From: Aquamicrobium sp.
GTDB taxonomy: Bacteria; Pseudomonadota; Alphaproteobacteria; Rhizobiales; Rhizobiaceae
Assembly: GCA_019739225.1 (NCBI GenBank)
Contig: JAHHDT010000001.1
Location: 124,001 to 188,000 of the forward strand
Reading direction: 5' to 3'
DNA: 64,000 bases
The notes beneath the pieces were generated by a model that worked only from the letters and a program-made list of their open reading frames with translations, made no database searches and was not told the origin of the DNA. The translations under genes and the position numbers were made by a program. Below, piece after piece: positions 1 through 64,000 of this stretch. Numbering within the stretch: position 1 is the stretch's first letter; the number at the start of each line of letters is the position of its first letter.

Positions 1-2
1 AA

Positions 3-416
3 CTCGGCCAGACCTGCGCTGGCCCACGCGGCGACTATGCCTGCGGGCGCGAAGCGCGCAGCGCGCTGGTAGAACTGATCGGCGGACGGCCGGTGACGTG
101 CGAGGCCTGGCGCCGCGACCGCTACGACCGGCTGCTCGCAAGTTGCAAAGCCGGCGGCGTCGACTTGAACCGCGCGATGGTGGAGCGCGGCTGGGCTATC
201 GCCTATGGCGACCATGACGATGCCGAACGGTCGGCGCGAGACGCCGGCCGTGGCCTCTGGGCCGGTTCTTTCGAGCGCCCGCAGGATTGGCGCCGCATTC
301 ACGGCGGCATGGCGGAGGTATCGCATGACGGGCTTTCGGCGATCGGGGATTGGTTGCGATCCCTTTTTCAGGGCAAGATGAGTGGACAGGAAACGGACGG
401 AGGAGAGACCGGATGA
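3..416 (+). CDS. Thermonuclease-like (SNase) protein, 5' truncated
   Basis: The frame is open from the left window edge to a TGA at 414-416, so the N-terminus is missing. The visible residues carry the second half of a staphylococcal-nuclease-like fold: a DRYDRLLA segment resembling the R-x-D-x-Y-G-R region of SNase domains, then LNRAMVERGWA, ARDAGRGLWA and a closing DWRR. That ending is typical of rhizobial 'thermonuclease family' proteins. Such proteins usually have a signal peptide and act on nucleic acids outside the cytoplasm, which cannot be checked here. The stop overlaps the next gene's ATG (ATGA), so the two are probably cotranscribed. Confidence 0.72.
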   Translation, partial: LGQTCAGPRGDYACGREARSALVELIGGRPVTCEAWRRDRYDRLLASCKAGGVDLNRAMVERGWAIAYGDHDDAERSARDAGRGLWAGSFERPQDWRRIHGGMAEVSHDGLSAIGDWLRSLFQGKMSGQETDGGETG

Positions 417-1024
417 AGCTTTACGATGGCGGGCGTGCGCCCAATCCGCGCCGGGTGCGCATCTTTCTGGCGGAAAAGGGCATCGAAGTGCCGCTGGTGC
501 CGGTCGACATGGGCGCGATGGGGCATCGCTCGCCCGAGGTCGCCAGCCGCAATCCGCTGCGGCGGCTGCCTGTGTTGGAACTCGATGACGGCACGATCAT
601 CACCGAATCGGTCGCGATCTGCCGCTATTTCGAGGAAACGCACCCCGAGCCGCCGCTGTTCGGCACGGGCGCGGTCGGCAAGGCGAAGGTCGAGATGTGG
701 CAGCGCCGGATGGAGCTAAATTTCCTCAGCGCCGTTGCGAGCGCCTTTCGTCACCTGCATCCCGCAATGAAGGAATGGGAGGTGCCGCAAATTGCAGAAT
801 GGGGTGAAGCCAACAAACCCAAGGTACTGGATTTCCTCGCTTTCCTTGATAGTGAGCTCGCCGATCGCGCGTTCATCGCCGGCGACGCTTTCTCCATCGC
901 CGACATCACGGGAATGATCGGCATCGACTTCATGAAGCCCGCCCGCATCGCTGTGCCGGACGAGTGCGCGAATGTGCGACGCTGGTACGCGGCGGTCGCC
1001 TCGCGGCCGAGTGCTGCGGCCTGA
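413..1024 (+). CDS. Glutathione S-transferase family protein
   Basis: This 203-residue protein has the usual GST layout. An N-terminal thioredoxin-like domain starts MKLYDGGRAPNPRRVRIFL, has the cis-proline segment RRLPVLELDDG and the glutathione gamma-Glu contact ITES. An all-alpha C-terminal domain contains the capping-box-like AFSIADITG. It resembles the bacterial beta/theta-like GSTs that conjugate or reduce electrophiles with glutathione; the substrate cannot be told. Start 413 is preferred over the upstream in-frame codon at 350 because GGAGGAGAG lies just upstream and it gives the standard N-terminus. It overlaps the nuclease stop by 4 bp, and its own stop overlaps the next ATG by 1 bp. 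Confidence 0.88.
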   Translation: MKLYDGGRAPNPRRVRIFLAEKGIEVPLVPVDMGAMGHRSPEVASRNPLRRLPVLELDDGTIITESVAICRYFEETHPEPPLFGTGAVGKAKVEMWQRRMELNFLSAVASAFRHLHPAMKEWEVPQIAEWGEANKPKVLDFLAFLDSELADRAFIAGDAFSIADITGMIGIDFMKPARIAVPDECANVRRWYAAVASRPSAAA

Positions 1025-1656
1025 TGGACGAAGAACTGGCAGAGCTGGTCGAGCGCATACGCGCCTGCCGCTTGTGCCGGGACGCGCCGGCCAACCCGGC
1101 GCGCCCACTGCCGCACGAGCCGCGCCCGGTCGTCACAGCATCGTCGACCGCGCGCATCCTGATTGCCGGGCAGGCGCCGGGCACGAGGGTTCACGCCACC
1201 GGCCAGCCGTTCAACGACCGCTCGGGCGATCGCCTGCGCGACTGGCTGGGCGCAACGCGCGAGGAATTTTACGACGCCAGGAACTTTGCCATCGCGCCGA
1301 TGGGGTTCTGCTTTCCGGGGCAGGACGCCAAGGGAAGCGATCTGCCGCCGCGCCGCGAATGCGCGCCGGCATGGCGGGCCGAACTGATCGCTGCGATGCC
1401 GCAGGTGGAACTGGTGCTCGCGATCGGGCTCTATGCGCAGGGCTGGCATCTCGGTGATGCACGGCGGGGTTCGCTCACCGAGACGGTGGCCGACTGGCAC
1501 GCCATCTTCATGCGCAACGAAACGCCGCGCGTGCTGCCGCTGCCGCACCCTTCCTGGCGCAACACGGCATGGCTGAAAAGGAATCCCTGGTTCGAGAGCG
1601 ATTTGCTTCCGGTGCTCCGCCGCGAAATCGCAATGCGCCTCGACCGCCGCGCTTAG
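1024..1656 (+). CDS. Uracil-DNA glycosylase family protein (COG1573 type, Fe-S)
   Basis: The 210-residue protein has four cysteines placed as in iron-sulfur uracil-DNA glycosylases: C15 and C18 (CRLC), C96 in GFCFPG and C113. The active-site motif is GQAPG (49-53) and the late motif is HPS around H175. The family removes uracil or other deaminated bases from DNA to start base-excision repair. Which UDG subfamily (4, 5 or UDGX-like) it belongs to is uncertain, because family-typical GEAPG is GQAPG here. The ATG at 1024 overlaps the GST stop (TGATG), so nuclease, GST and UDG form a tight run. Confidence 0.85.
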   Translation: MDEELAELVERIRACRLCRDAPANPARPLPHEPRPVVTASSTARILIAGQAPGTRVHATGQPFNDRSGDRLRDWLGATREEFYDARNFAIAPMGFCFPGQDAKGSDLPPRRECAPAWRAELIAAMPQVELVLAIGLYAQGWHLGDARRGSLTETVADWHAIFMRNETPRVLPLPHPSWRNTAWLKRNPWFESDLLPVLRREIAMRLDRRA

Positions 1657-1688
1657 GCGTTTCACGCGCCAAAGCACCTTTCTAAGAG

Positions 1689-1700
1689 AAGAAGTTTCTT
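1689..1700. promoter_or_regulatory. Short inverted repeat upstream of Lrp-type regulator
   Basis: AAGAA-GT-TTCTT is a 5-bp inverted repeat in an AT-richer stretch 54 bp before the Lrp/AsnC start. Lrp-family proteins often repress their own genes through A/T-rich palindromes, so this could be an autoregulatory site. The arms are short enough to occur by chance. Confidence 0.25.
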
Positions 1701-1754
1701 GTCGAGGCAAAGTTTTGCTCTCATCATGGCATGAAATTCCACCGGAGTTTCGAA

Positions 1755-2246
1755 ATGGATCGCCTCGACAAAAAAATCCTGCGCCTCTTGCAGGAGGACT
1801 CGACCCTGGCAGTCGCCGACGTGGCGAAGAAGGTGGGCCTTTCGACCACGCCGTGCTGGCGGCGTATCCAGAAGCTCGAGGAGGAGGGCGTAATCCAGCG
1901 GCGCGTCGCAATCCTCGACCCCGGGAAGGTCAACACACGCGTCAACGTGTTCGTTTCGATCCGCACCAACGCGCACAGCATGGAATGGCTGAAGCGTTTC
2001 GCAGAGGTGATCCAGGAGTTCCCCGAGGTCGTGGAGTTCTACCGCATGAGCGGCGAGGTCGACTATCTGCTGCGCGTGGTCGTGCCCGACATCGCGGCCT
2101 ATGACGCCTTCTACAAGCGGCTGATCGCCAAGATCGAGATACGCGACGTCTCGTCCGCGTTTGCCATGGAGCAGATCAAGAACACGACCCAGCTCCCGCT
2201 CGACTATCTGGTGCTCGACAAGGAAGCCGGCGAACGCGCCGCGTAA
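1755..2246 (+). CDS. Lrp/AsnC family transcriptional regulator
   Basis: This 163-residue protein has an N-terminal winged helix (MDRLDKKILRLLQEDSTLAV, recognition-helix region GLSTTPCWRRIQKLEEEGVI). The AsnC/RAM effector domain carries the FYRMSGEVDYLLRVVV core. Family members assemble as octamers and sense amino acids. Start 1755 is chosen over the ATG at 1731 because GGAG sits 7-8 bp upstream and the N-terminus then matches the family. The target is unknown. The hydrolase gene downstream on the same strand, 193 bp away, is a possible regulon member. Confidence 0.9.
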   Translation: MDRLDKKILRLLQEDSTLAVADVAKKVGLSTTPCWRRIQKLEEEGVIQRRVAILDPGKVNTRVNVFVSIRTNAHSMEWLKRFAEVIQEFPEVVEFYRMSGEVDYLLRVVVPDIAAYDAFYKRLIAKIEIRDVSSAFAMEQIKNTTQLPLDYLVLDKEAGERAA

Positions 2247-2439
2247 GTCGGCCCGATAGGCGCAATTCGGCCCCCGACGTGAACAATCGGTCGTGGGCAA
2301 GGGCGCGCCATGCGGCGCTGGCCCGACGGATTTGCGCAGGGTGAGCTGCCCGAACCACGTTGCATGTTCGGCCAGTTTGTCGACTATCGTCTGGCAAGAG
2401 TCTTTCGAAGAACCCACACGCCAGGGCAGGTACGAGCAC

Positions 2440-3141
2440 ATGAAACGCAAGCCGATGATCGCCGTGATCATGGACGAAAACACTAGCGCTGGCGGCACCG
2501 CCTACGAAACGTCGAAAGCCTATTTCTCCGCCGTCGGGCGCGCTGGCGGCATGCCCTTCGGGATTCCGTACCTGCCTGAACTTGTGGAGCAGATCGTTGA
2601 ACAGTTCGACGGGTTTGTAAGCGTCGGCGGGCGCATTGAATTTCCCGAACCCTGGTACGTCGACGGCGATCAGTCGCAATATCCGGCCTCCGATCGGCTG
2701 TCCGTCGAGATGGCGCTGATGGAAGGCTTTTTGGCGCGCGACAAGCCGGTGCTGGGCATCTGCAACGGAATGCAGATGCTGGCATGCCTGAACGGCTGCC
2801 GCATGGTCTCGGACGTGCATGCCTCATGGCCGAACGCGCTGAACCATGACCAGAAGGACCTGCGTCACGAGGTGCTCATTCAGCCCGGCACAAGGATGGC
2901 AGAGGTCTTCGCAAACGAGAGATTCAGCGCGAACACCTTCCACCGCGAGGCGATCGTCGAGGCATCCGGAGATGTGATCGTCACCGCACGAGGACCGGAC
3001 GGCGTGATCGAAGGTATCGAGGTGCCGTCACAGACCTTCGCCATGGGTGTACAATGGCATCCCGAAAAGCTGGCCGGCGAAGATCATCCGGGTCTGCGCA
3101 TATTCGATGCGTTTGTGGAGGCTGCGCGGGATCGGTCGTAG
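2440..3141 (+). CDS. Gamma-glutamyl-gamma-aminobutyrate hydrolase family (class I amidotransferase)
   Basis: The 233-residue protein is a PuuD-like class I glutamine-amidotransferase fold. It has the nucleophile elbow GICNGMQ (C108) and the catalytic His-Glu pair in QWHPEK (H207, E209). Family enzymes hydrolyse gamma-glutamyl amides such as gamma-Glu-GABA from putrescine breakdown or act on related small gamma-glutamyl compounds. No PuuA-type synthetase or aminotransferase is adjacent, so the substrate is open. The start at 2440 removes an unconserved 49-residue upstream extension of the open frame. The Lrp-type gene just upstream suggests control by amino acid supply. Confidence 0.86.
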   Translation: MKRKPMIAVIMDENTSAGGTAYETSKAYFSAVGRAGGMPFGIPYLPELVEQIVEQFDGFVSVGGRIEFPEPWYVDGDQSQYPASDRLSVEMALMEGFLARDKPVLGICNGMQMLACLNGCRMVSDVHASWPNALNHDQKDLRHEVLIQPGTRMAEVFANERFSANTFHREAIVEASGDVIVTARGPDGVIEGIEVPSQTFAMGVQWHPEKLAGEDHPGLRIFDAFVEAARDRS

Positions 3142-3156
3142 CGGCTTCGAGAGCCG

Positions 3157-3405
3157 TCAGCCCCTTGCGGTCGCCGCATCCGTCTCGAGCTCCGAAAGCA
3201 CGACGTGGAGCAGGGCGCGTACCTCGTCCTCGGCCGCCGCCTGTTGCACGCCATTCGCGATAAGTCGTTGCAGGAGGCTCTTCGCAGTCTCACGCCAGAA
3301 CAGGGTGGCCTCTTCGCCCTGCTTGGAGCCAAGCACGCGAGCGATGCCGCTCACCAGTTTCCGTTGACGATGTAGCGGGAAAGCCCGCACCTCAGCATTG
3401 CCCAC
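3157..3405 (-). CDS. DUF6074 family small protein
   Basis: This 82-residue soluble protein of unknown function matches the pattern of small rhizobial DUF6074 proteins. An early FPLHRQRKLV segment is followed by EEATLFWRETAKSLLQRL and an acidic C-terminal helix. The GTG start has a strong GGAGGGG ribosome site 8 bp upstream on the minus strand, which supports this frame. It stands alone between a convergent hydrolase and the AlkD-type gene on the same strand. The family assignment is from memory of the motif order. Confidence 0.68.
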   Translation of the reverse strand: MGNAEVRAFPLHRQRKLVSGIARVLGSKQGEEATLFWRETAKSLLQRLIANGVQQAAAEDEVRALLHVVLSELETDAATARG

Positions 3406-3498
3406 GCCCGTATCCCCTCCTGAGTTTCCCCGTCAGGCTAGCGGGCAAATGGTTAACAGGAGACTTTTGGCTGGAGTGGCAGCGCGATTTCTGGCCCC

Positions 3499-4230
3499 TC
3501 AGGCCTTGCGCGGCTTGGCCGAGACCTTGTTGGCGATGCGTTCGAGGCGCTGCCTGGTCTTTTCCGAGGTGAGGTCGCGCACGGCATCCCGGCCGATCCA
3601 GCGACGGGTCTTGTCTTCCGACGCCGCGAGTTCGCGCGCGAGATCCTGGGCGGCGGCGTTGAGGCTTGCGGATCGCTTGCCGATCGAGCGTAGCGCCCAG
3701 CTCACGGCTTTCCTGACGAAATTGCGCTCGTCGCCGGCGTGCCGGCGGATGGTTTCGAGGAAGTTCAGGAAGGTTTCCTCCGGCTCCTTCTTCCGATGAA
3801 CCACGGACCAGGCCATCATCGCGAAGGCGGTGCGACGAACGAACTCGCGCTCGTCCTCGGCGAAGTCGTCGATGAGGGGCAGCCAGTGGTCGGTGTCGAC
3901 GAAGAGGTCGGAGACCCCGTCGACGATGTCCCATGAATCGAATTCCGCCGCCCATTGCCGCGCGTCATCCGCTGTGAAGCGCTTGGGGTCGGCAGTCAGC
4001 GCCGCGATGAACTGCGCTTCCGTGATGCCGGAATCCCAGAGCGCGAAAGCGCGTTCGTGGTCCCGACCGATCGCCTTGGCGATGCGCCGCTGATCACCGT
4101 GGGAGATGCCCAGCGCGCGCTCGATCCGTATCCCGTAGCGCAACATGCCCTGCCGGTTTTCCTCCGAGCGGAGCGATTTCAGATGCTCGATGACTTCCTC
4201 GGCAGTGGAATTGCGCGACAGGGCATTCAT
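3499..4230 (-). CDS. DNA alkylation repair protein (AlkD-like)
   Basis: The 243-residue protein is built of HEAT-like helical repeats typical of the AlkC/AlkD DNA glycosylase family: LRSEENRQGMLRYGI near the N-terminus, a central WDIVDG, the conserved FVRRTAFAMMAW and a later NFVRKAVSWALRSIGKR. AlkD excises positively charged alkylpurines such as N3- and N7-alkyl lesions. Length fits the family (about 230-240). It follows the 3-hydroxyisobutyrate dehydrogenase-like gene on the same strand with a 9-bp gap, so it may be the last gene of that transcript. Fine substrate specificity is not predictable. Confidence 0.88.
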   Translation of the reverse strand: MNALSRNSTAEEVIEHLKSLRSEENRQGMLRYGIRIERALGISHGDQRRIAKAIGRDHERAFALWDSGITEAQFIAALTADPKRFTADDARQWAAEFDSWDIVDGVSDLFVDTDHWLPLIDDFAEDEREFVRRTAFAMMAWSVVHRKKEPEETFLNFLETIRRHAGDERNFVRKAVSWALRSIGKRSASLNAAAQDLARELAASEDKTRRWIGRDAVRDLTSEKTRQRLERIANKVSAKPRKA

Positions 4231-4239
4231 GGCCGGAGC

Positions 4240-5109
4240 CTACTTCTCCAGCCGCGCCAGCAGTGAGGACGTGTCCCAGCGCTTGCCGCCCATCTGCTGG
4301 ACGTCCTTGTAGAACTGGTCGACCAGTGCGGTGATGGGCAGCTTCGCGCCGTTGCGGTCGGCTTCGGCGAGGCAGATGCCGAGATCCTTGCGCATCCAGT
4401 CGACCGCGAAGCCGAAATCGTACTTGCCGGCATTCATCGTCTTGTGGCGGTTCTCCATCTGCCAGGAGCCCGCCGCGCCCTTGGAGATGACGTCGATGAC
4501 CTTCTCGATGTCGAGCCCGGCTTTTTTGCCGAAGTGGATGCCCTCCGACAGCCCCTGTACGAGGCCGGCAATGCAGATCTGGTTGATCATCTTGGTGAGC
4601 TGGCCGGCGCCGGCCGGGCCCATCAACCCGACCATGCGGGCATAGGCATCGATCACAGGCTTCGCCTTGTCGAAAGTCGCTTCATCGCCGCCGCACATCA
4701 CCGTCAGCACGCCGTTTTCCGCGCCCGCCTGACCGCCCGAGACTGGTGCATCGATGAAGCCAAGGCCGCGCTCCTTGGCGGCCTCGTCGAGCTCGCGGGC
4801 GACTTCCGCCGACGCCGTCGTGTTGTCGATGAAGATCGCGCCTTTTTTCATCGCGCCGAAAGCGCCGTCGGAACCCAGTGTGACGGAACGCAGGTCGTCG
4901 TCGTTGCCGACACAGGCGAAGACGAAATCCTTGTCGGCTGCCGCGGTTGCCGGCGTCAGCGCCATCTCGCCGCCATGCTCATCCACCCACTTCTCGGCCT
5001 TGGCCTTGGTGCGGTTGTAGACGGTGACGTCGTGACCGCCCTTGTTCTTCAGGTGCGCGGCCATCGGATAACCCATCACGCCCAATCCCAGAAATGCTAC
5101 CTTGGCCAT
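4240..5109 (-). CDS. NAD(P)-dependent oxidoreductase, 3-hydroxyisobutyrate dehydrogenase family
   Basis: This 289-residue beta-hydroxyacid dehydrogenase has an N-terminal Rossmann motif FLGLGVMGYPMA (residues 5-16). The substrate-binding signature is DAPVSGGQAGAENG and the catalytic lysine region is AGQLTKMINQ. The family includes 3-hydroxyisobutyrate, tartronate semialdehyde and glyoxylate/succinic-semialdehyde reductases; the substrate here is unresolved. The start at 5109 has AGGGAG upstream. The gene begins 41 bp after the ABC permease on the same strand and is likely in that operon, which hints at catabolism of an imported amino acid. That link is inference. Confidence 0.88.
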   Translation of the reverse strand: MAKVAFLGLGVMGYPMAAHLKNKGGHDVTVYNRTKAKAEKWVDEHGGEMALTPATAAADKDFVFACVGNDDDLRSVTLGSDGAFGAMKKGAIFIDNTTASAEVARELDEAAKERGLGFIDAPVSGGQAGAENGVLTVMCGGDEATFDKAKPVIDAYARMVGLMGPAGAGQLTKMINQICIAGLVQGLSEGIHFGKKAGLDIEKVIDVISKGAAGSWQMENRHKTMNAGKYDFGFAVDWMRKDLGICLAEADRNGAKLPITALVDQFYKDVQQMGGKRWDTSSLLARLEK

Positions 5110-5149
5110 GCCGGCTCCCTTTCGTGCGGTGTGGTGCTGAAAAGCCGCG

Positions 5150-5983
5150 TCAGCGCTTGAGATGTCTGGTGATGCGGCGCTCGATCCAGTCGATAATGTT
5201 ACGCAGCGTCTCCACGATCGCAAGGTAGATGACGGCTGCCCAGATATAGGTCTGGAAATCGAAGGTACGCGAATAGGCGCGGCGCGTCTCGCCCATCAGG
5301 TCGTAGACGGTGATGATCGCAACGATGGCCGAGCCCTTGATCATCAGGATGATCTCGTTGCCGTAGGGCCTGAGCGCGACGATGAGCGCCTGCGGCAGGA
5401 TGATCTTCTGCAATGTCTGGAACCGGTGCAGGCCAAGCGATGCCGCGCCCTCCCATTGCCCGCGCGGCACGCTCTGCACCGCACCGCGCAGGATTTCGGC
5501 CTGGTAGGCGGCGGTGTTGAGCATGAAGGCGAGGACGGCGCAATACCAGGCCTCGCGGAAGAAGGTCCACAAGCCGAGCGCCTCGAGCTGCGGCCGGAAC
5601 GAGCCGAGCCCGTAATAGATGAGGAAGGTCTGCGCCAGCAGCGGCGTGCCGCGGAAGAAATAGACATAGGCATAGGCAGGCCATGCCAGGAACTTGTTGC
5701 GCGAGGTGCGCGCATAGGCGATCGGCGCCGAAAGTAGCGCGCCGAGCAGGATCGATATCAGCACGAGCTGGATGGTGACGATCAGGCCGGAAACGTAGTT
5801 GGGTGCATAACGGGCGAAGAGTTCGCTATCCCACGCGCCTGCAAGGAAGGTCGCGAGTCCGAGCGCGGCGAGCACCCAGAAACCCATGAAAACGTGTCCG
5901 GCGATGCGCTGCCCGGTCCATTGCCGCGCGGGTGCCGGCGGGAGCTCCATCGTTTCAATGATCCGGCTTGCGGTGTTGCTCAT
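5150..5983 (-). CDS. Polar amino acid ABC transporter permease (HisM/ArtM type)
   Basis: This 277-residue inner-membrane protein has about five to six hydrophobic helices. It carries the family loop that contacts the ATPase, EILRGAVQSVPRGQWEGAASLGL, and the FRGTPLLAQ motif after an early helix. It is the partner permease of the next gene upstream, whose stop it overlaps by 4 bp (ATGA). The start at 5983 replaces an unconserved 69-residue N-terminal extension. Together with the binding protein it should import a basic or polar amino acid. No ATP-binding subunit is adjacent. Confidence 0.9.
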   Translation of the reverse strand: MSNTASRIIETMELPPAPARQWTGQRIAGHVFMGFWVLAALGLATFLAGAWDSELFARYAPNYVSGLIVTIQLVLISILLGALLSAPIAYARTSRNKFLAWPAYAYVYFFRGTPLLAQTFLIYYGLGSFRPQLEALGLWTFFREAWYCAVLAFMLNTAAYQAEILRGAVQSVPRGQWEGAASLGLHRFQTLQKIILPQALIVALRPYGNEIILMIKGSAIVAIITVYDLMGETRRAYSRTFDFQTYIWAAVIYLAIVETLRNIIDWIERRITRHLKR

Positions 5984-6693
5984 CGCGCCGGCTCCGTGCG
6001 GCCTGCCCAGCGCTCGATGAAACCGAAGGCGATGGACGAGATGATTGCAAGGACCAGATACAGAAGGCACGCCACGCCGAAGAACAGGAATGCCTCCTTG
6101 GTAACGCGCGCGGCGATGCCGGCCTGACGGATGATGTCTGACAGGCCGATCACGGATACGAGCGCCGTATCCTTGAGCAGGATCAGCCACAGGTTGGAGA
6201 GACCGGGCAGGGCGATGCGCACGAGCTGCGGCAGCACGACCAGCCGCATCGTCTGCCAGGTGGAGAGGCCGATCGCGTAGCCGCCTTCATACTGGCCGCG
6301 CGGAATGGCGCGGAAGGCAGACAGGAAAACTTCGCTGGCATAGGAGGAAAAGACGACGCCGAGCGCCACCATGCCGGCGACGAACGCGTTGATCTCGATG
6401 GTGGCGTCGGGGTTGAACAGCGCGACGAGACGCTGCACGCCAAGCTGGACGCCGTAGAAGACCAGGAACAGCGTCAGCAGCTCCGGCAGGCCGCGGAAGA
6501 TCGTCGTGTAGATGTTGGCGGCAAGGCGCAGCGAGCGCTCCTGCGACTGCTTGGCCAGCGCAATCAGGAAGCCGACCGCAAGTCCGAGCGGCAGCGTTGC
6601 CAGCGCCAGCGACACGGTGACGAGCACCCCGGAAGCGATCTCGTCGCCCCAGCCTTCCGCTCCGAAACCGAGCAGTTTGAGAGTTGTCTCCAT
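5980..6693 (-). CDS. Polar amino acid ABC transporter permease (HisQ/ArtQ type)
   Basis: This 237-residue permease carries the HisQ-type markers IFRGLPELLTLFLVFYG and EVFLSAFRAIPRGQYEGGYAIGL (the EAA-like coupling loop), plus several transmembrane helices. It would form a heterodimer with the 277-residue permease that follows with a 4-bp overlap. It lies 96 bp downstream of the binding-protein gene, and a strong hairpin sits in that gap. The family moves histidine, arginine, lysine, ornithine or opines; specificity is set by the binding protein. Confidence 0.9.
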   Translation of the reverse strand: METTLKLLGFGAEGWGDEIASGVLVTVSLALATLPLGLAVGFLIALAKQSQERSLRLAANIYTTIFRGLPELLTLFLVFYGVQLGVQRLVALFNPDATIEINAFVAGMVALGVVFSSYASEVFLSAFRAIPRGQYEGGYAIGLSTWQTMRLVVLPQLVRIALPGLSNLWLILLKDTALVSVIGLSDIIRQAGIAARVTKEAFLFFGVACLLYLVLAIISSIAFGFIERWAGRTEPAR

Positions 6694-6731
6694 ACGGCCG
6701 CGTTCTTCGAGCTTGCGTTTGGCGCTTTGCG

Positions 6732-6763
6732 CGAAGGCGGCGGACTGTCACCCGCCGCCTTCG
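6732..6763 (-). terminator. Intra-operon stem-loop after the binding-protein gene
   Basis: A perfect 12-bp stem (arms 6732-6743 and 6752-6763) closes an 8-nt loop between the binding-protein stop at 6790 and the first permease start at 6693. There is no T-run after it, so it is not a classic terminator. Hairpins in this position in periplasmic-transporter operons commonly protect the upstream mRNA from 3' decay or cause partial termination. The binding protein is then made in excess over the permeases. Confidence 0.6.
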
Positions 6764-6789
6764 GCCGATCAGGTCAGCAAGCTTGGCGC

Positions 6790-7569
6790 TTAGCTGCCAT
6801 ATGCGTCGAAGGAGAAGTACTTGTCGTTGATTTCCTTGTACTTTCCATTGGCGCGAATAGCGTCGATCGCAGCGTTGAAACGCTCGCGCAGCTCGTCCTC
6901 GCCCTGGCGGATGGCGATGCCCGCGCCGGGGCCGTGGATTTCTTCAACCGGCGTGATCGTGCCGACGATCTTGCAGCAGGCGCCTTCCTCGGTCGCCAGC
7001 CATTCCTCAAGCACGGTGACGTCGTCATTGGCTGCGTCGATGCGCCCGTTGATGAGGTCGAGCTTGTATTCGTCGGCGGTCGGATAGAGCTTCACGTCGC
7101 TGTCGGTATAGGTTGCTTCCGAATAGTTGGAGTGCGTGGTCGAGCCCTGGACGCCGATGGTCTTGCCGGCGAGATCCTCGGCCGAGACGCCGGCGATGTC
7201 GGTGTCCTTGGGCGCCACGATGGCCGGCGGCGTGTTGTAGTATTTGTTGGTGAAGTCGACCTGCTTCTTCCGCTCGTCGGTGATCGACATGGACGCGATG
7301 ATGGCGTCGAAACGGTTGGCCTGCAGCGCTGGAATGATGCCGTCCCAGTCCTGGGTGACGAATTCGCACTCGACCTTCATCTCTTCGCAAAGGGCGTTGG
7401 CGATATCGATGTCGAAGCCGACGAGCTGGCCGTCCGCGGTGAGGTTGTTGAAGGGCGGATAGGCGCCTTCGGTGCCGATCCTGAGTTTCTCCTGCGCCTG
7501 CGCTGCGCCGATGGTGAGGGCAAGGGCCGCGGCCGACAGGGCCAGCGAAACTCGTGAAGAAATACGCAT
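6790..7569 (-). CDS. Periplasmic amino acid-binding protein (Lys/Arg/Orn type)
   Basis: The 259-residue precursor has a Sec signal peptide ending AAQAQ near residue 25. The solute-binding-protein family 3 signature follows: IGTEGAYPPFN, LVGFDIDIANALC, DGIIPALQANRFDAI and ITDERKKQVDFT. The pattern resembles lysine/arginine/ornithine- or histidine-binding proteins. It is the first gene of the minus-strand importer operon: binding protein, hairpin, two permeases, then a dehydrogenase. Specificity within basic or polar amino acids is a guess from family resemblance. Confidence 0.92.
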   Translation of the reverse strand: MRISSRVSLALSAAALALTIGAAQAQEKLRIGTEGAYPPFNNLTADGQLVGFDIDIANALCEEMKVECEFVTQDWDGIIPALQANRFDAIIASMSITDERKKQVDFTNKYYNTPPAIVAPKDTDIAGVSAEDLAGKTIGVQGSTTHSNYSEATYTDSDVKLYPTADEYKLDLINGRIDAANDDVTVLEEWLATEEGACCKIVGTITPVEEIHGPGAGIAIRQGEDELRERFNAAIDAIRANGKYKEINDKYFSFDAYGS

Positions 7570-7718
7570 AATGTTCCTCTCTGCTTATGGATACGCCGCG
7601 TTCTTTCGATCACGGCGATCGTCTCAAGTGCGGCTTGCCGCGCACTTTGAAGGCGATATTCCCATTGTTTTCAGCAGGATTGCAATCGCGAAATGCTTCC
7701 GCAGCGGCAGTGTCGTGA

Positions 7719-8222
7719 TCACCGAAGGCCGACGGCCGCCTCGACGAAATCGGCGATGGCCGGAACCGCGTCGAGATCGAAGACGGGAACGGCGGCATCG
7801 GCGATGGCGTGATCGGCCGCGATGGCAATCACGTTGCTGGATGCGGGCAGGGGTGTCTGGTCTTTGGCCTCGATGCGCCGCATCTCGATCTTCGGATGCG
7901 GACTGCCTTTGTAGCCCTCGACGATCATGAGGTCGCATGGGGAAAGCCGGGCAAGCATGGCTTCGAGGTCAGGTTCGGGCTCCTCGCGCAGTTCATGCAT
8001 CAGCGCCCAGCGCAACGGCGTCACCAGCATCACCTCGGAAGCGCCGGCGCTGCGGTGTCGGAAACTGTCGGTTCCGTCGCGGTCGATGTCAGCCTCGTGA
8101 TGCGCCCGCTTGACGGTCGAGACGGACCAGCCGCGTGCCGAAAGCTCGGCTACGAGGCGTTCGGCAAGCGTCGTCTTGCCCGAGTTCTTCCAGCCGGCGA
8201 TGCCGATCACCCGTTGCGCCAA
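7719..8222 (-). CDS. mobB: Molybdopterin-guanine dinucleotide biosynthesis adapter MobB
   Basis: This 167-residue GTP-binding adapter has the MobB-typical P-loop GIAGWKNSGKTT near the N-terminus, then STVKRAHHEADID and the Walker-B-like MIVEGYKG. MobB assists MobA in attaching GMP to molybdenum cofactor for bis-MGD enzymes. No ATG fits. A TTG at 8222 gives the family N-terminus and is preceded, 7 bp away, by GGAGGA, so TTG is the chosen start. It lies 16 bp after the MFS stop on the same strand. moaA is about 2.3 kb away with two transporters between. Confidence 0.88.
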   Translation of the reverse strand: MAQRVIGIAGWKNSGKTTLAERLVAELSARGWSVSTVKRAHHEADIDRDGTDSFRHRSAGASEVMLVTPLRWALMHELREEPEPDLEAMLARLSPCDLMIVEGYKGSPHPKIEMRRIEAKDQTPLPASSNVIAIAADHAIADAAVPVFDLDAVPAIADFVEAAVGLR

Positions 8223-8238
8223 GCCGCTGTCCTCCGTG

Positions 8239-9444
8239 TCAGATTTCGCCCGCCCTGCGCGCGACATGCATGACATAGAGCGCGGCACCCACCGCTGCCA
8301 CGGTGGAACAGAGCATGACGACGAGCAGCGGCCAGGGGCCGGTCTCCGGGCCGAGGAGCGCACCCGCAACCATCGCCAGCACCGCGCCTCCGCCGATCTG
8401 CATCGAACCGCCGAGGCCCGAAGCGCTGCCGGCCAGATGCGGCCGCACGCTGACGATGCCTGCATTGGCGTTGGGGAGCGTCATGCCGTTGCCCAGCCCG
8501 ACCAGCACGGTGGGTCCGAACAGAGACAGGGCATGGTAGTAGCCCGCGCCGAAGAGGATGAAGGATGCAATCATGCCGATCACCGCCGCAATGCAGCCGG
8601 CCAGCATCATCGTGTTGAGGCCCACGCGGCGCGAGAAGCGGCCGGACATGAAGTTGCCCGCCATGTAGCCGACCGAGATGATGGCAAAGTAGAAGCCGTA
8701 CTGGGCCGGGCCGAGATGCAGCATCTCGGTCGAGACATAAGGCCCGCCGCCGAGAAAGGCGAAGAAGCTGCCGGAGGTGCAGGCAGCCGTCAGCGTGTAA
8801 CCCCAGAAGCGGCGGGACCGCATCAGTTCGGGATAGCTCTTCACCTGCGCGAGCAGGTTCGACGAACGATTGTGGTTGGTCTCTCCGAGATCGAGAAAGA
8901 CGACGGTGAAGGCCAGGAGGCCGAAACCGAGGGTGAGCAGGAACGATGCCTGCCAGCCATAGAGTTCGTCGAGTATGCCGCCGATCGCCGGGCCGATCAT
9001 CGGCACGACGGACATGCCCATGGTGATATAGCCGATCTTGCTGGCGGCCTCGTCGGTGCCGACCGTGTCGCGCACGATCGCCCGCGACAGCACCATGCCG
9101 GCGGCGGCAAACGCCTGCAGCAGGCGCGCCGCAAGCAGAAGCTCGATGGTCGGCGCGTAGATGGTCGCGGCCGAACCGAACAGGAAAATTCCGAAGCAGG
9201 TGAGCATCACCGGCCGTCGCCCGAACCGGTCCGAGGCAGGCCCGATAACGAGCTGCAGCCCGGCGGTGGCGACCAGATAGAGCGAGATCGCAAGCTGGAC
9301 CACGGCGTAGTCGGCGTCGAAATGGCGTGCGATGCCGGGAAGCGACGGCAGGAATACGTTCATCGCCAACGAGCCTGTCGCGGTGGCGATGACCAGCGTG
9401 AGGATATGCGGCGGCGTATTTCTGTTCAAAAGCGGGCCTGTCAT
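8239..9444 (-). CDS. Bcr/CflA-type MFS multidrug efflux transporter
   Basis: The 401-residue protein has 12 predicted transmembrane helices. It carries the Bcr/CflA (DHA1) hallmarks NVFLPSLPGIARHF in helix 1, GPASDRFGRRPVML in loop 2-3 and RLLQAFAAAGMVLSRAIVRD in helix 4. The family exports drugs such as bicyclomycin, chloramphenicol or sulfathiazole, and in some species cysteine. The ATG at 9444 was chosen over in-frame codons further upstream in the EamA gene. It overlaps the 3' end of that gene only slightly at the level of its leader. It is followed closely by mobB. Confidence 0.9.
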   Translation of the reverse strand: MTGPLLNRNTPPHILTLVIATATGSLAMNVFLPSLPGIARHFDADYAVVQLAISLYLVATAGLQLVIGPASDRFGRRPVMLTCFGIFLFGSAATIYAPTIELLLAARLLQAFAAAGMVLSRAIVRDTVGTDEAASKIGYITMGMSVVPMIGPAIGGILDELYGWQASFLLTLGFGLLAFTVVFLDLGETNHNRSSNLLAQVKSYPELMRSRRFWGYTLTAACTSGSFFAFLGGGPYVSTEMLHLGPAQYGFYFAIISVGYMAGNFMSGRFSRRVGLNTMMLAGCIAAVIGMIASFILFGAGYYHALSLFGPTVLVGLGNGMTLPNANAGIVSVRPHLAGSASGLGGSMQIGGGAVLAMVAGALLGPETGPWPLLVVMLCSTVAAVGAALYVMHVARRAGEI

Positions 9445-9454
9445 GATTGCAACC

Positions 9455-10375
9455 TTACAGCCCGTCGGGGGCCATGTTCGGCCCGGTGCTTTCCGCTGCG
9501 GGCTTTTCGCGGCCCACCCTGCGCTCGCGATAGAGCGTATAGAGGCCGGAGCCGACGACGATCGACGCACCGAGGATCATGATGCCGTCGGGGATGTCGC
9601 CGAAGATCAGATAACCGAGCAGGATCGCCCAGATCAGCGCCGTGTAGCGGAACGGCGCCACGAAGGAGATGTCGCCGATGCGCATCGCCATGATGATGAA
9701 CTGGTAGCCGACCAGCACCAACACGGCCGCCGCCGCCAGCAGCCCCACCTCGCCAGTCGTCATCGGGGTCCAGCCGCCGAATATCGGGATCAGCAAGGCG
9801 CCGACGATGGTGATGGCCGCCGATGTGAGCGTCGAAACCAGCAGCGAAGGCACTTCATCCGGTATCTGCTTGGTGGCAAGATCGCGGACGGCGCAGAACA
9901 GAACGCAGACGAGGGCGAGCAGCGAATAGGCGTTGAAGCCCTCGAGGCCGGGCCGGACGATGATCATCACACCCGTGAAGCCGGCGGCGATCGCCAGCCA
10001 GCGCCGCCAGCCAACCGTCTCGCCGAAGAAGAGCGCAGCCCCCATGGTGACGGCAAGCGGCAGCGCCTGCAGCACGGCGGAAATGTTGGCGAGTGGCATC
10101 CTCGTCAGCGCGATCAGAAACAGGATGGTTGCGACGAGTTCGCCGGTTACGCGCAGGGCCACCATCGGATGAGCCGCCTGTCGCGGCATGCGCAGCGCGC
10201 CCTGGCTCCAGGCGAGCGCGCCGATCAGCAGCGTCGCGAACAGGCCACGCACCAGCATCACCTGACCCTGGTTCATGGTTCCAACCAGCGTCTTGGTGAT
10301 CGCGTCGTTGATGGTGAAGCCCGCCATCGAAATGACGATGAAAAGCGAGCCGCGCAGGTTCGGGGAGAGTGGCAA
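9455..10375 (-). CDS. EamA/DMT family transporter
   Basis: The 306-residue protein has ten hydrophobic segments arranged as two EamA repeats. It resembles the S-adenosylmethionine or metabolite exporters common in Rhizobiales (NLRGSLFIVISMAGFTIND, ALFFGETVGWRRW, and LGYLIFGDIP in the second half). The only initiation codon that includes the conserved NLRG segment is a TTG at 10375, with a weak ribosome site; the next ATG (10327) would remove most of helix 1. It ends 10 bp before the MFS start on the same strand, so the two are probably cotranscribed. The substrate is unknown. Confidence 0.85.
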   Translation of the reverse strand: MPLSPNLRGSLFIVISMAGFTINDAITKTLVGTMNQGQVMLVRGLFATLLIGALAWSQGALRMPRQAAHPMVALRVTGELVATILFLIALTRMPLANISAVLQALPLAVTMGAALFFGETVGWRRWLAIAAGFTGVMIIVRPGLEGFNAYSLLALVCVLFCAVRDLATKQIPDEVPSLLVSTLTSAAITIVGALLIPIFGGWTPMTTGEVGLLAAAAVLVLVGYQFIIMAMRIGDISFVAPFRYTALIWAILLGYLIFGDIPDGIMILGASIVVGSGLYTLYRERRVGREKPAAESTGPNMAPDGL

Positions 10376-10482
10376 GGGCAGGTCCGGTGATTCTGTATTG
10401 GCACAGACCTATGGCCCGGGGCGGGCCAAAGCAACGGACAGCATTGTAGAATGATGAGGCCATAAAGGCCTGGCTGAGGGCT

Positions 10483-11493
10483 TTAGCCGCCCGTGACGCT
10501 CATGTGGCGGGCGACGGCTGGCCTGCGGGTACGCCGGTCGATGACGAAGTCGTGGCCTTTCGGCTTGCGCCCGATAGCCTCGTCGATGGCGTTGGAAAGC
10601 AGCTCGTTGCCTTCGGACGCGCGCAGCGGCGCACGCAGGTCGGCATCGTCGTTCTGCCCGAGACACATATAGAGCATGCCAGTGCAGGTGAGGCGGACCC
10701 GGTTGCAGCTTTCGCAGAAATTGTGCGTGAGCGGCGTGATGAAGCCCATCCGTCCGCCCGTCTCTGCGACCTCGACGTAGCGGGCCGGGCCGCCTGTCTT
10801 GTAGGGGATGTCGGTCAGCGTGAAGCGGCGCTCGAGATCGGCGCGCAACTGCGAGAGAGGGAGATACTGGTCGGTGCGGTCGGCGTCGATCTCGCCCATC
10901 GGCATCGTCTCGATGACGGTCAGGTCCATTCCGCGGCCATGCGCCCAGCGCAGCATTGCGGGCAGTTCCGTATCGTTGAAGCCTTTCAGCGCAACGGCGT
11001 TGATCTTGATCTTGAGGCCGGCCGCCTCGGCCGCCTCGATGCCCGCCATCACCTTGGAGAGATCGCCCCAGCGGGTAATGGTGCGAAACTTGTCGGGGTC
11101 GAGCGTGTCGAGGGAGACGTTGATGCGCTTCACACCGCAATCGGCGAGTTCCTGTGCGAAGCGCGCGAGCTGCGAGCCGTTGGTGGTCAGCGTCAGCTCT
11201 TCCAGCGCGCAGTTGTCAAGGTGCCGCGAGAGCTGACGCACGAGGTGCATGATGTTCTTGCGCACCAGCGGCTCGCCGCCGGTCAACCGCAGCTTCTTCA
11301 CGCCCTTCTCGATGAAGACGGTGCAGAGCCGGTCGAGTTCCTCGAGGCTGAGCAGGTCTTTCTTCGGCAGGAAGGCCATGTCCTCCGCCATGCAATAGGT
11401 GCAGCGGAAATCGCAGCGGTCCGTGACCGAGACGCGCAGATAGGAAATCGAGCGTCCGAACGGATCGATCATGCTGCTGCCGGCAAAGCTCAT
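10483..11493 (-). CDS. moaA: GTP 3',8-cyclase MoaA
   Basis: This 336-residue radical-SAM enzyme opens molybdenum cofactor biosynthesis by converting GTP to 3',8-cyclo-7,8-dihydro-GTP. The N-terminal SAM cluster is C27-x3-C31-x2-C34 (CDFRCTYC). The GGEP motif follows in [11 protein letters not shown]. The C-terminal cluster is [10 protein letters not shown] plus a later Cys, and the protein ends in the conserved double glycine. Start 11493 has AGAGGA upstream. A second ATG at 11472 (MIDPFGR) is possible. It is the first gene of a minus-strand series leading through EamA and MFS to mobB. Confidence 0.96.
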
Positions 11494-11663
11494 GGGCCTG
11501 CGTTTCCTCTGCGCGATTTTCGCGCCCGTCGCGTTGGTTGCGCTTGCGTTTCTACCTGCGAATGTCGGGCAATCGCCTTGGAAATTCAAGGGCCAGAGGC
11601 GCAATGCATATGGCCAGCAACGATCGGCGGAGCTAGTGTCGCCGCCGAAACCAGACCGGATCG

Positions 11664-12023
11664 ATGCGAATGACCGCCCCCACAGAACTGCGCGTATCCA
11701 AGGACAGGCGCCTGCTGACCGTGACTTTTCCAGGCCATGCGCCTTTCGCCTTTCCGGCCGAGCTGCTGCGGGTGCTGTCGCCCTCGGCGGAGGTGCAGGG
11801 TCATTCGCCCGATCAGCGGGTGACCGTGCCCGGCAAGAAGGACGTTGCGATCCTCAAGATCGATCCCGTCGGCAATTATGCCGTGCGCATCACCTTCGAC
11901 GACATGCACGACACCGGCATCTTCACCTGGGACTATTTCCACACGCTCGGTCACGAAAAGGAAGCACGCTGGCAGTCCTATCTGGACGAACTGGCCGCAA
12001 AAGGCCTTTCCAGGGAGCGCTGA
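11664..12023 (+). CDS. DUF971 domain protein (GBBH-like N-terminal domain)
   Basis: This 119-residue stand-alone DUF971 protein has [30 protein letters not shown] and the signature [22 protein letters not shown] in short pieces. The same domain forms the N-terminus of gamma-butyrobetaine hydroxylases and occurs in Fe-S cluster carriers of the Mrp/ApbC group. Stand-alone function is unknown. An alternative ATG lies at 11670. It is followed after one base by the PPOX flavoprotein gene and is divergent from moaA. Confidence 0.88.
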
Positions 12024-12024
12024 C

Positions 12025-12636
12025 ATGACCGAAATCACCAGCGTCGAGCAACTCGAGGCGATCTACGGCACGCCGGGCGAGACGTCGCTGGTCAAGGAGC
12101 TGGACCGGTTGATCCCGGAATATGTCGCCTTCGTCGAGGCGTCGCCCTTCGTGGCATTGGCCACGAACGGGCCGGAGGGGCTGGATTGTTCGCCACGCGG
12201 CGACCTGCGTGGCTTCGTGCGGGTGGCAGACGAGCGCACGCTGCTGATGCCCGACAGACGCGGCAACAACAGGGTTGATTCGCTGAAGAACATCGTGCGC
12301 GACGGCCGGGTCGGCCTGCTGTTTCTCGTGCCGGGTTCGGGCACGACCCTTCGGGTGAACGGCACGGCGAGGCTATCCATCGATCCGGAACTCTGCGCGT
12401 CTTTCGCCGTCGACGGGCACGCGCCGCGTTCGGTGATCGTCATCACCATCCACGCGGTCTATTTCCAGTGCGCGCGGGCGATCGTGCGTTCCGAACTGTG
12501 GAACCCGGACCGCCACGTCGATCCGAAAAGCTTGCCAACGCCGGGCCGGATACTTGCGGCGACCAGCCAGGCCCGGATCGACGGCGAGGCCTACGATGCG
12601 GAGTGGCCGGAGCGCGCCCGGAAAACGATGTGGTGA
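12025..12636 (+). CDS. Pyridoxamine 5'-phosphate oxidase-family FMN protein
   Basis: The 203-residue protein belongs to the PPOX split-barrel family, close to the MSMEG_1061-type FMN flavoproteins: PFVALATNGPEGLDCSPRGD (FMN-binding strand region), LLMPDRRGNNRVDSLKNI and VNGTARLS. These enzymes reduce or oxidise small molecules with FMN or F420; the physiological substrate is unknown. One base separates it from the DUF971 stop (TGACATG), indicating cotranscription and translational coupling. It faces the MarR-type gene convergently. Confidence 0.86.
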   Translation: MTEITSVEQLEAIYGTPGETSLVKELDRLIPEYVAFVEASPFVALATNGPEGLDCSPRGDLRGFVRVADERTLLMPDRRGNNRVDSLKNIVRDGRVGLLFLVPGSGTTLRVNGTARLSIDPELCASFAVDGHAPRSVIVITIHAVYFQCARAIVRSELWNPDRHVDPKSLPTPGRILAATSQARIDGEAYDAEWPERARKTMW

Positions 12637-12645
12637 GCTGCGCCC

Positions 12646-13101
12646 TTAATCGTCGCTGCTGAGCATTTCTTCGATGCGTCGCATCTGCTCGCCCATCGCA
12701 TCGCACTGGGCAGGCGTCGATTGCGCCATGACGCGGTCGATGAGCGCGGTGTACACCTTCAGCGCTTCCATAAGCCGCGCCTCGCCGTCCTCCGTCAGGA
12801 ACAGGCGCATCACGCGCTTGTCCTTCTTGTCGCCCTCGCGCCGGATCAGCCCCTGCTTTTCGAGCTGCGGCAGAAGCATGGTGATGTTCGAGCGGCCGAT
12901 CAGCAGCTTTCGCGCCACGTCGTGCTGCGACATGCCCGGATGGCGGTAGATGTTCATCAACACATCGAGCTGGCCGAGCTTGAGGTCGAAGGGGGCCAGC
13001 GCGTGCGTCAGCTCACGCACGACCGCCTTTTCGGCGCGCACCATAGCGATCCAGTTGCGGAATCGCGGATTGTCCCAGGGGAGGGCTTGTTTATTGTTCA
13101 T
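12646..13101 (-). CDS. MarR family transcriptional regulator
   Basis: This 151-residue winged-helix repressor has a DNA-binding core, MSQHDVARKLLIGRSNITMLLPQLEKQGLIRRE in pieces, and a wing KKDKRVMRLFLTEDG, with dimerisation helices at both ends. It is divergent from an alpha/beta hydrolase gene 47 bp away. Two copies of the inverted repeat GTTCA-N4-TGAAC lie in that gap, one covering its own start codon. Negative autoregulation and control of the hydrolase are therefore likely. The inducing ligand is unknown. Confidence 0.9.
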   Translation of the reverse strand: MNNKQALPWDNPRFRNWIAMVRAEKAVVRELTHALAPFDLKLGQLDVLMNIYRHPGMSQHDVARKLLIGRSNITMLLPQLEKQGLIRREGDKKDKRVMRLFLTEDGEARLMEALKVYTALIDRVMAQSTPAQCDAMGEQMRRIEEMLSSDD

Positions 13102-13129
13102 GATTGAACTATTCTGTTCATGCTTGAAC
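13096..13129. promoter_or_regulatory. Tandem MarR-type operators
   Basis: Two 14-bp inverted repeats, GTTCATGATTGAAC (13096-13109) and GTTCATGCTTGAAC (13116-13129), share the arms GTTCA and TGAAC. They start exactly 20 bp apart, about two helical turns, so dimers would bind the same DNA face. The first covers the MarR start codon (13099-13101) and the second lies 20 bp before the hydrolase ATG. This is the expected layout for an autoregulating MarR protein that also represses its divergent neighbour. Confidence 0.78.
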
Positions 13130-13148
13130 TATCTAGCGAGTCACATCC

Positions 13149-14045
13149 ATGGCAACCGCCGGCTTCCTGCTTTTCCGTAGCGCATTCGCGCTCGCTGAAC
13201 AAATCGCGCCGCGCCTGACCGGGCGTGTCGCCTTCGAGCTTTTCTGCCGCACGCCGCATCCACAGCATGTTTCGCCGCGCGAGGCCGCCGTTCTGGGCGA
13301 TGCCGCGCCCTTCATGGCCGAGGCCCGGCACCACTGGCTCGCAACCCCGCACGGCTATGTCGTCGCCCACGATTTCCGCAGCGATGTCGGGCACGGCGCG
13401 CCTGTGGTGCTTGTCATCCACGGCTGGCGCTCGCGGACAGAGCATATGCGCACCATCATCACGACCTTGCGTGGCGAGGGCTTCCGGGTGATCGCGATCG
13501 ACCTGCCCGGGCATGGCGCATCGCCGGGACGGCGGCTCAATCTGGCGATAGCCGTTGCTGCCGTGCGCGCCGCCGCCGACTGGTTCGGTCCGTTTGCAGC
13601 AATCGTCGGGCATTCGTTCGGCGGGGCCGTAGCGGTCAACGCGGTGGCCGGATCGATCCGCGGGATCGCGCCGGTGCGCACGAAGCGGCTGGTCCTCGTC
13701 TCCGCGCCGAGTTCGATGCCGGCCATCTTCGAGGATTTCCGGCGCTTTCTGGGGCTCGGCACACGCACCCAGGTCGCGCTGTCGCGCGAGGTGGAGCGCG
13801 TCGCCGGCCGGCCGCTGGAGGATTTCGTCGGTGCGGACCAGCTTCGCGTGATGGATACGCCGACGCTGGCAATCCATGCACCGGACGACAAGGAAGTGCC
13901 GTTCGAGGAGGCCCGCCGCTTCGAGGCCGCGGGCGCGCGGCTGATGCGCGCGCCGGGCAGGGGGCATCGACGCATCCTCGCCGACGACGAGGTGTCGGCC
14001 GCAATCGCTGGCTTCGCACTTTTCGGCGAGGAGCCGGCCGCCTGA
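13149..14045 (+). CDS. Alpha/beta hydrolase
   Basis: The 298-residue hydrolase has the oxyanion-hole motif VIHGWRSR, a GHGASPG loop, the nucleophile elbow GHSFGG (Ser) and a late catalytic His in GRGHRRIL; the acid is probably in HAPDDKEVPF. It resembles the esterase/lipase-like hydrolases often paired with MarR regulators. The substrate is unknown. It is transcribed divergently from the MarR gene over two shared operators, so it is likely the regulator's main target. Confidence 0.88.
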   Translation: MATAGFLLFRSAFALAEQIAPRLTGRVAFELFCRTPHPQHVSPREAAVLGDAAPFMAEARHHWLATPHGYVVAHDFRSDVGHGAPVVLVIHGWRSRTEHMRTIITTLRGEGFRVIAIDLPGHGASPGRRLNLAIAVAAVRAAADWFGPFAAIVGHSFGGAVAVNAVAGSIRGIAPVRTKRLVLVSAPSSMPAIFEDFRRFLGLGTRTQVALSREVERVAGRPLEDFVGADQLRVMDTPTLAIHAPDDKEVPFEEARRFEAAGARLMRAPGRGHRRILADDEVSAAIAGFALFGEEPAA

Positions 14046-14070
14046 GGTGCTGGCTGTCCGGCGTCGTCGG

Positions 14071-15690
<1,620 letters not shown>

Positions 15691-15911
15691 GGCTGTACGT
15701 TCCGTTGCTGGCGTAGATGCTGGCGGGTCTGCGCGGTCTCTTTAGCGGCGTGTTGCCGGGATGCCAATCTCGGCGCTGTGGCACGCAAGCCGCAACCACC
15801 GGTGTTCGCGCATCCGTGATGCCCGTTTTCGCTTAACGCGATGCCGCCGCGCCCGTATAGTCGCGCGACATTTCAATGACGACGCCGGATCAGGCACAAA
15901 GGGGGATCGAC

Positions 15912-18095
15912 ATGAGATTGACGCGCAGCCGCGCCCTGGCGGTTTCGACGACGGCCATCGCGGCGATGCTGGTCGCCGGTGCTCCGTCAGCATCCGCGCA
16001 GAACCTCTTCGAGCGGCTGTTCGGCAATCGCGAGCGCCGCGTCGAGCGCGAGGCGCCACCGCCAGTGGTTCAACAGGCGCCGGCACGTCCTGCGCCGCCG
16101 CGCGTCACCGGGCCACAATATTACACCTACAAGACCGAGGCGCTGGTGCGCATCGACTTCGCAGCGATCAAACCAGCCCGCCTCGATGAGGAGGCCGCGT
16201 TGGGGGCAACCGGGATCGACACCGAATCGGTGGGCTCGACCGTGGCTGTTTCGGAAGCCATGCCTTCGGAAGGTGTCGAGGAGATCGGCGCGAATGCGGA
16301 GACCGGTGGCGAGGTTTCGGAGAATCTGCCGGACGCCGAATCTGCCGCCGGCCGGGAGCCGGCGAACGATGCGACAAGCCAGGCGACCGGTCTGCCGCGC
16401 GTCGAGGATGCACAACCGATCGGAGAAGCGGCACCGCAACAACCTGTTTCCGTGCCGCGGGTAGAAGACGCGCAGTTGATCGGGCAGGGCACGGCGACGG
16501 CAGCGACGCCGAAGGCCGAGGAAACGCAGCCCTTAGAGCAGGCATTCGAGGCGCCGGCCTCGCAACCATTGACCGATGCCGAAATCGCATCGCTGCAGCA
16601 GGTCGAGCTTCTGGCGGAGAAGGAAGCTGCCGACGCAATCGTCGCCCACTACACCGCGGTGCCAGAATTCATCTGGGTGAGCGACGGCCGGCCCAACGAG
16701 CGTGCCCGTGCCGCGCTGCGCACGCTCGGCGATGCCGGGAGCCACGCGCTCGAACCGCATGATTATGCCGTCAGCGTCCCGGCAACGGACGCTGACGACG
16801 CAGCACTGGCGGCCTTCGAGATGGAGCTGTCGGCACGGATGCTGCGCTACATCCGCGACGCGCGCTCTGGCCGTGTCGATCCCAACCGCATCTCCGGCTA
16901 TCACGATTTCGCACCCAAGGAGCTTGACGCGGTCGCAGCACTGCAGCTTGCGCGCACGGCCGATGAAGTCTCCGCCTATCTCGAGGCGCAGCATCCGCAG
17001 AACGTGCGCTACAATGCATTGCGGGTCGAACTGGAGATGCTGCGCGCAGCGGAAGAGAACGACATCGTGATCGCGCCCAACACGGTGGTGCGGCCCGGAG
17101 AGACCAATCCCGAATTCTCGAAAATCCTGACCCTCATCGGCCAGCGCGCCGACGAGGCATTCCGCGCGGAGTACGGCGACGTGCTGACGCGGCACCTCGG
17201 CAGCGAGGCCTATGCACAGGAGCTGGCTCCGGTCATCAAGGCCGCGCAGAAGCTGGCCGGCGTGGGCGCGGACGGCGTGATCGGTCCGCGCACCATCCGC
17301 GCGCTGGCAGGCGAGACCCGTGCCAGCCGCATCGAGAAGACGGAGGTGGCGCTGGAGCAGGCACGCTGGCTGCCTTCCGACCTGACCGACCGGCACGTTT
17401 TCATCAATACGCCCGCCTTCAAGGCGACCTATGTCGAGGATGGCAAGGAAAAACTGTCGATGCGCACGGTCGTGGGCTCGACCCGGACGCAGACCTATTT
17501 CTTCCAGGACAAGATCCAGTATGTCGAGTTCCACCCCTATTGGGGCGTGCCGCGCTCGATCCTGGTCAATAAGTACCTGCCCAAGCTCTATGCCGACTCG
17601 TCCTATCTCGACCGCAACGGGTTCGAGGTCGTCGACCGCCGCGGGCGGACGGTGCCATCCTCGTCGGTGAACTGGTCGCAATACGGCGCCAACGTGCCGT
17701 TCGACGTGCGGCAGCGGCCGGGGCGCAGCAATGCGCTGGGCGAACTGAAGATCATGTTCCCCAACCGCCACGCGATCTACATGCACGACACGCCGGAAAA
17801 GCAGCTCTTCGACCGCGACAACCGCGCCGTCTCGAACGGCTGCATCCGTCTCGCCGATCCGCGCGGCATGGCCGCAGCCGTCCTCGGCTGGGAGCGCACC
17901 CGCGTCGACGCGCGCCTGGAGCAGCCGCATTCGCGCCAGAACCTCGATGTCGAGGTGCCGGTCTATGTGGGGTACTTCACGGCGTGGCCGGATGAGGCCG
18001 GCAAGGTCCACTATTACGAAGACGTCTACGGCCGTGACGACAAGACGAGGGCGGCGATCGAGAAGGTGGACGCACTGCGCGCACCCGGCGCGTGA
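15912..18095 (+). CDS. Murein L,D-transpeptidase, YcbB-type
   Basis: The 727-residue exported protein has a signal peptide (cleavage near SASAQN, about residue 30). A disordered Ala/Glu/Pro-rich stretch (about 45-220) contains two near-identical PRVEDAQ-x-IG units. A scaffold domain follows, then a peptidoglycan-binding segment (GVGADGVIGPRTIRAL) and a C-terminal YkuD catalytic domain with HDTPEKQLF and the nucleophile motif SNGCIRL. Such enzymes make 3-3 crosslinks, which are abundant in pole-growing Rhizobiales. Start 15912 has AGGGGGA upstream and begins at the signal peptide. Confidence 0.92.
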   Translation: MRLTRSRALAVSTTAIAAMLVAGAPSASAQNLFERLFGNRERRVEREAPPPVVQQAPARPAPPRVTGPQYYTYKTEALVRIDFAAIKPARLDEEAALGATGIDTESVGSTVAVSEAMPSEGVEEIGANAETGGEVSENLPDAESAAGREPANDATSQATGLPRVEDAQPIGEAAPQQPVSVPRVEDAQLIGQGTATAATPKAEETQPLEQAFEAPASQPLTDAEIASLQQVELLAEKEAADAIVAHYTAVPEFIWVSDGRPNERARAALRTLGDAGSHALEPHDYAVSVPATDADDAALAAFEMELSARMLRYIRDARSGRVDPNRISGYHDFAPKELDAVAALQLARTADEVSAYLEAQHPQNVRYNALRVELEMLRAAEENDIVIAPNTVVRPGETNPEFSKILTLIGQRADEAFRAEYGDVLTRHLGSEAYAQELAPVIKAAQKLAGVGADGVIGPRTIRALAGETRASRIEKTEVALEQARWLPSDLTDRHVFINTPAFKATYVEDGKEKLSMRTVVGSTRTQTYFFQDKIQYVEFHPYWGVPRSILVNKYLPKLYADSSYLDRNGFEVVDRRGRTVPSSSVNWSQYGANVPFDVRQRPGRSNALGELKIMFPNRHAIYMHDTPEKQLFDRDNRAVSNGCIRLADPRGMAAAVLGWERTRVDARLEQPHSRQNLDVEVPVYVGYFTAWPDEAGKVHYYEDVYGRDDKTRAAIEKVDALRAPGA

Positions 18096-18134
18096 CGGCG
18101 AAATTCCAACTCTGGCCAGATGAGAGGACGCTTG

Positions 18135-18156
18135 ACCATCCGCTGTGGCGGATGGT
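18135..18156 (-). other. Stem-loop overlapping the tRNA-Val 3' end
   Basis: A perfect 9-bp stem (18135-18143 with 18148-18156, loop of 4) begins in the discriminator base and CCA tail of the tRNA and runs into its trailer. No T-run follows. It may be the 3' trailer hairpin that marks the end of the precursor, or it may compete with acceptor-stem folding before processing. Confidence 0.45.
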
Positions 18157-18227
18157 GGGCGCGACAGGGATTGAACCTGTGACCCCACCCGTGTGAAGGG
18201 TGTGCTCTCCCGCTGAGCTACGCGCCC
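18153..18227 (-). tRNA. tRNA-Val (anticodon CAC)
   Basis: The minus strand folds as a full cloverleaf. The acceptor GGGCGCG pairs with CGCGCCC, then discriminator A and an encoded CCA. The D arm is AGCTCAGCGGGAGAGC. The anticodon stem CACCC/GGGTG holds the loop TTCACAC, giving anticodon CAC (reads GTG, Val). The T arm contains GGTTCAATCC. A 7-bp hairpin (18231-18248) sits three bases before the mature 5' end, and another overlaps the 3' end. The 75 nt include CCA. Confidence 0.95.
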
Positions 18228-18295
18228 GCACGGGGCGTCATCGCCCCGAAGGAGCCGCGATATAAGGGGCGGGGCAGGGGTAAGTCAAGAACCGA

Positions 18296-18979
18296 TCAGC
18301 GGGCCACCGCGCGCAGCAAATCGTCGGCCATGGCGACCGTCAGTTCGTCGAAATGCGAGATGATGCGCGAGGGCTCGAACTCGCGAACGTGGCGGTCCGT
18401 ATAGCCGAAATCGACGGCCACGACCGGGATGCCGGCCGCCTTGGCCGTGTCGATGTCCGTGCGCGAATCGCCGATCATGATGGCGCGCTCCGGATCGCAG
18501 CCTGCGAGCGCGATGGTCTCGAGCAGATGGCGCGGGTCGGGCTTGCGGAATGCGAACGTGTCCTGCCCGCAGATCGCCGAAAAATGCGACGACAGTCCGA
18601 GCGCATCGATCAGGCTGGTCGAAAGACCCTCGAACTTGTTGGTGCAGACGGCAGCCGCATATCCGGCTTCGGCGAAACGCTCGATCGCTGCAATCGCGCC
18701 GGGATAGGGCTGCGACAGTCCCGGAATGTTGCCGCCATAGTGGTCGAGGAACGCGGCCTGTAGCTCATCGAGTTTCGTGGGCGACAGGGACTTCTGCTGC
18801 GCGGCGAAGGCGCGCTCGATCATCACGCGGCCGCCCATGCCGACGAAGCTGCGCAATTGCGCCGGTTGAGCGCTGGCGAGACCGGCAAGCCCGAGGCAGT
18901 GGTTGAGGCTGGCGAGCAGGTCGGGCGCGGTGTCGACCAGCGTTCCGTCGAGGTCAAAGACGACAATCGGTCGTTTCAT
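18296..18979 (-). CDS. gph: Phosphoglycolate phosphatase (HAD superfamily)
   Basis: This 227-residue HAD hydrolase has motif I VFDLDGTLVDTAPD at residues 6-19 (nucleophile Asp), motif II VCTNKF, motif III KPDP and motif IV GDSRTD. The layout and the FVGMGGRVMI cap segment fit Gph, which dephosphorylates 2-phosphoglycolate formed during DNA repair or by RuBisCO oxygenation. The start at 18979 directly precedes motif I and discards an upstream extension. It is divergent from rpiA, about 120 bp away. Confidence 0.9.
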   Translation of the reverse strand: MKRPIVVFDLDGTLVDTAPDLLASLNHCLGLAGLASAQPAQLRSFVGMGGRVMIERAFAAQQKSLSPTKLDELQAAFLDHYGGNIPGLSQPYPGAIAAIERFAEAGYAAAVCTNKFEGLSTSLIDALGLSSHFSAICGQDTFAFRKPDPRHLLETIALAGCDPERAIMIGDSRTDIDTAKAAGIPVVAVDFGYTDRHVREFEPSRIISHFDELTVAMADDLLRAVAR

Positions 18980-19102
18980 GTGCGGGAATTCCTCAATATC
19001 CACGGGTGAGACCGCGATAGCGCGCCCGGACGGGGCCGGCAAGCCTTGCGCGGCGCGGCAAAACTGCTAGGGCACGTTTCGACGAGACCGAAGGAGCGGA
19101 CC

Positions 19103-19801
19103 ATGGACGCCAGGCAACTGAAGATCGAAGCGGCGCGCGAGGCGCTGACCCATGTTGCCGATGGCATGAAGCTCGGCATCGGCACCGGCTCCACGGCGGA
19201 GGAGTTCGTGCGCCTGCTGGCCGTGAAGGTCGCGGAGGGTATGACGGTGACCGGCGTGCCGACCTCGGAGCGCACGGCGGTGCTTTGCCGTGAGCTTGGC
19301 GTGCCGCTGTCGACGCTGGAAGAGACGCCGCGTCTCGACCTTACCATCGACGGTGCCGACGAAATCGATCCCGCCTTGACGCTGGTCAAGGGCGGCGGCG
19401 GCGCGCTGCTGCGCGAAAAGATCGTCGCGGCGGCCTCGGCGCGCATGATCGTCATTGCCGACGCGTCGAAGCTGGTCGACACGCTCGGTCGCTTCCCGTT
19501 GCCGATCGAGGTCAACCCGTTCGGCCTGCGCGCGACCGAGATCGCGATCGGCGAGGCGGCCGCCCGTCTCGGGCTGGACGGCCCCCTGACATTGAGGATG
19601 ACGAACGGCGAGCCTTTTGTTACAGACGGCGGGCATTTCATCATCGACGCATCTTTTGGCCGCATTCCGGATACAAGAGCGCTCAGCGATGCACTTCACG
19701 CCATACCCGGCGTGGTCGAGCACGGTCTCTTTCTGGAACTGGCGGACGCGGCGATCGTCGCGGACGCGGACGGCGTGAGAACGGTGCGGGCCGCTGGTTA
19801 A
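19103..19801 (+). CDS. rpiA: Ribose-5-phosphate isomerase A
   Basis: The 232-residue enzyme interconverts ribose 5-phosphate and ribulose 5-phosphate in the pentose phosphate pathway. RpiA markers are [11 protein letters not shown] (phosphate-binding), [25 protein letters not shown] (catalytic Asp region), [11 protein letters not shown] and the later [12 protein letters not shown]. The ATG at 19103 has an AAGGAG-like site upstream and excludes a 19-residue unconserved leader. The DUF2059 protein gene follows 18 bp later on the same strand, as is common in rhizobia. Confidence 0.95.
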
Positions 19802-19819
19802 ACAGGAGTTTGCAACATC

Positions 19820-20386
19820 ATGATTCTGGCCAATAAATTCCGTCGCCTGTCAGCCGTTGTGGGTGCGATCGCTATGCTTGCGGTTGCGCAGCCGGCTCTG
19901 GCGCAGGAAATCTCCGAATCGCACGTTGCCGCGGCGCGCGCAGCCATCAGCGCAATGCGCACGACGAACGAATTCGACGCGATCCTGCCGCAGACGGCTC
20001 TTGGCGTGAAGAATGAGCTGATCCAGCAGAACCCCAATCTGGAGTCCGAGATCAACAGCGTCGTCGACGAGACCGCGATTTCGCTGGCCGCCCGCCGCGG
20101 CGATCTGGAGCGCGAGGTCGCGCTCATCTACGCCCGCATCTTCTCCGAAGCGGAACTGCAGGAGATTGCCGCGTTCTACGCCACGCCGACCGGCCAGAAG
20201 GTCATGGATAACGCCCCTATTGTGCTGCGCGAGATTCGCCAGGCGGCCGAAATATGGGGGCGCGGCATTGCCCGTGACATGACCCAGCAGGTGGGCCAGA
20301 AGCTCGAAGAGCGCGTTGGGGTCGACCGCGTCACCGAGGGTGCCGCCACCGGCGAAGGTGCGGCAGAGGGCACAGCCAATCAGTAG
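19820..20386 (+). CDS. DUF2059 domain protein, exported
   Basis: The 188-residue protein has a signal peptide ending PALAQE (about residue 29). A DUF2059 domain follows, with EVALIYARIFSEAELQEIAAFYATPTGQKV near residues 100-130. It ends in a low-complexity Gly/Ala/Glu tail. The function of the family is unknown; it is periplasmic by prediction. It follows rpiA by 18 bp and is itself followed by a strong terminator, so rpiA and this gene probably form one transcript. Confidence 0.85.
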   Translation: MILANKFRRLSAVVGAIAMLAVAQPALAQEISESHVAAARAAISAMRTTNEFDAILPQTALGVKNELIQQNPNLESEINSVVDETAISLAARRGDLEREVALIYARIFSEAELQEIAAFYATPTGQKVMDNAPIVLREIRQAAEIWGRGIARDMTQQVGQKLEERVGVDRVTEGAATGEGAAEGTANQ

Positions 20387-20409
20387 CCGCTCTGTACGGC
20401 ACGCAAACG

Positions 20410-20439
20410 AGCCCGGCCTTCGTGCCGGGCTTTTCTTTT
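20410..20439 (+). terminator. Rho-independent terminator after the rpiA-DUF2059 unit
   Basis: An 8-bp GC stem AGCCCGGC/GCCGGGCT (20410-20417, 20424-20431) with a CTTCGT loop runs into TTTTCTTTT. It ends the plus-strand transcript before the glutathione reductase gene. Confidence 0.9.
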
Positions 20440-20491
20440 GGCGTCGCTGCGCTTACGTGAAACGCATTCGCAAACGAGCGGGAGCGCGCCA

Positions 20492-21880
20492 ATGACCGAA
20501 TTCGATTACGACCTTTTTGTCATTGGCGGCGGATCCGGTGGTGTTCGTGCGGGCCGCCTCGCTGCGGGCATGGGTAAGCGGGTGGCGATCGCCGAGGAAT
20601 ATCGCTTCGGCGGCACATGTGTGATCCGTGGCTGCGTGCCCAAGAAGCTGTTCGTCTATGCCTCCCAGTTTCCCGAGCATTTCGAGGATGCCGCAGGTTA
20701 CGGCTGGAGCGTCGGCGAGACCAAATTCGACTGGCCGACACTGATCGCCAACAAGGATCGCGAGATCGCAAGGCTGGAGGGCCTTTACAGGCTCGGGCTC
20801 GAAAAGGCCGGCGCCGAAATTATCGAAAGCCGGGCAGTCCTGCTGGACAAGCACACAGTGCGCATCGTCAAGGAAGACCGCACGGTGACCGCGCGCACCA
20901 TCCTGATCGCCACGGGCGGAAGGCCCACCCCGCATCCGGCGCTGCCGGGGCACGAACATGCGATCAGCTCCAACGAGGCATTTCATCTCGAAAAGCTGCC
21001 GGGCTCGATCGCGATTGCCGGCGGCGGTTACATCGCGGTCGAGTTCGCCAACATCTTCCACGGGCTGGGTGTGGAGACCACGCTCGTCTATCGCGGCAAG
21101 GAAATCCTCGGCCGCTTCGACATGGATATGCGTCGCGGCGTCCACAAGGCGATGGAGGACAAGGGCATCCGCATCATCTGCCACGCAGTCGCCCACAACA
21201 TCGGCAAGCGGGCGGACGGCAAGCTGGAGATCGAGCTGAGCAACGACGAAACGCTCACCGTCGACCAGCTCATGCTGGCGCTGGGCCGCACGCCCAATAC
21301 CGAAGGGCTGGGGCTCGAGCAGGCGGGCGTGGAAACCGGCACCGTCGGCGAGATCGTCGTCGACGATTATTCGCGCACCAATGTCGATAACATCTACGCC
21401 ATCGGCGACGTCACCAATCGCGTGCAGCTGACGCCCGTGGCGATCCACGAGGCAATGTGCTTCATCGATACCGTCTTCCGCGACAAGCCGACGACGCCGG
21501 ATTTCGATGCCATCGCCACAGCGGTATTCTCGCAGCCCGAGATCGGCACCGTCGGCCTGTCGGAGGAAGATGCCGCGAAGCGCTTTGACGAGCTGGAAAT
21601 CTACCGTGCCGAATTCCGGCCGATGCGGCACACGCTATCCGGCCGTCAGGAAAAGATGATCATGAAGCTTGTCGTCGATGCGGCGACGCGGCGCGTGGTC
21701 GGCGCCCACATTCTCGGCGTCGATGCCGGCGAGATGGCGCAGCTTCTCGGCATCGCCGTCAAGGCAAGGCTGACCAAGGATGCGTTCGACGCCACCATGG
21801 CCGTGCATCCGACCGCCGCCGAGGAACTGGTGACGATGTATCAGCCCACCTATCGCGTGAAGAACGGCGAGCGCGTCTAG
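20492..21880 (+). CDS. gor: Glutathione-disulfide reductase
   Basis: The 462-residue FAD flavoenzyme reduces glutathione disulfide with NADPH. It has the FAD dinucleotide fold VIGGGSGGVRA (10-20), the redox disulfide in GGTCVIRGCVPKK (C43 and C48), an NAD(P)-binding AGGGYIAVEFA, the second FAD motif YAIGDV and the C-terminal dimer-interface His-Pro in VHPTAAEE. The ATG at 20492 follows GGGAG. Its TAG overlaps the stop of the convergent hydrolase in a shared CTAG. Confidence 0.95.
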   Translation: MTEFDYDLFVIGGGSGGVRAGRLAAGMGKRVAIAEEYRFGGTCVIRGCVPKKLFVYASQFPEHFEDAAGYGWSVGETKFDWPTLIANKDREIARLEGLYRLGLEKAGAEIIESRAVLLDKHTVRIVKEDRTVTARTILIATGGRPTPHPALPGHEHAISSNEAFHLEKLPGSIAIAGGGYIAVEFANIFHGLGVETTLVYRGKEILGRFDMDMRRGVHKAMEDKGIRIICHAVAHNIGKRADGKLEIELSNDETLTVDQLMLALGRTPNTEGLGLEQAGVETGTVGEIVVDDYSRTNVDNIYAIGDVTNRVQLTPVAIHEAMCFIDTVFRDKPTTPDFDAIATAVFSQPEIGTVGLSEEDAAKRFDELEIYRAEFRPMRHTLSGRQEKMIMKLVVDAATRRVVGAHILGVDAGEMAQLLGIAVKARLTKDAFDATMAVHPTAAEELVTMYQPTYRVKNGERV

Positions 21881-22812
21881 GCCGCCCTGGTGCGGCCCAG
21901 CATCATCTCTTCGCCTTGCAGCAGCCATCGGATCAGTGGCGGCCATAGCGTTTCGGCGAAGCGGGAGCGGAAGAAGCCGAGATGGCCGACGCGCCCACCG
22001 GCTTCCTGCGGCGAAATCCAGCGTTGCTCGACCGGCGCGTTGGTGTGGCGCGCCATGAAATGATCCACCGCGCGGGGCGTCGCCCATGGATCGTCGGTGA
22101 GGCCGATGGCCAGGATGGGACGCCGCACCTCGGCGTAGCGCCCAGTCTCGGGCAAATCCGGATCGTCGAAGAAATAGTTCTTCATCCGGCACCAGCGCGC
22201 CCAGTCGCGAAAGCACGAGGAAGGCATCGGCTCGCCTATGCCCATCCAGCGCGGCGTGTCGCGGAACAGGAGCGAGACCGGCACACCGACAAGGTTCATC
22301 CGCGCCCACGCCCAGCGGTCGTCGAGCAGGCCGAGATAGCCCGACATGGTGGCGACCATGGCGTAGCGCGAAAAACGGTCCGAGACGCCGGAAAGGCCGA
22401 ACGCATGCCCGCCATGAGACTGGCCGACCCCCACCATCTCGCGGCCAGGATCGACCGCAGCCAGCGTCTGGCTTGCGGCAGGAAAATCCTTGAGCGCCCA
22501 TTCCTTGTAATCGATGCGCCGCGACCAGCCCTGGGGCCGGGGAGACAGGCCGGTGCCGCGATAGTCGTAGGTGAGCACAGCCCGCGCGCCGGCCTCCATC
22601 AGTGCGGTCGCGAAGCGTGCATAGAGGCCTTGCGGCACGGCGGTGGCGGATGAGATCAGAACCAGCGGTCCGTCGCCGTCGCCCTGCCACAGCGTGCCGC
22701 CAAGCGGAAAGCCGTCCTCTGTGCGTATGGTGACGGGGCTTTTGACGGCATCCGCGTGGACAGGTTCGGACGTGTGGACGAGGCGGGCTGCTGGACCTGG
22801 GTTCGGCGACAT
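21877..22812 (-). CDS. Alpha/beta hydrolase (serine aminopeptidase-like)
   Basis: The 311-residue protein has an alpha/beta-hydrolase core. An N-terminal strand pair (VTIRTEDGFPLGGTLW) is followed by YDYRGTGLSPR and a nucleophile elbow GQSHGGHAFGL, where the usual G-x-S-x-G is intact. A late LTDDPWATP probably supplies the acid, and VGHLGFFR the catalytic His. It resembles the COG4757-type predicted hydrolases. The ATG at 22812 is preferred over an upstream TTG. Its stop overlaps that of gor. The promoter region contains a 16-bp palindrome shared with the next gene. Confidence 0.83.
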   Translation of the reverse strand: MSPNPGPAARLVHTSEPVHADAVKSPVTIRTEDGFPLGGTLWQGDGDGPLVLISSATAVPQGLYARFATALMEAGARAVLTYDYRGTGLSPRPQGWSRRIDYKEWALKDFPAASQTLAAVDPGREMVGVGQSHGGHAFGLSGVSDRFSRYAMVATMSGYLGLLDDRWAWARMNLVGVPVSLLFRDTPRWMGIGEPMPSSCFRDWARWCRMKNYFFDDPDLPETGRYAEVRRPILAIGLTDDPWATPRAVDHFMARHTNAPVEQRWISPQEAGGRVGHLGFFRSRFAETLWPPLIRWLLQGEEMMLGRTRAA

Positions 22813-22871
22813 CGGGTCATTTCCGTATGGCTCGGCCCCCGGCTTCAAGCCGGAGAGGCATAACCGTAGCA

Positions 22872-22887
22872 TTGACGTTAACGTCAA
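22872..22887. promoter_or_regulatory. Perfect 16-bp palindrome in divergent promoter region
   Basis: TTGACGTTAACGTCAA is a perfect palindrome located 60 bp before the minus-strand hydrolase and 79 bp before the plus-strand cyclotransferase-like gene. Its form resembles operators of MerR-family regulators of acyl-CoA and branched-chain amino acid catabolism in proteobacteria (LiuR-like). That attribution is from memory and tentative. No regulator gene is adjacent. Confidence 0.6.
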
Positions 22888-22965
22888 AATCAACAGAAAA
22901 TGTTCAAGCCTGAACGGAAATGCCGGCGCTTGCGGCGAGCGTTATTGACAAGCTAGCCTCCGGTC

Positions 22966-23607
22966 ATGAATGACAACGCAATCGACGCCTCCGAACTTTC
23001 CGACAACGCCGTGGTCGCCTATTTCGGCTACGGGTCGCTTGTCTGCCGCGCCACGCACCGGACCGATATTCTGGCGGCGGTGCCCGCCCGGCTCAAGGGT
23101 TGGCGACGGCATTGGCGGCCGCGCCCCGACATGCCGGGTTTCCCGGCAGCACTTCTTTCGGTGCGGCCGGATGAGAGTTCCATATGCGATGGACTGCTGG
23201 TCTTCGACCGCATGGAGAGCCTCGCAGCCGTCGACGCGCGTGAAGCGCGCTACCGGCGCATCGAGATTGCCGACGGCGATCTCGAGCTTCTTGCTCCGGC
23301 TCCATATCGATGCCTGACATATGTCTACGTCGCCGAAGACCATCTGCCGCCGCATCCCGAGCCGCCACGCATATTGCGGTCCTATCTCGATGCCGTGCTG
23401 CTGGGTTTCGTGTCCGAGCATGGCGAAGAAGGGCTGGCGCGTTTCCTGGCCGAAACCGAGGGGTTCGAGGTGGGCATCCACGACGACCGCGCCGACCCGA
23501 TCTACCCGCGCTCCGTCATCCTCGACGATGCGCGCCGGCGGCGGTTCGACGACATACTTTCAGGTCGCGGCTTGATTGCGGTCGAATCGCGGACGAATGC
23601 GGGGTAG
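22966..23607 (+). CDS. Gamma-glutamylcyclotransferase-like protein
   Basis: The 213-residue protein has the fold signature FGYGSLV at about residues 20-26 and the following LKGWRRHW region found in ChaC/GGCT-like proteins. The family cleaves gamma-glutamyl peptides or glutathione to give 5-oxoproline. The catalytic Glu position cannot be assigned firmly by eye. A role in glutathione turnover would fit the nearby gor gene, but this is inference. It is the only gene between the palindrome and the DAHP synthase on this strand. Confidence 0.78.
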   Translation: MNDNAIDASELSDNAVVAYFGYGSLVCRATHRTDILAAVPARLKGWRRHWRPRPDMPGFPAALLSVRPDESSICDGLLVFDRMESLAAVDAREARYRRIEIADGDLELLAPAPYRCLTYVYVAEDHLPPHPEPPRILRSYLDAVLLGFVSEHGEEGLARFLAETEGFEVGIHDDRADPIYPRSVILDDARRRRFDDILSGRGLIAVESRTNAG

Positions 23608-23702
23608 AATAAACATTAGCTCTAGTGTAAGGAGCCGCGTTCCCGAAAAACCGGGTTCCCTGCGGGCGTAGGCCGCCCGCGCATGATGTAATGGGTGCGA
23701 CG

Positions 23703-25082
23703 ATGACGACGAAATGGTCCCCGAATTCCTGGAGAAACAAGCCGATCCAGCAGGTTCCGGCTTATCCGGACGCCGCCGTGCTTGCGGAGACCGAACGGCA
23801 GCTCGCCACCTATCCGCCGCTCGTTTTTGCGGGTGAGGCGCGCAAGCTGAAGCGCCAGCTCGCAGCCGTCGCCAATGGCGAGGCCTTCCTGATGCAGGGC
23901 GGAGACTGCGCCGAAAGCTTCGCCGAGCATGGCGCGGACAACATCCGCGACTTCTTCCGCGTCTTCCTGCAGATGGCCGTGGTGCTGACCTATGGCGGTG
24001 CCCAGCCTGTGGTGAAGGTCGGCCGCATCGCCGGCCAGTTCGCCAAGCCGCGCTCGTCCGACAACGAGACCAAGGGCGACGTGACGCTGCCGAGCTACCG
24101 CGGCGACATCATCAACGGCATCGAGTTCGACGAGAAGTCGCGCATTCCCGATCCCGCGCGGCAGGAGATGGCGTATCGCCAGTCCGCCGCCACGCTGAAC
24201 CTGCTGCGCGCCTTCGCGCAGGGCGGCTTCGCCAACCTCGAGAACGTGCACAAGTGGATGCTCGGCTTCGTCGCCGACAGCCCGCAGGCTGAACGCTACC
24301 AGGCGCTGGCCACGCGCATTTCCGAGACGATCGACTTCATGCGCGCGGTCGGCATCACCGGTGACAGTCATCCGGCGTTGCGCGAGACGGATTTCTACAC
24401 CAGCCACGAGGCGCTGCTGCTTGGCTACGAGGAAGCGCTGACCCGCATCGACTCGACCTCCGGCGACTGGTACGCGACCTCCGGCCACATGATCTGGATT
24501 GGCGACCGCACGCGCCAGCCGGACCATGCCCACATAGAATACTGCCGCGGCATCAAGAACCCGCTCGGCCTCAAATGCGGCCCGTCGCTGACGCCGGACG
24601 GTCTGATCGAGTTGATCGACCTGCTGAACCCGGAAAACGAGCCGGGCCGGCTGACGCTGATCGCGCGCTTTGGCGCCGACAAGGTTGGCGACCACCTGCC
24701 GAAGCTGGTGCGCGCCGTGCAGAAGGAAGGCCGCAAGGTCGTCTGGTCTTGCGATCCGATGCACGGCAACACGATCACGGCCGCCGGCTACAAGACACGG
24801 CCCTTCGACCGTATCCTCAAGGAAGTGCAGAGCTTCTTCGAGGTGCATCGCGCCGAGGGCTCGCATCCGGGCGGCATCCACATCGAGATGACGGGCAAGA
24901 ACGTCACCGAATGCACCGGCGGCGCGCGCGCCATTCGCGACGAGGAACTGCAGGATCGCTACCACACCCATTGCGACCCGCGTCTCAATGCCGACCAGGC
25001 GATCGAGCTAGCTTTCCTGGTCGCCGACCTGCTCAAGCGGAAGAACGCTGGCGAGGCTCCGCGACAGGTCGTCAACGGTTGA
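23703..25082 (+). CDS. aroF: 3-Deoxy-7-phosphoheptulonate synthase, class II
   Basis: The 459-residue enzyme condenses PEP and erythrose 4-phosphate, the first step of the shikimate pathway. It is the plant-like class II type: [14 protein letters not shown] at the start, [15 protein letters not shown] (metal-ligand Cys), [21 protein letters not shown] and [14 protein letters not shown]. The length fits the class. The ATG at 23703 is preferred over one at 23691. Two small stem-loops can be drawn in the 95-bp leader after 23608 but have no clear attenuator form. A terminator follows. Confidence 0.94.
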
Positions 25083-25107
25083 TCGACCTGCCTTCATGAC
25101 AATCGGG

Positions 25108-25130
25108 CGGGCGCCTTTCGGCGCCCGTTT
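25108..25130 (+). terminator. Terminator after DAHP synthase
   Basis: An 8-bp stem CGGGCGCC/GGCGCCCG (25108-25115, 25120-25127) with loop TTTC is followed by only TTTCC. It sits between two convergent genes, and the stem works in both directions, but the short T-run makes it a modest terminator. Confidence 0.7.
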
Positions 25131-25140
25131 CCGTATCAGG

Positions 25141-26019
25141 CTAGGGGGCGAAGACTTCGATTGCCTGGGGTAGCACCTTGAAATGCGCCGGGGTTGAGGT
25201 GACGATCTCGCCATCGGCATTCACCGGCATTTCAGTGTCCGTTTCCACATCGAATTCGATGCAGCGCGCAGTGCGCACCTCGCTCCATGCGCCGTGCGTG
25301 CCGGAGCGGAACGAGCGCATCATCAGCGCGAGCTTCCAGACGTTCTTCATTTCGAGGCTGTAGAGGTCGAGATGGCCGTCGTCGATGCTGGCAGAGGCCT
25401 CGATCACGTTGCCGCCGCCGTAATGGCGGCCGTTGCCGACCGCGATCTGGTAGGTGGACGTCTCGATCTGCTGGCCTTTCTCCGTGATGCGGGCAACGAA
25501 GCGATCGGCCTGCCGCATCACCCGAGCGGCGGCAAGCGCGTAGCCGAACCGGCCGAAGCGCCGCTTGAGGGCGGGATCGAGCCCGCGCGCGAGTGCGGCG
25601 CTGAGCCCGATGCTGGCAACGTTGAAAAAGGCGTGCCCGTTGACGGTGCCGACGTCGATACGCCGGGTGCGACCGTCAGCGATGACGTCGGCCGCCCGGG
25701 CGAGGTCGACGGGTATGTCCAGCGTGCGGGCAAGGTCATTTGCCGTTCCCATCGGAATGATACCCAGCGGCAGCCCGCTCTCGACCGCTGCGAGCGCTGC
25801 CGACGAGACGGAGCCGTCGCCGCCGCATACGATCACAAGATCGGCGGTTTCCCGCAGCCGGACGATGTCGCGCGCGATTTCGGGCAAGGCCTCGAAGGAT
25901 TCCACAGTCACCGAAAGCCCGCCAGCCTCGAGCCTGCCGGTTACCGGTCCGATCGCCTCGCTGCCGCGCCGCGCCTTGGGATTGACCAGCAGAATCGCTC
26001 TTTTCGTCTTGTCTTGCAT
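25141..26019 (-). CDS. Diacylglycerol kinase family lipid kinase (YegS-like)
   Basis: The 292-residue protein has the DAGK catalytic fold: LLVNPKARRG at residues 10-19, the nucleotide-binding VCGGDGS (64-70) and the glycine-rich IIPMGTANDLAR. A C-terminal beta-sandwich contains GNGRHYGGG and a closing NADGEI. YegS-like kinases phosphorylate diacylglycerol or phosphatidylglycerol. It could take part in lipid turnover alongside the unrelated small DgkA gene 1.6 kb away. It is monocistronic and convergent with the DAHP synthase. Confidence 0.9.
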   Translation of the reverse strand: MQDKTKRAILLVNPKARRGSEAIGPVTGRLEAGGLSVTVESFEALPEIARDIVRLRETADLVIVCGGDGSVSSAALAAVESGLPLGIIPMGTANDLARTLDIPVDLARAADVIADGRTRRIDVGTVNGHAFFNVASIGLSAALARGLDPALKRRFGRFGYALAAARVMRQADRFVARITEKGQQIETSTYQIAVGNGRHYGGGNVIEASASIDDGHLDLYSLEMKNVWKLALMMRSFRSGTHGAWSEVRTARCIEFDVETDTEMPVNADGEIVTSTPAHFKVLPQAIEVFAP

Positions 26020-26252
26020 GGGTATTCCAATTGGATGGAGCGCCGCACATAGGCAGGTGGCAGGCGCATTGCGATGCCGGATGGCATGAAAAGCACGGTT
26101 CCTGCGTTAATTCTTGGTAATGTAGCGGCTGACGGTCGTCCCCCACTACGGCCGTTTCGATCGTGTTTCGCTGACGGGCGCCTCAATATTCCGCGATTTT
26201 CCTCCCGCTACGGGCATGCGAAATGGGGCAGGCAACAATGCAGGAGGAGATC

Positions 26253-26639
26253 ATGAGCGAAACCCATACCGGTGCGTGCCTTTGCGGTGCGGTGCGGTTC
26301 ACCACCCGCGGGTCGCTACGCGGCGTCGTTTATTGCCATTGCTCGCAATGCCGCCGTCAGACCGGGCATTATTATGCAGCCACCAATGTCTCGAACGAGA
26401 ACCTGGAAATCGTCGGCGACGAGAACCTGAGCTGGTATCGGGCTTCCGACTTCGCGCAGCGCGGTTTCTGCAGGAGTTGTGGCTCGGCTCTGTTCTGGAA
26501 GCGCGACGAGGCCGACTATGTCTCCATAATGGCAGGCAGCTTCGATACGCCCTCGGGGCTGAAGGGTGAAAAACACATCTTCGTTGCCGACAAGGGCGAC
26601 TATTACGAGATCGCCGACGGATTGCCGCAGAGAAGCTAG
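26253..26639 (+). CDS. GFA family protein (CENP-V/GFA zinc fold)
   Basis: This 128-residue protein has the zinc-binding cysteines of the glutathione-dependent formaldehyde-activating family: CLC at 9-11, CHCSQC at 28-33 and CRSC near residue 72. The namesake enzyme joins glutathione and formaldehyde, but most small paralogues have no proven activity. Start 26253 is fixed by GGAGGAG immediately upstream, rejecting two earlier in-frame ATGs. It is the first of three plus-strand genes with loose spacing. Confidence 0.88.
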   Translation: MSETHTGACLCGAVRFTTRGSLRGVVYCHCSQCRRQTGHYYAATNVSNENLEIVGDENLSWYRASDFAQRGFCRSCGSALFWKRDEADYVSIMAGSFDTPSGLKGEKHIFVADKGDYYEIADGLPQRS

Positions 26640-26769
26640 GCGTGCGGGTGTAAGTACGGCTATGAACGCATCGTTGATTGGTGTTCATCATTACTGAACG
26701 AAGAGTCGCTGGCGCCGTATCTGCCGCCGGAGCGCGCGGAGGCGTATATGATGGGAAAGGAGATTTCCC

Positions 26770-27567
26770 ATGGCTTCGATGCCCACGCTCTTCATCTCTC
26801 ACGGCGGCCCCGACATCGTCATCAATGACAGTGCAGCCCGCGACTATCTCGAAACGTTGTCGGAGCACCTGCCGAGGCCCAGGGCGATCGTGATCGTCTC
26901 CGCCCATTTCGAGACCAATGGCGTTGCCGTCGTCACCGATCCGGCGCCGGGAATGATCTATGATTTCGGCGGCTTCGCACCGGAGCTTTACGAGATGGTG
27001 TACCCGGCACCTGGCGAGCCGCGCCTTGCCGAGCGCGTGTTTGCGATGCTGGACGAGGCAGGCCTGGAGCCGAGCCGCATTGCCGAGCGGGGATATGACC
27101 ACGGCACGTGGACGCCGCTGAGGCTTGCGTTTCCGCAGGCCGATATTCCGGTGGTGCAGGTTTCCGTCGATCCTTCGCGCGACGCCGCATGGCACTACGC
27201 GCTCGGCCGCGCATTGGCGCCGCTGCGCGAGGAAGGCGTCCTGCTGATCGGCTCGGGCCACATCACCCACAACCTGCGTGAACTGTTTCCGGTGATGCGC
27301 GGCGGCAAGCAGGCCGATCCGGAGTTGGCGGCTCATGTCGATGCCTTTGTCGAGTGGTTTGCCGACAAACTGGCGGACAGTGACCGCGATGCGTTGCTCG
27401 ACTGGAAGGCGCAGGCGCCGTTCGCCAGCGAAAACCACCCGACCGACGAGCATCTGATGCCGATCTTCTTCGCATACGGTGCGGCCGGCGAGGCGCCCCG
27501 CGCAGAGCGCGCCCACGCGTCCCGCCAGCTCGGGTTCTTCGCCTACGATTCCTACCTGTTCCATTGA
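26770..27567 (+). CDS. DODA-type extradiol ring-opening dioxygenase (LigB superfamily)
   Basis: The 265-residue protein has the non-haem iron ligands expected for class III extradiol dioxygenases of the YgiD/DODA group: SHGGP (H11), VIVSAHFET, RGYDHGTW and SGHITHNL. Members open catecholic rings, for example 4,5-DOPA dioxygenases, and some act on unknown phenolics. AAAGGAG precedes the ATG. The next gene on the strand is dgkA, 72 bp away, with no functional link. The substrate is unresolved. Confidence 0.9.
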   Translation: MASMPTLFISHGGPDIVINDSAARDYLETLSEHLPRPRAIVIVSAHFETNGVAVVTDPAPGMIYDFGGFAPELYEMVYPAPGEPRLAERVFAMLDEAGLEPSRIAERGYDHGTWTPLRLAFPQADIPVVQVSVDPSRDAAWHYALGRALAPLREEGVLLIGSGHITHNLRELFPVMRGGKQADPELAAHVDAFVEWFADKLADSDRDALLDWKAQAPFASENHPTDEHLMPIFFAYGAAGEAPRAERAHASRQLGFFAYDSYLFH

Positions 27568-27639
27568 TGGCAGGCTGTTCGCCGGGCATCGCTTTGGCTA
27601 TGAGAGGCCGAAAGCGACAATTCAAGAACCGGCCTGCCG

Positions 27640-27999
27640 ATGGAAAGACTGATCAACGCGACGAAGAACTCGATCCGGGCCTGGCGGGTCCTCATCCGCC
27701 ATGAGGCCGCCTTCCGCCTGGAAACGATCCTTCTCGGCGTTGCTTTGCCGGTTGCTTATGTGATCGCAACGACTTGGCGCGGCTTCGCGCTGTTGATTGG
27801 AGTGATCCTGCTCGTGATGGTCGTGGAGGTGCTGAACACCGCCGTTGAAGCGGCTTGCGACGCCTTTTCGCGCGAATTCAACACCGACATCCGGCTTGCC
27901 AAGGACTGTGGTTCGCTGGCTGTCGCGCTGTCGCTCGTCATCGCGGGTGGCGTGTGGCTGCTGGCCTTCTGGGAGTGGATTGCAGGCGCGCCGGTCTGA
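27640..27999 (+). CDS. dgkA: Diacylglycerol kinase (DgkA, integral membrane)
   Basis: This 119-residue membrane enzyme has three transmembrane helices and the family motif VEVLNTAVEAACD, followed by the RLAKDCGSLAVALS segment, which carry catalytic Glu/Asn residues. DgkA phosphorylates diacylglycerol released during membrane-derived glucan synthesis and returns it to phospholipid. The length is typical. It is convergent with the DedA gene and separated by only 3 bp. Confidence 0.93.
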   Translation: MERLINATKNSIRAWRVLIRHEAAFRLETILLGVALPVAYVIATTWRGFALLIGVILLVMVVEVLNTAVEAACDAFSREFNTDIRLAKDCGSLAVALSLVIAGGVWLLAFWEWIAGAPV

Positions 28000-28002
28000 G
28001 GC

Positions 28003-28581
28003 CTACCGCTTGCCGCGTCTGGAGAAATGATGCGCGGCAAAACCGGCGGCAACGGTCGTGACAAGCCCGATGCCTAATGCGGCGAGCAATCGCTGATGAT
28101 TTGCGAGCTCCTTTCCGAGGAACTGTTCCACGCCCGCACCGAACAGGTAGCCTGCGCCAAGAAACAGGATCGCCCAAACCGCTGACGAAAGTGCGTTCAC
28201 GGCAGCGAACTTGCCGGCGGGCATGGCGGACAGGCCTGCGGCTATGCCGCCGACAAGGCGAAAACCGTACGCATAGCGGTTGAGCATCACATAGGTGACC
28301 GGCCGTCTGGCGATGAGATCGAGCGCGCGGCCAAAGCCGGGGCGCGCTGCCTGTCGTTTCACAAACGCATATGTGCCGAACCGTCGGCCCGCAACGAAGA
28401 ACAACGTATCGCCGAGGAACGCGCCGGCAAAGGCCGCGAGAAATGCGCCCAGTGCCGGAAACACATGTTGGTGCGCGAAGAACCCGGCGAGCACCGCAGC
28501 ACTTTCGCCTTCCGCGACGCAGCCGAGGAAGACGGCAAGCAAGCCATATTTCTCGATCAGCAGATGGATCGTCTCGGTCAT
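28003..28581 (-). CDS. DedA family membrane protein
   Basis: The 192-residue integral membrane protein has the DedA/SNARE-associated pattern: EKYGLLAVFLGCVAEGESAAVLAG, FLGDTLFFVAGRRFG and the amphipathic RPVTYVMLNRYAYGFRLVGGIAAGLSAMP in short pieces. Recent work assigns DedA proteins to lipid carrier (undecaprenyl phosphate) or phospholipid flipping. It starts inside the stop of the DUF1003 gene (4-bp ATGA overlap), forming a two-gene membrane unit. Several envelope-lipid genes lie nearby. Confidence 0.88.
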   Translation of the reverse strand: MTETIHLLIEKYGLLAVFLGCVAEGESAAVLAGFFAHQHVFPALGAFLAAFAGAFLGDTLFFVAGRRFGTYAFVKRQAARPGFGRALDLIARRPVTYVMLNRYAYGFRLVGGIAAGLSAMPAGKFAAVNALSSAVWAILFLGAGYLFGAGVEQFLGKELANHQRLLAALGIGLVTTVAAGFAAHHFSRRGKR

Positions 28582-29135
28582 TCGGCGGTTTTCCGGCCCG
28601 TCATCAGCGTCTCAAGCCTCTCCAGCCTTTCGGCGATTGCCCGGACTTCGGAATGCATGGCGACGATTTCGCTCTGGCGCAGGGCATCCATCTTTTCGTG
28701 CAGCGCCATGATCTCGATCTCGGCCTTGAGGTTGACCTCGTAGTCATGTGCCGCGTCGAGCCGGTCTCGCTCGGTCTGCCGGTTCTGCGACATCATGATG
28801 ACGGGAGCCTGGATGGCGGCAAGCATTGAAAGCACGAGGTTGAGGAAGATGAACGGGTAGGGATCGAACGCATCACGCGTGAGCAACCACGTGTTGGCAA
28901 GCGTCCAGACCAGCAGGAAGGCCAGAAAGCTCAGGATGAAGCTCCATGAACCGCCGATCCGCGCAATCGCGTCTGCCAGTCTTTCGCCGAAGCCGGCATG
29001 GTCGGCAATATGCCGGTTCTGGTCTCTGGCCAGCGGACGCCGGGCCGCGGTGCTTTGAAGAACGCGGTGTTCGGCGTCGCCGAGCTTTCTCCCCGGGAAC
29101 CAGCGTGACGCAAGTTCCTCGACTGTCTTGGCCAT
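28578..29135 (-). CDS. DUF1003 membrane protein
   Basis: The 185-residue protein has two transmembrane helices (SFILSFLAFLLVWTLANTW and PFIFLNLVLSMLAAIQAPVIMM in pieces). The DUF1003 signature SQNRQTERDRLDAAHDYEVN follows, with a C-terminal coiled coil. Function is unknown. Start 29135 (MAKTVEE) has AGGAG 7 bp upstream on the minus strand and is preferred to two earlier candidates. Its stop overlaps the DedA start by 4 bp, so the two are translationally coupled. It is divergent from the Tag-like gene. Confidence 0.87.
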   Translation of the reverse strand: MAKTVEELASRWFPGRKLGDAEHRVLQSTAARRPLARDQNRHIADHAGFGERLADAIARIGGSWSFILSFLAFLLVWTLANTWLLTRDAFDPYPFIFLNLVLSMLAAIQAPVIMMSQNRQTERDRLDAAHDYEVNLKAEIEIMALHEKMDALRQSEIVAMHSEVRAIAERLERLETLMTGRKTAE

Positions 29136-29201
29136 ACCCATTCTCCTGCTTGGCTGGAACGTTCCGGTGAAGCATGATCGCAACGATTCAGGGAGGCCGC
29201 C

Positions 29202-29915
29202 ATGCTTTCATTCAAATCTATCCGCGCCCGCGCGGCAGACCGCAAGGGCGGTGATGAGGTGCTGGATTCTCTGCTGGGGCCGGTGCCAGACAATGCCGCA
29301 CTCGCGGCCGTGCCTGACGACCGCATCCTGTCCACCATGGCCAGCCGCGTCTTCTCGGCCGGCTTCGTCTGGTCGGTGATCGAGCAGAAATGGCCGGGCT
29401 TCGAGGAGGCGTTCCTTGGCTTTGAGCCGAAGCCGCTTCTGTTTCAGCCGGACGATTTCTGGCACGATCTGGCGAGTGACAAGCGCATCGTGCGCAACCC
29501 GCAGAAGATCAAGTCGGTTCGCGACAACGCAGCCTTCGTCGACCGCGTTTCGCGCGAGCACGGCGGGTTCGGCAAGTTCCTGGCGGATTGGCCGGCCGAT
29601 GACCAGGTCGGGCTGACGGCGTATTTCGGGAGCCACGGCAGCCGGCTGGGCGGCAATACGGGGCAATACCTGCTGCGCTGGCTGGGTTGGGATACCTTCA
29701 TCGTCTCCGGCGACATGGCCGCTGCCATGCGCGACGCGGGTCTGGAGATCGCCGAAAGCCCGACTTCCAAGAAGGACCTCGCAGCCATTCAGGCGCAGAT
29801 GAATGCCTGGGCTGCGGAAACCGGCCTGCCGCGCGCCCACATCTCGCGCATTCTTTCGATGTCGATCGGGCCCAATCGATCGGTGGAAGAGTTGCGCGGC
29901 TATGTCAGCGACTAG
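29202..29915 (+). CDS. tag: DNA-3-methyladenine glycosylase I family protein
   Basis: The 237-residue protein belongs to the Tag family: VFSAGFVWSVIEQKWPGFEEAF corresponds to the substrate pocket region of Tag. Later segments are RNPQKIKSVRDNAAFV and SARG-like YLLRWLGWDTF. Tag removes 3-methyladenine from DNA. This long variant (Tag is about 190 residues) with a partly different zinc site is common in Rhizobiales, so the exact activity is less certain. It is the third alkylation or base-repair enzyme in the window, after the UDG and AlkD genes. Confidence 0.82.
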   Translation: MLSFKSIRARAADRKGGDEVLDSLLGPVPDNAALAAVPDDRILSTMASRVFSAGFVWSVIEQKWPGFEEAFLGFEPKPLLFQPDDFWHDLASDKRIVRNPQKIKSVRDNAAFVDRVSREHGGFGKFLADWPADDQVGLTAYFGSHGSRLGGNTGQYLLRWLGWDTFIVSGDMAAAMRDAGLEIAESPTSKKDLAAIQAQMNAWAAETGLPRAHISRILSMSIGPNRSVEELRGYVSD

Positions 29916-29966
29916 GCTGTCCTTGCGCCATTGCGATGCGGCAAACGCCGCGCTACAGGCTTTTGC

Positions 29967-31646
29967 ATGACCAGCAAAGCTCCAGACATCCTTCGCATCG
30001 CCGTTGCGCAGCTCAATCCGGTCGTCGGCGACGTTGCCGGCAACCTCGCCAAGGCCCGCGAGGCGAGGGCGGATGCAGCTCGCCATGGCGCGGACCTCGT
30101 CTTCTTTACCGAGCTCTTCATCGCCGGCTATCCACCGGAGGATCTGGTGCTGAAGCCGGCCTTCGTGGCCGCCTGCGAACGTGCTGTCGCGGAATTCGCT
30201 CAGGATACTGCCGATGGCGGGCCGGGAGTCATCATCGGAACGCCGCTGCGCCGCGACAGCGGCCTGCACAACGCCGTCATGGTGCTGGACGGCGGCAAGG
30301 TCGTTGCCGAACGCTACAAGCTTGACCTGCCCAACTACGGCGAGTTCGACGAGAAGCGGGTGTTCCAGGCCGGCCCCGACGTGCCCGGTCCAGTCAATTT
30401 CCGTGGTATCCGGCTCGGCATTCCGATCTGCGAGGACATCTGGGGCGATCTCGGCGTCTGCGAGACGCTGACCGAAAGCGGCGCAGAGATGCTGCTGGTG
30501 CCGAACGGCTCGCCCTATTATCGCGGCAAGGTCGATATTCGCCATCAGGTCGTGCTTAAGCAGGTCATCGAGACCGGCCTGCCGCTGCTCTACGCGGCGC
30601 AGCTCGGCGGGCAGGACGAACTCGTCTTCGACGGTGCAAGCTTCGCCTTCAACGCCGACAAGTCGCTGGCCTTCCAGATGAGCCAGTTCGAGGAAGCGGT
30701 CGTCGTCACGACTTGGAAGCGGGAAGCCGACGGCTGGCGCTGCACCGACGGCCCGATGTCGAAGATCCCGGAAACTGAGGAGGCCGATTACCGCGCCTGC
30801 CTGCTGGGCTTTCGCGACTATGTGAACAAGAACGGCTTCAAGAACGTCGTGCTCGGCCTTTCGGGCGGCATCGACTCGGCGATCTGCGCGGCGATCGCGG
30901 TCGATGCGCTCGGCGAGGAGCGGGTGCGCTGCGTGATGATGCCGTATCGCTATACCTCGAAGGATTCGCTGAAGGACGCCGAGGACTGCGCCCGCGCGCT
31001 CGGCACCCGCTACGACATCGTGCCGATCTTCGAACCCGTCGATGGCTTCTCCAATGCGCTCGGCCAGATGTTCGAAGGCACCAAGGAGGGCATCACCGAG
31101 GAGAATTTGCAGAGCCGCGCGCGCGGCACCATCCTGATGGCGATCTCCAACAAGTTCGGCTCGATGGTCGTCACCACCGGCAACAAGTCGGAGATGTCGG
31201 TCGGTTACGCCACGCTTTACGGCGACATGAATGGCGGCTTCAACCCGATCAAGGACCTCTACAAGATGCAGGTCTATGCGCTCTCGCGGTGGCGCAACGA
31301 CAACGTGCCGCCCGGCGCGCTTGGCCCCTCGGGCGAGGTGATCCCCAAGAACATCATCGACAAGGCGCCTTCGGCCGAGCTGCGGCCGGACCAGACCGAC
31401 CAGGATTCGCTGCCGCCATATCCGGTGCTGGACGACATTCTGGAATGCCTCGTCGAAGGCGAGATGGGGGTCGACGAGATCGTTGCGCGCGGACACGACC
31501 GCGAGACCGTTCACCGCATCGAGCATCTGCTCTACATCGCAGAATACAAGCGCCGGCAGGCGGCACCGGGCGTGAAGATCACCAAGAAGAATTTTGGCCG
31601 CGACCGCCGTTATCCGATCACCAACCGGTTCAGGGATCGTACCTGA
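29967..31646 (+). CDS. nadE: NAD+ synthase, glutamine-hydrolysing
   Basis: The 559-residue two-domain enzyme makes NAD from deamido-NAD, glutamine and ATP. The N-terminal nitrilase-like glutaminase has its Glu in FFTELFIAGYPPEDL, Lys in YKLDLPNYGEF and Cys in PICEDIWGD. The C-terminal synthetase domain has the PP-loop LSGGIDSA and the conserved TGNKSEMSVGY. The start at 29967 leaves out a 12-residue leader seen in the open frame. It ends 23 bp before the convergent clpP. Confidence 0.95.
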   Translation: MTSKAPDILRIAVAQLNPVVGDVAGNLAKAREARADAARHGADLVFFTELFIAGYPPEDLVLKPAFVAACERAVAEFAQDTADGGPGVIIGTPLRRDSGLHNAVMVLDGGKVVAERYKLDLPNYGEFDEKRVFQAGPDVPGPVNFRGIRLGIPICEDIWGDLGVCETLTESGAEMLLVPNGSPYYRGKVDIRHQVVLKQVIETGLPLLYAAQLGGQDELVFDGASFAFNADKSLAFQMSQFEEAVVVTTWKREADGWRCTDGPMSKIPETEEADYRACLLGFRDYVNKNGFKNVVLGLSGGIDSAICAAIAVDALGEERVRCVMMPYRYTSKDSLKDAEDCARALGTRYDIVPIFEPVDGFSNALGQMFEGTKEGITEENLQSRARGTILMAISNKFGSMVVTTGNKSEMSVGYATLYGDMNGGFNPIKDLYKMQVYALSRWRNDNVPPGALGPSGEVIPKNIIDKAPSAELRPDQTDQDSLPPYPVLDDILECLVEGEMGVDEIVARGHDRETVHRIEHLLYIAEYKRRQAAPGVKITKKNFGRDRRYPITNRFRDRT

Positions 31647-31668
31647 GTATCACAGGGCGGCGCCGTCT

Positions 31669-32292
31669 TCAGCTTGCGCCGTTGCCGTTCTCCACGATTT
31701 CCCGCTGGTCGTAGACGTGGTCGACGAGGCCCCATTCCTTGGCTTCCTGCGCCGTGAAGAAGAAGTCGCGGTCGAGCACGCGTTCGACCTCGGCTTCGGT
31801 CTGGTTGCAATGCTGCGCATAGAGGCTCGTCATACGGCGCTTGAGCTTCAGGATGTCCTCGGCATGGCGTTCGATGTCCGAGGCCTGGCCGCGAAACCCG
31901 CCGAGGGGCTGATGGAGGACGACGCTGGCGTTGGGCAGGGCGATGCGCCGGCCCGGCGCGCCCGATGCGAGCAGGAATGACGCCATTGAGCCGGCCGTAC
32001 CCATGCAAAGCGTCGAGACCGGACTCGTGATGAAACGCATCGTGTCGTAGATCGCAAAGCCGCTCGTCACCACGCCGCCCGGTGAGTTGATGTAGAAAGA
32101 GATTTCCCGCTTGGGGTTCTCCGACTCCAGAAACAGAAGCTGGGCGCAGATCAACGAAGCGGATGCGTCGTTGACTTCGCCGTTGAGGAACACGATCCGC
32201 TCGCGCAGCAACCGTGAGAAGATGTCGAAGGAGCGTTCGCCGCGCGGCGACTGCTCGACGACCATGGGCACGAGATTCATCGTTTCGCGCAT
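31669..32292 (-). CDS. clpP: ATP-dependent Clp protease proteolytic subunit
   Basis: The 207-residue serine protease has the ClpP triad Ser102 ([11 protein letters not shown]), His127 ([10 protein letters not shown]) and Asp176 (LDRDFFF), with the FYINSPGG handle region. It forms the tetradecameric chamber fed by ClpA or ClpX. Neither ATPase gene is adjacent, so this may be a second, dispersed ClpP of the type found in alphaproteobacteria. The ribosome site AAGGAGG lies 8 bp before the ATG. Confidence 0.94.
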
Positions 32293-32337
32293 CGCGCGAT
32301 CCTCCTTGTTTGGATGTGGGTATTGTTTTGGGGGCCG

Positions 32338-32712
32338 TCAGGCGGCCATGGCCGTTGGCGGACGGTTGGAATTGACCGCAACCGGTATCGCGCGTTCGGC
32401 CACGCTATGCGTCAGGCGAAAACGGGTGCGGCCGTCCGGAGCGGGTGATAGGTCGATGGTGACGACCGTATCGGGCTCGCTCGCCGTCTCGTCCCGCCAC
32501 GCGTACCGCACGCGGTTGCAGGGTTCCGCCTCGATAAGGGCATAGCTGCGCTCGCCGGTGGCGTTGTCGCCAGTGCGCTCGGTTTCCAGCCACTGCGCGG
32601 CAAGTTCCGGCACGGTGAGCGCCCGCCAGACCTTTTCAGGTGTAGCGTCGAGTTCGCAGTCGACCATAACCTCGTCGGTGGTGTCTGCCTCAAGCGAAAA
32701 ACCGTCGGTCAT
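32338..32712 (-). CDS. SRPBCC / AHSA1-type protein
   Basis: This 124-residue START-like protein (MVDCELDATPEKVWRALTVPELAAQWL) resembles the Activator-of-Hsp90-homologue-1 type proteins that pair with ArsR-like regulators. No catalytic motif is visible; the cavity fold binds hydrophobic ligands. It overlaps the ArsR-type stop by 4 bp (ATGA). That pairing is a recurrent two-gene module of unknown biochemical role. Confidence 0.85.
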   Translation of the reverse strand: MTDGFSLEADTTDEVMVDCELDATPEKVWRALTVPELAAQWLETERTGDNATGERSYALIEAEPCNRVRYAWRDETASEPDTVVTIDLSPAPDGRTRFRLTHSVAERAIPVAVNSNRPPTAMAA

Positions 32713-33023
32713 TGATCCATTTCCTTGAGGAGTGTTTTGAGCCTTTCGACGCGCATCGGCCAGAAGGCGCGATAGCGGGCGAGCCAGTCGAAAAGCGGCG
32801 CCAGCCCCTCGGGGTCGACGCTGTAGTTGATGTGGCGCCCGGCGCGGGTTTCGCGTACCAGCCCCGCGCCACGCAGCACGGCGATGTGCTGAGACACGGC
32901 AGGTTGCGAGATCGCCAGTCCCTCGCGCAGCTCGGTCGCGTTTTTCTCGCCGCCTAGAAGACGCTCGAACACCGCGCGGCGGGTCGGGTCTGCAAGGGCG
33001 CGAAAGATGTCCGATTCGTTCAT
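32709..33023 (-). CDS. ArsR/SmtB family transcriptional regulator
   Basis: The 104-residue winged-helix repressor has FRALADPTRRAVFERLL, an HTH (NATELREGLAISQPAVSQHIAVLRGAGLV in pieces) and the wing RAGRHINYSVDP. The ELCVCDL-type metal-binding Cys pair is absent, so it is probably not a metal sensor. It is the non-metal subgroup paired with SRPBCC proteins. It overlaps that gene by 4 bp and has an ATAAG-N6-CTTAT operator just upstream, indicating autoregulation. Confidence 0.9.
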   Translation of the reverse strand: MNESDIFRALADPTRRAVFERLLGGEKNATELREGLAISQPAVSQHIAVLRGAGLVRETRAGRHINYSVDPEGLAPLFDWLARYRAFWPMRVERLKTLLKEMDQ

Positions 33024-33032
33024 GTGATTGAA

Positions 33033-33048
33033 ATAAGCATAGACTTAT
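33033..33048. promoter_or_regulatory. ArsR-type operator
   Basis: ATAAG-N6-CTTAT is a perfect 5-bp-arm inverted repeat whose edge is 10 bp before the ArsR start codon. Its form is that of ArsR-family operators. It is placed to block the regulator's own promoter or ribosome loading. The divergent MFS gene starts about 145 bp away on the other side and may share control. Confidence 0.65.
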
Positions 33049-33194
33049 CTGTTGGGCAAGCGCGATGTTGGCATGCCAGGACCTACGGTCAGTGCCATTG
33101 CGGGCCGACGAGAGTCGGATAGAGTGCGCGGCATTCCAAACGCAGGGCCCCGCATGCCCCGGCGGGGTCGGCAAAAGAGCGGCTTTCGACCCCC

Positions 33195-34418
33195 ATGAAT
33201 TTCCTTGCCTTTATCCGCAATAACGCGCGCTGGCTCGCCGGCGGCTTCCTGCTGACCTTCTTTTCGTCCTACGGGCAGACGTTTTTCATTTCTTTGTCGT
33301 CGGGCCATATCCGTACCGAGTACGGACTGAGCCATGGCCAGTTCGGCACGATCTACATGCTGGCGACGCTCGCCAGCGCCGCGACCCTGACCTATCTCGG
33401 CCAGATCGTGGACAAGCGCTCACCGCGCGCCGTGACCTTCATCATCGTTCCGATACTCGCCTTTGCCTGCGTGCTGATGGCATTCTCGCACCATATCGTG
33501 CTGCTGCTGCTCGCCATCTATCTGCTGCGCCTGTTCGGGCAGGGCATGATGAGCCAGAACGCATTCACCGCCATCGGGCGCTGGTTCGTCGCGCAAAGGG
33601 GCAGGGCGACCTCGCTGACGGCGATCGGCGTCAACGCAGGTGAGGCATCCTTTCCGCTGCTGTTCGTGCTGGTGGCAGGAGCGCTCGGCTGGCGCAATGC
33701 CTGGCTTGCCGGCGCGGTAACGCTTCTGGTGGTCGCGCTGCCGCTGATTTCCTGGCTCGTCGCGAAGGACCGCACGCCGCAGGCGTCCGACCCCGCAGCG
33801 CCCGTTGCCGCGGCGCGCGACTGGAGCCGGGCGGAGGTGCTGCGCGACCCGCTGTTCTACATGGCGATGGCGGGGGTGCTCGCGCCGGGCTTCATCGGCA
33901 CCACGGTTTTCTTCCACCAGATCTATCTCGTCGAGCTGCGCGGCTGGTCGCTGGAAGCCTTCGCAGCCTCCTTCGCGTTCATGGCGGCGACGGTGGTGGT
34001 GTTCTCGCTGGTGGCGGGACAACTGGTCGACCGCTATTCGGCAAAGGCGATGCTGCCGACTTTCCTGATACCACTCGGTCTCGCCTGCCTTGTCCTGGGC
34101 TTCGTCGAAGCGCAATGGGCGGCTTTCGTATTCATGGGTCTGATGGGCATCAGCTACGGCTTCACCAACACGGTCTTCGGCGCGCTATGGCCGGAGATTT
34201 ACGGCGTGCGCTACCTCGGTGCGATTCGGGCGGTGACAATGGCGCTAGGCGTCTTCGCCACGGCGCTGGGGCCGGGCCTGACGGGCTACCTGATCGATGC
34301 GGGCGTGAGCTTTCCGGCCCAGGTCGTCGTGATGGGCATTTACTGCTTTGCCGCCTGCGTCATGCTTGTCGGCGTGTCGCGCAGGCTTTTCGCGCGCAGT
34401 TTGCCGGCTACCGCCTGA
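33195..34418 (+). CDS. MFS transporter
   Basis: The 407-residue protein has 12 predicted transmembrane helices: an early FFSSYGQTFFISL, the loop GQIVDKRSPRAVTF corresponding to the MFS A-motif region, and a helix 4 LFGQGMMSQNAFTAIGRWF. This pattern resembles the oxalate:formate antiporter-like or NarK-like permeases, but the substrate cannot be inferred. It is divergent from the ArsR/SRPBCC pair and monocistronic. The region downstream (34419-34751) has no ordinary gene. Confidence 0.85.
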   Translation: MNFLAFIRNNARWLAGGFLLTFFSSYGQTFFISLSSGHIRTEYGLSHGQFGTIYMLATLASAATLTYLGQIVDKRSPRAVTFIIVPILAFACVLMAFSHHIVLLLLAIYLLRLFGQGMMSQNAFTAIGRWFVAQRGRATSLTAIGVNAGEASFPLLFVLVAGALGWRNAWLAGAVTLLVVALPLISWLVAKDRTPQASDPAAPVAAARDWSRAEVLRDPLFYMAMAGVLAPGFIGTTVFFHQIYLVELRGWSLEAFAASFAFMAATVVVFSLVAGQLVDRYSAKAMLPTFLIPLGLACLVLGFVEAQWAAFVFMGLMGISYGFTNTVFGALWPEIYGVRYLGAIRAVTMALGVFATALGPGLTGYLIDAGVSFPAQVVVMGIYCFAACVMLVGVSRRLFARSLPATA

Positions 34419-34503
34419 CCCAACGGAATCCGCTCAACTGGACTTGGCAGGAACAACTTCCGCGATTATAAGCGCGATCCTTGCCAGCCCTGAGGAGGTT
34501 CGA

Positions 34504-34563
34504 ATGCCAGCATTCTCTTCTACGTCCCAGGGCAGCGCCATGATCGCGGGTCGCAGCGCCTAG
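34504..34563 (+). CDS. Candidate 19-residue leader peptide
   Basis: ATG at 34504 is preceded by GAGGAGG with a 5-bp spacer, better than most genes here. It opens MPAFSSTSQGSAMIAGRSA and stops at TAG 34561-34563. The composition is Ser/Ala-rich. The stop codon abuts the inverted repeat 34562-34579. It could be a regulatory leader peptide for the downstream exporter or simply an unconserved small ORF. No homologue is known to me. Confidence 0.35.
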   Translation: MPAFSSTSQGSAMIAGRSA

Positions 34564-34579
34564 GTTCGATTTCGAACCT
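34562..34579. repeat. Inverted repeat AGGTTCGA-TT-TCGAACCT
   Basis: A perfect 8-bp inverted repeat with a 2-bp spacer overlaps the stop codon of the small ORF. A third copy of the AGGTTCGA octamer lies at 34496-34503, immediately before that ORF's ATG and 66 bp away. The spacer is too short for a good RNA hairpin loop, so a DNA-binding-protein site is more likely than an RNA structure. Confidence 0.55.
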
Positions 34580-34751
34580 GTCCTGACCCCGGCTTTTCAA
34601 GGCGGCTGCCACCGGTTTCCGTTCCGCTCGTGCGGATCAGGCGACCGTGTCCGGCACCGTCACTCCGCGACGGAAAGACCGTCGCCGGCGCCGAACTTTT
34701 TCTGATTTCATATTCCGGGACCGGAGTGCTTCGCCGCCTCCGGCGATCGAC

Positions 34752-36554
34752 ATGACTCCTTTTCCCAAGTCGCGGCGCGGCAATGCCTTCCGTCGCGTAT
34801 TCCAGTTTACCGGCGCGCACTGGCGCCGCCAGCCGATCCGGCTGACGCTGATCACCGTTGCCGTGCTGGCTTCGACGGCGGCGGACGTCTTGACGCCACT
34901 TTATTCGGGCCGTCTCGTCGACGCCGTCGCGCGCGGCGCGGCGACCGATGAACTCGCCTGGAACGCAGCGATCGCCGCCTTCTCGATGCTGATCGCGCTC
35001 TCAACGATGGCGATCGCGCTGCGCCACTTCGTGTTCCAGGCGATCGTCGGGCTAACTTTGCGGATGATGTCGGACATTTCCGCCGATGCGTTCGCGCGCG
35101 TACAGCGCTTCTCGACAGACTGGCACGCCAACAGCTTTGCCGGTTCGACCGTGCGCAAGGTCACGCGCGGCATGTGGGCGCTGGACCTGTTGAACGACAC
35201 GATCCTGATCGCATTGCTACCGTCGACGGTAATGCTGCTGGGCTCGACGCTGCTGCTCGGCTGGTACTGGCCGATGATGGGTGTCATCGTGGGCACGGGG
35301 TCGCTGATCTACATCGCGATCACCGTGTCGCTGTCGCTGTGGTATGTCGCGCCCGCCGCAAGCCTTGCCAATGCGTGGGACACGCGGCTGGGCGGTGCGC
35401 TGGCCGATGCGGTCTCGTGTAACGCGGTGGTGAAGGCTTTCGGCGCCGAACAGCGCGAGGATGCGCGGCTGGCCAAGGTCGTCGACAAGTGGCGCCACCG
35501 CACCCATCGCACATGGACGCGCGGAACCGTCAACGGAACGACGCAGGGCGTGACGATGCTGTTCCTGCGCGCGGCCGTCATCGGCTTCGCCATCGTGCTG
35601 TGGAGCGAGGGCAGGGCCAGTGCCGGCGACATCGCCTTCGTGCTGACCTCGTTCTTCGTGCTGCAGGGCTACCTGCGCGATGTCGGCATGCATGTGCGCA
35701 ACGTGCAGCGTTCGGTCAACGACATGGAGGAGCTGGTCGATATCCACGCCCAGCCCGTCACCGTTGCCGACCTGCCGGGCGCGCCGCCGATCGTCATCGA
35801 GGAAGGCCGCATCGCCTTCGAGAACGTGACGTTCCACTATGGCGGGCATATTGAGCCGCTCTACCGCGATTTCTCGCTGGAGATCCGCGCGGGCGAGCGG
35901 GTCGGCCTCGTCGGCCATTCGGGTTCGGGCAAGACGACCTTCGTCAAGCTCATCCAGAGGCTGCATGACGTCACCGGTGGCCGGATCGTGATCGACGGGC
36001 AGGACATATCGGCGGTCCAGCAGGCATCTCTGCGTGCGCAGATCGCCATCGTCCAGCAGGAGCCGATCCTGTTCCACCGGTCGCTGGCGGAGAACATCGC
36101 CTATGCGCGGCCGGGCGCGAGCCAGGCGGAGATCGAGCGGGCGGCGAAGCTTGCCAGCGCGCACGATTTCATCGAACGGCTGCCGAAGGGCTATGCGACG
36201 CTCGTCGGTGAGCGCGGCATCAAGCTCTCGGGCGGCGAGCGCCAGCGCGTGGCGATTGCCCGTGCGTTCCTTGCCGATGCGCCGATCCTGATTCTGGACG
36301 AGGCCACGTCGAGCCTCGATTCGGAATCGGAGGTGCTGATCCAGCAGGCTATGGAGCGCCTGATGGTCGGCCGCACGACGCTCGTGATCGCCCATCGGCT
36401 TTCGACCGTGCGCGCACTCGACCGTCTGCTGGTGTTCGACAAGGGCGAAGTGATCGAGGAGGGCGACCACGTCTCGCTGATCCGTCTCGAGGGTGGCATC
36501 TACCGTCGCCTGTTCGAACGCCAGGCGCTGGAGCTGACGAAGGGCTTCGTCTAG
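34752..36554 (+). CDS. ABC transporter, fused permease and ATPase (exporter type)
   Basis: The 600-residue exporter half-transporter (homodimer) has six transmembrane helices (about residues 30-320) and an ATPase domain. Walker A is GHSGSGKTT, the signature is LSGGERQR, Walker B is ILILDEATSSLD and the H-loop is IAHRLST. It is MsbA/multidrug-like by architecture. The drug or lipid substrate is unknown. The ATG at 34752 is chosen because it begins the conserved RRGNAFRRVFQF segment, although its ribosome site is weak. A 14-bp hairpin follows its stop. Confidence 0.88.
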   Translation: MTPFPKSRRGNAFRRVFQFTGAHWRRQPIRLTLITVAVLASTAADVLTPLYSGRLVDAVARGAATDELAWNAAIAAFSMLIALSTMAIALRHFVFQAIVGLTLRMMSDISADAFARVQRFSTDWHANSFAGSTVRKVTRGMWALDLLNDTILIALLPSTVMLLGSTLLLGWYWPMMGVIVGTGSLIYIAITVSLSLWYVAPAASLANAWDTRLGGALADAVSCNAVVKAFGAEQREDARLAKVVDKWRHRTHRTWTRGTVNGTTQGVTMLFLRAAVIGFAIVLWSEGRASAGDIAFVLTSFFVLQGYLRDVGMHVRNVQRSVNDMEELVDIHAQPVTVADLPGAPPIVIEEGRIAFENVTFHYGGHIEPLYRDFSLEIRAGERVGLVGHSGSGKTTFVKLIQRLHDVTGGRIVIDGQDISAVQQASLRAQIAIVQQEPILFHRSLAENIAYARPGASQAEIERAAKLASAHDFIERLPKGYATLVGERGIKLSGGERQRVAIARAFLADAPILILDEATSSLDSESEVLIQQAMERLMVGRTTLVIAHRLSTVRALDRLLVFDKGEVIEEGDHVSLIRLEGGIYRRLFERQALELTKGFV

Positions 36555-36560
36555 ACCACA

Positions 36561-36594
36561 CCGTCTCCCGCCCGCGCAACCGGGCGGGAGACGG
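36561..36594 (+). other. 14-bp perfect stem-loop between ABC exporter and gltX
   Basis: The arms CCGTCTCCCGCCCG (36561-36574) and its exact complement (36581-36594) enclose a 6-nt loop CGCAAC. It starts 7 bp after the exporter stop. There is no T-run, so it is not a canonical terminator. The right arm contains the only good ribosome site (GGGAG) for an ATG at 36597, which would be sequestered. It could separate exporter and gltX expression. Confidence 0.7.
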
Positions 36595-36638
36595 CGATGC
36601 GCCTTGCCAACGCCATGGGCTTCGGCTACCCGCAGGCG

Positions 36639-38012
36639 ATGACAGTCACCGTTCGTTTCGCGCCGTCGCCGACCGGCCATATCCATATCGGCAATGCCCG
36701 GACCGCGCTGTTCAACTGGCTGTTCGCCAGGCAGCGCGGCGGCCGCTTCATCCTGCGCTTCGACGATACCGACACAGCGCGATCCCGGCAGGAATATGCC
36801 GACCAGATCCAAACGGACCTGCACTGGCTCGGAATCCGCCCCGACGTGACGGCGCACCAGTCGGCACGCTTCGATACCTATGCGGCAGCCGTCGAAAGGC
36901 TGAAGGCCGCTGGGTTGCTCTATCCTTGCTGGGAGACTTCAGAGGAACTGGAGCGGCGGCGCAAGATCAGGCGCTCGCGCCGGCTGCCGCCAGTCTATGG
37001 CCGCGAGGCGCTGAAGCTCGATGAAGCCGACAGGAAGGCGTTCGAGGACGACGGCCGCAAGCCCCACTGGCGCTTCCTGCTGCCCAACTTTTCCGACGAT
37101 CCGTTTTTGCCGCAGCGCACGGAGGTACAGTGGGACGACGTGGTGCGCGGCCCTCAGACGGTTGACCTCGCTTCGATGTCAGATCCCGTGCTGGTGCGCG
37201 AGGATGGAACCTATCTCTACACACTGCCATCGGTGGTCGACGACATCGACATCGGCGTCAGCCACGTCATCCGCGGCGACGACCATGTCACCAACACCGG
37301 GGCGCAGATCGCGCTGTTCCGTGCGCTTGGTGCGCAGCCGCCCGCATTCGGCCATCACAATCTGCTGACGACTGCCTCCGGCGAGGGGCTTTCCAAGCGC
37401 AGCGGGGCGCTGTCGATCAAGAGTCTCGCTGAAGACGGCATCGAGCCGATGGCGGTCGCCTCGCTCGCGGTTCTGATCGGTACGTCCGAAAGCGTGTCGG
37501 CGGCGCGCTCGATCGATGAGCTTGCCGAGCGCTTCGACCCGGCGGCGACGTCCAAATCGGCCGCGAAGTTCGATCCGGCCGAACTCGTGACGCTGAACAA
37601 GGTGCTGATCCACGCTATGCCGTTCGAGGAGGCCCGCGGCAGGCTGGCGGAGCACGGCATTTCCGGCGCACTCGCCGAGCCGTTCTGGCTTGCGGTGCGC
37701 GGCAATCTGGAAAAGCTGGCGGACGCCGAGGTCTGGTGGAAGATCGTGCAGGAGGGACCGCAGGAGCGGCCTGAACCGGCACCGGAAGACGCCGAATTCC
37801 TCGCGATCGCCTTCGACAATCTGCCGCCGGAACCGTGGGACGGGATGACCTGGAAGATCTGGACCGACCGCCTGAAGGAAATAACCGGGCGCAAGGGCAG
37901 GTCGCTGTTCATGCCTCTGCGGCTGGCGCTTACCGGGCGGGAGCAGGGTCCGGAACTCGCAGATCTATTGCCTCTTCTGGGTCGGGAAGGAACCTTGGCC
38001 CGACGACCCTGA
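36639..38012 (+). CDS. gltX: Glutamyl-tRNA synthetase
   Basis: This 457-residue class I synthetase charges tRNA with glutamate. It has the opening [18 protein letters not shown] (HIGH motif as HIHIG), [11 protein letters not shown], the central [21 protein letters not shown] and the KMSKS-like GLSKRSG. Many alphaproteobacteria carry two GltX copies, one serving tRNA-Gln with GatCAB. Which one this is cannot be decided here. Start 36639 (MTVTVRF) matches the family; an ATG at 36597 would add 14 residues and have its ribosome site inside a hairpin. Its 3' end overlaps the remnant DUF2865 gene on the other strand. Confidence 0.93.
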
Positions 38013-39048
38013 CGGCACGATCGTCGGCTTTGGTGCCGGCTGTCGAAGGCCTGGGCCGGCGCGGCGGGGTCGCCAGCCGTTTCAGCGCCGCGGCGTCCAA
38101 CCCGCCCTCGCGTGAGGAAAGCGTCTCGGGATCCTCGGCCGCATCGGGCCTTTCCAAAGGCATGGGGATTGCCTGCTGCTGGGCGGGCTCCTGTTCCGGC
38201 AAACCGGAGCCATGATCGCCACCGATGATTTCGAAGCCGCGCCCGGCAGTTGTCGATGTTGACGATGATGTCGTGCACGAACATCCGGGAGCGGTCGCGG
38301 CATTGCGTTCGCGATAGCGGAACGCGTTCGGCATCTGGCTGTAGGGAGTGCCGGTCACCGCGGAGACCATATCCTTCGGCTCCTCGCCGGACGAGCGGTG
38401 ATAGTGAAGCTCGACCTGTGTGCCGGGGCACATGGCTGCGCATGCGTTCTGGTCGCGGGTGCAAAGGCGGATTGTGGGACGGACCACGAGACCGGGAAGA
38501 AATAGCCGTCGCAGGTGCGTACGCAGAGCGTGCGGAACTGGCCGGAGAGATTGCCGACGCGCAGGCCCGTGCGGTTGTCCATCGCGGCCTGATCCTGCGG
38601 CGCAGGGTCAGGCTTCTTTGCGCGGCATCCATTGGCATCGAGCGCAGCGGTGATGCGGGCGCGCTCGCGCCGTGTATCGCCACCACCGCCCATGCGCTGG
38701 CGTGTCCGGTTCAGCTCGGCAAGGTTGCGCTCCATGCGATCGAGCGTGGCGTTGAGGTTGCCGCAGAACGAAACCGCGGCACCAGACATGAACCGTCCGC
38801 AGCCAGCCTGGCGGCCCTGGTCGCGCGCCTGTCGTATCTGCTCCTGCTGGCGCGCTATGGCCGCGTCGTAGCGCCGCGCTTTTCCGCCACCGCCGGATGA
38901 AAGTACCGGCGAGCTGTCCTTCGAGCTGCCGGCACACGCGCGTGCTCGCCTCTGCCGGCAGCAGCGCCAAGGCCAGCATGATCGCGGCAACGGCGAAAGC
39001 GCACCCAAAGATGCGCCGAAATCCGCCTGAAGCACCGCCCGTCATCAT
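37930..39048 (-). pseudogene. DUF2865 domain protein gene with two frameshifts
   Basis: Read on the minus strand, three frames must be joined. First comes a signal peptide and VCRQLEGQLAGT (39048 to about 38895). Then KARRYDAAIARQQEQIRQAR, an RMERNLAELNRTRQR stretch and TLCVRTCDGYFFPVS (to about 38475). Then NACAAMCPGTQVELHYHR, an IIGGD segment and [19 protein letters not shown] ending at 37930. Together they make a complete DUF2865 protein of about 370 residues, an exported rhizobial family of unknown function. The shifts lie near 38895 and 38475 and are of opposite sense. Either the gene is recently inactivated or the sequence has two errors. The coding segments are otherwise intact. Confidence 0.8.
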
Positions 39049-39072
39049 GGGCGGTACCTTACTGGAGGCGGG

Positions 39073-39087
39073 TTAACCTTCTGTTTA
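39073..39087. promoter_or_regulatory. CtrA-like site upstream of the DUF2865 gene
   Basis: TTAA-N7-TTTA differs by one base from the CtrA consensus TTAA-N7-TTAA. It lies 25-39 bp before the DUF2865 start and overlaps the stop codon of the malic enzyme gene. CtrA controls many envelope and cell-cycle genes in alphaproteobacteria. A single near-match is weak evidence. Confidence 0.3.
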
Positions 39088-41397
39088 GGCTGTCGCCGTC
39101 TCCGCTTTGGAACTTGCCTCGACGATCGCCAATGCGGTCATGTTCACGACGCCACGCGAAGTGACCGATGGCGTCAGGATATGCGCCGGCCGTGCTGTGC
39201 CGAGCAATATCGGCCCGACATGCAGCGCGTCCATCATCGTCTTCACCGTGGTGAGCGCGATATTGGCCGCATCGAGGCTCGGGAAGACCAGAAGATTGGC
39301 TTCGTCCTTGAGCGATGAGTGCGGATAGACGCGCTGGCGCAGCACGGCGGAGAGGGCCGAATCGCCGTGCATCTCGCCGTCTGCCTCAAGGTCGGGCGCA
39401 GTCTTCCTCAGGATAGCCGCTGCTTCGCGCATCTTCAGTGCGCTCGCTGAGTCGCGAGAGCCGAAATTCGAGTGGGACAGCAGCGCGGCCTTCGGTGTGA
39501 GCCCGAACCGGCGGATTTCTTCCGATGCAAGGATCGTCATCTCCGCGATCTCCTGCGCGGAGGGATCGACGGAGACGTAGGTGTCGGTGAAGAAGGTGAC
39601 ACCGCGCTGCGAGATGAGCATCGAGAGCGCCGATAGGTCGCGCACATCCGCCCGCCGGCCGATGATGAGGTCGACATTGCGCAGGTGACGCTCGAACCGG
39701 CCTTCAAGGCCGCAGATCATTGCGTCCGCCTCGTCGCGCATCATGGAAAGCGCGGCGATCACCGTATTGTTGGTGCGCACCATGGTGCGGGCTGCTTCCT
39801 GCGTAACCCCGCGTCGACCGCCAAGCCGGATCAGCAGGTCGACGTAGTCGCGGTAGCGCGGATCGTCTTCCGGATTGACGATCTCGAAATCGGTGCCGGG
39901 CCTGATCTTGAGACCATAGCGCCGCAGGCGCACGTCGATGACATGCGGGCGACCGATGAGGATCGGCTTGGCGATGCCTTCCTCCAGCACCACCTGCGCG
40001 GCCCGCAGGACGCGCTCGTCCTCGCCATCGGCATAGACGACTCGCTTCGAGGTCGCGGCCCGCGCTGCCGAAAAGACCGGCTTCATGACGAGGCCCGACC
40101 GGAAGACGAAACGCGTCAGCCGGTCGATATAAACGGTCATGTCCTCGATGGGGCGGGTGGCGACGCCGGTCTTGCAGGCCGCTTCTGCGACGGCCGGCGC
40201 TATGCGCAGGATCAGGCGCGGATCGAACGGCGAGGGGATCAGAAAATCTGGCCCGAAGATCGGGGTCTCGCCGGAGTAGGCGCGCGCGGCGACGTCGGAC
40301 GGCTCCTCGCGGGCAAGTCCGGCGATGGCGCGCACGGCGGCCATCTTCATTTCCTCGTTGATCGCGGTCGCGCCGACATCGAGCGCACCCCGGAAGATGT
40401 AGGGGAAGCACAGCACGTTGTTGACCTGGTTCGGGAAATCCGAACGGCCGGTGCAGATCATCGCGTCGGGTCGCGCCTCGCGCGCAACCTCCGGCATGAT
40501 TTCGGGAACGGGGTTTGCCAGCGCCAGGATCAGCGGCTTTTCCGCCATCTCCTTCAGCAGTTCCGGCTTGAGCACACCCGCCGCCGAAAGCCCCAGGAAC
40601 ACGTCGGCGCCGCCGATCACATCGGCAAGCTCCCGCGCCGGCGTGTCCTTGACGTACGGGTCCTTCCACCGGTCCATCTCGTCGACGCGACCCTTGTAGG
40701 CGACGCCGAAGCGGTCCGTGACCCAGATGTTTTCGTGCTTCGCGCCGAGCGACACGAGCAGGTTGAGGCAGGCAAGGGCCGCAGCGCCCGCGCCCGAGGT
40801 CACGATTTTTGCGTCCTCGATCGACTTGCCCGCCAGTTCGAGACCGTTGAGCACGGCTGCGGCAACGATGATCGCGGTTCCATGCTGGTCGTCATGGAAG
40901 ACCGGGATCTTCATCCGCGCCTTGAGTTGCTCTTCCACCTCGAAGCATTCGGGCGCCTTGATGTCCTCGAGATTGACGCCGCCGAAGGTGGGTTCGAGCG
41001 CGGCCACGGTCTCGACCATGCGGTCGATCTCGGGCGCGTCCATCTCGATGTCGAACACGTCGATGCCGGCGAACTTCTTGAACAGGACGGCCTTGCCTTC
41101 CATCACCGGCTTGGAGGCGAGCGCGCCGATGTTGCCGAGACCCAGCACGGCTGTGCCGTTGGAAATCACCGCGACCAGGTTGGCGCGCGCCGTGTAGTGG
41201 GCGGCGGTCGACGGATCGTCGCGGATGGCGAGGCAGGGTGCGGCGACGCCCGGAGAATAGGCCAGCGCAAGGTCGCGCTGGTTGCCCAGCGGCTTGGTGG
41301 CCTGAATCTCCAGCTTACCCGGCGCCGGATAGCGGTGGTAAAACAGGGCGCTTTCGTCGAGATCGGAAGGCGCTTTCGCGGGATCCGGCGCGTTCAT
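39085..41397 (-). CDS. maeB: NADP-dependent malic enzyme with C-terminal phosphotransacetylase-like domain
   Basis: The 770-residue enzyme decarboxylates malate to pyruvate. It has an N-terminal malic domain ([41 protein letters not shown]), an NAD(P)-binding domain ([38 protein letters not shown]) and, from about residue 430, a phosphate-acetyltransferase-like domain thought to be regulatory. The length matches the MaeB/TME type found in rhizobia. It lies 27 bp after the FAH-family gene on the same strand and is probably cotranscribed. The DME versus TME cofactor preference cannot be told. Confidence 0.94.
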
Positions 41398-41424
41398 GTT
41401 GGCATCGCCTCCTGTGTCGTCGCG

Positions 41425-42267
41425 TCAGCGCGCGACGACGGTCTGTTTCTGTTCGCCAAGCCCGGCAACGCCGAGGCGCATGGTGTCGCCCGCCTTGAGG
41501 AAGCGCGGCGGCTTCATGCCGAGGCCCACGCCGGGAGGCGTGCCGGTGGTGATGACGTCGCCCGGCTCCAGCACCATGAACTGCGACAAATAGGATACGA
41601 TGTGCGCCACGCCGAAGATCATCGTCTTCGTGCTGCCGGTCTGGCAGCGCTCGCCGTTAACATCGAGGAACATATCGAGGTTCTGCGGATCGGCGATCTC
41701 GTCGCGGGTGGCGATCCACGGTCCGAGCGGCCCGAACGTGGGCGCGCTCTTGCCCTTCATCCACTGTCCGCCGCGCTCGGCCTGGTATTCGCGCTCCGAA
41801 ACGTCGTTGCAGAGCGCGTAGCCGAGAACGTAGTCGAGCGCCTCCTTTTCCTCCACATAGTCGGCGCGCTTGCCGATCACGATCGCAAGCTCGACCTCCC
41901 AGTCGAGCTTCTGCGAGCCGCGCGGCATCAGCACGTCGTCATTGGGGCCGCAGAGGCTGTTTGGCGCCTTGGAAAACACGATCGGCTCGGAAGGGATCGC
42001 AGCACCCGTTTCGGCGGCGTGGTCGGCATAGTTGAGCCCGATCGCGATGAAGTGACCAATGCGGGAGACCGGCGAGCCGATACGGACGCCCTCGGGCGCG
42101 GCCGGCAGAGAGCCCAGATCGGCCGAGGCGAGCTTGTCGAGGAGTTCGGGCGAGAGGGTCTCGGGGCCGTAATCGCCGACGATCGACGACACGTCGCGGA
42201 TGGTGCCAGCATCATCGATGAGACCCGGCTTTTCGTTGCCCTTGTCGCCAAAACGAATGAGTTTCAA
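41425..42267 (-). CDS. Fumarylacetoacetate hydrolase family protein
   Basis: The 280-residue protein has the FAH fold. VSRIGHFIAIGLNYADHA starts the catalytic domain, with metal ligands in PIVFSKAPN, LDWEVELAIVIGKRADYV and NDVSEREYQ. Late motifs are GDVITTGTPPGVGLGM. Members hydrolyse or hydrate acylpyruvates, ureidoglycolate, 2-keto-3-deoxy sugar acids or related compounds. The context (SDR 39 bp upstream) recalls the 2,4-didehydro-3-deoxy-L-rhamnonate hydrolase step of the L-fucose/L-rhamnose oxidative pathways, but no other pathway gene is seen. Confidence 0.9.
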   Translation of the reverse strand: MKLIRFGDKGNEKPGLIDDAGTIRDVSSIVGDYGPETLSPELLDKLASADLGSLPAAPEGVRIGSPVSRIGHFIAIGLNYADHAAETGAAIPSEPIVFSKAPNSLCGPNDDVLMPRGSQKLDWEVELAIVIGKRADYVEEKEALDYVLGYALCNDVSEREYQAERGGQWMKGKSAPTFGPLGPWIATRDEIADPQNLDMFLDVNGERCQTGSTKTMIFGVAHIVSYLSQFMVLEPGDVITTGTPPGVGLGMKPPRFLKAGDTMRLGVAGLGEQKQTVVAR

Positions 42268-42306
42268 TGGATTATCCTCTTCACTTCGATAAATACGGAA
42301 AGTCGA

Positions 42307-43086
42307 TCAGAAGGCGCTTGGATAGTTGCCGCCGTCCAGGATCAGGCTCTGGCCGGTGATGTAGCCGGCATGGACCGAGCACAGGAATGCGCAGGCCTGG
42401 CCGAATTCCTCCGGCGTGCCGAGCCGGCCGGCCGGGATGTCCGCAGCCTGGCGGCTGGCCTGTTCCTCGAAGCTGGTTCCGGCCTTCTTGGCGGCGAATT
42501 CGATGCTGCCGCGGATGCGGTCGGTATCGAACTTGCCGGGCAGGATGTGATTGATGGTGACGTTCTTCGACGCGACGGTGCGGGCGACGCCGGCGAGAAA
42601 CGCGGTCAGGCCCGCCCGCGCGCCGGACGACAGGTCGAGCCCCGGGATCGGCTGGTAGACCGACAGCGACGTGATGTTGACGATGCGGCCGAACCCGCGC
42701 TCGGCCATGCCGTCGATGACGGCCTGGATAAGCTCGATCGGAGTAATCATGTTATTGGTCACGCCGTCCATCATCGCCTGATGCGTCAACTCGCGGAAAT
42801 CGCGGAAGGGCGGGCCGCCATTGTTGTTGACCAGGATATCTGGGCTCGGGCAGGCTTTCAGCAATGCCTCGCGCACCTTGGGCTCGGCGACGTCGCCGGC
42901 AATCTCGATCACGTCGACGCCGTACTTTTCCCTGATCTCGCTGGCTGTTGCCGCCAGCACCGCGCTGTCGCGACCGTTGACGACGACGTCGCAGCCGGCT
43001 TCCGCCAGTGCCATCGCGCACCCGCGCCCCAGGCCGCGGCTGGACGCGCATACGATTGCCTTCTTTCCGCGAAGTCCAAGATCCAT
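42307..43086 (-). CDS. SDR family oxidoreductase with atypical active site
   Basis: This 259-residue short-chain dehydrogenase-like protein has a modified cofactor loop CASSRGLGRGCA (usually TGxxxGxG) and the NNNGGPP stretch in place of NNAG. The position of the catalytic YxxxK reads LSSGARAGL, so both Tyr and Lys appear to be replaced. The Ser of SLSVY is retained. The same LS-x-GARxGLT pattern recurs in a subgroup annotated as SDR or 3-oxoacyl-ACP reductase. Start 43086 has GGGAGGAG upstream. It is the first gene of the run leading to the FAH-type protein and maeB. Confidence 0.88.
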   Translation of the reverse strand: MDLGLRGKKAIVCASSRGLGRGCAMALAEAGCDVVVNGRDSAVLAATASEIREKYGVDVIEIAGDVAEPKVREALLKACPSPDILVNNNGGPPFRDFRELTHQAMMDGVTNNMITPIELIQAVIDGMAERGFGRIVNITSLSVYQPIPGLDLSSGARAGLTAFLAGVARTVASKNVTINHILPGKFDTDRIRGSIEFAAKKAGTSFEEQASRQAADIPAGRLGTPEEFGQACAFLCSVHAGYITGQSLILDGGNYPSAF

Positions 43087-43597
43087 GCGCTCCTCCCATT
43101 CAATACGGCCGGCAACGGGGCCGGGCACCATTCCGTCTAGCCCCGCGCGGCATGATGCACAACCGTCATCATGCCATGCCATGAAGGGATCGGCCGATGC
43201 GCGGCGAGCCATACTCCGCCTGCGCCACACAAACGCCGACAACGCGCCAAAGTACCGACCGCCTGCCATGCAGATATTCGCCCTCATGAAAGACGACAAA
43301 CGGAATCACCGCTGCATGGAGGCAGCGATGGAGTGGCCCTTGCCGGGCGACGAGGTCTGCATTCCCGTTAAGGCGGTCACAGTTCGTGCAAGAGCGGGCA
43401 GGGCACCAATACCGGCGGCTGCAAGGCACGCAAAAAGGATTGGCGTTTCCGATCTGGCGCATGCCGGGCCGTCGAACCGCGATCAGGTTGCGCTCGAACG
43501 CCACGCCGAACGGACCGGGATTTTTCGCTGACTCGGTATCGGCAATGCGGGCCGGCTGCTAACCTGCGTTCATTCCCAGCCGGATTCCCTTCCGCAC
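43087..43597. other. 511-bp stretch without a recognisable gene
   Basis: This is the longest gap in the window apart from RNA and regulatory regions. Open frames exist on both strands (for example a plus-strand ATG at 43268 running to 43531 and a minus-strand frame 43169-43504). None has a clear ribosome site or a family motif I recognise, and they overlap each other. It holds the SDR and MFS promoters at its ends. A decayed gene or an RNA is possible; I see no tRNA-like or tmRNA-like fold. Confidence 0.4.
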
Positions 43598-44794
43598 ATG
43601 TCTCTCCCGCCGCTCACGCCGGACCAGTCGGTCAAGCCGCCTCGCTTCGAATTGCGCCTGTCGCTGCTCTACGCGGCCATTTTCCTGCCGATGGGCATCC
43701 ATCTGCCATACTTCCCGCTTTGGCTGGAACATGTCGGGTTCGGCGCAAGGGAAATCGGCTTCATCCTTGCGGCGCCAATGTTTCTGAGGGTCATCACCAC
43801 CCTGTTGATCACGGCGTCGGCCGACCGGGCGCGCGACCGGGCGAATGTGTTGCTGGTGCTGTCGGTTTCGACGCTCGTCCTGTCGTTCGGCTATTTCCTG
43901 CCGCCAGGCTATCTGCTCATTCTGGGTGTCTCGCTGGCGGTGGCGGTGGTGTGGACGCCGCACGCGCCGATAGCCGATTCGCTGGCGCTTTCGGGTGTGC
44001 GGCGCTTCGGCAGCGACTATTCGAGGATGCGCATCTGGGGTTCGACGGCGTTTCTGGTCGCGAACTTTGGTGGAGGCTTCCTGCTGTCGTTCACCGGCAT
44101 CGGCGCCGTGCCTCTTTTGATTTCGGCCGGGATGGCGACGGTGGTCGCCGCCTCGCTGGTCGTGCCTCGGCTCGGCCGTCCGCGCAAGGCATCGCCACTG
44201 TCCGCCACCGAGTTGCAGGAGGGCGCGCCGTCTTTGCTGAGGCCGGCCTTTCTCTATTTCGTCGGTGGCTGCGGGCTGGTGGTCGCCAGCCACGGCTTTC
44301 TCTACGCGTTCAGCTCGATCTACTGGCAGTCGCTCGGCATCAGTGGCGGCGTGATTGGGCTTTTATGGTCGTGGAGCGTCGTCGCGGAAGTCGGCATGTT
44401 CGCGATCTTCACGCGATTGTTCGGGCGCACGCCGGCATGGCGGCTGGTGGCGCTGGCAGGTTTGGCCGCCTTCTTGCGGTGGGTCGCGTTCCCGCTGATC
44501 TGGCCGGCGGGCCTGGGGATTGCCGGCTTCTTCGCGGTGCAGACGCTGCATGCGCTGTCGACCGGCCTGATCCTGATCGGCCTGCAGAAGATGATCGCCG
44601 AGACCGTGCCCGAGGATCGCACCGGCGCGGCGCAGGGCATCGCTTTCTTCGCCAACGGTTTCTCAATGGCGGCGGTGACGTTCGGGTCCGGCCAGCTCTA
44701 CGCTGCGCTCGGCGTGAACGGCTTCTACGTGATGGCGGTTATCGCGCTGGCGGCAGTCGGTCTCGTGCTGCGCGGCAGCCGGCTAGCCCCATAA
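43598..44794 (+). CDS. MFS transporter, phenylpropionate permease (HcaT)-like
   Basis: This 398-residue transporter has 12 transmembrane helices and a short N-terminal extension. The segment LPYFPLWLEHVGFGAREIGFILAAP in helices 1-2 and loop resembles the HcaT/MFS_1-like family of 3-phenylpropionate and sugar permeases. LSTGLILIGLQKMIAE lies late in the protein. The substrate is unknown. Its last 12 bp overlap the convergent DgcA-type gene, so DgcA could act on what it transports, though that is speculation. Confidence 0.85.
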   Translation: MSLPPLTPDQSVKPPRFELRLSLLYAAIFLPMGIHLPYFPLWLEHVGFGAREIGFILAAPMFLRVITTLLITASADRARDRANVLLVLSVSTLVLSFGYFLPPGYLLILGVSLAVAVVWTPHAPIADSLALSGVRRFGSDYSRMRIWGSTAFLVANFGGGFLLSFTGIGAVPLLISAGMATVVAASLVVPRLGRPRKASPLSATELQEGAPSLLRPAFLYFVGGCGLVVASHGFLYAFSSIYWQSLGISGGVIGLLWSWSVVAEVGMFAIFTRLFGRTPAWRLVALAGLAAFLRWVAFPLIWPAGLGIAGFFAVQTLHALSTGLILIGLQKMIAETVPEDRTGAAQGIAFFANGFSMAAVTFGSGQLYAALGVNGFYVMAVIALAAVGLVLRGSRLAP

Positions 44795-45766
44795 AGCGGG
44801 CTCCGGCGGCGCTACCTGCGAGCCCTCATAGGCGAGCGGCGTTTCCCGGTCGCGTGCCAGCAGCAGCGGGCCGTCCAGATCGACGAAATCGGCATCCTGT
44901 GCCACCAGCAGTGCCGGCGCCATCGCCAGCGACGTGCCGACCATGCAGCCCACCATGACCCCGAAACCCAATTCACGCGCGTGGTCGCGCAACTCCAGCG
45001 CGGCGGTGAGACCACCGGTCTTGTCCAGCTTGATGTTCACCGCATCATAGAGACCCAGAAGCTCTTCGAGGTTTTCGGCGGTGTGGACGCTCTCGTCGGC
45101 GCAGATCGGCACGGGATGTGGAATGCGCCGTAGTATGTCGTCCTGGCCGGCGGGTAGTGGCTGTTCGATCAGCGCTATGCGATGCCGCGCCGCCGTCAGC
45201 ATGTGCATGACGATGTCGGTCTCGCTCCACCCCTCATTGGCGTCGAGGATGATGCGGCTGTGCGGCGCTGCCTCCGCAACCGCTGCGATCCGCGAAGTGT
45301 CGTCGGAGGTGCCCACCTTGACCTTGAGCAGCGACCGATGCGCGTGTTCACGCGCCTGAGCCGCCATGGCATCGGGTTCGCCCAGCGAGATCGTGTAAGC
45401 CGTGGTCAGCGCTTCGGGGGGCGTTGCGCCGACACGCTCATGGGCGCGCTTGCCATTGGATTTTGCCTCGAGGTCCCACAGGGCGCAGTCGATCGCGTTG
45501 CGCGCGGCCCCCGCCTTCATGCCCGCCTTGAGTCCTTCGCGCGACATGCCATCCGCGATGGCGCCGCGCATCGCTTCGATCTCGCCCAGCACGCTTTCAA
45601 TCGTTTCGCCGTAGCGCGCATAGGGAACGCATTCGCCGCGCCCGGCGTTATTCCCCTCGCTGATCGTGCAGGTCACGACCGCAGCTTCAGTCTTGGATCC
45701 GCGCGAGATCGTGAATGCGGCCGCCAGGGGGAATCGCTCGGCTTCGACAAAAAGGTCACGCTTCAT
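44783..45766 (-). CDS. dgcA: Dipeptide epimerase / N-acetyl-D-Glu racemase (DgcA-type)
   Basis: The 327-residue protein belongs to the enolase superfamily, muconate lactonising subgroup. The catalytic Lys pair is in LLKVKVG and NIKLDKTGG. Metal ligands are in ILDANEGW, EQPLPAG and ADESVH. Such enzymes epimerise L-Ala-D/L-Glu released from peptidoglycan or racemise N-acetyl-Glu in alphaproteobacteria; here both names are used for the same group. The DgcN partner is not adjacent. It is divergent from the Mla operon. Confidence 0.88.
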   Translation of the reverse strand: MKRDLFVEAERFPLAAAFTISRGSKTEAAVVTCTISEGNNAGRGECVPYARYGETIESVLGEIEAMRGAIADGMSREGLKAGMKAGAARNAIDCALWDLEAKSNGKRAHERVGATPPEALTTAYTISLGEPDAMAAQAREHAHRSLLKVKVGTSDDTSRIAAVAEAAPHSRIILDANEGWSETDIVMHMLTAARHRIALIEQPLPAGQDDILRRIPHPVPICADESVHTAENLEELLGLYDAVNIKLDKTGGLTAALELRDHARELGFGVMVGCMVGTSLAMAPALLVAQDADFVDLDGPLLLARDRETPLAYEGSQVAPPEPALWG

Positions 45767-45832
45767 GAAAGAACTCCGTTTTCAGCCGGTTAGGAACCGT
45801 CACGCAAAGTGACAGGGCCGGTTCGACCGATT

Positions 45833-47032
45833 ATGACTGGCCCGATGTTGACCAAAGATGCGGATGACGCAAGCGACAACCGGCGTGCCGGCGGCGACCA
45901 GCCGCCGCACATCGACGTGCGCGAGGAGGCCGGGCGCGCCATCTGGGCGCTGTCTGGTGTCTGGAACACGCGTTCCGTGCATCTGGTCGACGCGCAGATG
46001 CGCGAACTGGAAGCAGGCCCCGCGCGCGAGGGCGTCGTTCTCGATATTTCTGCTGTCAGCCGCATGGACACGGCAGGCGCCTGGCTGATCGAGCGACTGG
46101 CGGAAGCCCGGCGGGAGGCCGGGGCGGAGGTCGAGATCGTGGGCGCTTCTGCAGCAGCGCAGATCTTGCTTCCGGCGGTCCGCGAAGCGCTGGAGCCGAT
46201 CGGCGCAGCCAAGCCCGCGAAACGGCCGTTCTTCGTGATCCGGTGGCTGGAAGCCCTTGGCCGCGCGACCGAGGCTGCCTGGCTCGATTTCATGGCGGGC
46301 ATGTATATCCTCGGGTCCACAATTCGCGGCGCACAGATGAAGCTCGGGCGCGGCCACGCCGTCAATCCGGCTGCGATCTTCAACCAGATCGACCGTATGG
46401 GCGTCGGCGCGATCCCCGTCGTGGTGCTGATTTCCTCGATCGTCGGCGCAATCGTTGCGCAGCAGGGCGCCTACCAGCTCAGGTGGTTCGGGGCCGAGAT
46501 CTTCATCGTCGATCTGGTCGGCATCCTGGCCTTGCGCGAACTGGGCGTGCTTCTGACCGCCATCATGGTCGCAGGCCGCTCCGGCAGCGCGATCACCGCC
46601 GAGATCGGTTCGATGAAGATGCGCGAGGAAGTCGACGCGCTGAAGGTGATCGGGCTCAACCCGATCGGCGTGCTGGTCTTTCCGCGCCTCGTCGCTCTGG
46701 TGATCGCGGTACCGTGCCTGACGATCATCGCCAACGCGTCGGCACTGGGAGGCGGGATGATCGTCGCCTGGATCTATTCCGAAATCCCGCCGCAGGCGTT
46801 CATCGACAGGTTGCGCGCGGGCATCGACCTCTCGACAATCTTCGCCGGCCTCATCAAGGCGCCGTTCATGGCCCTCATCATCGGCATCGTTGCGTCCATC
46901 GAGGGCATGAAGGTCGGCGGGAGCGCGGAATCGCTCGGGCGTCACGTCACCTCTGCAGTGGTCAAGTCGATCTTCGTGGTGATCGTGCTCGATGGCCTGT
47001 TTGCCATGTTCTACGTGGCGATCGACTTTTGA
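45833..47032 (+). CDS. mlaE: Mla-type lipid ABC permease with N-terminal STAS domain (MlaB-MlaE fusion)
   Basis: This 399-residue protein joins two parts. Residues about 20-110 form a STAS/MlaB-like domain (VVLDISAVSRMDTAGAWLIERL), and the rest is the MlaE permease with PVVVLISSIVGAIVAQQGAYQL, LVGILALRELGVLLTAIMVAGRSGSA and MKMREEVDALKVIGLNPI in short pieces. The complex moves phospholipids between inner and outer membranes. The fusion does in one chain what E. coli MlaB and MlaE do separately. The ATG at 45833 or 45845 is the start; both have weak ribosome sites. Confidence 0.92.
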   Translation: MTGPMLTKDADDASDNRRAGGDQPPHIDVREEAGRAIWALSGVWNTRSVHLVDAQMRELEAGPAREGVVLDISAVSRMDTAGAWLIERLAEARREAGAEVEIVGASAAAQILLPAVREALEPIGAAKPAKRPFFVIRWLEALGRATEAAWLDFMAGMYILGSTIRGAQMKLGRGHAVNPAAIFNQIDRMGVGAIPVVVLISSIVGAIVAQQGAYQLRWFGAEIFIVDLVGILALRELGVLLTAIMVAGRSGSAITAEIGSMKMREEVDALKVIGLNPIGVLVFPRLVALVIAVPCLTIIANASALGGGMIVAWIYSEIPPQAFIDRLRAGIDLSTIFAGLIKAPFMALIIGIVASIEGMKVGGSAESLGRHVTSAVVKSIFVVIVLDGLFAMFYVAIDF

Positions 47033-47043
47033 GCGGGGCGGTG

Positions 47044-47877
47044 ATGAGCGAGGCGGTAGTCCACCAGACGAATGGCGAGCTTGCGCCGCATGCGGGCGAG
47101 GGGCGCGACGTCGTGCTCTCGGTGCGCGACGTGACCGTCGCGTTTGGGGACAATGTCGTCCTCGACAAGCTTTCGCTGGACGTCTACCGCGGTGAAATCC
47201 TTGGTTTCGTCGGCGCGTCGGGCACCGGCAAGTCGGTGCTGCTGCGCACCGTGCTCGGGCTGACGCCCAAGCGGTCCGGTACCGTGTCGATCTTCGGGGT
47301 CGACCTGGACCGACTCGATGACCGTGAACGGATGGTCGTCGACATGCGCCTCGGGGTGCTTTTCCAGCATGGTGCGCTGTTTTCCGCGCTGACTGTGAAG
47401 GAGAACGTGCAGGTCCCGATGCGGGAGTATCTCGACCTGCCGAAGAAGCTCATGGACGAGCTCGCAATGCTCAAGATCGAACTTGTGGGCCTGTCGCCGG
47501 ACGCTGCCGACAAGTTTCCTTCGGAGCTGTCGGGCGGCATGATCAAGCGCGCGGCGCTGGCGCGTGCGCTGGCGCTCGATCCAGACATCGTGTTTCTGGA
47601 TGAGCCCACGTCGGGTCTCGATCCGATCGGTGCGGCGGATTTCGACGAGCTTGTCGCCAAGTTGCGCGACACGATGGGCCTGACGGTCTACATGGTGACG
47701 CACGATCTCGACAGCCTGTTCTCGGTGTGCGACCGGATCGCGGTACTCGGCCAGAAAAAGGTTCTGGTCGAAGGCACCATCGACGACATGATGCAGGTGG
47801 AGGACCCCTGGGTGAAGTCGTACTTCCGGGGCAAGCGTGCGCGGCAGATCGACCTTCAGGCCAGGCAGGGAGCGTAG
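47044..47877 (+). CDS. mlaF: Mla-type lipid ABC transporter ATP-binding protein
   Basis: The 277-residue ATPase has Walker A GASGTGKS, Q-loop LFQHGALFSALTVKENV, signature LSGGMIKRAALARAL, Walker B IVFLDEPTSGLDP and switch His in MVTHDL. The GMIKR variant of the signature is typical of MlaF/MkL ATPases. It starts 12 bp after the permease gene and about 10 bp before mlaD. It energises phospholipid transport through the fused STAS-MlaE permease. Confidence 0.95.
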   Translation: MSEAVVHQTNGELAPHAGEGRDVVLSVRDVTVAFGDNVVLDKLSLDVYRGEILGFVGASGTGKSVLLRTVLGLTPKRSGTVSIFGVDLDRLDDRERMVVDMRLGVLFQHGALFSALTVKENVQVPMREYLDLPKKLMDELAMLKIELVGLSPDAADKFPSELSGGMIKRAALARALALDPDIVFLDEPTSGLDPIGAADFDELVAKLRDTMGLTVYMVTHDLDSLFSVCDRIAVLGQKKVLVEGTIDDMMQVEDPWVKSYFRGKRARQIDLQARQGA

Positions 47878-47887
47878 GAAAGAGCGT

Positions 47888-49264
47888 ATGGAGACACGGG
47901 CCAACTACGTCATTGTCGGCATCTTCACGCTGGCTGCGGTGCTGGCGGCGTTCGGTTTCGTCTACTGGACATCCGGCGTCGGCGATCGCGGTGAGCTTGC
48001 GACGCTGCGCTTTCGCATCCCGGGGTCGGCTTCCGGCCTGACGCGCGGCAGCGTTGTATCGTTCAACGGTATCAAGGTCGGCGATGTCACCCGCGTCTAC
48101 ATCGACGTCTCCAATCCGTCGGTCGCCATTGCCGACGCGCAGGTCGACCGCCTGACGCCGATCACGCAGTCGACGCAGGCCGATGTGGGTCTCGCGGGGC
48201 TTACCACCGGCCAGGCGAATATCGAGCTACGGGGCGGCAACCCTGCCGAGCCGAACCTGCTCGACCTTGCCGAGGCGGAGGGCAGGATCGCGGAGATGAC
48301 GGCAAATCCGTCCGCTGTGAGCAACCTGCTCGAGAGCGCGCAGAATATCTTCAAACGCGCGGATTCGGTGCTCAGCGATCTTGAGGGACTGGCATCGGAA
48401 GCGCGCGGACCGATCGTCCAGACGCTGCGCAACGTGGAGGAGTTTTCGTCCGCCCTGAGCAGTAACGCCGATGGGATCGACGCCTTTCTCGAAAGCGTGA
48501 CGGCGATGTCGCAGACATTGACGGGCGTTTCCGACAAGCTGGATTCGTCGCTGACGGCAGTCGAGGAACTCATCACGGCGGTCGATCGCGACCAGGTTTC
48601 CGAAACGGTTGCCAACATTCAAAGCTTCACCGAGCGGTTGGATGAAGCCAGTGCCGGCCTTGGCGAGATCATGGAGGGTGTCAACACCTCCGTCGCATCG
48701 ATCTCGCAATTCGCCAACGCGGCCAACGAGACGCTGGCCAAGCTCGACGGAGTCATCGGCGAGGTCGATCCCGGTGCGATCGGCACTGCGCTGACGAACT
48801 TCGAGCAGGCCAGCACTACGGTCAATACGGCGGTCAACGACGTATCCAAGGTGACCGAGCGGATCGGCGAGCGGGCGGATGACATCGACGGCATCATCAC
48901 CGACGCGCAGCAGCTTGCGGCCCGCCTGAACCAGGCCTCGGAACGCGTCGACGGCGTGCTTGCAAAGGTGGACGGTCTTCTCGGCTCCGGTGAGGCCGAA
49001 GGCCTGATGGCCGATGCGGGCGAAACGCTCAAGGCCTACCGTCAGGTTGCCGATACGCTGAATGCACGCATGGGCACCATCACCGACGGGCTGGCGCGTT
49101 TCTCGGGGCAGGGGCTGCGCGATGTCGAGACGCTGGTGCGTGACGCCCGCCGCTCGATCACCCGGATCGAGCGGGCCGTGACTGATCTCGAGCGCAATCC
49201 GCAACGTATATTGAGCGGCGGCGAAGGCGAGGTCCGACAGTATGACGGGCGGGCGCGACGTTGA
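47888..49264 (+). CDS. mlaD: MlaD (MCE) family periplasmic lipid-binding subunit
   Basis: The 458-residue protein has one N-terminal transmembrane helix (about 7-27, IVGIFTLAAVLAAFGFVYW), one MCE domain (about 40-120, with FRIPGSASGLTRGSVVSFNGIKVGDV in pieces) and a long coiled-coil region to the C-terminus. This is far longer than E. coli MlaD (183 residues), so it could form a needle across the periplasm as MCE proteins of the PqiB/YebT class do. Start 47888 is preceded by AGGAAAGAG. A lipoprotein gene follows. Confidence 0.92.
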   Translation: METRANYVIVGIFTLAAVLAAFGFVYWTSGVGDRGELATLRFRIPGSASGLTRGSVVSFNGIKVGDVTRVYIDVSNPSVAIADAQVDRLTPITQSTQADVGLAGLTTGQANIELRGGNPAEPNLLDLAEAEGRIAEMTANPSAVSNLLESAQNIFKRADSVLSDLEGLASEARGPIVQTLRNVEEFSSALSSNADGIDAFLESVTAMSQTLTGVSDKLDSSLTAVEELITAVDRDQVSETVANIQSFTERLDEASAGLGEIMEGVNTSVASISQFANAANETLAKLDGVIGEVDPGAIGTALTNFEQASTTVNTAVNDVSKVTERIGERADDIDGIITDAQQLAARLNQASERVDGVLAKVDGLLGSGEAEGLMADAGETLKAYRQVADTLNARMGTITDGLARFSGQGLRDVETLVRDARRSITRIERAVTDLERNPQRILSGGEGEVRQYDGRARR

Positions 49265-49343
49265 CACCGATACCGCGCCCCGACAGAAATTATCTGCCTT
49301 TCGAAGAGCATTCGGTAAGTGTGCCGGTGGGACAGGGTAAGCG

Positions 49344-49943
49344 ATGAACCGTATAAGCGTGATGACGTGGGCGATGGCTGCGATGCTCCTGCCCGGATGT
49401 GCCGCACTGCCCGGTGGCGGTCCTGCTCCTCTCGATACGTACGATCTGACGAGTGCCGGCGTTCAGGCCGATGGGCCGCGCCGGTCGCGCACCCAGATAC
49501 TCATCGCCGAGCCCACGGCGCTCAAGGTGCTGGACGGCGAGAACGTCGTGATCAGGCCCTCGGCCGGTACGGTTGAGTTCCTGAAGGGTGCGCAGTGGGC
49601 GGATCGTCTGCCGCGCATCGTCCAGTCGCGCCTTGCCGAGACAATGCAGGCATCCGGCCGCTATGGAGGCGTGGGCAAGCCGGGTGAGGGACTGGCGATC
49701 GACTACCAGATCGTCACCGAGATTCGCGCCTTCGAGATCCGCGTCGGCGGATCGGCGCGCGCCGATGTGCGCCTCTACGTCAAGGTACTCAACGACCGCA
49801 ACGGCGTGGTGCGTGCTTCGCGAACGTTCCAGGCACAGGCGCCAGTGGCCGGCGCCGACAACGATGCCTATGTCCAAGCCCTCGACAGCGCGTTCGGACA
49901 GGTTTCGAGCGAGATCGTCTCCTGGGTGGGCTCAAGCATCTAA
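49344..49943 (+). CDS. ABC-type transport auxiliary lipoprotein (PqiC-like)
   Basis: The 199-residue precursor has a lipobox LLPGC with the lipid Cys at residue 19. The rest matches the ABC_trans_aux family of outer-membrane lipoproteins (LDTYDLTS, QILIAEPTALKVLDGENVVIRP, WADRLPRIVQSRLAETMQASGRY in pieces) that partner MCE systems. It closes the STAS-MlaE, MlaF, MlaD operon 80 bp downstream. The standard E. coli MlaC and MlaA genes are absent here. It probably helps dock MlaD to the outer membrane. Confidence 0.88.
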   Translation: MNRISVMTWAMAAMLLPGCAALPGGGPAPLDTYDLTSAGVQADGPRRSRTQILIAEPTALKVLDGENVVIRPSAGTVEFLKGAQWADRLPRIVQSRLAETMQASGRYGGVGKPGEGLAIDYQIVTEIRAFEIRVGGSARADVRLYVKVLNDRNGVVRASRTFQAQAPVAGADNDAYVQALDSAFGQVSSEIVSWVGSSI

Positions 49944-49946
49944 CGG

Positions 49947-49990
49947 CGCGCGAAATTCGATGCTGGCGCTAGCGTGCCAGCTTTCGCGCG
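49947..49990. other. Two-part hairpin at the convergent Mla / ATP-grasp junction
   Basis: An inner stem GCTGGC/GCCAGC (49962-49967, 49976-49981) is enclosed by outer arms CGCGCGAAA/TTTCGCGCG (49947-49955, 49982-49990). It starts 4 bp after the lipoprotein stop and covers the last codons of the ATP-grasp gene. No T-run follows either side. It may still stop or protect transcripts from both directions. Confidence 0.45.
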
Positions 49991-51027
49991 GCGAGCTCGG
50001 CCATGGCCTCCGGCAGCGTCATGCCCCACATGGCTGTGACATAGGCCCGGAAGTCGAAGCACGGCAGCCCGGGACAGACCTCGAATTCAAGCAACGTCAG
50101 TCGCCCGTCGGAGCCGAGCCTGAAATCCAGCGAGAAGACGTCGCGCAAGCCGAGCCCGCTCACGAGACGCGACGTCGCTTCGAACACGGACTTCGCGGCA
50201 TCGGGGTTTTCCGTGGCTAGATCGACCAGGATCGGTTCGCGATACGATCCGGCTGATCTGGCCTGTGCGCCCGTCTCGCCGTAAAGGGCCAGGCTTTCGG
50301 TCATCGTCTGAAAATCCTCGCCCGACCTGACCAGCCAGGTGCCGAGATGCTCGAGGTCTCCGGTACCGTCAACGTCGAGCCAGCTTGCCCTGAGGTTTTC
50401 TCCGGGCACATAGGACTGCACGACGGCATCATCGCCATAGGCCGAGTAGATGCGCCTGGACAAGGCCAGCGCGTCCTCGATCGAATGACAATGCGAATCC
50501 GGGTAGATGCCGATCTTGGCACCGAGCCGGTTGGGCTTCACGAACCAGTTCGCCGCATCTTCAATGGTGTGACGCTGCGAGATGAAGGTTCCGTTCCGGG
50601 TGAGCGCGGTGGGCGGGACAACGATGCCGAGCGCCTGCAGCACCGCGCCGGAGCGGAACTTGTCCTGACAGAGCGCAAACAGCGCATCGTCGCTGCCGAC
50701 TCTCCTGAACATGCCCAGGCGCGCGAAAGCAGGCACGACGCTGCCGTTGAAATAGGCGATGCCGTCCGTCAGCGTCCAGACCAGTGTCTTTTTGGGTTGG
50801 TAGTCGGCGAGATTGGCCGCGTAGGTATCCAGCGTGACCGCCGAAAACCGGATCTGGCGTTCGGCGCAAGCCTGTTCCAATGCAGGAAGTTCGGGTTCCA
50901 TGTCGATGGATTGCGCCAGATAGGATGCAATCTCTCGAGCGCGTTCTACCGGATGGCCTTCGGCGATCAGCCGTTTGAGACAGTCCTCGGGCCGCTCATA
51001 TACGAGCACCAGTGTGCTGCCCGCCAT
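49969..51027 (-). CDS. ATP-grasp protein, D-Ala-D-Ala ligase-like
   Basis: The 352-residue protein has the ATP-grasp order: an N-terminal domain, then WFVKPNRLGAKIGIYPDSH (ATP-binding Lys and loop), VVQSYVPGENLRASWLDV and the metal-binding C-terminus DVFSLDFRLGSDGRLTLLEFEVCPGLP. It resembles D-alanine-D-alanine ligases but lacks the full Ddl N-terminal signatures, and Ddl itself normally sits in the mur cluster. An amide ligase for an unknown peptide or amino acid substrate is the safer call. It has no partner genes and is convergent with the Mla operon. Confidence 0.72.
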   Translation of the reverse strand: MAGSTLVLVYERPEDCLKRLIAEGHPVERAREIASYLAQSIDMEPELPALEQACAERQIRFSAVTLDTYAANLADYQPKKTLVWTLTDGIAYFNGSVVPAFARLGMFRRVGSDDALFALCQDKFRSGAVLQALGIVVPPTALTRNGTFISQRHTIEDAANWFVKPNRLGAKIGIYPDSHCHSIEDALALSRRIYSAYGDDAVVQSYVPGENLRASWLDVDGTGDLEHLGTWLVRSGEDFQTMTESLALYGETGAQARSAGSYREPILVDLATENPDAAKSVFEATSRLVSGLGLRDVFSLDFRLGSDGRLTLLEFEVCPGLPCFDFRAYVTAMWGMTLPEAMAELAARKLAR

Positions 51028-51161
51028 CCGCGGCTCCCTTGTCCCTGCGATGGCGCACGATCGGCGTCGCCACATCCGCCGCACATATTATCGAACCGTA
51101 TCCGGGGCAGGCCCGCAGAAAATCGACTGCAGGAAGACGTGAAACAGACAAATACGGCAGC

Positions 51162-51494
51162 TCAGCCTTTGCCGCAGGCGCGCCGTTGTATGGAGCGGTT
51201 CATCGCGGTGATTTCACCGATCGCACGCGCACGGGCACGTTCCGTCTCGCTGCGCCCGTCGGGCAGGACGATGCCAAAACCGGGCGCCGTCGATTCGCGC
51301 GGAGGCGTGCGTTCGACCTGGGGCGATACACGGTGCTGTGCGGCCAGCGCATCGCGCCTGGCCTGCAGGTCTCCGCAAGGGATCGTGTCGTACTGGATCG
51401 AGTTGAAGACCTCGGCCTCCTGCTGCACGGCAACGGAATTCTGGCAGGCGGTGCAGCCAAGAGCCACGGCAGTGAGGACGAGAATTATGCGCAC
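51162..51494 (-). CDS. Small exported lipoprotein of unknown function
   Basis: The 110-residue precursor has a hydrophobic N-terminus (VRIILVLTAVALGCTAC) with a plausible lipid Cys in the ALGCTAC segment, then FNSIQYDTIPCGDLQARRDALAAQ. Two further Cys (in PCGD and RACGKG) could form a disulfide. The GTG start at 51494 follows GGAG by 7 bp. It is the same strand as the giant gene's terminator and the ATP-grasp gene. No family is recognised with certainty. Confidence 0.62.
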   Translation of the reverse strand: MRIILVLTAVALGCTACQNSVAVQQEAEVFNSIQYDTIPCGDLQARRDALAAQHRVSPQVERTPPRESTAPGFGIVLPDGRSETERARARAIGEITAMNRSIQRRACGKG

Positions 51495-51586
51495 GATTTC
51501 GCTCCGGTATCGACCAGCCCCGCTGTAAGTATAGCGCGGCAAACCTGGCGATCGTAGGCCGCGCAGCCATCTTTTCCACGCGGCCG

Positions 51587-51622
51587 CAAAAACGATTGAA
51601 GGCGGGACAAGCCCGCCTTCAA
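51587..51622 (-). terminator. Rho-independent terminator of the GPR-like gene
   Basis: On the minus strand an 11-bp stem TTGAAGGCGGG/CCCGCCTTCAA (51596-51606 with 51612-51622, loop of 5) is followed by TCGTTTTTGC. It begins 25 bp after the stop of the 5.5-kb gene and ends that transcript. Confidence 0.88.
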
Positions 51623-51646
51623 CTCGTTCGCATAAGGCTTTGTAGC

Positions 51647-54600
51647 CTATTTCAGCCTGCCGCTCGCATGGGCCAGCATGGTGTAGACCTTGCCGGTGTC
51701 AGACGTCAGGTAGGTCTGCGTCATCATGTTGTCGCGGTCGTTGCGGCCGACATCCTGCAGGAGCTTCTCGAAGTCGCGGCAGTAGCGGTCGACGGCGGTG
51801 CGGAACTCGCCGTCGGACTGGTACTTGCGGCGGATCTCCTCGAAGGTCTGCTGGCCCTTGAGCGTATAGAGCCGGCGCGTGAAGACGTTGCGCTCGCCAC
51901 GGCGATACCGGTTCCAGAGCTCGATGGACGCCTCGTGGTCGATGGCGCGGGCGATGTCGACCGAGAGCGAGTTGAGCGACTCGACCAGATGCAGCGGCGA
52001 ACGCTCGCCGGCCGGCGCGGCCGTGGCGGGCTCCTCGTCGCGCGAGGCGCCGCGCAGCAGGTCCTTCACCCACCCGCCAGACGGCGCTTCAGGCGCACGC
52101 TCCTTGACCGGGGCGTCGAGACCGCCGCGCAGCGGCGTATCGGCCAGCGGAGCAGCCGGTTGGCTTGGCGGCGCGGAAGGCGGAGGCGGCAACGACGGGC
52201 CATTGCCACGAGCAGGGGCCTTGCGGTCCGTGGCATCGAAGGCGCGGCCGGACTTGGCGACGATGTCGGCCAGTTCCTTCAGCGCATTGATCTGCTCGCT
52301 GACGGCACGACGCATGGCGGACGTCGACTGCTTGGTCTCCTCCGGCAGTTCCATCACGCCCTTCTTGACCTCGGCGCGAGTCTGCTCGAGTTCGCCGCGG
52401 ATGCTGCCGACGGTCCGGCGGATTTCCTCGGTCGCCTCGGCGAAGCGCTTGGCGGCGCCATCGACCACCTCGGAGATGGACGAACGGATCTGCTCGGTCG
52501 AGGCGCGGGTGCGGGTCTCCGCCTTTTCGAGCGCGCGTCCGACCAGATCCTCGAACGACTGCATGACGCGCTCGATGTCTTCCGACTTCTTGACGAGGCC
52601 GACGGCAAGCTTTTCTAGCGCTTCCTGGCGCCCGTCGAGTGTCGAGGCGAGGCCGTCCTGTGCGGATCCGAGCATGTCGGAGGCAGAGCTGAGCACCTTC
52701 GCGTGATCGTCGAAGCGCGTAGCGATGGCCGCGATGTCCTTGAGCGTCGAGGTCGACAGATCGGTGAGGCGACCCGCATTGGAGTCGATGAGACGCGCCG
52801 AACTGGCGAAGGACTGTGCCGCCCGCTCGGTGCTGCTTGCGAAGCGCTCGGTCGTCCCGACGACCTTCTCGTCGAGGCTGACGAGGTTGTTCGCCGCCAG
52901 GTCGACCAGCTCGTTGAGCCGGTCGTTGGAAGACGTAAGCCGGTCGATCAGGCTGGTGACGTTGTCCGACAGGCTGTTGCTGGCCGCATCCACGGCGGTG
53001 AGCGTCTCGGCCGTGCGCGTTGCGAGCGCATTGACGAGAGCGGCGTTCTGCTGGCGCAGCCGCTCGGTGGCCTGCTCCGTGGCGATCTCCAGGCTTTTCT
53101 GCAGTTCGCCGCCGCTTTCGGCAAAACGCTGCACCAGCGGTGCCGCGCGCTCGTCAAGGATGCGCGAGAGCTCGCTCGAGCGGGCGGCAAGCAGGGCATT
53201 GAGCTCCCGCGTGCGCTCGTCGATGGCGGCGGTCGCCTCGGACGTGGACTGGCCGATCTGGTCGTTGACGGAGGCAAAGCTTGCGGACACCGCGCTGGCG
53301 CGGGCGGCAAGCCCGGCCTCGACGTTGCCGATCTGCTCATGCAGCTTGTCGCCGATCTGCGCCACGCCGGCGTTGAGACGTTCCTCGGCGCGAGCGACGT
53401 CGTCGTCGATGCGTGCGCCAAGCATTCCGGCGCCGGCGGCAAGACGACGGTCGGCACCTTCGAGGCTGTCGACGATGGCTGCCGCGCGTGCTTCGAGCTC
53501 GGATGCTGTCTGCTGCGTGCGCGACAGGATCGCGTCGTCAGCCCTGGCGAACACGTCGCTGAGCGTGGAAGCATGCTGGGCGAGACGCTTGTCGGCACCA
53601 TCGAACGAGGCCGCGATCTCGGATGCGCGCGCCGTCAGCGACTGAGCCAGTGCATCGACCTCGCTGCCGAGCTGCGAGCCGGACAGGCTGATGCGGTCGG
53701 CGAGGCGCTTGTCGATCTCCTCGAAGGACGCGGAAATCTCGGATGTGCGGGAGGCGAGGGTATCCGCGATGGCATCGACCTGGCCGCCAAGCTCTGCGCC
53801 GGAAACCGCGATGCGATCGGCCAGCCGCTTGTCGGCGTCGTCGAAGGCGATGCGGATTTCCGCCGCGCGGGCGGTGAACATGCCAGCGGCGTGCTCTGCG
53901 TGGCCACGCAGTTCCTCGCCTGCTGTACGGGCGCGGTCGGACAGGCGACGATCGACATCGTCGAACGCCTCGGTGACTTCGCCGACGCGGGCAGAAAGCG
54001 CCTGCGCCGTCTGCTCTGCGCGCGCGGCGATGCGTGCATCGGCGTCGGCGACCGCCTTGCTGGCCTCTTCGCCGAGCGATGCGGTTGCTTCCAGCACCTT
54101 GTCGCGCAACGAGCCGGCGACCACCACGGCGCTGCCCTCGAGCGCGCTGCGAACATTGTCGACGCCGACATTGAGCGCGCGCTCCATGGTCTGCGTGCGT
54201 TCGTCGATGACGCCGGCCTGACGGGCAAAGGTTTCCTCGATCCGGGAGAGATCTTCGCCCAGTGCACCGCGAACCTGTTCCGCGCCCTGGTGAAGGGCAT
54301 CGGCAAGCGCACTGGTCCGTGCCTCGATCACGCCGCTCTGCTTGTTGAAGGCGTGCTCGATGCGTTCGATGTCGTCGCCAAGGGCATTGCGCACCGCTTC
54401 CGCGCCGCCGGTGAGCGTGCTTTCGAGCGCCCTTGTGCGGGCCTCGATGACACCGGTCTGGCGGGCGAACGTCTCGTCGATACGCGTCAGATCCTCGCTG
54501 AGCGCGTTGCGAACGCTTTCCGAGCCGCTGATGAGCGCATCACGAAGAGCCTCGGTGTGGGCGCCAATAACGCCACCCTGGCGGGCAAACGCTTCCTCGA

Positions 54601-57166
54601 TCTTGCCGAGATCCTCGCCGAGCGCCTCGCGCAGGCTTTCGGAGCCGCCGGCAAGCGTGTCCCGAAGCGCCTGGGTGTGGCCCTCGATGACGCCGCCCTG
54701 CCGCGCGAACGCTTCCTCGATCTTGCCGAGGTCGTCGCCGAGCGCGTTGCGGATGTTGTCCGCACCCGCATAGAGCGCGCTTTCGATCGTCTTGGTGCGG
54801 GTTTCGATGACGTTCTGCTGATGCGTGAAGGCTTCGTCGATCTTCGTGAGGTCGGCCTCCAGTGCGCCGCGCACGCGTTCGGCACCGGCCGACAGCGTGC
54901 CTTCGATCGCCTGTGCGCGTTCGTCGATCCGGGCGAGGTCGGCATCCAGCGTGCCGCGCAGACGCTCGGCTCCGGCAAAAAGTGCACCTTCGATTGCCTG
55001 CGCACGCTCGTCGATCTGACCGACATGGCTTGCCAGAGCCTCGTCAATGCGGGTGACCTCGCTGCCAAGCGCACCGCGCATCTGGTCGACGCTGCGGCCG
55101 AGTGCAGCCTGCAGATCAAGCGTGCGTTCGCCGATCACATTGGTCTGCCGGTCGAACGCATCCTCGACCTTCGCGATGTCGACCGAAAGCGCCGTGGTGA
55201 GGTCCTTCTGCCGCGCTTCGAGCGCGCGCAGATGCTCGCTGGCCGCCGTATCGAGACCGTCGCGGGCCTGCTTGATGCGGATGAGGTCGCTGTCGAGCAT
55301 GTCTGCGATCTGCTGGCGGCCTTCGGAAAACTTCTCCACGTGGCCGGTCACGGCCGCGTCCACGGCAGTGCGGGCCTCGGTAAGCTTGCGCAGGTCCTCG
55401 TCCAGCGCCTTGACCATCATCTCGCGGCCCTCGGCGAGTTTCTGCACGTGGCCGGTCATGGCGCCGTCAACGCTCTGGCGCGACTGCTCGATGCGCTGCA
55501 GATCCGCTTCCAGCGCCTGGGCGATCATGTCGCGGCCGCCGGCAAGGCGCGCCGCGAAATCGGAAGCTCGACCTTCGAGCATCGTCGAGGTCGACATGAC
55601 CAATTCGGCCATCTCCGAACCGATGCGGGCCTTGGTCTCGTCGATCAGGCCGGTAACGCCGTTCTTGCCGTCGGTGAAGGTCTGCGCGATTTCGCGCGAG
55701 CGCTCCACCAGCGTCTCGTTGATCTGGCGGGCACGGGCTTCCAGCGCTGCGTTGAGCTTCTGTGTGCCGGTGTCGAGCGCCTCGGCACGTGTCTGGAATT
55801 CCTGGATGAGTGCCTGACCACGTTCGCGCAGCGTGGCCTCGATGCCTTCGAGGCGGGCGTCCAGCTCGTTGTTGAGCGAGGTGGTCGCACCACCCAGCAG
55901 CGAAACCATGCCGGTCGTGCGCTCGTCGAGCATCTGCGACAGCGAGCGGGTCACATCGTCGGTGCTTTCGGTCAGGCGCGCGATGCGGGTGTCGAGCAGG
56001 CTTGCGAAGGCCTCACCAGACGTGGTGATGCGGTCGGAGATGGTCTCGAGGCGCTGGTCGATCGCGTCGTACATCGACGAGCCGCTCTCGTTGATGCGGT
56101 CGACGAGCTGGGCGCCGGAATCGGAAATGGTGGTGCTGAGACGCGACGAGACGCCGAGGATGTTCTGGCGAATGACGTCGCTCGCCGAATCGAGCTCCTC
56201 CTTCAGCGTTTCGTGAGCACCGGAGATGGATGAGCGGACGCGTTCGGCGTGGGTCACCACTGCCTCGCGCTCGCTGCCGAGACCATCGATCAGGGTACGG
56301 ATGCGGCTCTCATTGTCGGTATAGGCGCGCTCGAGTTCGTTGACTTCGGTATGCACCAGCGTTTCGAGCTCGACGGCTCGGGCAAGCGTGCGCTCGATGC
56401 CTTCGCCCATCGCCTGCACTTCGCGGCGTACGGCCTGGCCGACCATCATCACGCGATCGGTGGCCAGATGCTCGGGTTCGGCAAGGCGGAACGCAACCTC
56501 GGTCATAGACTGGGCCGCCAGGCGCATTTCCTGCGCGCGGCGGATCATGACGGCGAAGCCCCAGAACAGGATGATGGGAACGATGATCGCCACGACGAGG
56601 CCGATTATCTGCGGCGTTGCCATGAGTTGCTGGATGGAACGCACTTCCCAGATGGCCGGGGCAAACAGCATGTGGCCCATGACCATGCCGCCCGCCACCC
56701 AGGCGAGCGAAAGCAGCGTGACCAGCCAGTAGATCGTGCCGGGGCTCGACCGACGAAGCTGTTGCTGCAGCGAGCGGTAGTCTTTCTGGCGGTCGTCGTT
56801 GGCGTGGGCGAATGCCGATGGCGTCGCCGGGGCCGGCGGGTCGAGCGGCCGCAGGTCGGACACGGCGGCGTTCGGCGCGGGCTTCGGACCGGCCGGTGCC
56901 GGCTTTGTCGCGGCAGCGGCAGGCTTGGCGGGCTGCTCAACCTTCTTTTCCGGAACTGGAGCCGGAGCCTGCACGGCGCTGGCGCGCGAATCGCGCGCGA
57001 GGTCTTCAGCCGCCTTGGAAATCTGGGCTTCAAACTCGGCCATCGAACCGGCCACATCCAGGCCGCCCGGCTCGTCATCGACGAACAGGTCGATGTCGAG
57101 CGCCTCTTCGAGTTCTTTGGCCACTTCACTGTCGAGAGTGGTCGTCGTCGTTGCTTTACGCGCCAT
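51647..57166 (-). CDS. Giant coiled-coil membrane protein, Growth Pole Ring (GPR)-like
   Basis: This 1839-residue protein has an acidic N-terminus (1-130, with a Pro/Ala/Lys stretch 65-115), two transmembrane helices (about 144-168 and 187-207), then about 1400 residues of nearly unbroken apolipoprotein-like helical repeats with a 40-residue period. A Pro-rich linker and a conserved C-terminal domain (about 1750-1839, ELWNRYRRGERNVFTRRLYTLKG) follow. Size and layout resemble Agrobacterium tumefaciens GPR, which forms a ring at the growing pole and is needed for polar growth; the match is from recalled architecture and was not searched. The ATG at 57166 is preferred over an upstream extension. 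A terminator follows; it is divergent from an Hpt gene. Confidence 0.85.
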   Translation of the reverse strand: MARKATTTTTLDSEVAKELEEALDIDLFVDDEPGGLDVAGSMAEFEAQISKAAEDLARDSRASAVQAPAPVPEKKVEQPAKPAAAATKPAPAGPKPAPNAAVSDLRPLDPPAPATPSAFAHANDDRQKDYRSLQQQLRRSSPGTIYWLVTLLSLAWVAGGMVMGHMLFAPAIWEVRSIQQLMATPQIIGLVVAIIVPIILFWGFAVMIRRAQEMRLAAQSMTEVAFRLAEPEHLATDRVMMVGQAVRREVQAMGEGIERTLARAVELETLVHTEVNELERAYTDNESRIRTLIDGLGSEREAVVTHAERVRSSISGAHETLKEELDSASDVIRQNILGVSSRLSTTISDSGAQLVDRINESGSSMYDAIDQRLETISDRITTSGEAFASLLDTRIARLTESTDDVTRSLSQMLDERTTGMVSLLGGATTSLNNELDARLEGIEATLRERGQALIQEFQTRAEALDTGTQKLNAALEARARQINETLVERSREIAQTFTDGKNGVTGLIDETKARIGSEMAELVMSTSTMLEGRASDFAARLAGGRDMIAQALEADLQRIEQSRQSVDGAMTGHVQKLAEGREMMVKALDEDLRKLTEARTAVDAAVTGHVEKFSEGRQQIADMLDSDLIRIKQARDGLDTAASEHLRALEARQKDLTTALSVDIAKVEDAFDRQTNVIGERTLDLQAALGRSVDQMRGALGSEVTRIDEALASHVGQIDERAQAIEGALFAGAERLRGTLDADLARIDERAQAIEGTLSAGAERVRGALEADLTKIDEAFTHQQNVIETRTKTIESALYAGADNIRNALGDDLGKIEEAFARQGGVIEGHTQALRDTLAGGSESLREALGEDLGKIEEAFARQGGVIGAHTEALRDALISGSESVRNALSEDLTRIDETFARQTGVIEARTRALESTLTGGAEAVRNALGDDIERIEHAFNKQSGVIEARTSALADALHQGAEQVRGALGEDLSRIEETFARQAGVIDERTQTMERALNVGVDNVRSALEGSAVVVAGSLRDKVLEATASLGEEASKAVADADARIAARAEQTAQALSARVGEVTEAFDDVDRRLSDRARTAGEELRGHAEHAAGMFTARAAEIRIAFDDADKRLADRIAVSGAELGGQVDAIADTLASRTSEISASFEEIDKRLADRISLSGSQLGSEVDALAQSLTARASEIAASFDGADKRLAQHASTLSDVFARADDAILSRTQQTASELEARAAAIVDSLEGADRRLAAGAGMLGARIDDDVARAEERLNAGVAQIGDKLHEQIGNVEAGLAARASAVSASFASVNDQIGQSTSEATAAIDERTRELNALLAARSSELSRILDERAAPLVQRFAESGGELQKSLEIATEQATERLRQQNAALVNALATRTAETLTAVDAASNSLSDNVTSLIDRLTSSNDRLNELVDLAANNLVSLDEKVVGTTERFASSTERAAQSFASSARLIDSNAGRLTDLSTSTLKDIAAIATRFDDHAKVLSSASDMLGSAQDGLASTLDGRQEALEKLAVGLVKKSEDIERVMQSFEDLVGRALEKAETRTRASTEQIRSSISEVVDGAAKRFAEATEEIRRTVGSIRGELEQTRAEVKKGVMELPEETKQSTSAMRRAVSEQINALKELADIVAKSGRAFDATDRKAPARGNGPSLPPPPSAPPSQPAAPLADTPLRGGLDAPVKERAPEAPSGGWVKDLLRGASRDEEPATAAPAGERSPLHLVESLNSLSVDIARAIDHEASIELWNRYRRGERNVFTRRLYTLKGQQTFEEIRRKYQSDGEFRTAVDRYCRDFEKLLQDVGRNDRDNMMTQTYLTSDTGKVYTMLAHASGRLK
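53581..54060 (-). repeat. 120-bp repeats, second family, inside the GPR-like gene
   Basis: Four blocks of exactly 120 bp are aligned at 53581, 53701, 53821 and 53941, each sharing a GCTTGTCGGC/GCTTGTCGAT-like core in register. They encode 40-residue helical units of the form RASEIAASFDGADKRLA in the protein. They differ from the family at 54241-54960, showing that two repeat types were expanded separately in the same gene. Confidence 0.8.
54241..54960 (-). repeat. Six tandem 120-bp repeats inside the GPR-like gene
   Basis: Six 120-bp units start at 54241, 54361, 54481, 54601, 54721 and 54841. The two at 54601 and 54721 begin with the identical TCTTGCCGAG and stay nearly identical for most of their length. 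In protein they are 40-residue units of the pattern LGEDLGKIEEAFARQGGVI followed by a variable half. The exact period and similarity suggest recent slippage or recombination within the coiled coil. Confidence 0.9.
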
Positions 57167-57461
57167 GCCGCTACCCTGTACTCGTTTGGCGGGTCGCCTT
57201 ACCGGCGCCTCGTCCCCGCTCTTTGGGCCTGATACGGGCCATAGCGTATCGTAGTGGGACAGGCCGCCAAAGGAAACTGCGTTTTGGCGCCATGTGTAAA
57301 ACTTTAAACATAGGGTTAACAGCCGAACACCAAACAGGTTTTCGCAAACGTTACCGGCCTGTGGAGCAAGTGAGGAAGCCGTACCCGCGTTAACCGCTTC
57401 TCCACCCCGAAACGGCACAGTCGGTCCCCACCTGGAAACGGCCGGCAAGGGGATTGGGACG
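57167..57461. promoter_or_regulatory. Divergent promoter region of the GPR-like and Hpt genes
   Basis: This 295-bp non-coding region must hold the promoters of both genes. It contains TTAA-N8-TTAA at 57304-57319, one base longer than the CtrA consensus TTAA-N7-TTAA. A GTTAACC lies near 57390. AT-richer sequence around 57290-57350 stands out against the GC-rich surroundings. I see no gene. Confidence 0.5.
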
Positions 57462-57830
57462 GTGAAGGACCTGGATAGCGCTGCATTCGGCAAGCCCGGC
57501 GGCGAGACGTGCGAACCCTCGCAGTCTAGACCGATCGATCTCGTTCACCTGTCGCGGCAGACGCTTGGAGACCGTGCGCTCGAAGAGGAGGTGCTGGGCA
57601 TGTTCGTCCAGCAACTGGCCGCGGCACGCGACAGCCTGGCGGCCGCAGATGCGGCCGGGCGACGCATGATCGCCCATACGCTGAAGGGCACGGCGAGGGG
57701 AATAGGGGCGTTCAAGCTCGGCGACTGCGCCGCGGCGATCGAAGAGGCCCCGGACAACAAGGCGCTGATCGCACGCCTGTCCCACTCCATCGACGAGGTC
57801 CGCGACTTCGTCGCAGCGATCAACAGATAG
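57462..57830 (+). CDS. Hpt domain phosphotransfer protein
   Basis: This 122-residue single-domain histidine phosphotransfer protein has the phosphoacceptor His72 in IAHTLKGTARGIGAFKL, the expected HxLKG signature. Hpt proteins relay phosphate between a hybrid kinase and a response regulator. The GTG start at 57462 is the first in the frame. It is divergent from the GPR-like gene across 295 bp and alone on its transcript. Its kinase and regulator are not in the window. Confidence 0.86.
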   Translation: MKDLDSAAFGKPGGETCEPSQSRPIDLVHLSRQTLGDRALEEEVLGMFVQQLAAARDSLAAADAAGRRMIAHTLKGTARGIGAFKLGDCAAAIEEAPDNKALIARLSHSIDEVRDFVAAINR

Positions 57831-57860
57831 CGAACGCACGCCCGCGCCCTTGCGTCACGG

Positions 57861-57888
57861 TTGACTTGAAGTGGCAGGTGAGTATCTC
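57861..57888 (+). promoter_or_regulatory. Possible sigma-70 promoter of the ferredoxin gene
   Basis: TTGACT (57861-57866) and TATCTC (57883-57888), separated by 16 bp, resemble -35 and -10 boxes and lie 45 bp before the ferredoxin start. The -10 is imperfect. Confidence 0.35.
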
Positions 57889-57923
57889 TCGCGCCGAACC
57901 TGGCCGGTGGCCAGCGCGCTTAA

Positions 57924-58253
<330 letters not shown>

Positions 58254-58266
58254 ACGCCGCGGCCGA

Positions 58267-58884
58267 TCAGCTTGGCGGAATCTTTCCCGATTCGATGCGC
58301 TCCATCCGGTAATCCATCAGGCGCATCAGCCGACGCTCGAAGTTGATCCCCTCGATCCTGTCGAAATCGTCCTGCGCCTTGTCGTGAGCGGCAAGTACGC
58401 GCGCGGTCGTTGCCGCGGCCTTCTCCTGCGCGACCTCGCAGCCCGCTTCATTGCGGATCGTCAGCAGTTCCTGCTCCATCTGGCGGGCGTGGCTACGCGC
58501 GATGACCACGTGGCTTTCCTCGTGCCGGCGAATATCGGCCGAAAGCGTATCCCACACGAAACGCGTCTCGCCGTTTGCGCCCTTGCGCCTGTTCCAGCGT
58601 GGCAGGATCATGTTCGCCTTGACCTGCACATTCGCCTCGACGACGCTGCAGCGGCCCTGGTTTTCGCTGTACCCGACGCGGGTGGTGAACTCCATGCGCG
58701 TTGCCCCCGGATGACGGGAACCGGCACCGCCGACCTGCGGCCCGCGCTTCTTCAGTTCGCCCTCAATTTCCTCCAGCGTCGTGCCGCCTATGGTGAAATA
58801 GGTGTATGTGCGCGACATGCTCGCGCCATGCGAAGGCAGACTGGCGAGCGCCACGATTCCGGCGGCGAGGACTAGCTTCTTCAT
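58267..58884 (-). CDS. DUF922 domain protein, predicted secreted Zn-dependent protease
   Basis: The 205-residue precursor has a signal peptide (cleavage near SHGAS, about residue 22) and a DUF922 domain: YTYFTIGGTTLEEIEGEL, RMEFTTRVGYSEN and the zinc motif RRHEESHVVIARSHA (HExxH as HEESH). The family is predicted to be a metallopeptidase, but no substrate is known. It is divergent from folP, with 185 bp between. Confidence 0.85.
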   Translation of the reverse strand: MKKLVLAAGIVALASLPSHGASMSRTYTYFTIGGTTLEEIEGELKKRGPQVGGAGSRHPGATRMEFTTRVGYSENQGRCSVVEANVQVKANMILPRWNRRKGANGETRFVWDTLSADIRRHEESHVVIARSHARQMEQELLTIRNEAGCEVAQEKAAATTARVLAAHDKAQDDFDRIEGINFERRLMRLMDYRMERIESGKIPPS

Positions 58885-59069
58885 GGCGTCTCCTTATCGA
58901 ACGGCACTGTGATCCAGCCACAGGAACCAGGCAATCGACATTGTCGCACTGCTTCGTAACGAGGCCGTTATCGCAGCAGGGCGGCGGACAGGGCAATGTT
59001 GGCGATAACACATTGCATTTGCTGTCGGTCGGCCTCAAAACGCCTCGGAGGAATTTCCCGGAAACGCAG

Positions 59070-59933
59070 ATGTTTGAACCCTATATCTGGCCACTCGCTC
59101 ATGGACGCTCGCTCGAACTGGGACCGTCGGCGCAGATCATGGGCGTGCTCAACGTCACGCCGGACAGCTTTTCGGACGGCGGGCGCTATGCGCAGGCCGA
59201 CGCCGCGCTGGCCCAGGCGCGACGCATGGCGGAAGAGGGTGCTTCGATCGTCGACGTCGGCGGGGAATCGACGCGTCCGGGCGGCGAAGCAGTATCGTCG
59301 GCAGAGGAGCAGGCCCGTATCCTGCCTGTGATCGAAGCTCTTGCAGGCAGCGGCGAGGTACTGATTTCGGTCGACACCTATCGTGAAGAGACCGCCAGGC
59401 TGGCGATCCGGGCCGGCGCGCACATTGTGAACGACGTCTGGGGTCTGCAACGGGAGCCCGGCATCGCGCGCGTGGCTGCGGAGACCGGGGCAGGGCTGGT
59501 GGTGATGCATACCGGGCGCGAGCGTACGAAACTTGCCGACCCCATTGCGGATCAGGTCGCTTTCCTGGCGCGGTCGCTGGAAATAGCGCGCGAGGCGGGG
59601 GTCGACGAACGGCATATCCTGCTCGACCCCGGTTTCGGCTTCGCCAAGGAGACGCCGGAGGAGAATCTGGATCTGATGGCGCGTTTTTCGGAACTCGCCT
59701 CGCTCGGACGGCCGCTGCTTGTCGGGACGTCCAGAAAGCGTTTCGTAGGCGCCGTCACGGGGCGGGAGCCTCATGAACGTGGCGCGGGAACGGCCGCCAC
59801 CAGCGTGATCCTGAGGCTGCAGGGCGCCGTCATTTTTCGGGTGCATGATGTCGCAATCAACAAGGACGCGTTGCGCTTTGCCGATGCTATGGTCGCGCGG
59901 GGAATGATGGCGAGCAGGAAAGCCGCGGACTGA
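59070..59933 (+). CDS. folP: Dihydropteroate synthase
   Basis: This 287-residue enzyme condenses p-aminobenzoate with 6-hydroxymethyl-dihydropterin pyrophosphate, the target of sulfonamides. Markers are MGVLNVTPDSFSDGG, DVGGESTRPGG, DVWGLQREP (often ND-x-x), LDPGFGFAK and VGTSRKRF. It opens the folP-folB-folK operon. The ATG at 59070 has only a weak ribosome site (GGAGG is 18 bp upstream), so an alternative start within a few codons is possible. Confidence 0.95.
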   Translation: MFEPYIWPLAHGRSLELGPSAQIMGVLNVTPDSFSDGGRYAQADAALAQARRMAEEGASIVDVGGESTRPGGEAVSSAEEQARILPVIEALAGSGEVLISVDTYREETARLAIRAGAHIVNDVWGLQREPGIARVAAETGAGLVVMHTGRERTKLADPIADQVAFLARSLEIAREAGVDERHILLDPGFGFAKETPEENLDLMARFSELASLGRPLLVGTSRKRFVGAVTGREPHERGAGTAATSVILRLQGAVIFRVHDVAINKDALRFADAMVARGMMASRKAAD

Positions 59934-59951
59934 CCGCGCGGAGGAATGCCG

Positions 59952-60317
59952 ATGTACACGATCCGGATGAAGAACTGCGCCTTTTTCGCCCGCCACGGCG
60001 TGCTGGACGAGGAGGAGACGCTTGGGCAGCGCTTTTATGTGGACGCGGTCCTGGACGTGGTGCCGGACACGGCCCTAGAAAGCGATTCGATAGACGCCAC
60101 AGTCGATTACGGCGTCGCGTTCATCGAGATCGAGAAGCTCATCACGGGCAAGCGCCGCTTCCTGATCGAGGCGCTGGCGCTCGATGTGGCCAAGGCCCTA
60201 TGCCGCAAGTTTCCGCAGATCCGCCGGGCCGAGATCACCGTGCGCAAGCCGAATGCGCCGGTGCCGGGCGTGCTCGATCATGTCGAAGTCACGGTTGTCT
60301 GGCCCCAGCAGGGCTGA
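59952..60317 (+). CDS. folB: Dihydroneopterin aldolase
   Basis: The 121-residue enzyme cleaves dihydroneopterin to 6-hydroxymethyl-dihydropterin and glycolaldehyde. Family segments are FFARHGVLDEEETLGQRFYVD, DYGVAFIEIEKLI and RRFLIEALALDVAKALC. The start at 59952 is preferred over an ATG at 59946 because GGAGG (59940-59944) is 7 bp upstream of it. It follows folP by 18 bp. Confidence 0.94.
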   Translation: MYTIRMKNCAFFARHGVLDEEETLGQRFYVDAVLDVVPDTALESDSIDATVDYGVAFIEIEKLITGKRRFLIEALALDVAKALCRKFPQIRRAEITVRKPNAPVPGVLDHVEVTVVWPQQG

Positions 60318-60344
60318 GACCCGGCAGTTTGCGGGACGCGTTGC

Positions 60345-60866
60345 ATGAACGAAGTGGCAGAGCGCACACGGGCCTATCTCGGGCTCGGCGGAAATCTGGG
60401 CGATCCGGCGACCGCCATGGCGTCTGCGTTGCGCATGCTCGATGCGCATGAAGCAGTCACGGTTGCGACGGTCTCGTCGCTCTACCGCACACCGCCATGG
60501 GGAAAGACCGACCAGCCCGATTTCCTGAACGCCGTCGCTGCCGTCGATACCACGCTGCCGCCGCGCGCGCTGCTCGAACTGTGCCTGGAAACGGAACGTG
60601 CGCTCAAGCGCGTTCGGATCGAGCGTTGGGGGCCGCGCGTCATCGACATGGACATATTGCTGTTCGGTCGGGAACGGATCGCCGAGGAGGGGCTGCAGGT
60701 GCCCCATCCGCGCATGGGCGAACGCGCCTTCGTGCTGGCGCCGCTGTCAGAGATCGCCCCCGATGTCGATGTTGATGGTGGCACCGCAATGGAGCGCCTT
60801 GCCGGCGTGGAGAAGGCCGGCATCGAGCGGTTGCCGGGAGGCGGCGACTGGTGGCGGCGCGACTGA
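60345..60866 (+). CDS. folK: 2-Amino-4-hydroxy-6-hydroxymethyldihydropteridine pyrophosphokinase
   Basis: The 173-residue kinase transfers pyrophosphate from ATP to hydroxymethyl-dihydropterin, supplying FolP. Signature pieces are YLGLGGNLGD, SLYRTPPWG, FLNAVAAVDT, the RWGPRVIDMDILLF motif and the PHPRM loop. It starts 28 bp after folB and closes the folate operon, which converges on the antiporter gene. Confidence 0.95.
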   Translation: MNEVAERTRAYLGLGGNLGDPATAMASALRMLDAHEAVTVATVSSLYRTPPWGKTDQPDFLNAVAAVDTTLPPRALLELCLETERALKRVRIERWGPRVIDMDILLFGRERIAEEGLQVPHPRMGERAFVLAPLSEIAPDVDVDGGTAMERLAGVEKAGIERLPGGGDWWRRD

Positions 60867-60884
60867 AGCCCGGCAAGGCTGCAG

Positions 60885-62735
60885 TCAGCCCTGCGCGGCT
60901 TGTTCCGCCGATGCGGCGCGTCGGATCGCTTCGGCCGCTTCCTGGTTGCCGGCGCTGCCTTCGCGACGAGGTGTTGCCAGCGGCGTCGGCGTCGGCTGGT
61001 TGCCCTTGAGAAGCTGGTTGCCTGCATAAATGCCGCCCACGACCTGGATTTCCAGCCGTTCAGCATCGCGCCGCTGGACCTCGTCCATCAACTCGTCCGC
61101 CTCTTCGTCGGGTACGCCCAACTTCTCGAGTGTCGCGCGGCCGAAGGCGAAGGCCGAATGCAGGGTTTCGCGGATCTGGTAGTCGACGCCCGCCTTTATC
61201 AGCTCGATCGCCGCGCCGCGATCGAATGCGCGGGCCATGACGGTTGCAAGCGGGAATTCGGCCTTGAGGTGCTCGACGATGCGCAGGGCCGCCTCGGGCT
61301 TTTCGACGCAGACGAGAATGGCCTTGGCGTGTTCGGCCCCGGCGGCATGCAGAATGTCGAGCCGTGTGCCGTCGCCGTAATAGACCTTGAAGCCGAATTC
61401 CGCGGCCGCCTGGATCATCTCGACGTCGTCGTCGATGATCGACACCTCCTCGCCGCGCAAAAGCAGCGGCTGGCTGACGATCTGGCCGAAGCGCCCGAAG
61501 CCGATCACCAGGATGCTGCCGTGCATGTCATGGGCAACTTCGACGCCGTCCAGGGATTGTTGCGGTTCCGGCGTCAGGCGCTTCAGCGCCATCATCGCGA
61601 AAGGCGTCAGCACCATCGAAACGATGACGGTCGAGGTGAAGATGGCGTTCACTGTCGCGTCGATGAGCCCGACATTGGCGGCGGTCGCGTAAAGCACGAA
61701 GGCGAATTCGCCGCCCTGCGCCATGATGACGGCGCGCTCCAGAGCCTCTGCATGGCTGGTCTTGAGCAACCGCGCGATGATGTAGATGCCGATCGCCTTG
61801 ACGATCATGAAGGCCAGGACCGCGGTCGCGATCAGGCCCCAGTTCTGCGCGATGACGGCGAGGTCGAGCGCCATGCCGACGCCGAGAAAGAAAAGTCCCA
61901 GCAGGATGCCGCGGAAGGGCTCGATATCCGCCTCGAGCTGATGGCGGAACGTCGATTCCGACAAGAGTACGCCCGCCAGAAAGGCGCCCATCGCCATCGA
62001 CAGGCCGCCGAGTTGCATCGCAAGCGCCGAGCCCAGCACCACCAGCAGCGCCGCCGCTGTCATCACCTCGCGGGCGCCGGCCTGCGCCAATACGCGAAAC
62101 AGCGGATTGAGCAGGAAGCGTCCGACCAATACGAGGCCAGCGATCGAACCCAGGGCGATGGCGATCGAAATCCAGCGCGACCCGGCTTCCGCCTCGCCCG
62201 AGCCCGGCGCGATGAAGGCGACGAAGGCCAGCAGCGGCACGATGGCAAGGTCCTCCAGCAGCAGGATCGACACGATGCGCTGGCCCTTGGGGGTCGACAT
62301 CTCACCGCGTTCGTTGAGCACCTGGAAAACGATCGCTGTCGAGGTCAGGACGAAGCCGACCCCGAAGACGAACGCAACGGCGGGATCATATCCGAGCAGA
62401 ATGCCGACGCCTGTAAGCAGCAGTCCGCATGTCGCGACCTGCAGCACACCGAGCCCCATGATTTCGCCGCGCAGGCTCCATAGGCGTGACGGCTGCATCT
62501 CCAGGCCGATCACGAACAGGAACATGACGACGCCGAGTTCAGCGACGCTGATGATCGTCTCCGGGTCGCTGAAAAGCCCGATGCCGAAAGGGCCGATCAC
62601 GAGGCCGGCCGCCAGATAGCCCAGAACCGAATCGAGACCAAAGCGCTTGAACAGCGGAACCGCCACGACGCCTGCGGCCAGCAAGGCCACGACCGGAACG
62701 AGATCGACGCCGTGATGCGCTGCTTCAGCCGCCAT
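60885..62735 (-). CDS. Monovalent cation:proton antiporter-2 (KefB/KefC type)
   Basis: The 616-residue inner-membrane protein has about 12-13 transmembrane helices forming a Na+/H+-exchanger-like domain (LGYLAAGLVIGPFGIGLF, LGVVMFLFVIGLEMQ, LLLEDLAIVPLLAF) and a C-terminal TrkA-N/RCK domain from about residue 410 (ILVIGFGRFGQIVSQ). It is a glutathione-gated K+ efflux-like system by family; no KefF/KefG ancillary gene is adjacent. Start 62735 has CAGGAGG upstream. A C-terminal disordered tail follows the RCK domain. Confidence 0.9.
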   Translation of the reverse strand: MAAEAAHHGVDLVPVVALLAAGVVAVPLFKRFGLDSVLGYLAAGLVIGPFGIGLFSDPETIISVAELGVVMFLFVIGLEMQPSRLWSLRGEIMGLGVLQVATCGLLLTGVGILLGYDPAVAFVFGVGFVLTSTAIVFQVLNERGEMSTPKGQRIVSILLLEDLAIVPLLAFVAFIAPGSGEAEAGSRWISIAIALGSIAGLVLVGRFLLNPLFRVLAQAGAREVMTAAALLVVLGSALAMQLGGLSMAMGAFLAGVLLSESTFRHQLEADIEPFRGILLGLFFLGVGMALDLAVIAQNWGLIATAVLAFMIVKAIGIYIIARLLKTSHAEALERAVIMAQGGEFAFVLYATAANVGLIDATVNAIFTSTVIVSMVLTPFAMMALKRLTPEPQQSLDGVEVAHDMHGSILVIGFGRFGQIVSQPLLLRGEEVSIIDDDVEMIQAAAEFGFKVYYGDGTRLDILHAAGAEHAKAILVCVEKPEAALRIVEHLKAEFPLATVMARAFDRGAAIELIKAGVDYQIRETLHSAFAFGRATLEKLGVPDEEADELMDEVQRRDAERLEIQVVGGIYAGNQLLKGNQPTPTPLATPRREGSAGNQEAAEAIRRAASAEQAAQG

Positions 62736-62862
62736 GCCATGCCTCCTGATGTTTGCGCGGAACCGCTCCGCGCGCTGTATCAAGCGCTATTAGTAGGCGG
62801 ATGACAGGCGTGAGGGAATAGGTGGTCGAATGCGAAAGGTGGCGGTGTCCTTGCCGCCAGAT

Positions 62863-63405
62863 TCAGCGGTTGCTGACCGAGCCGACCGAGCGGGTGTCGA
62901 CCCGCTTCAGGTTCATCCCGATGACCGGAACCATTTCCTTGTCGACCTTGACCGACACCGTGACGTGCATGGTGTTGTCGTCGGGCAGGCGCGCCAGCAT
63001 GGCACCGTTCAACTGATTGCGGTTGAGGGTCAGCACTACCTTGCCGTTGCTCACATCGCCACCGACGACGTCGAGTCCTTCGCCAATCGCGCCATCCATG
63101 AAGGTGCCGCGGTAGCCCTGCCGGCCCTTGTGTTCGATCTTAGCCGACATCTTCTGCGTGAACAGGCCGACGCGGCAACCGCCATCGAGCGACATGCCGA
63201 GCTTGCCGTCCGGCGTCGCGCCCTTGAAGTTGCAGTTGAAACGGGTGCCCTTGTATTTGCCGGCGACGATTTCGCCAGGCCCGGACCACTCACCCTGAAC
63301 CTTGCTGAAAAAGCGCTTGTCCTTCTCGGACGCAAGCGCGGGCGCAGCCACCAGGGAGGCAGCCGCAAGCGGCAGGAATGCGGTCAGGAATGCGCGTGCG
63401 ATCAT
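62863..63405 (-). CDS. Exported protein of unknown function
   Basis: The 180-residue precursor has a signal peptide (cleavage near APALASE, about residue 25). A beta-rich globular domain follows with WSGPGEIVAGKYKGTRFNCNF and LGMSLDGGCRVGLF, containing two Cys that could pair. No family is recognised with confidence. The start at 63405 begins at the hydrophobic core of the signal; an upstream start at 63450 would add a 15-residue leader. It is monocistronic. Confidence 0.75.
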   Translation of the reverse strand: MIARAFLTAFLPLAAASLVAAPALASEKDKRFFSKVQGEWSGPGEIVAGKYKGTRFNCNFKGATPDGKLGMSLDGGCRVGLFTQKMSAKIEHKGRQGYRGTFMDGAIGEGLDVVGGDVSNGKVVLTLNRNQLNGAMLARLPDDNTMHVTVSVKVDKEMVPVIGMNLKRVDTRSVGSVSNR

Positions 63406-63523
63406 GGGACACCCGGCTACGGCTTGACTGGAAACAGCGAGGCAAACCATGGCGAATAATGGTTAACGCTTCGTCTACCCGTCTTTGAACGGAGAATGGT
63501 CGAAGGCGCGGAAAGACGCAAGA

Positions 63524-64000
63524 TCATTCGCCGCTTTTGGTTTCCGTAGCGTTCTTCCTGCGCACAAAAGTCGTGAGAGCGCCGAGAAAATCGGTCATGC
63601 CGGGTCGTCGTGCGGCAGCAAAGGGCAGGGGGCGGACGGTTTCCATGGCCGCGACGCCGATTCGCGCCGTCATCATGCCGTTGACCACGCCTTCACCGAG
63701 CTTGGCCGAAAGCCGCGCGGCAAGGCCCTGACCGACGATCTGGTGGACAAATTCGTCACCCGCAGCGATCGCGCCGGTCACCGCGAGGTGAGCCAGCACG
63801 TCACGCGCCAGCCGGATGAAGCCGAGCGTGCCGGGGCGCCCGCCGTAGAGTTCGGCCAGCCGCCGAATCAGGCGGCCGGCCTCGAAGAGCACGTAGGCGA
63901 TGTCGACGAGTGCGCGCGGGCTCACCGCGGTGACGACCGAGACACGCTTGGCGGCGTCGAGGATCAGCGTCTGCGCGCGGGCGTCGAGCGGCACCAGCAA
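63524..64000 (-). CDS. YcjF/DUF697-like membrane protein, C-terminal part
   Basis: The frame is open past the right window edge on the minus strand, so only the last 158 residues are seen. The segment DIAYVLFEAGRLIRRLAELYGGRPG with VAAMETVRPLPF near the end resembles the C-terminal domain of YcjF/TIGR01620 membrane proteins, which often follow a YcjX-like GTPase gene. Function is unknown, with links to envelope stress in enterobacteria. The start and any upstream partner lie outside the window. Confidence 0.75.
   Translation of the reverse strand: MLVPLDARAQTLILDAAKRVSVVTAVSPRALVDIAYVLFEAGRLIRRLAELYGGRPGTLGFIRLARDVLAHLAVTGAIAAGDEFVHQIVGQGLAARLSAKLGEGVVNGMMTARIGVAAMETVRPLPFAAARRPGMTDFLGALTTFVRRKNATETKSGE

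Follow-up and report, generated by a model that had tools for sequence, protein, structure and literature searches.

The window, that is, the whole 64,000-nucleotide stretch of Aquamicrobium sp. contig JAHHDT010000001.1 that was analysed, carries on its minus strand a very long gene (51647-57166) whose ATG opens a frame of 1839 residues; the enclosing open frame is longer, the first listed start being a TTG at 57493. Hydropathy places two transmembrane helices near the N terminus, at residues ~145-163 (56678-56734, minus strand) and ~190-208 (56543-56599, minus strand), the residue numbers being converted from open-frame numbering with an offset of 126. The region around this membrane hairpin (residues ~125-330; 56177-56794, minus strand) was identified by profile comparison as one of two conserved blocks, one to which the earlier sequence-only reading had not drawn attention, the other being the C-terminal domain (CTD; residues ~1726-1839; 51650-51991, minus strand). 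Between the two lie a nearly proline-free helical coil of ~1425 residues (~215-1640; 52247-56524, minus strand) and a proline-rich linker (1641-1725; 51992-52246, minus strand): proline makes up ~1% of residues 216-320, 0.15% of 321-1640 and 20% of 1641-1725. The bulk of the protein is predicted to be cytoplasmic. A sequence-only reading of this DNA had proposed two N-terminal membrane helices, about 1400 residues of apolipoprotein-like helix and a conserved C-terminal domain. The helices and the coil are borne out, the latter by a match of the Pfam apolipoprotein family (PF01442) with E 3.3e-41 spread over 9 stretches, and both are features of GPR and RgsE, the rhizobial polar growth proteins. 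The domain is also real, with the correction that it extends somewhat beyond the limits of 1750-1839 first given to it.

Only three Pfam models scored above their cut-offs with the 1839-residue protein (apolipoprotein, baculovirus PEP C-terminus and apolipophorin-III), all of the helical low-complexity type, and no NCBIfam model did. In the genome to which the window belongs there are 8 PF01442 matches, all within this gene, no single stretch exceeding the cut-off. Antisense to the coil runs an open frame of 1176 residues (52703-56233, plus strand), which most likely reflects the repetitive, GC-rich codons of the coil rather than a gene. Downstream of the gene lie a 126-residue frame (51162-51542, minus strand) with a lipobox-like start, LGCTAC, and no Pfam match, and a frame (49969-51084, minus strand) with a match below threshold to the D-Ala-D-Ala ligase C-terminal (ATP-grasp) family.

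On the other side, and divergently oriented, is a gene for a single-domain histidine phosphotransfer (Hpt) protein (57462-57830, plus strand; PF01627, E 4.7e-8) with the phosphoacceptor histidine in the motif AHTLKG, adjoined by a 2Fe-2S ferredoxin-type gene (57933-58253, plus strand; PF00111, E 1.6e-12). Between the divergent genes, at 57305-57319, there is a site of the form TTAA-N7-TTTA, with one mismatch to the CtrA box consensus.

As to what the long gene encodes, the CTD is 79% identical to that of Sinorhizobium meliloti RgsE (SMc00190). This came from a tblastn search of plasmid records, which returned six records, one of them from S. meliloti with a protein of 2089 residues annotated as 'kinesin'; the printed length of RgsE is the same, 2089 residues (PMC7327166). 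In a filtered blastp comparison with the S. meliloti protein, residues 103-1010 matched with E 2.9e-108 and residues 1542-1838 with E 1.6e-85; the N-terminal match amounts to 32% identity over 927 alignment positions and includes part of the coil, where chance similarity is high. The CTD alone, used as a query, matched once and only once in every one of 40 genomes (its own and 39 relatives), at 36-100% identity, so the CTD is not a chance similarity. The synteny points the same way: in both organisms the divergent Hpt gene neighbours the long gene and the ferredoxin gene follows next to Hpt, and the two Hpt proteins are 43% identical across 104 residues. Since CTD identity, matches at both ends, single copy and common neighbours agree, the comparisons support the gene as an ortholog of RgsE, and through RgsE of GPR, as the sequence-only reading had supposed from the layout; RgsE and GPR are reported to be 42% identical (PMC7327166). 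Among the best 80 of a larger number of matching loci, named or metagenomic, the nearest four belong to Mesorhizobium microcysteis, a Hyphomicrobiales metagenome-assembled genome and two Aquamicrobium (92-95%); no locus named Agrobacterium occurred among these 80 or among the six plasmid records. One S. meliloti record, CP090106.1 (locus L017), of 3.7 Mb and labelled pSymB, carries the rgsE locus together with housekeeping genes such as folP and is probably a mislabelled chromosome.

As an alternative, the protein could resemble GPR through low-complexity helix only and be a generic coiled-coil membrane protein. PF01442 is indeed sensitive to composition, with sub-cut-off matches in 7 of 14 unrelated control genomes too, and the ZorA and SpiroCoCo models give weak matches, far below cut-offs and confined to the coil. 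What refutes this explanation, which we regard as very improbable, is the CTD, a domain beyond the coil with 79% identity to its counterpart in RgsE; the synteny and the single match in 40/40 genomes contradict it as well. The coil matches to ZorA, SpiroCoCo, exonuclease VII and baculovirus PEP were discarded as composition effects, the anti-phage protein ZorA reaching 32.6 of the 190 bits required by its NCBIfam model; the label kinesin was likewise rejected, as neither protein matches a Pfam kinesin motor domain.

A gene of this kind is in itself ordinary. The sequence-only reading had suggested that, if orthologous, it would be a shorter GPR outside Agrobacterium. That is not new: Krol et al. 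2020 (PMC7327166) described RgsE homologs from every family of the Rhizobiales, and distant homologs from Emcibacterales and Rhodospirillales. GPR of Agrobacterium tumefaciens assembles into a ring at the growing pole and is required for rod shape (PMC8262873). RgsE of S. meliloti is not strictly essential, depletion causing slow growth and misshapen cells, and its two-hybrid partners are RgsA, RgsS and TolQ (PMC7327166). The Brucella homolog is located at the new pole (PMC9938171). The window protein very probably belongs with these, as an RgsE/GPR ortholog that would serve as a cytoplasmic coiled-coil scaffold, tied to the membrane by its hairpin, marking and organising the growing new pole; polar localisation, ring formation and the role in rod shape are carried over to it by analogy from the papers on its relatives. 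In this model the N-terminal hairpin would anchor the scaffold to the inner membrane, and the long helix would run as a straight amphipathic rod, setting the spacing of the protein at the membrane and driving its multimerisation there. The CTD would be the head at which partners dock. More tentatively, the divergent Hpt protein may act at the same pole, either as a partner of the CTD or by coupling a phosphorelay to pole growth.

The CTD had been left without a role from the sequence. Internal and C-terminal deletions of GPR have been described in A. tumefaciens, and they show that this end is needed for function (PMC8262873). There, removal of the last 10 residues impaired complementation and kept the paired foci, which persisted even after removal of 332 residues, and the authors concluded that the C terminus is dispensable for paired foci (PMC8262873). 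These results fit a head used for docking rather than for assembly. Against this, depleted cells with a 221-residue deletion had no polar foci, which points to a possible additional effect of the C-terminal region on targeting (PMC8262873). AlphaFold2, run on 42 close CTD sequences, predicts an all-helical domain at moderate confidence (mean pLDDT 72.8, pTM 0.66; five models from 72.8 to 50.0). Foldseek found no match to this model in the PDB at E <= 0.001, and searching PDB sequences with the CTD profile brought up nothing credible, the best hit being an endolysin-STING fusion at E 0.003. Because the model is moderate and nothing in the PDB matches it, the docking role draws no support from the fold.

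The CTD reaches well beyond the order. Among 387 alphaproteobacterial genomes it was found in 153 with a four-row profile and in 159 with a 62-row profile, and in a sample of 249 genomes from the phylum all 80 that matched were Alphaproteobacteria (among the 20 listed of the 169 non-matching genomes, 8 lie in the class and 12 outside). In 62 of 64 loci no more than 21 residues follow the CTD before the frame stops; the other two loci have a partial match (L146) and a match within a longer frame (L160). Three family codes outside the order call for separate mention. The holdfast gene hfaA, whose model matches Caulobacter vibrioides, was present in 5/6 genomes tested of code f71 (4 above cut-off) and absent in 5/5 genomes of other codes, and we read f71 as Caulobacteraceae; its CTD proteins are TipN-like in size and layout. 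The CTD proteins of f37 match Tritonibacter and Ruegeria records at 65-67%, and we read this code as Rhodobacteraceae; they have ~350 residues, a hairpin and the CTD. In Ruegeria and Tritonibacter this short homolog is carried by large plasmid or chromid records (NC_008043.1, NZ_CP015231.1 and NZ_CP110385.1), 0.8-1.3 Mb in size, and a Sphingomonas record holds a 774-residue version of the CTD protein. The third code is f144.

Both ends of the protein are shared across these groups. A script found the pair of membrane helices in 87/96 proteins of the order, 41/45 of other class members, 5/6 of f71, 10/10 of f37 and 2/2 of f144. Comparing the N-terminal block of the order by hhalign gave probabilities of 99.7 with the class, 97.5 with f71, 96.2 with f37 and 89.3 with f144, values that hydrophobic helices can inflate; the corresponding CTD probabilities were 99.7, 96.6 (62 columns), 94.3 and 2.3. 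The f144 CTD matched that of other class members weakly (probability 66), and since this match is doubtful, membership of f144 rests on the N-terminal block and the neighbouring gene. By profile, both ends match the Caulobacteraceae proteins, which are candidates for TipN. Plasmid records supplied no name for the Caulobacteraceae-like copies, a search with the f48 CTD returned only the six known plasmid records, and two of the TipN-like proteins gave no TipN match in NCBIfam.

What changes between the ends is the rod. In the window protein residues ~641-1250 (53417-55246, minus strand) form tandem repeats of 40 residues, with self-similarity peaks at 40, 80 and 120; this period can be written as 11+11+11+7, corresponding to 3.64 residues per turn if it spans 11 turns. 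Across the 96 proteins of the order the strongest period was most often 29 (43 proteins), 22 (13), 11 (12), 36 (9), 94 (7) or 40 (6). A multiple of 25, a repeat that parses as 7+7+11, was among the top three periods in just 2/96 of these, compared with 36/45 in other class members, 5/6 in f71, 2/2 in f144 and 0/10 in f37, whose proteins have almost no coil. With the coil cut differently, a multiple of 25 was strongest in 0/96, 31/45, 4/6 and 1/2 proteins of the order, the class, f71 and f144, respectively. The top period exceeded 95% of 50 shuffles in 64/96 proteins of the order, 8/45 of the class, 1/6 of the Caulobacteraceae and 0/2 of f144; as single coils are often non-significant by shuffling, the contrast between groups carries the weight. 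A control drawn from other open frames yielded two comparable stretches, too small a sample. The coil has 11-residue-rich repeats in the order and more often a 25-residue repeat elsewhere in the class.

The Hpt gene was followed with a profile that started from the window and S. meliloti copies and was then extended irrespective of position. In the first 64 loci, 25 of the 27 Hpt frames found were divergent from and adjacent to the CTD gene. Within the order the divergent pair was present in 79/93 testable loci and absent in 14, three more being untestable; a further three (L054, L103 and L111) yielded no usable frame and were left out of all counts. Of the 79, 63 are close relatives taken from the best 80 loci of the CTD scan, and among the 12 loci of other families of the order the pair was found in 11/11 that could be tested. 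Outside the order it occurred in 11/60 testable loci: 9 other class members (33 lacked it, 3 were untestable), 0/6 of f71, 0/10 of f37 and 2/2 of f144. The active-site pattern is kept in 86/90 Hpt copies (77/79 in the order, 7/9 in other class members and 2/2 in f144). In the Sphingomonas-type Hpt neighbours L019:5625-5924 and L134:8702-9025 the phosphoacceptor histidine is replaced by L or W, as in pseudo-Hpt proteins. Searching the 387 genomes for this Hpt subfamily gave matches at 1e-8 or better in 89; the 36 best (E <= 1.3e-22) include, by our reading of their coordinates, 25 beside the CTD gene (8 of which were already part of the profile), 10 elsewhere and 1 at a contig end. Literature searches, which covered few subscription journals, returned no mention of a link between an Hpt gene and GPR or RgsE.

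Conservation of the pair need not mean function in common: the Hpt gene could be unrelated to GPR and kept beside it through the stability of the region. The ferredoxin gene shares part of the same synteny, the pair is missing from 33/42 loci of other class members as well as from all Caulobacteraceae and Rhodobacteraceae loci, the Hpt match of the Caulobacteraceae is unlinked (a weaker match elsewhere in the genome in 5/5 searched), and in two small-genome relatives no Hpt of this type was found at 1e-4. Against mere regional stability stand the presence of the pair in every testable locus of the other families of the order and in some loci beyond it, the retention of the active site, and the tree. 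On the latter (72 rows, two end blocks, midpoint root, 31/69 inner branches weak) the pair label needs 4 changes, a count obtained without a shuffle control. The rows without the pair in the pair-bearing half are f71, a Brucella-like branch and two untestable loci (L157 and L176), and we read the absence in f71 and the Brucella-like branch as losses; a long branch in the opposite half of the tree carries two Sphingomonas-type rows with the pair. On balance, we give an unrelated neighbour somewhat less than an even chance.

Regulation of both genes from the site between them is suggestive only. The window as a whole contains 2 CtrA-like sites allowing one mismatch, 0.92 being expected. Of 19 loci of the order (the window itself, two named Rhizobiaceae, 4 loci from further genera of the family to which the window belongs, and 12 from other families), 14 have such a site, where shuffling gives 5.8 on average and 9 at most; for the remaining class members the count is 13/42 (mean 6.4, maximum 11), in Caulobacteraceae 2/6 (mean 0.06, maximum 2), in Rhodobacteraceae 0/10 and in f144 0/2. 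The raw count of 81/89 loci is too high a measure, since it includes near-identical Rhizobiaceae and the intergenic DNA is AT-rich. Eleven Brucella/Ochrobactrum-type loci without the divergent Hpt gene (L101, L108, L110, L114, L116, L118, L119, L122 and L127-L129) keep a near-identical CtrA-like site ~150-175 bases 5' of the first ATG.

Set beside known systems, the window protein is closest to RgsE, with which it shares the order of parts (two membrane helices, coil, linker and CTD), the domain identity and both neighbours; it differs in length (1839 against 2089 residues) and in its coil period of 40, the RgsE coil having periods of 22, 11 and 44. GPR (Atu1348), compared by its printed description, also has two N-terminal membrane helices, ~1700 helical residues, a proline-rich stretch and an important C terminus (PMC8262873), but is longer, at 2115 residues. 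The similarity of GPR to TipN has been stated in print (PMC8546619), and GPR has been termed analogous to TipN of Caulobacter crescentus, a protein of 882 residues (PMC13170164). The six Caulobacteraceae CTD proteins have the same order of parts in open frames of 830-1005 residues; they differ in a much shorter coil, a diverged CTD and the unlinked Hpt, and their identity with TipN is putative. The ~350-residue hypothetical protein of Rhodobacteraceae (with a match in Ruegeria sp. TM1040) shares the membrane hairpin and the C-terminal CTD, but is nearly coil-less and has no Hpt neighbour.

This spread raises the question of whether the family is a general, TipN-like scaffold for polarity or the envelope, polar growth being one of its uses, so that the Aquamicrobium protein might serve polarity more than wall growth. 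In its favour are the occurrence of the CTD and N-terminal block in Sphingomonas and in the genomes that we assign to Caulobacteraceae and Rhodobacteraceae, and the published likeness of GPR and TipN. The window gene, however, groups with the order in a clade of 21 rows (SH-aLRT 100), whose published members act in polar growth, and we hold this wider reading to be less likely than not; the preferred reading is the polar growth scaffold described above. The kind of protein is thus already known; beyond that, what merits a second look is the spread through the class of a family with two conserved ends, its pairing with Hpt and the switch in coil repeat. A tentative proposal, which we consider possible rather than probable, would join them: GPR, TipN and the nearly coil-less Rhodobacteraceae protein may all belong to a single ancient family of alphaproteobacterial pole scaffolds, in which the ends are conserved and the rod changes freely. 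In the Rhizobiales this rod would have grown longer, and its 25-residue repeat (7+7+11, a left-handed coil) would have given way to hendecad-rich units of ~3.63 residues per turn, which make a straight amphipathic rod, as the scaffold was recruited for polar wall growth. The ancestral partner would be a dedicated Hpt protein linking the pole to a phosphorelay, and a CtrA-type site would control both genes. If the rhizobial polar growth ring and the Caulobacter new-pole landmark do share one ancestral scaffold with an overlooked Hpt gene, the passage from a polarity mark to a growth machine would become testable.
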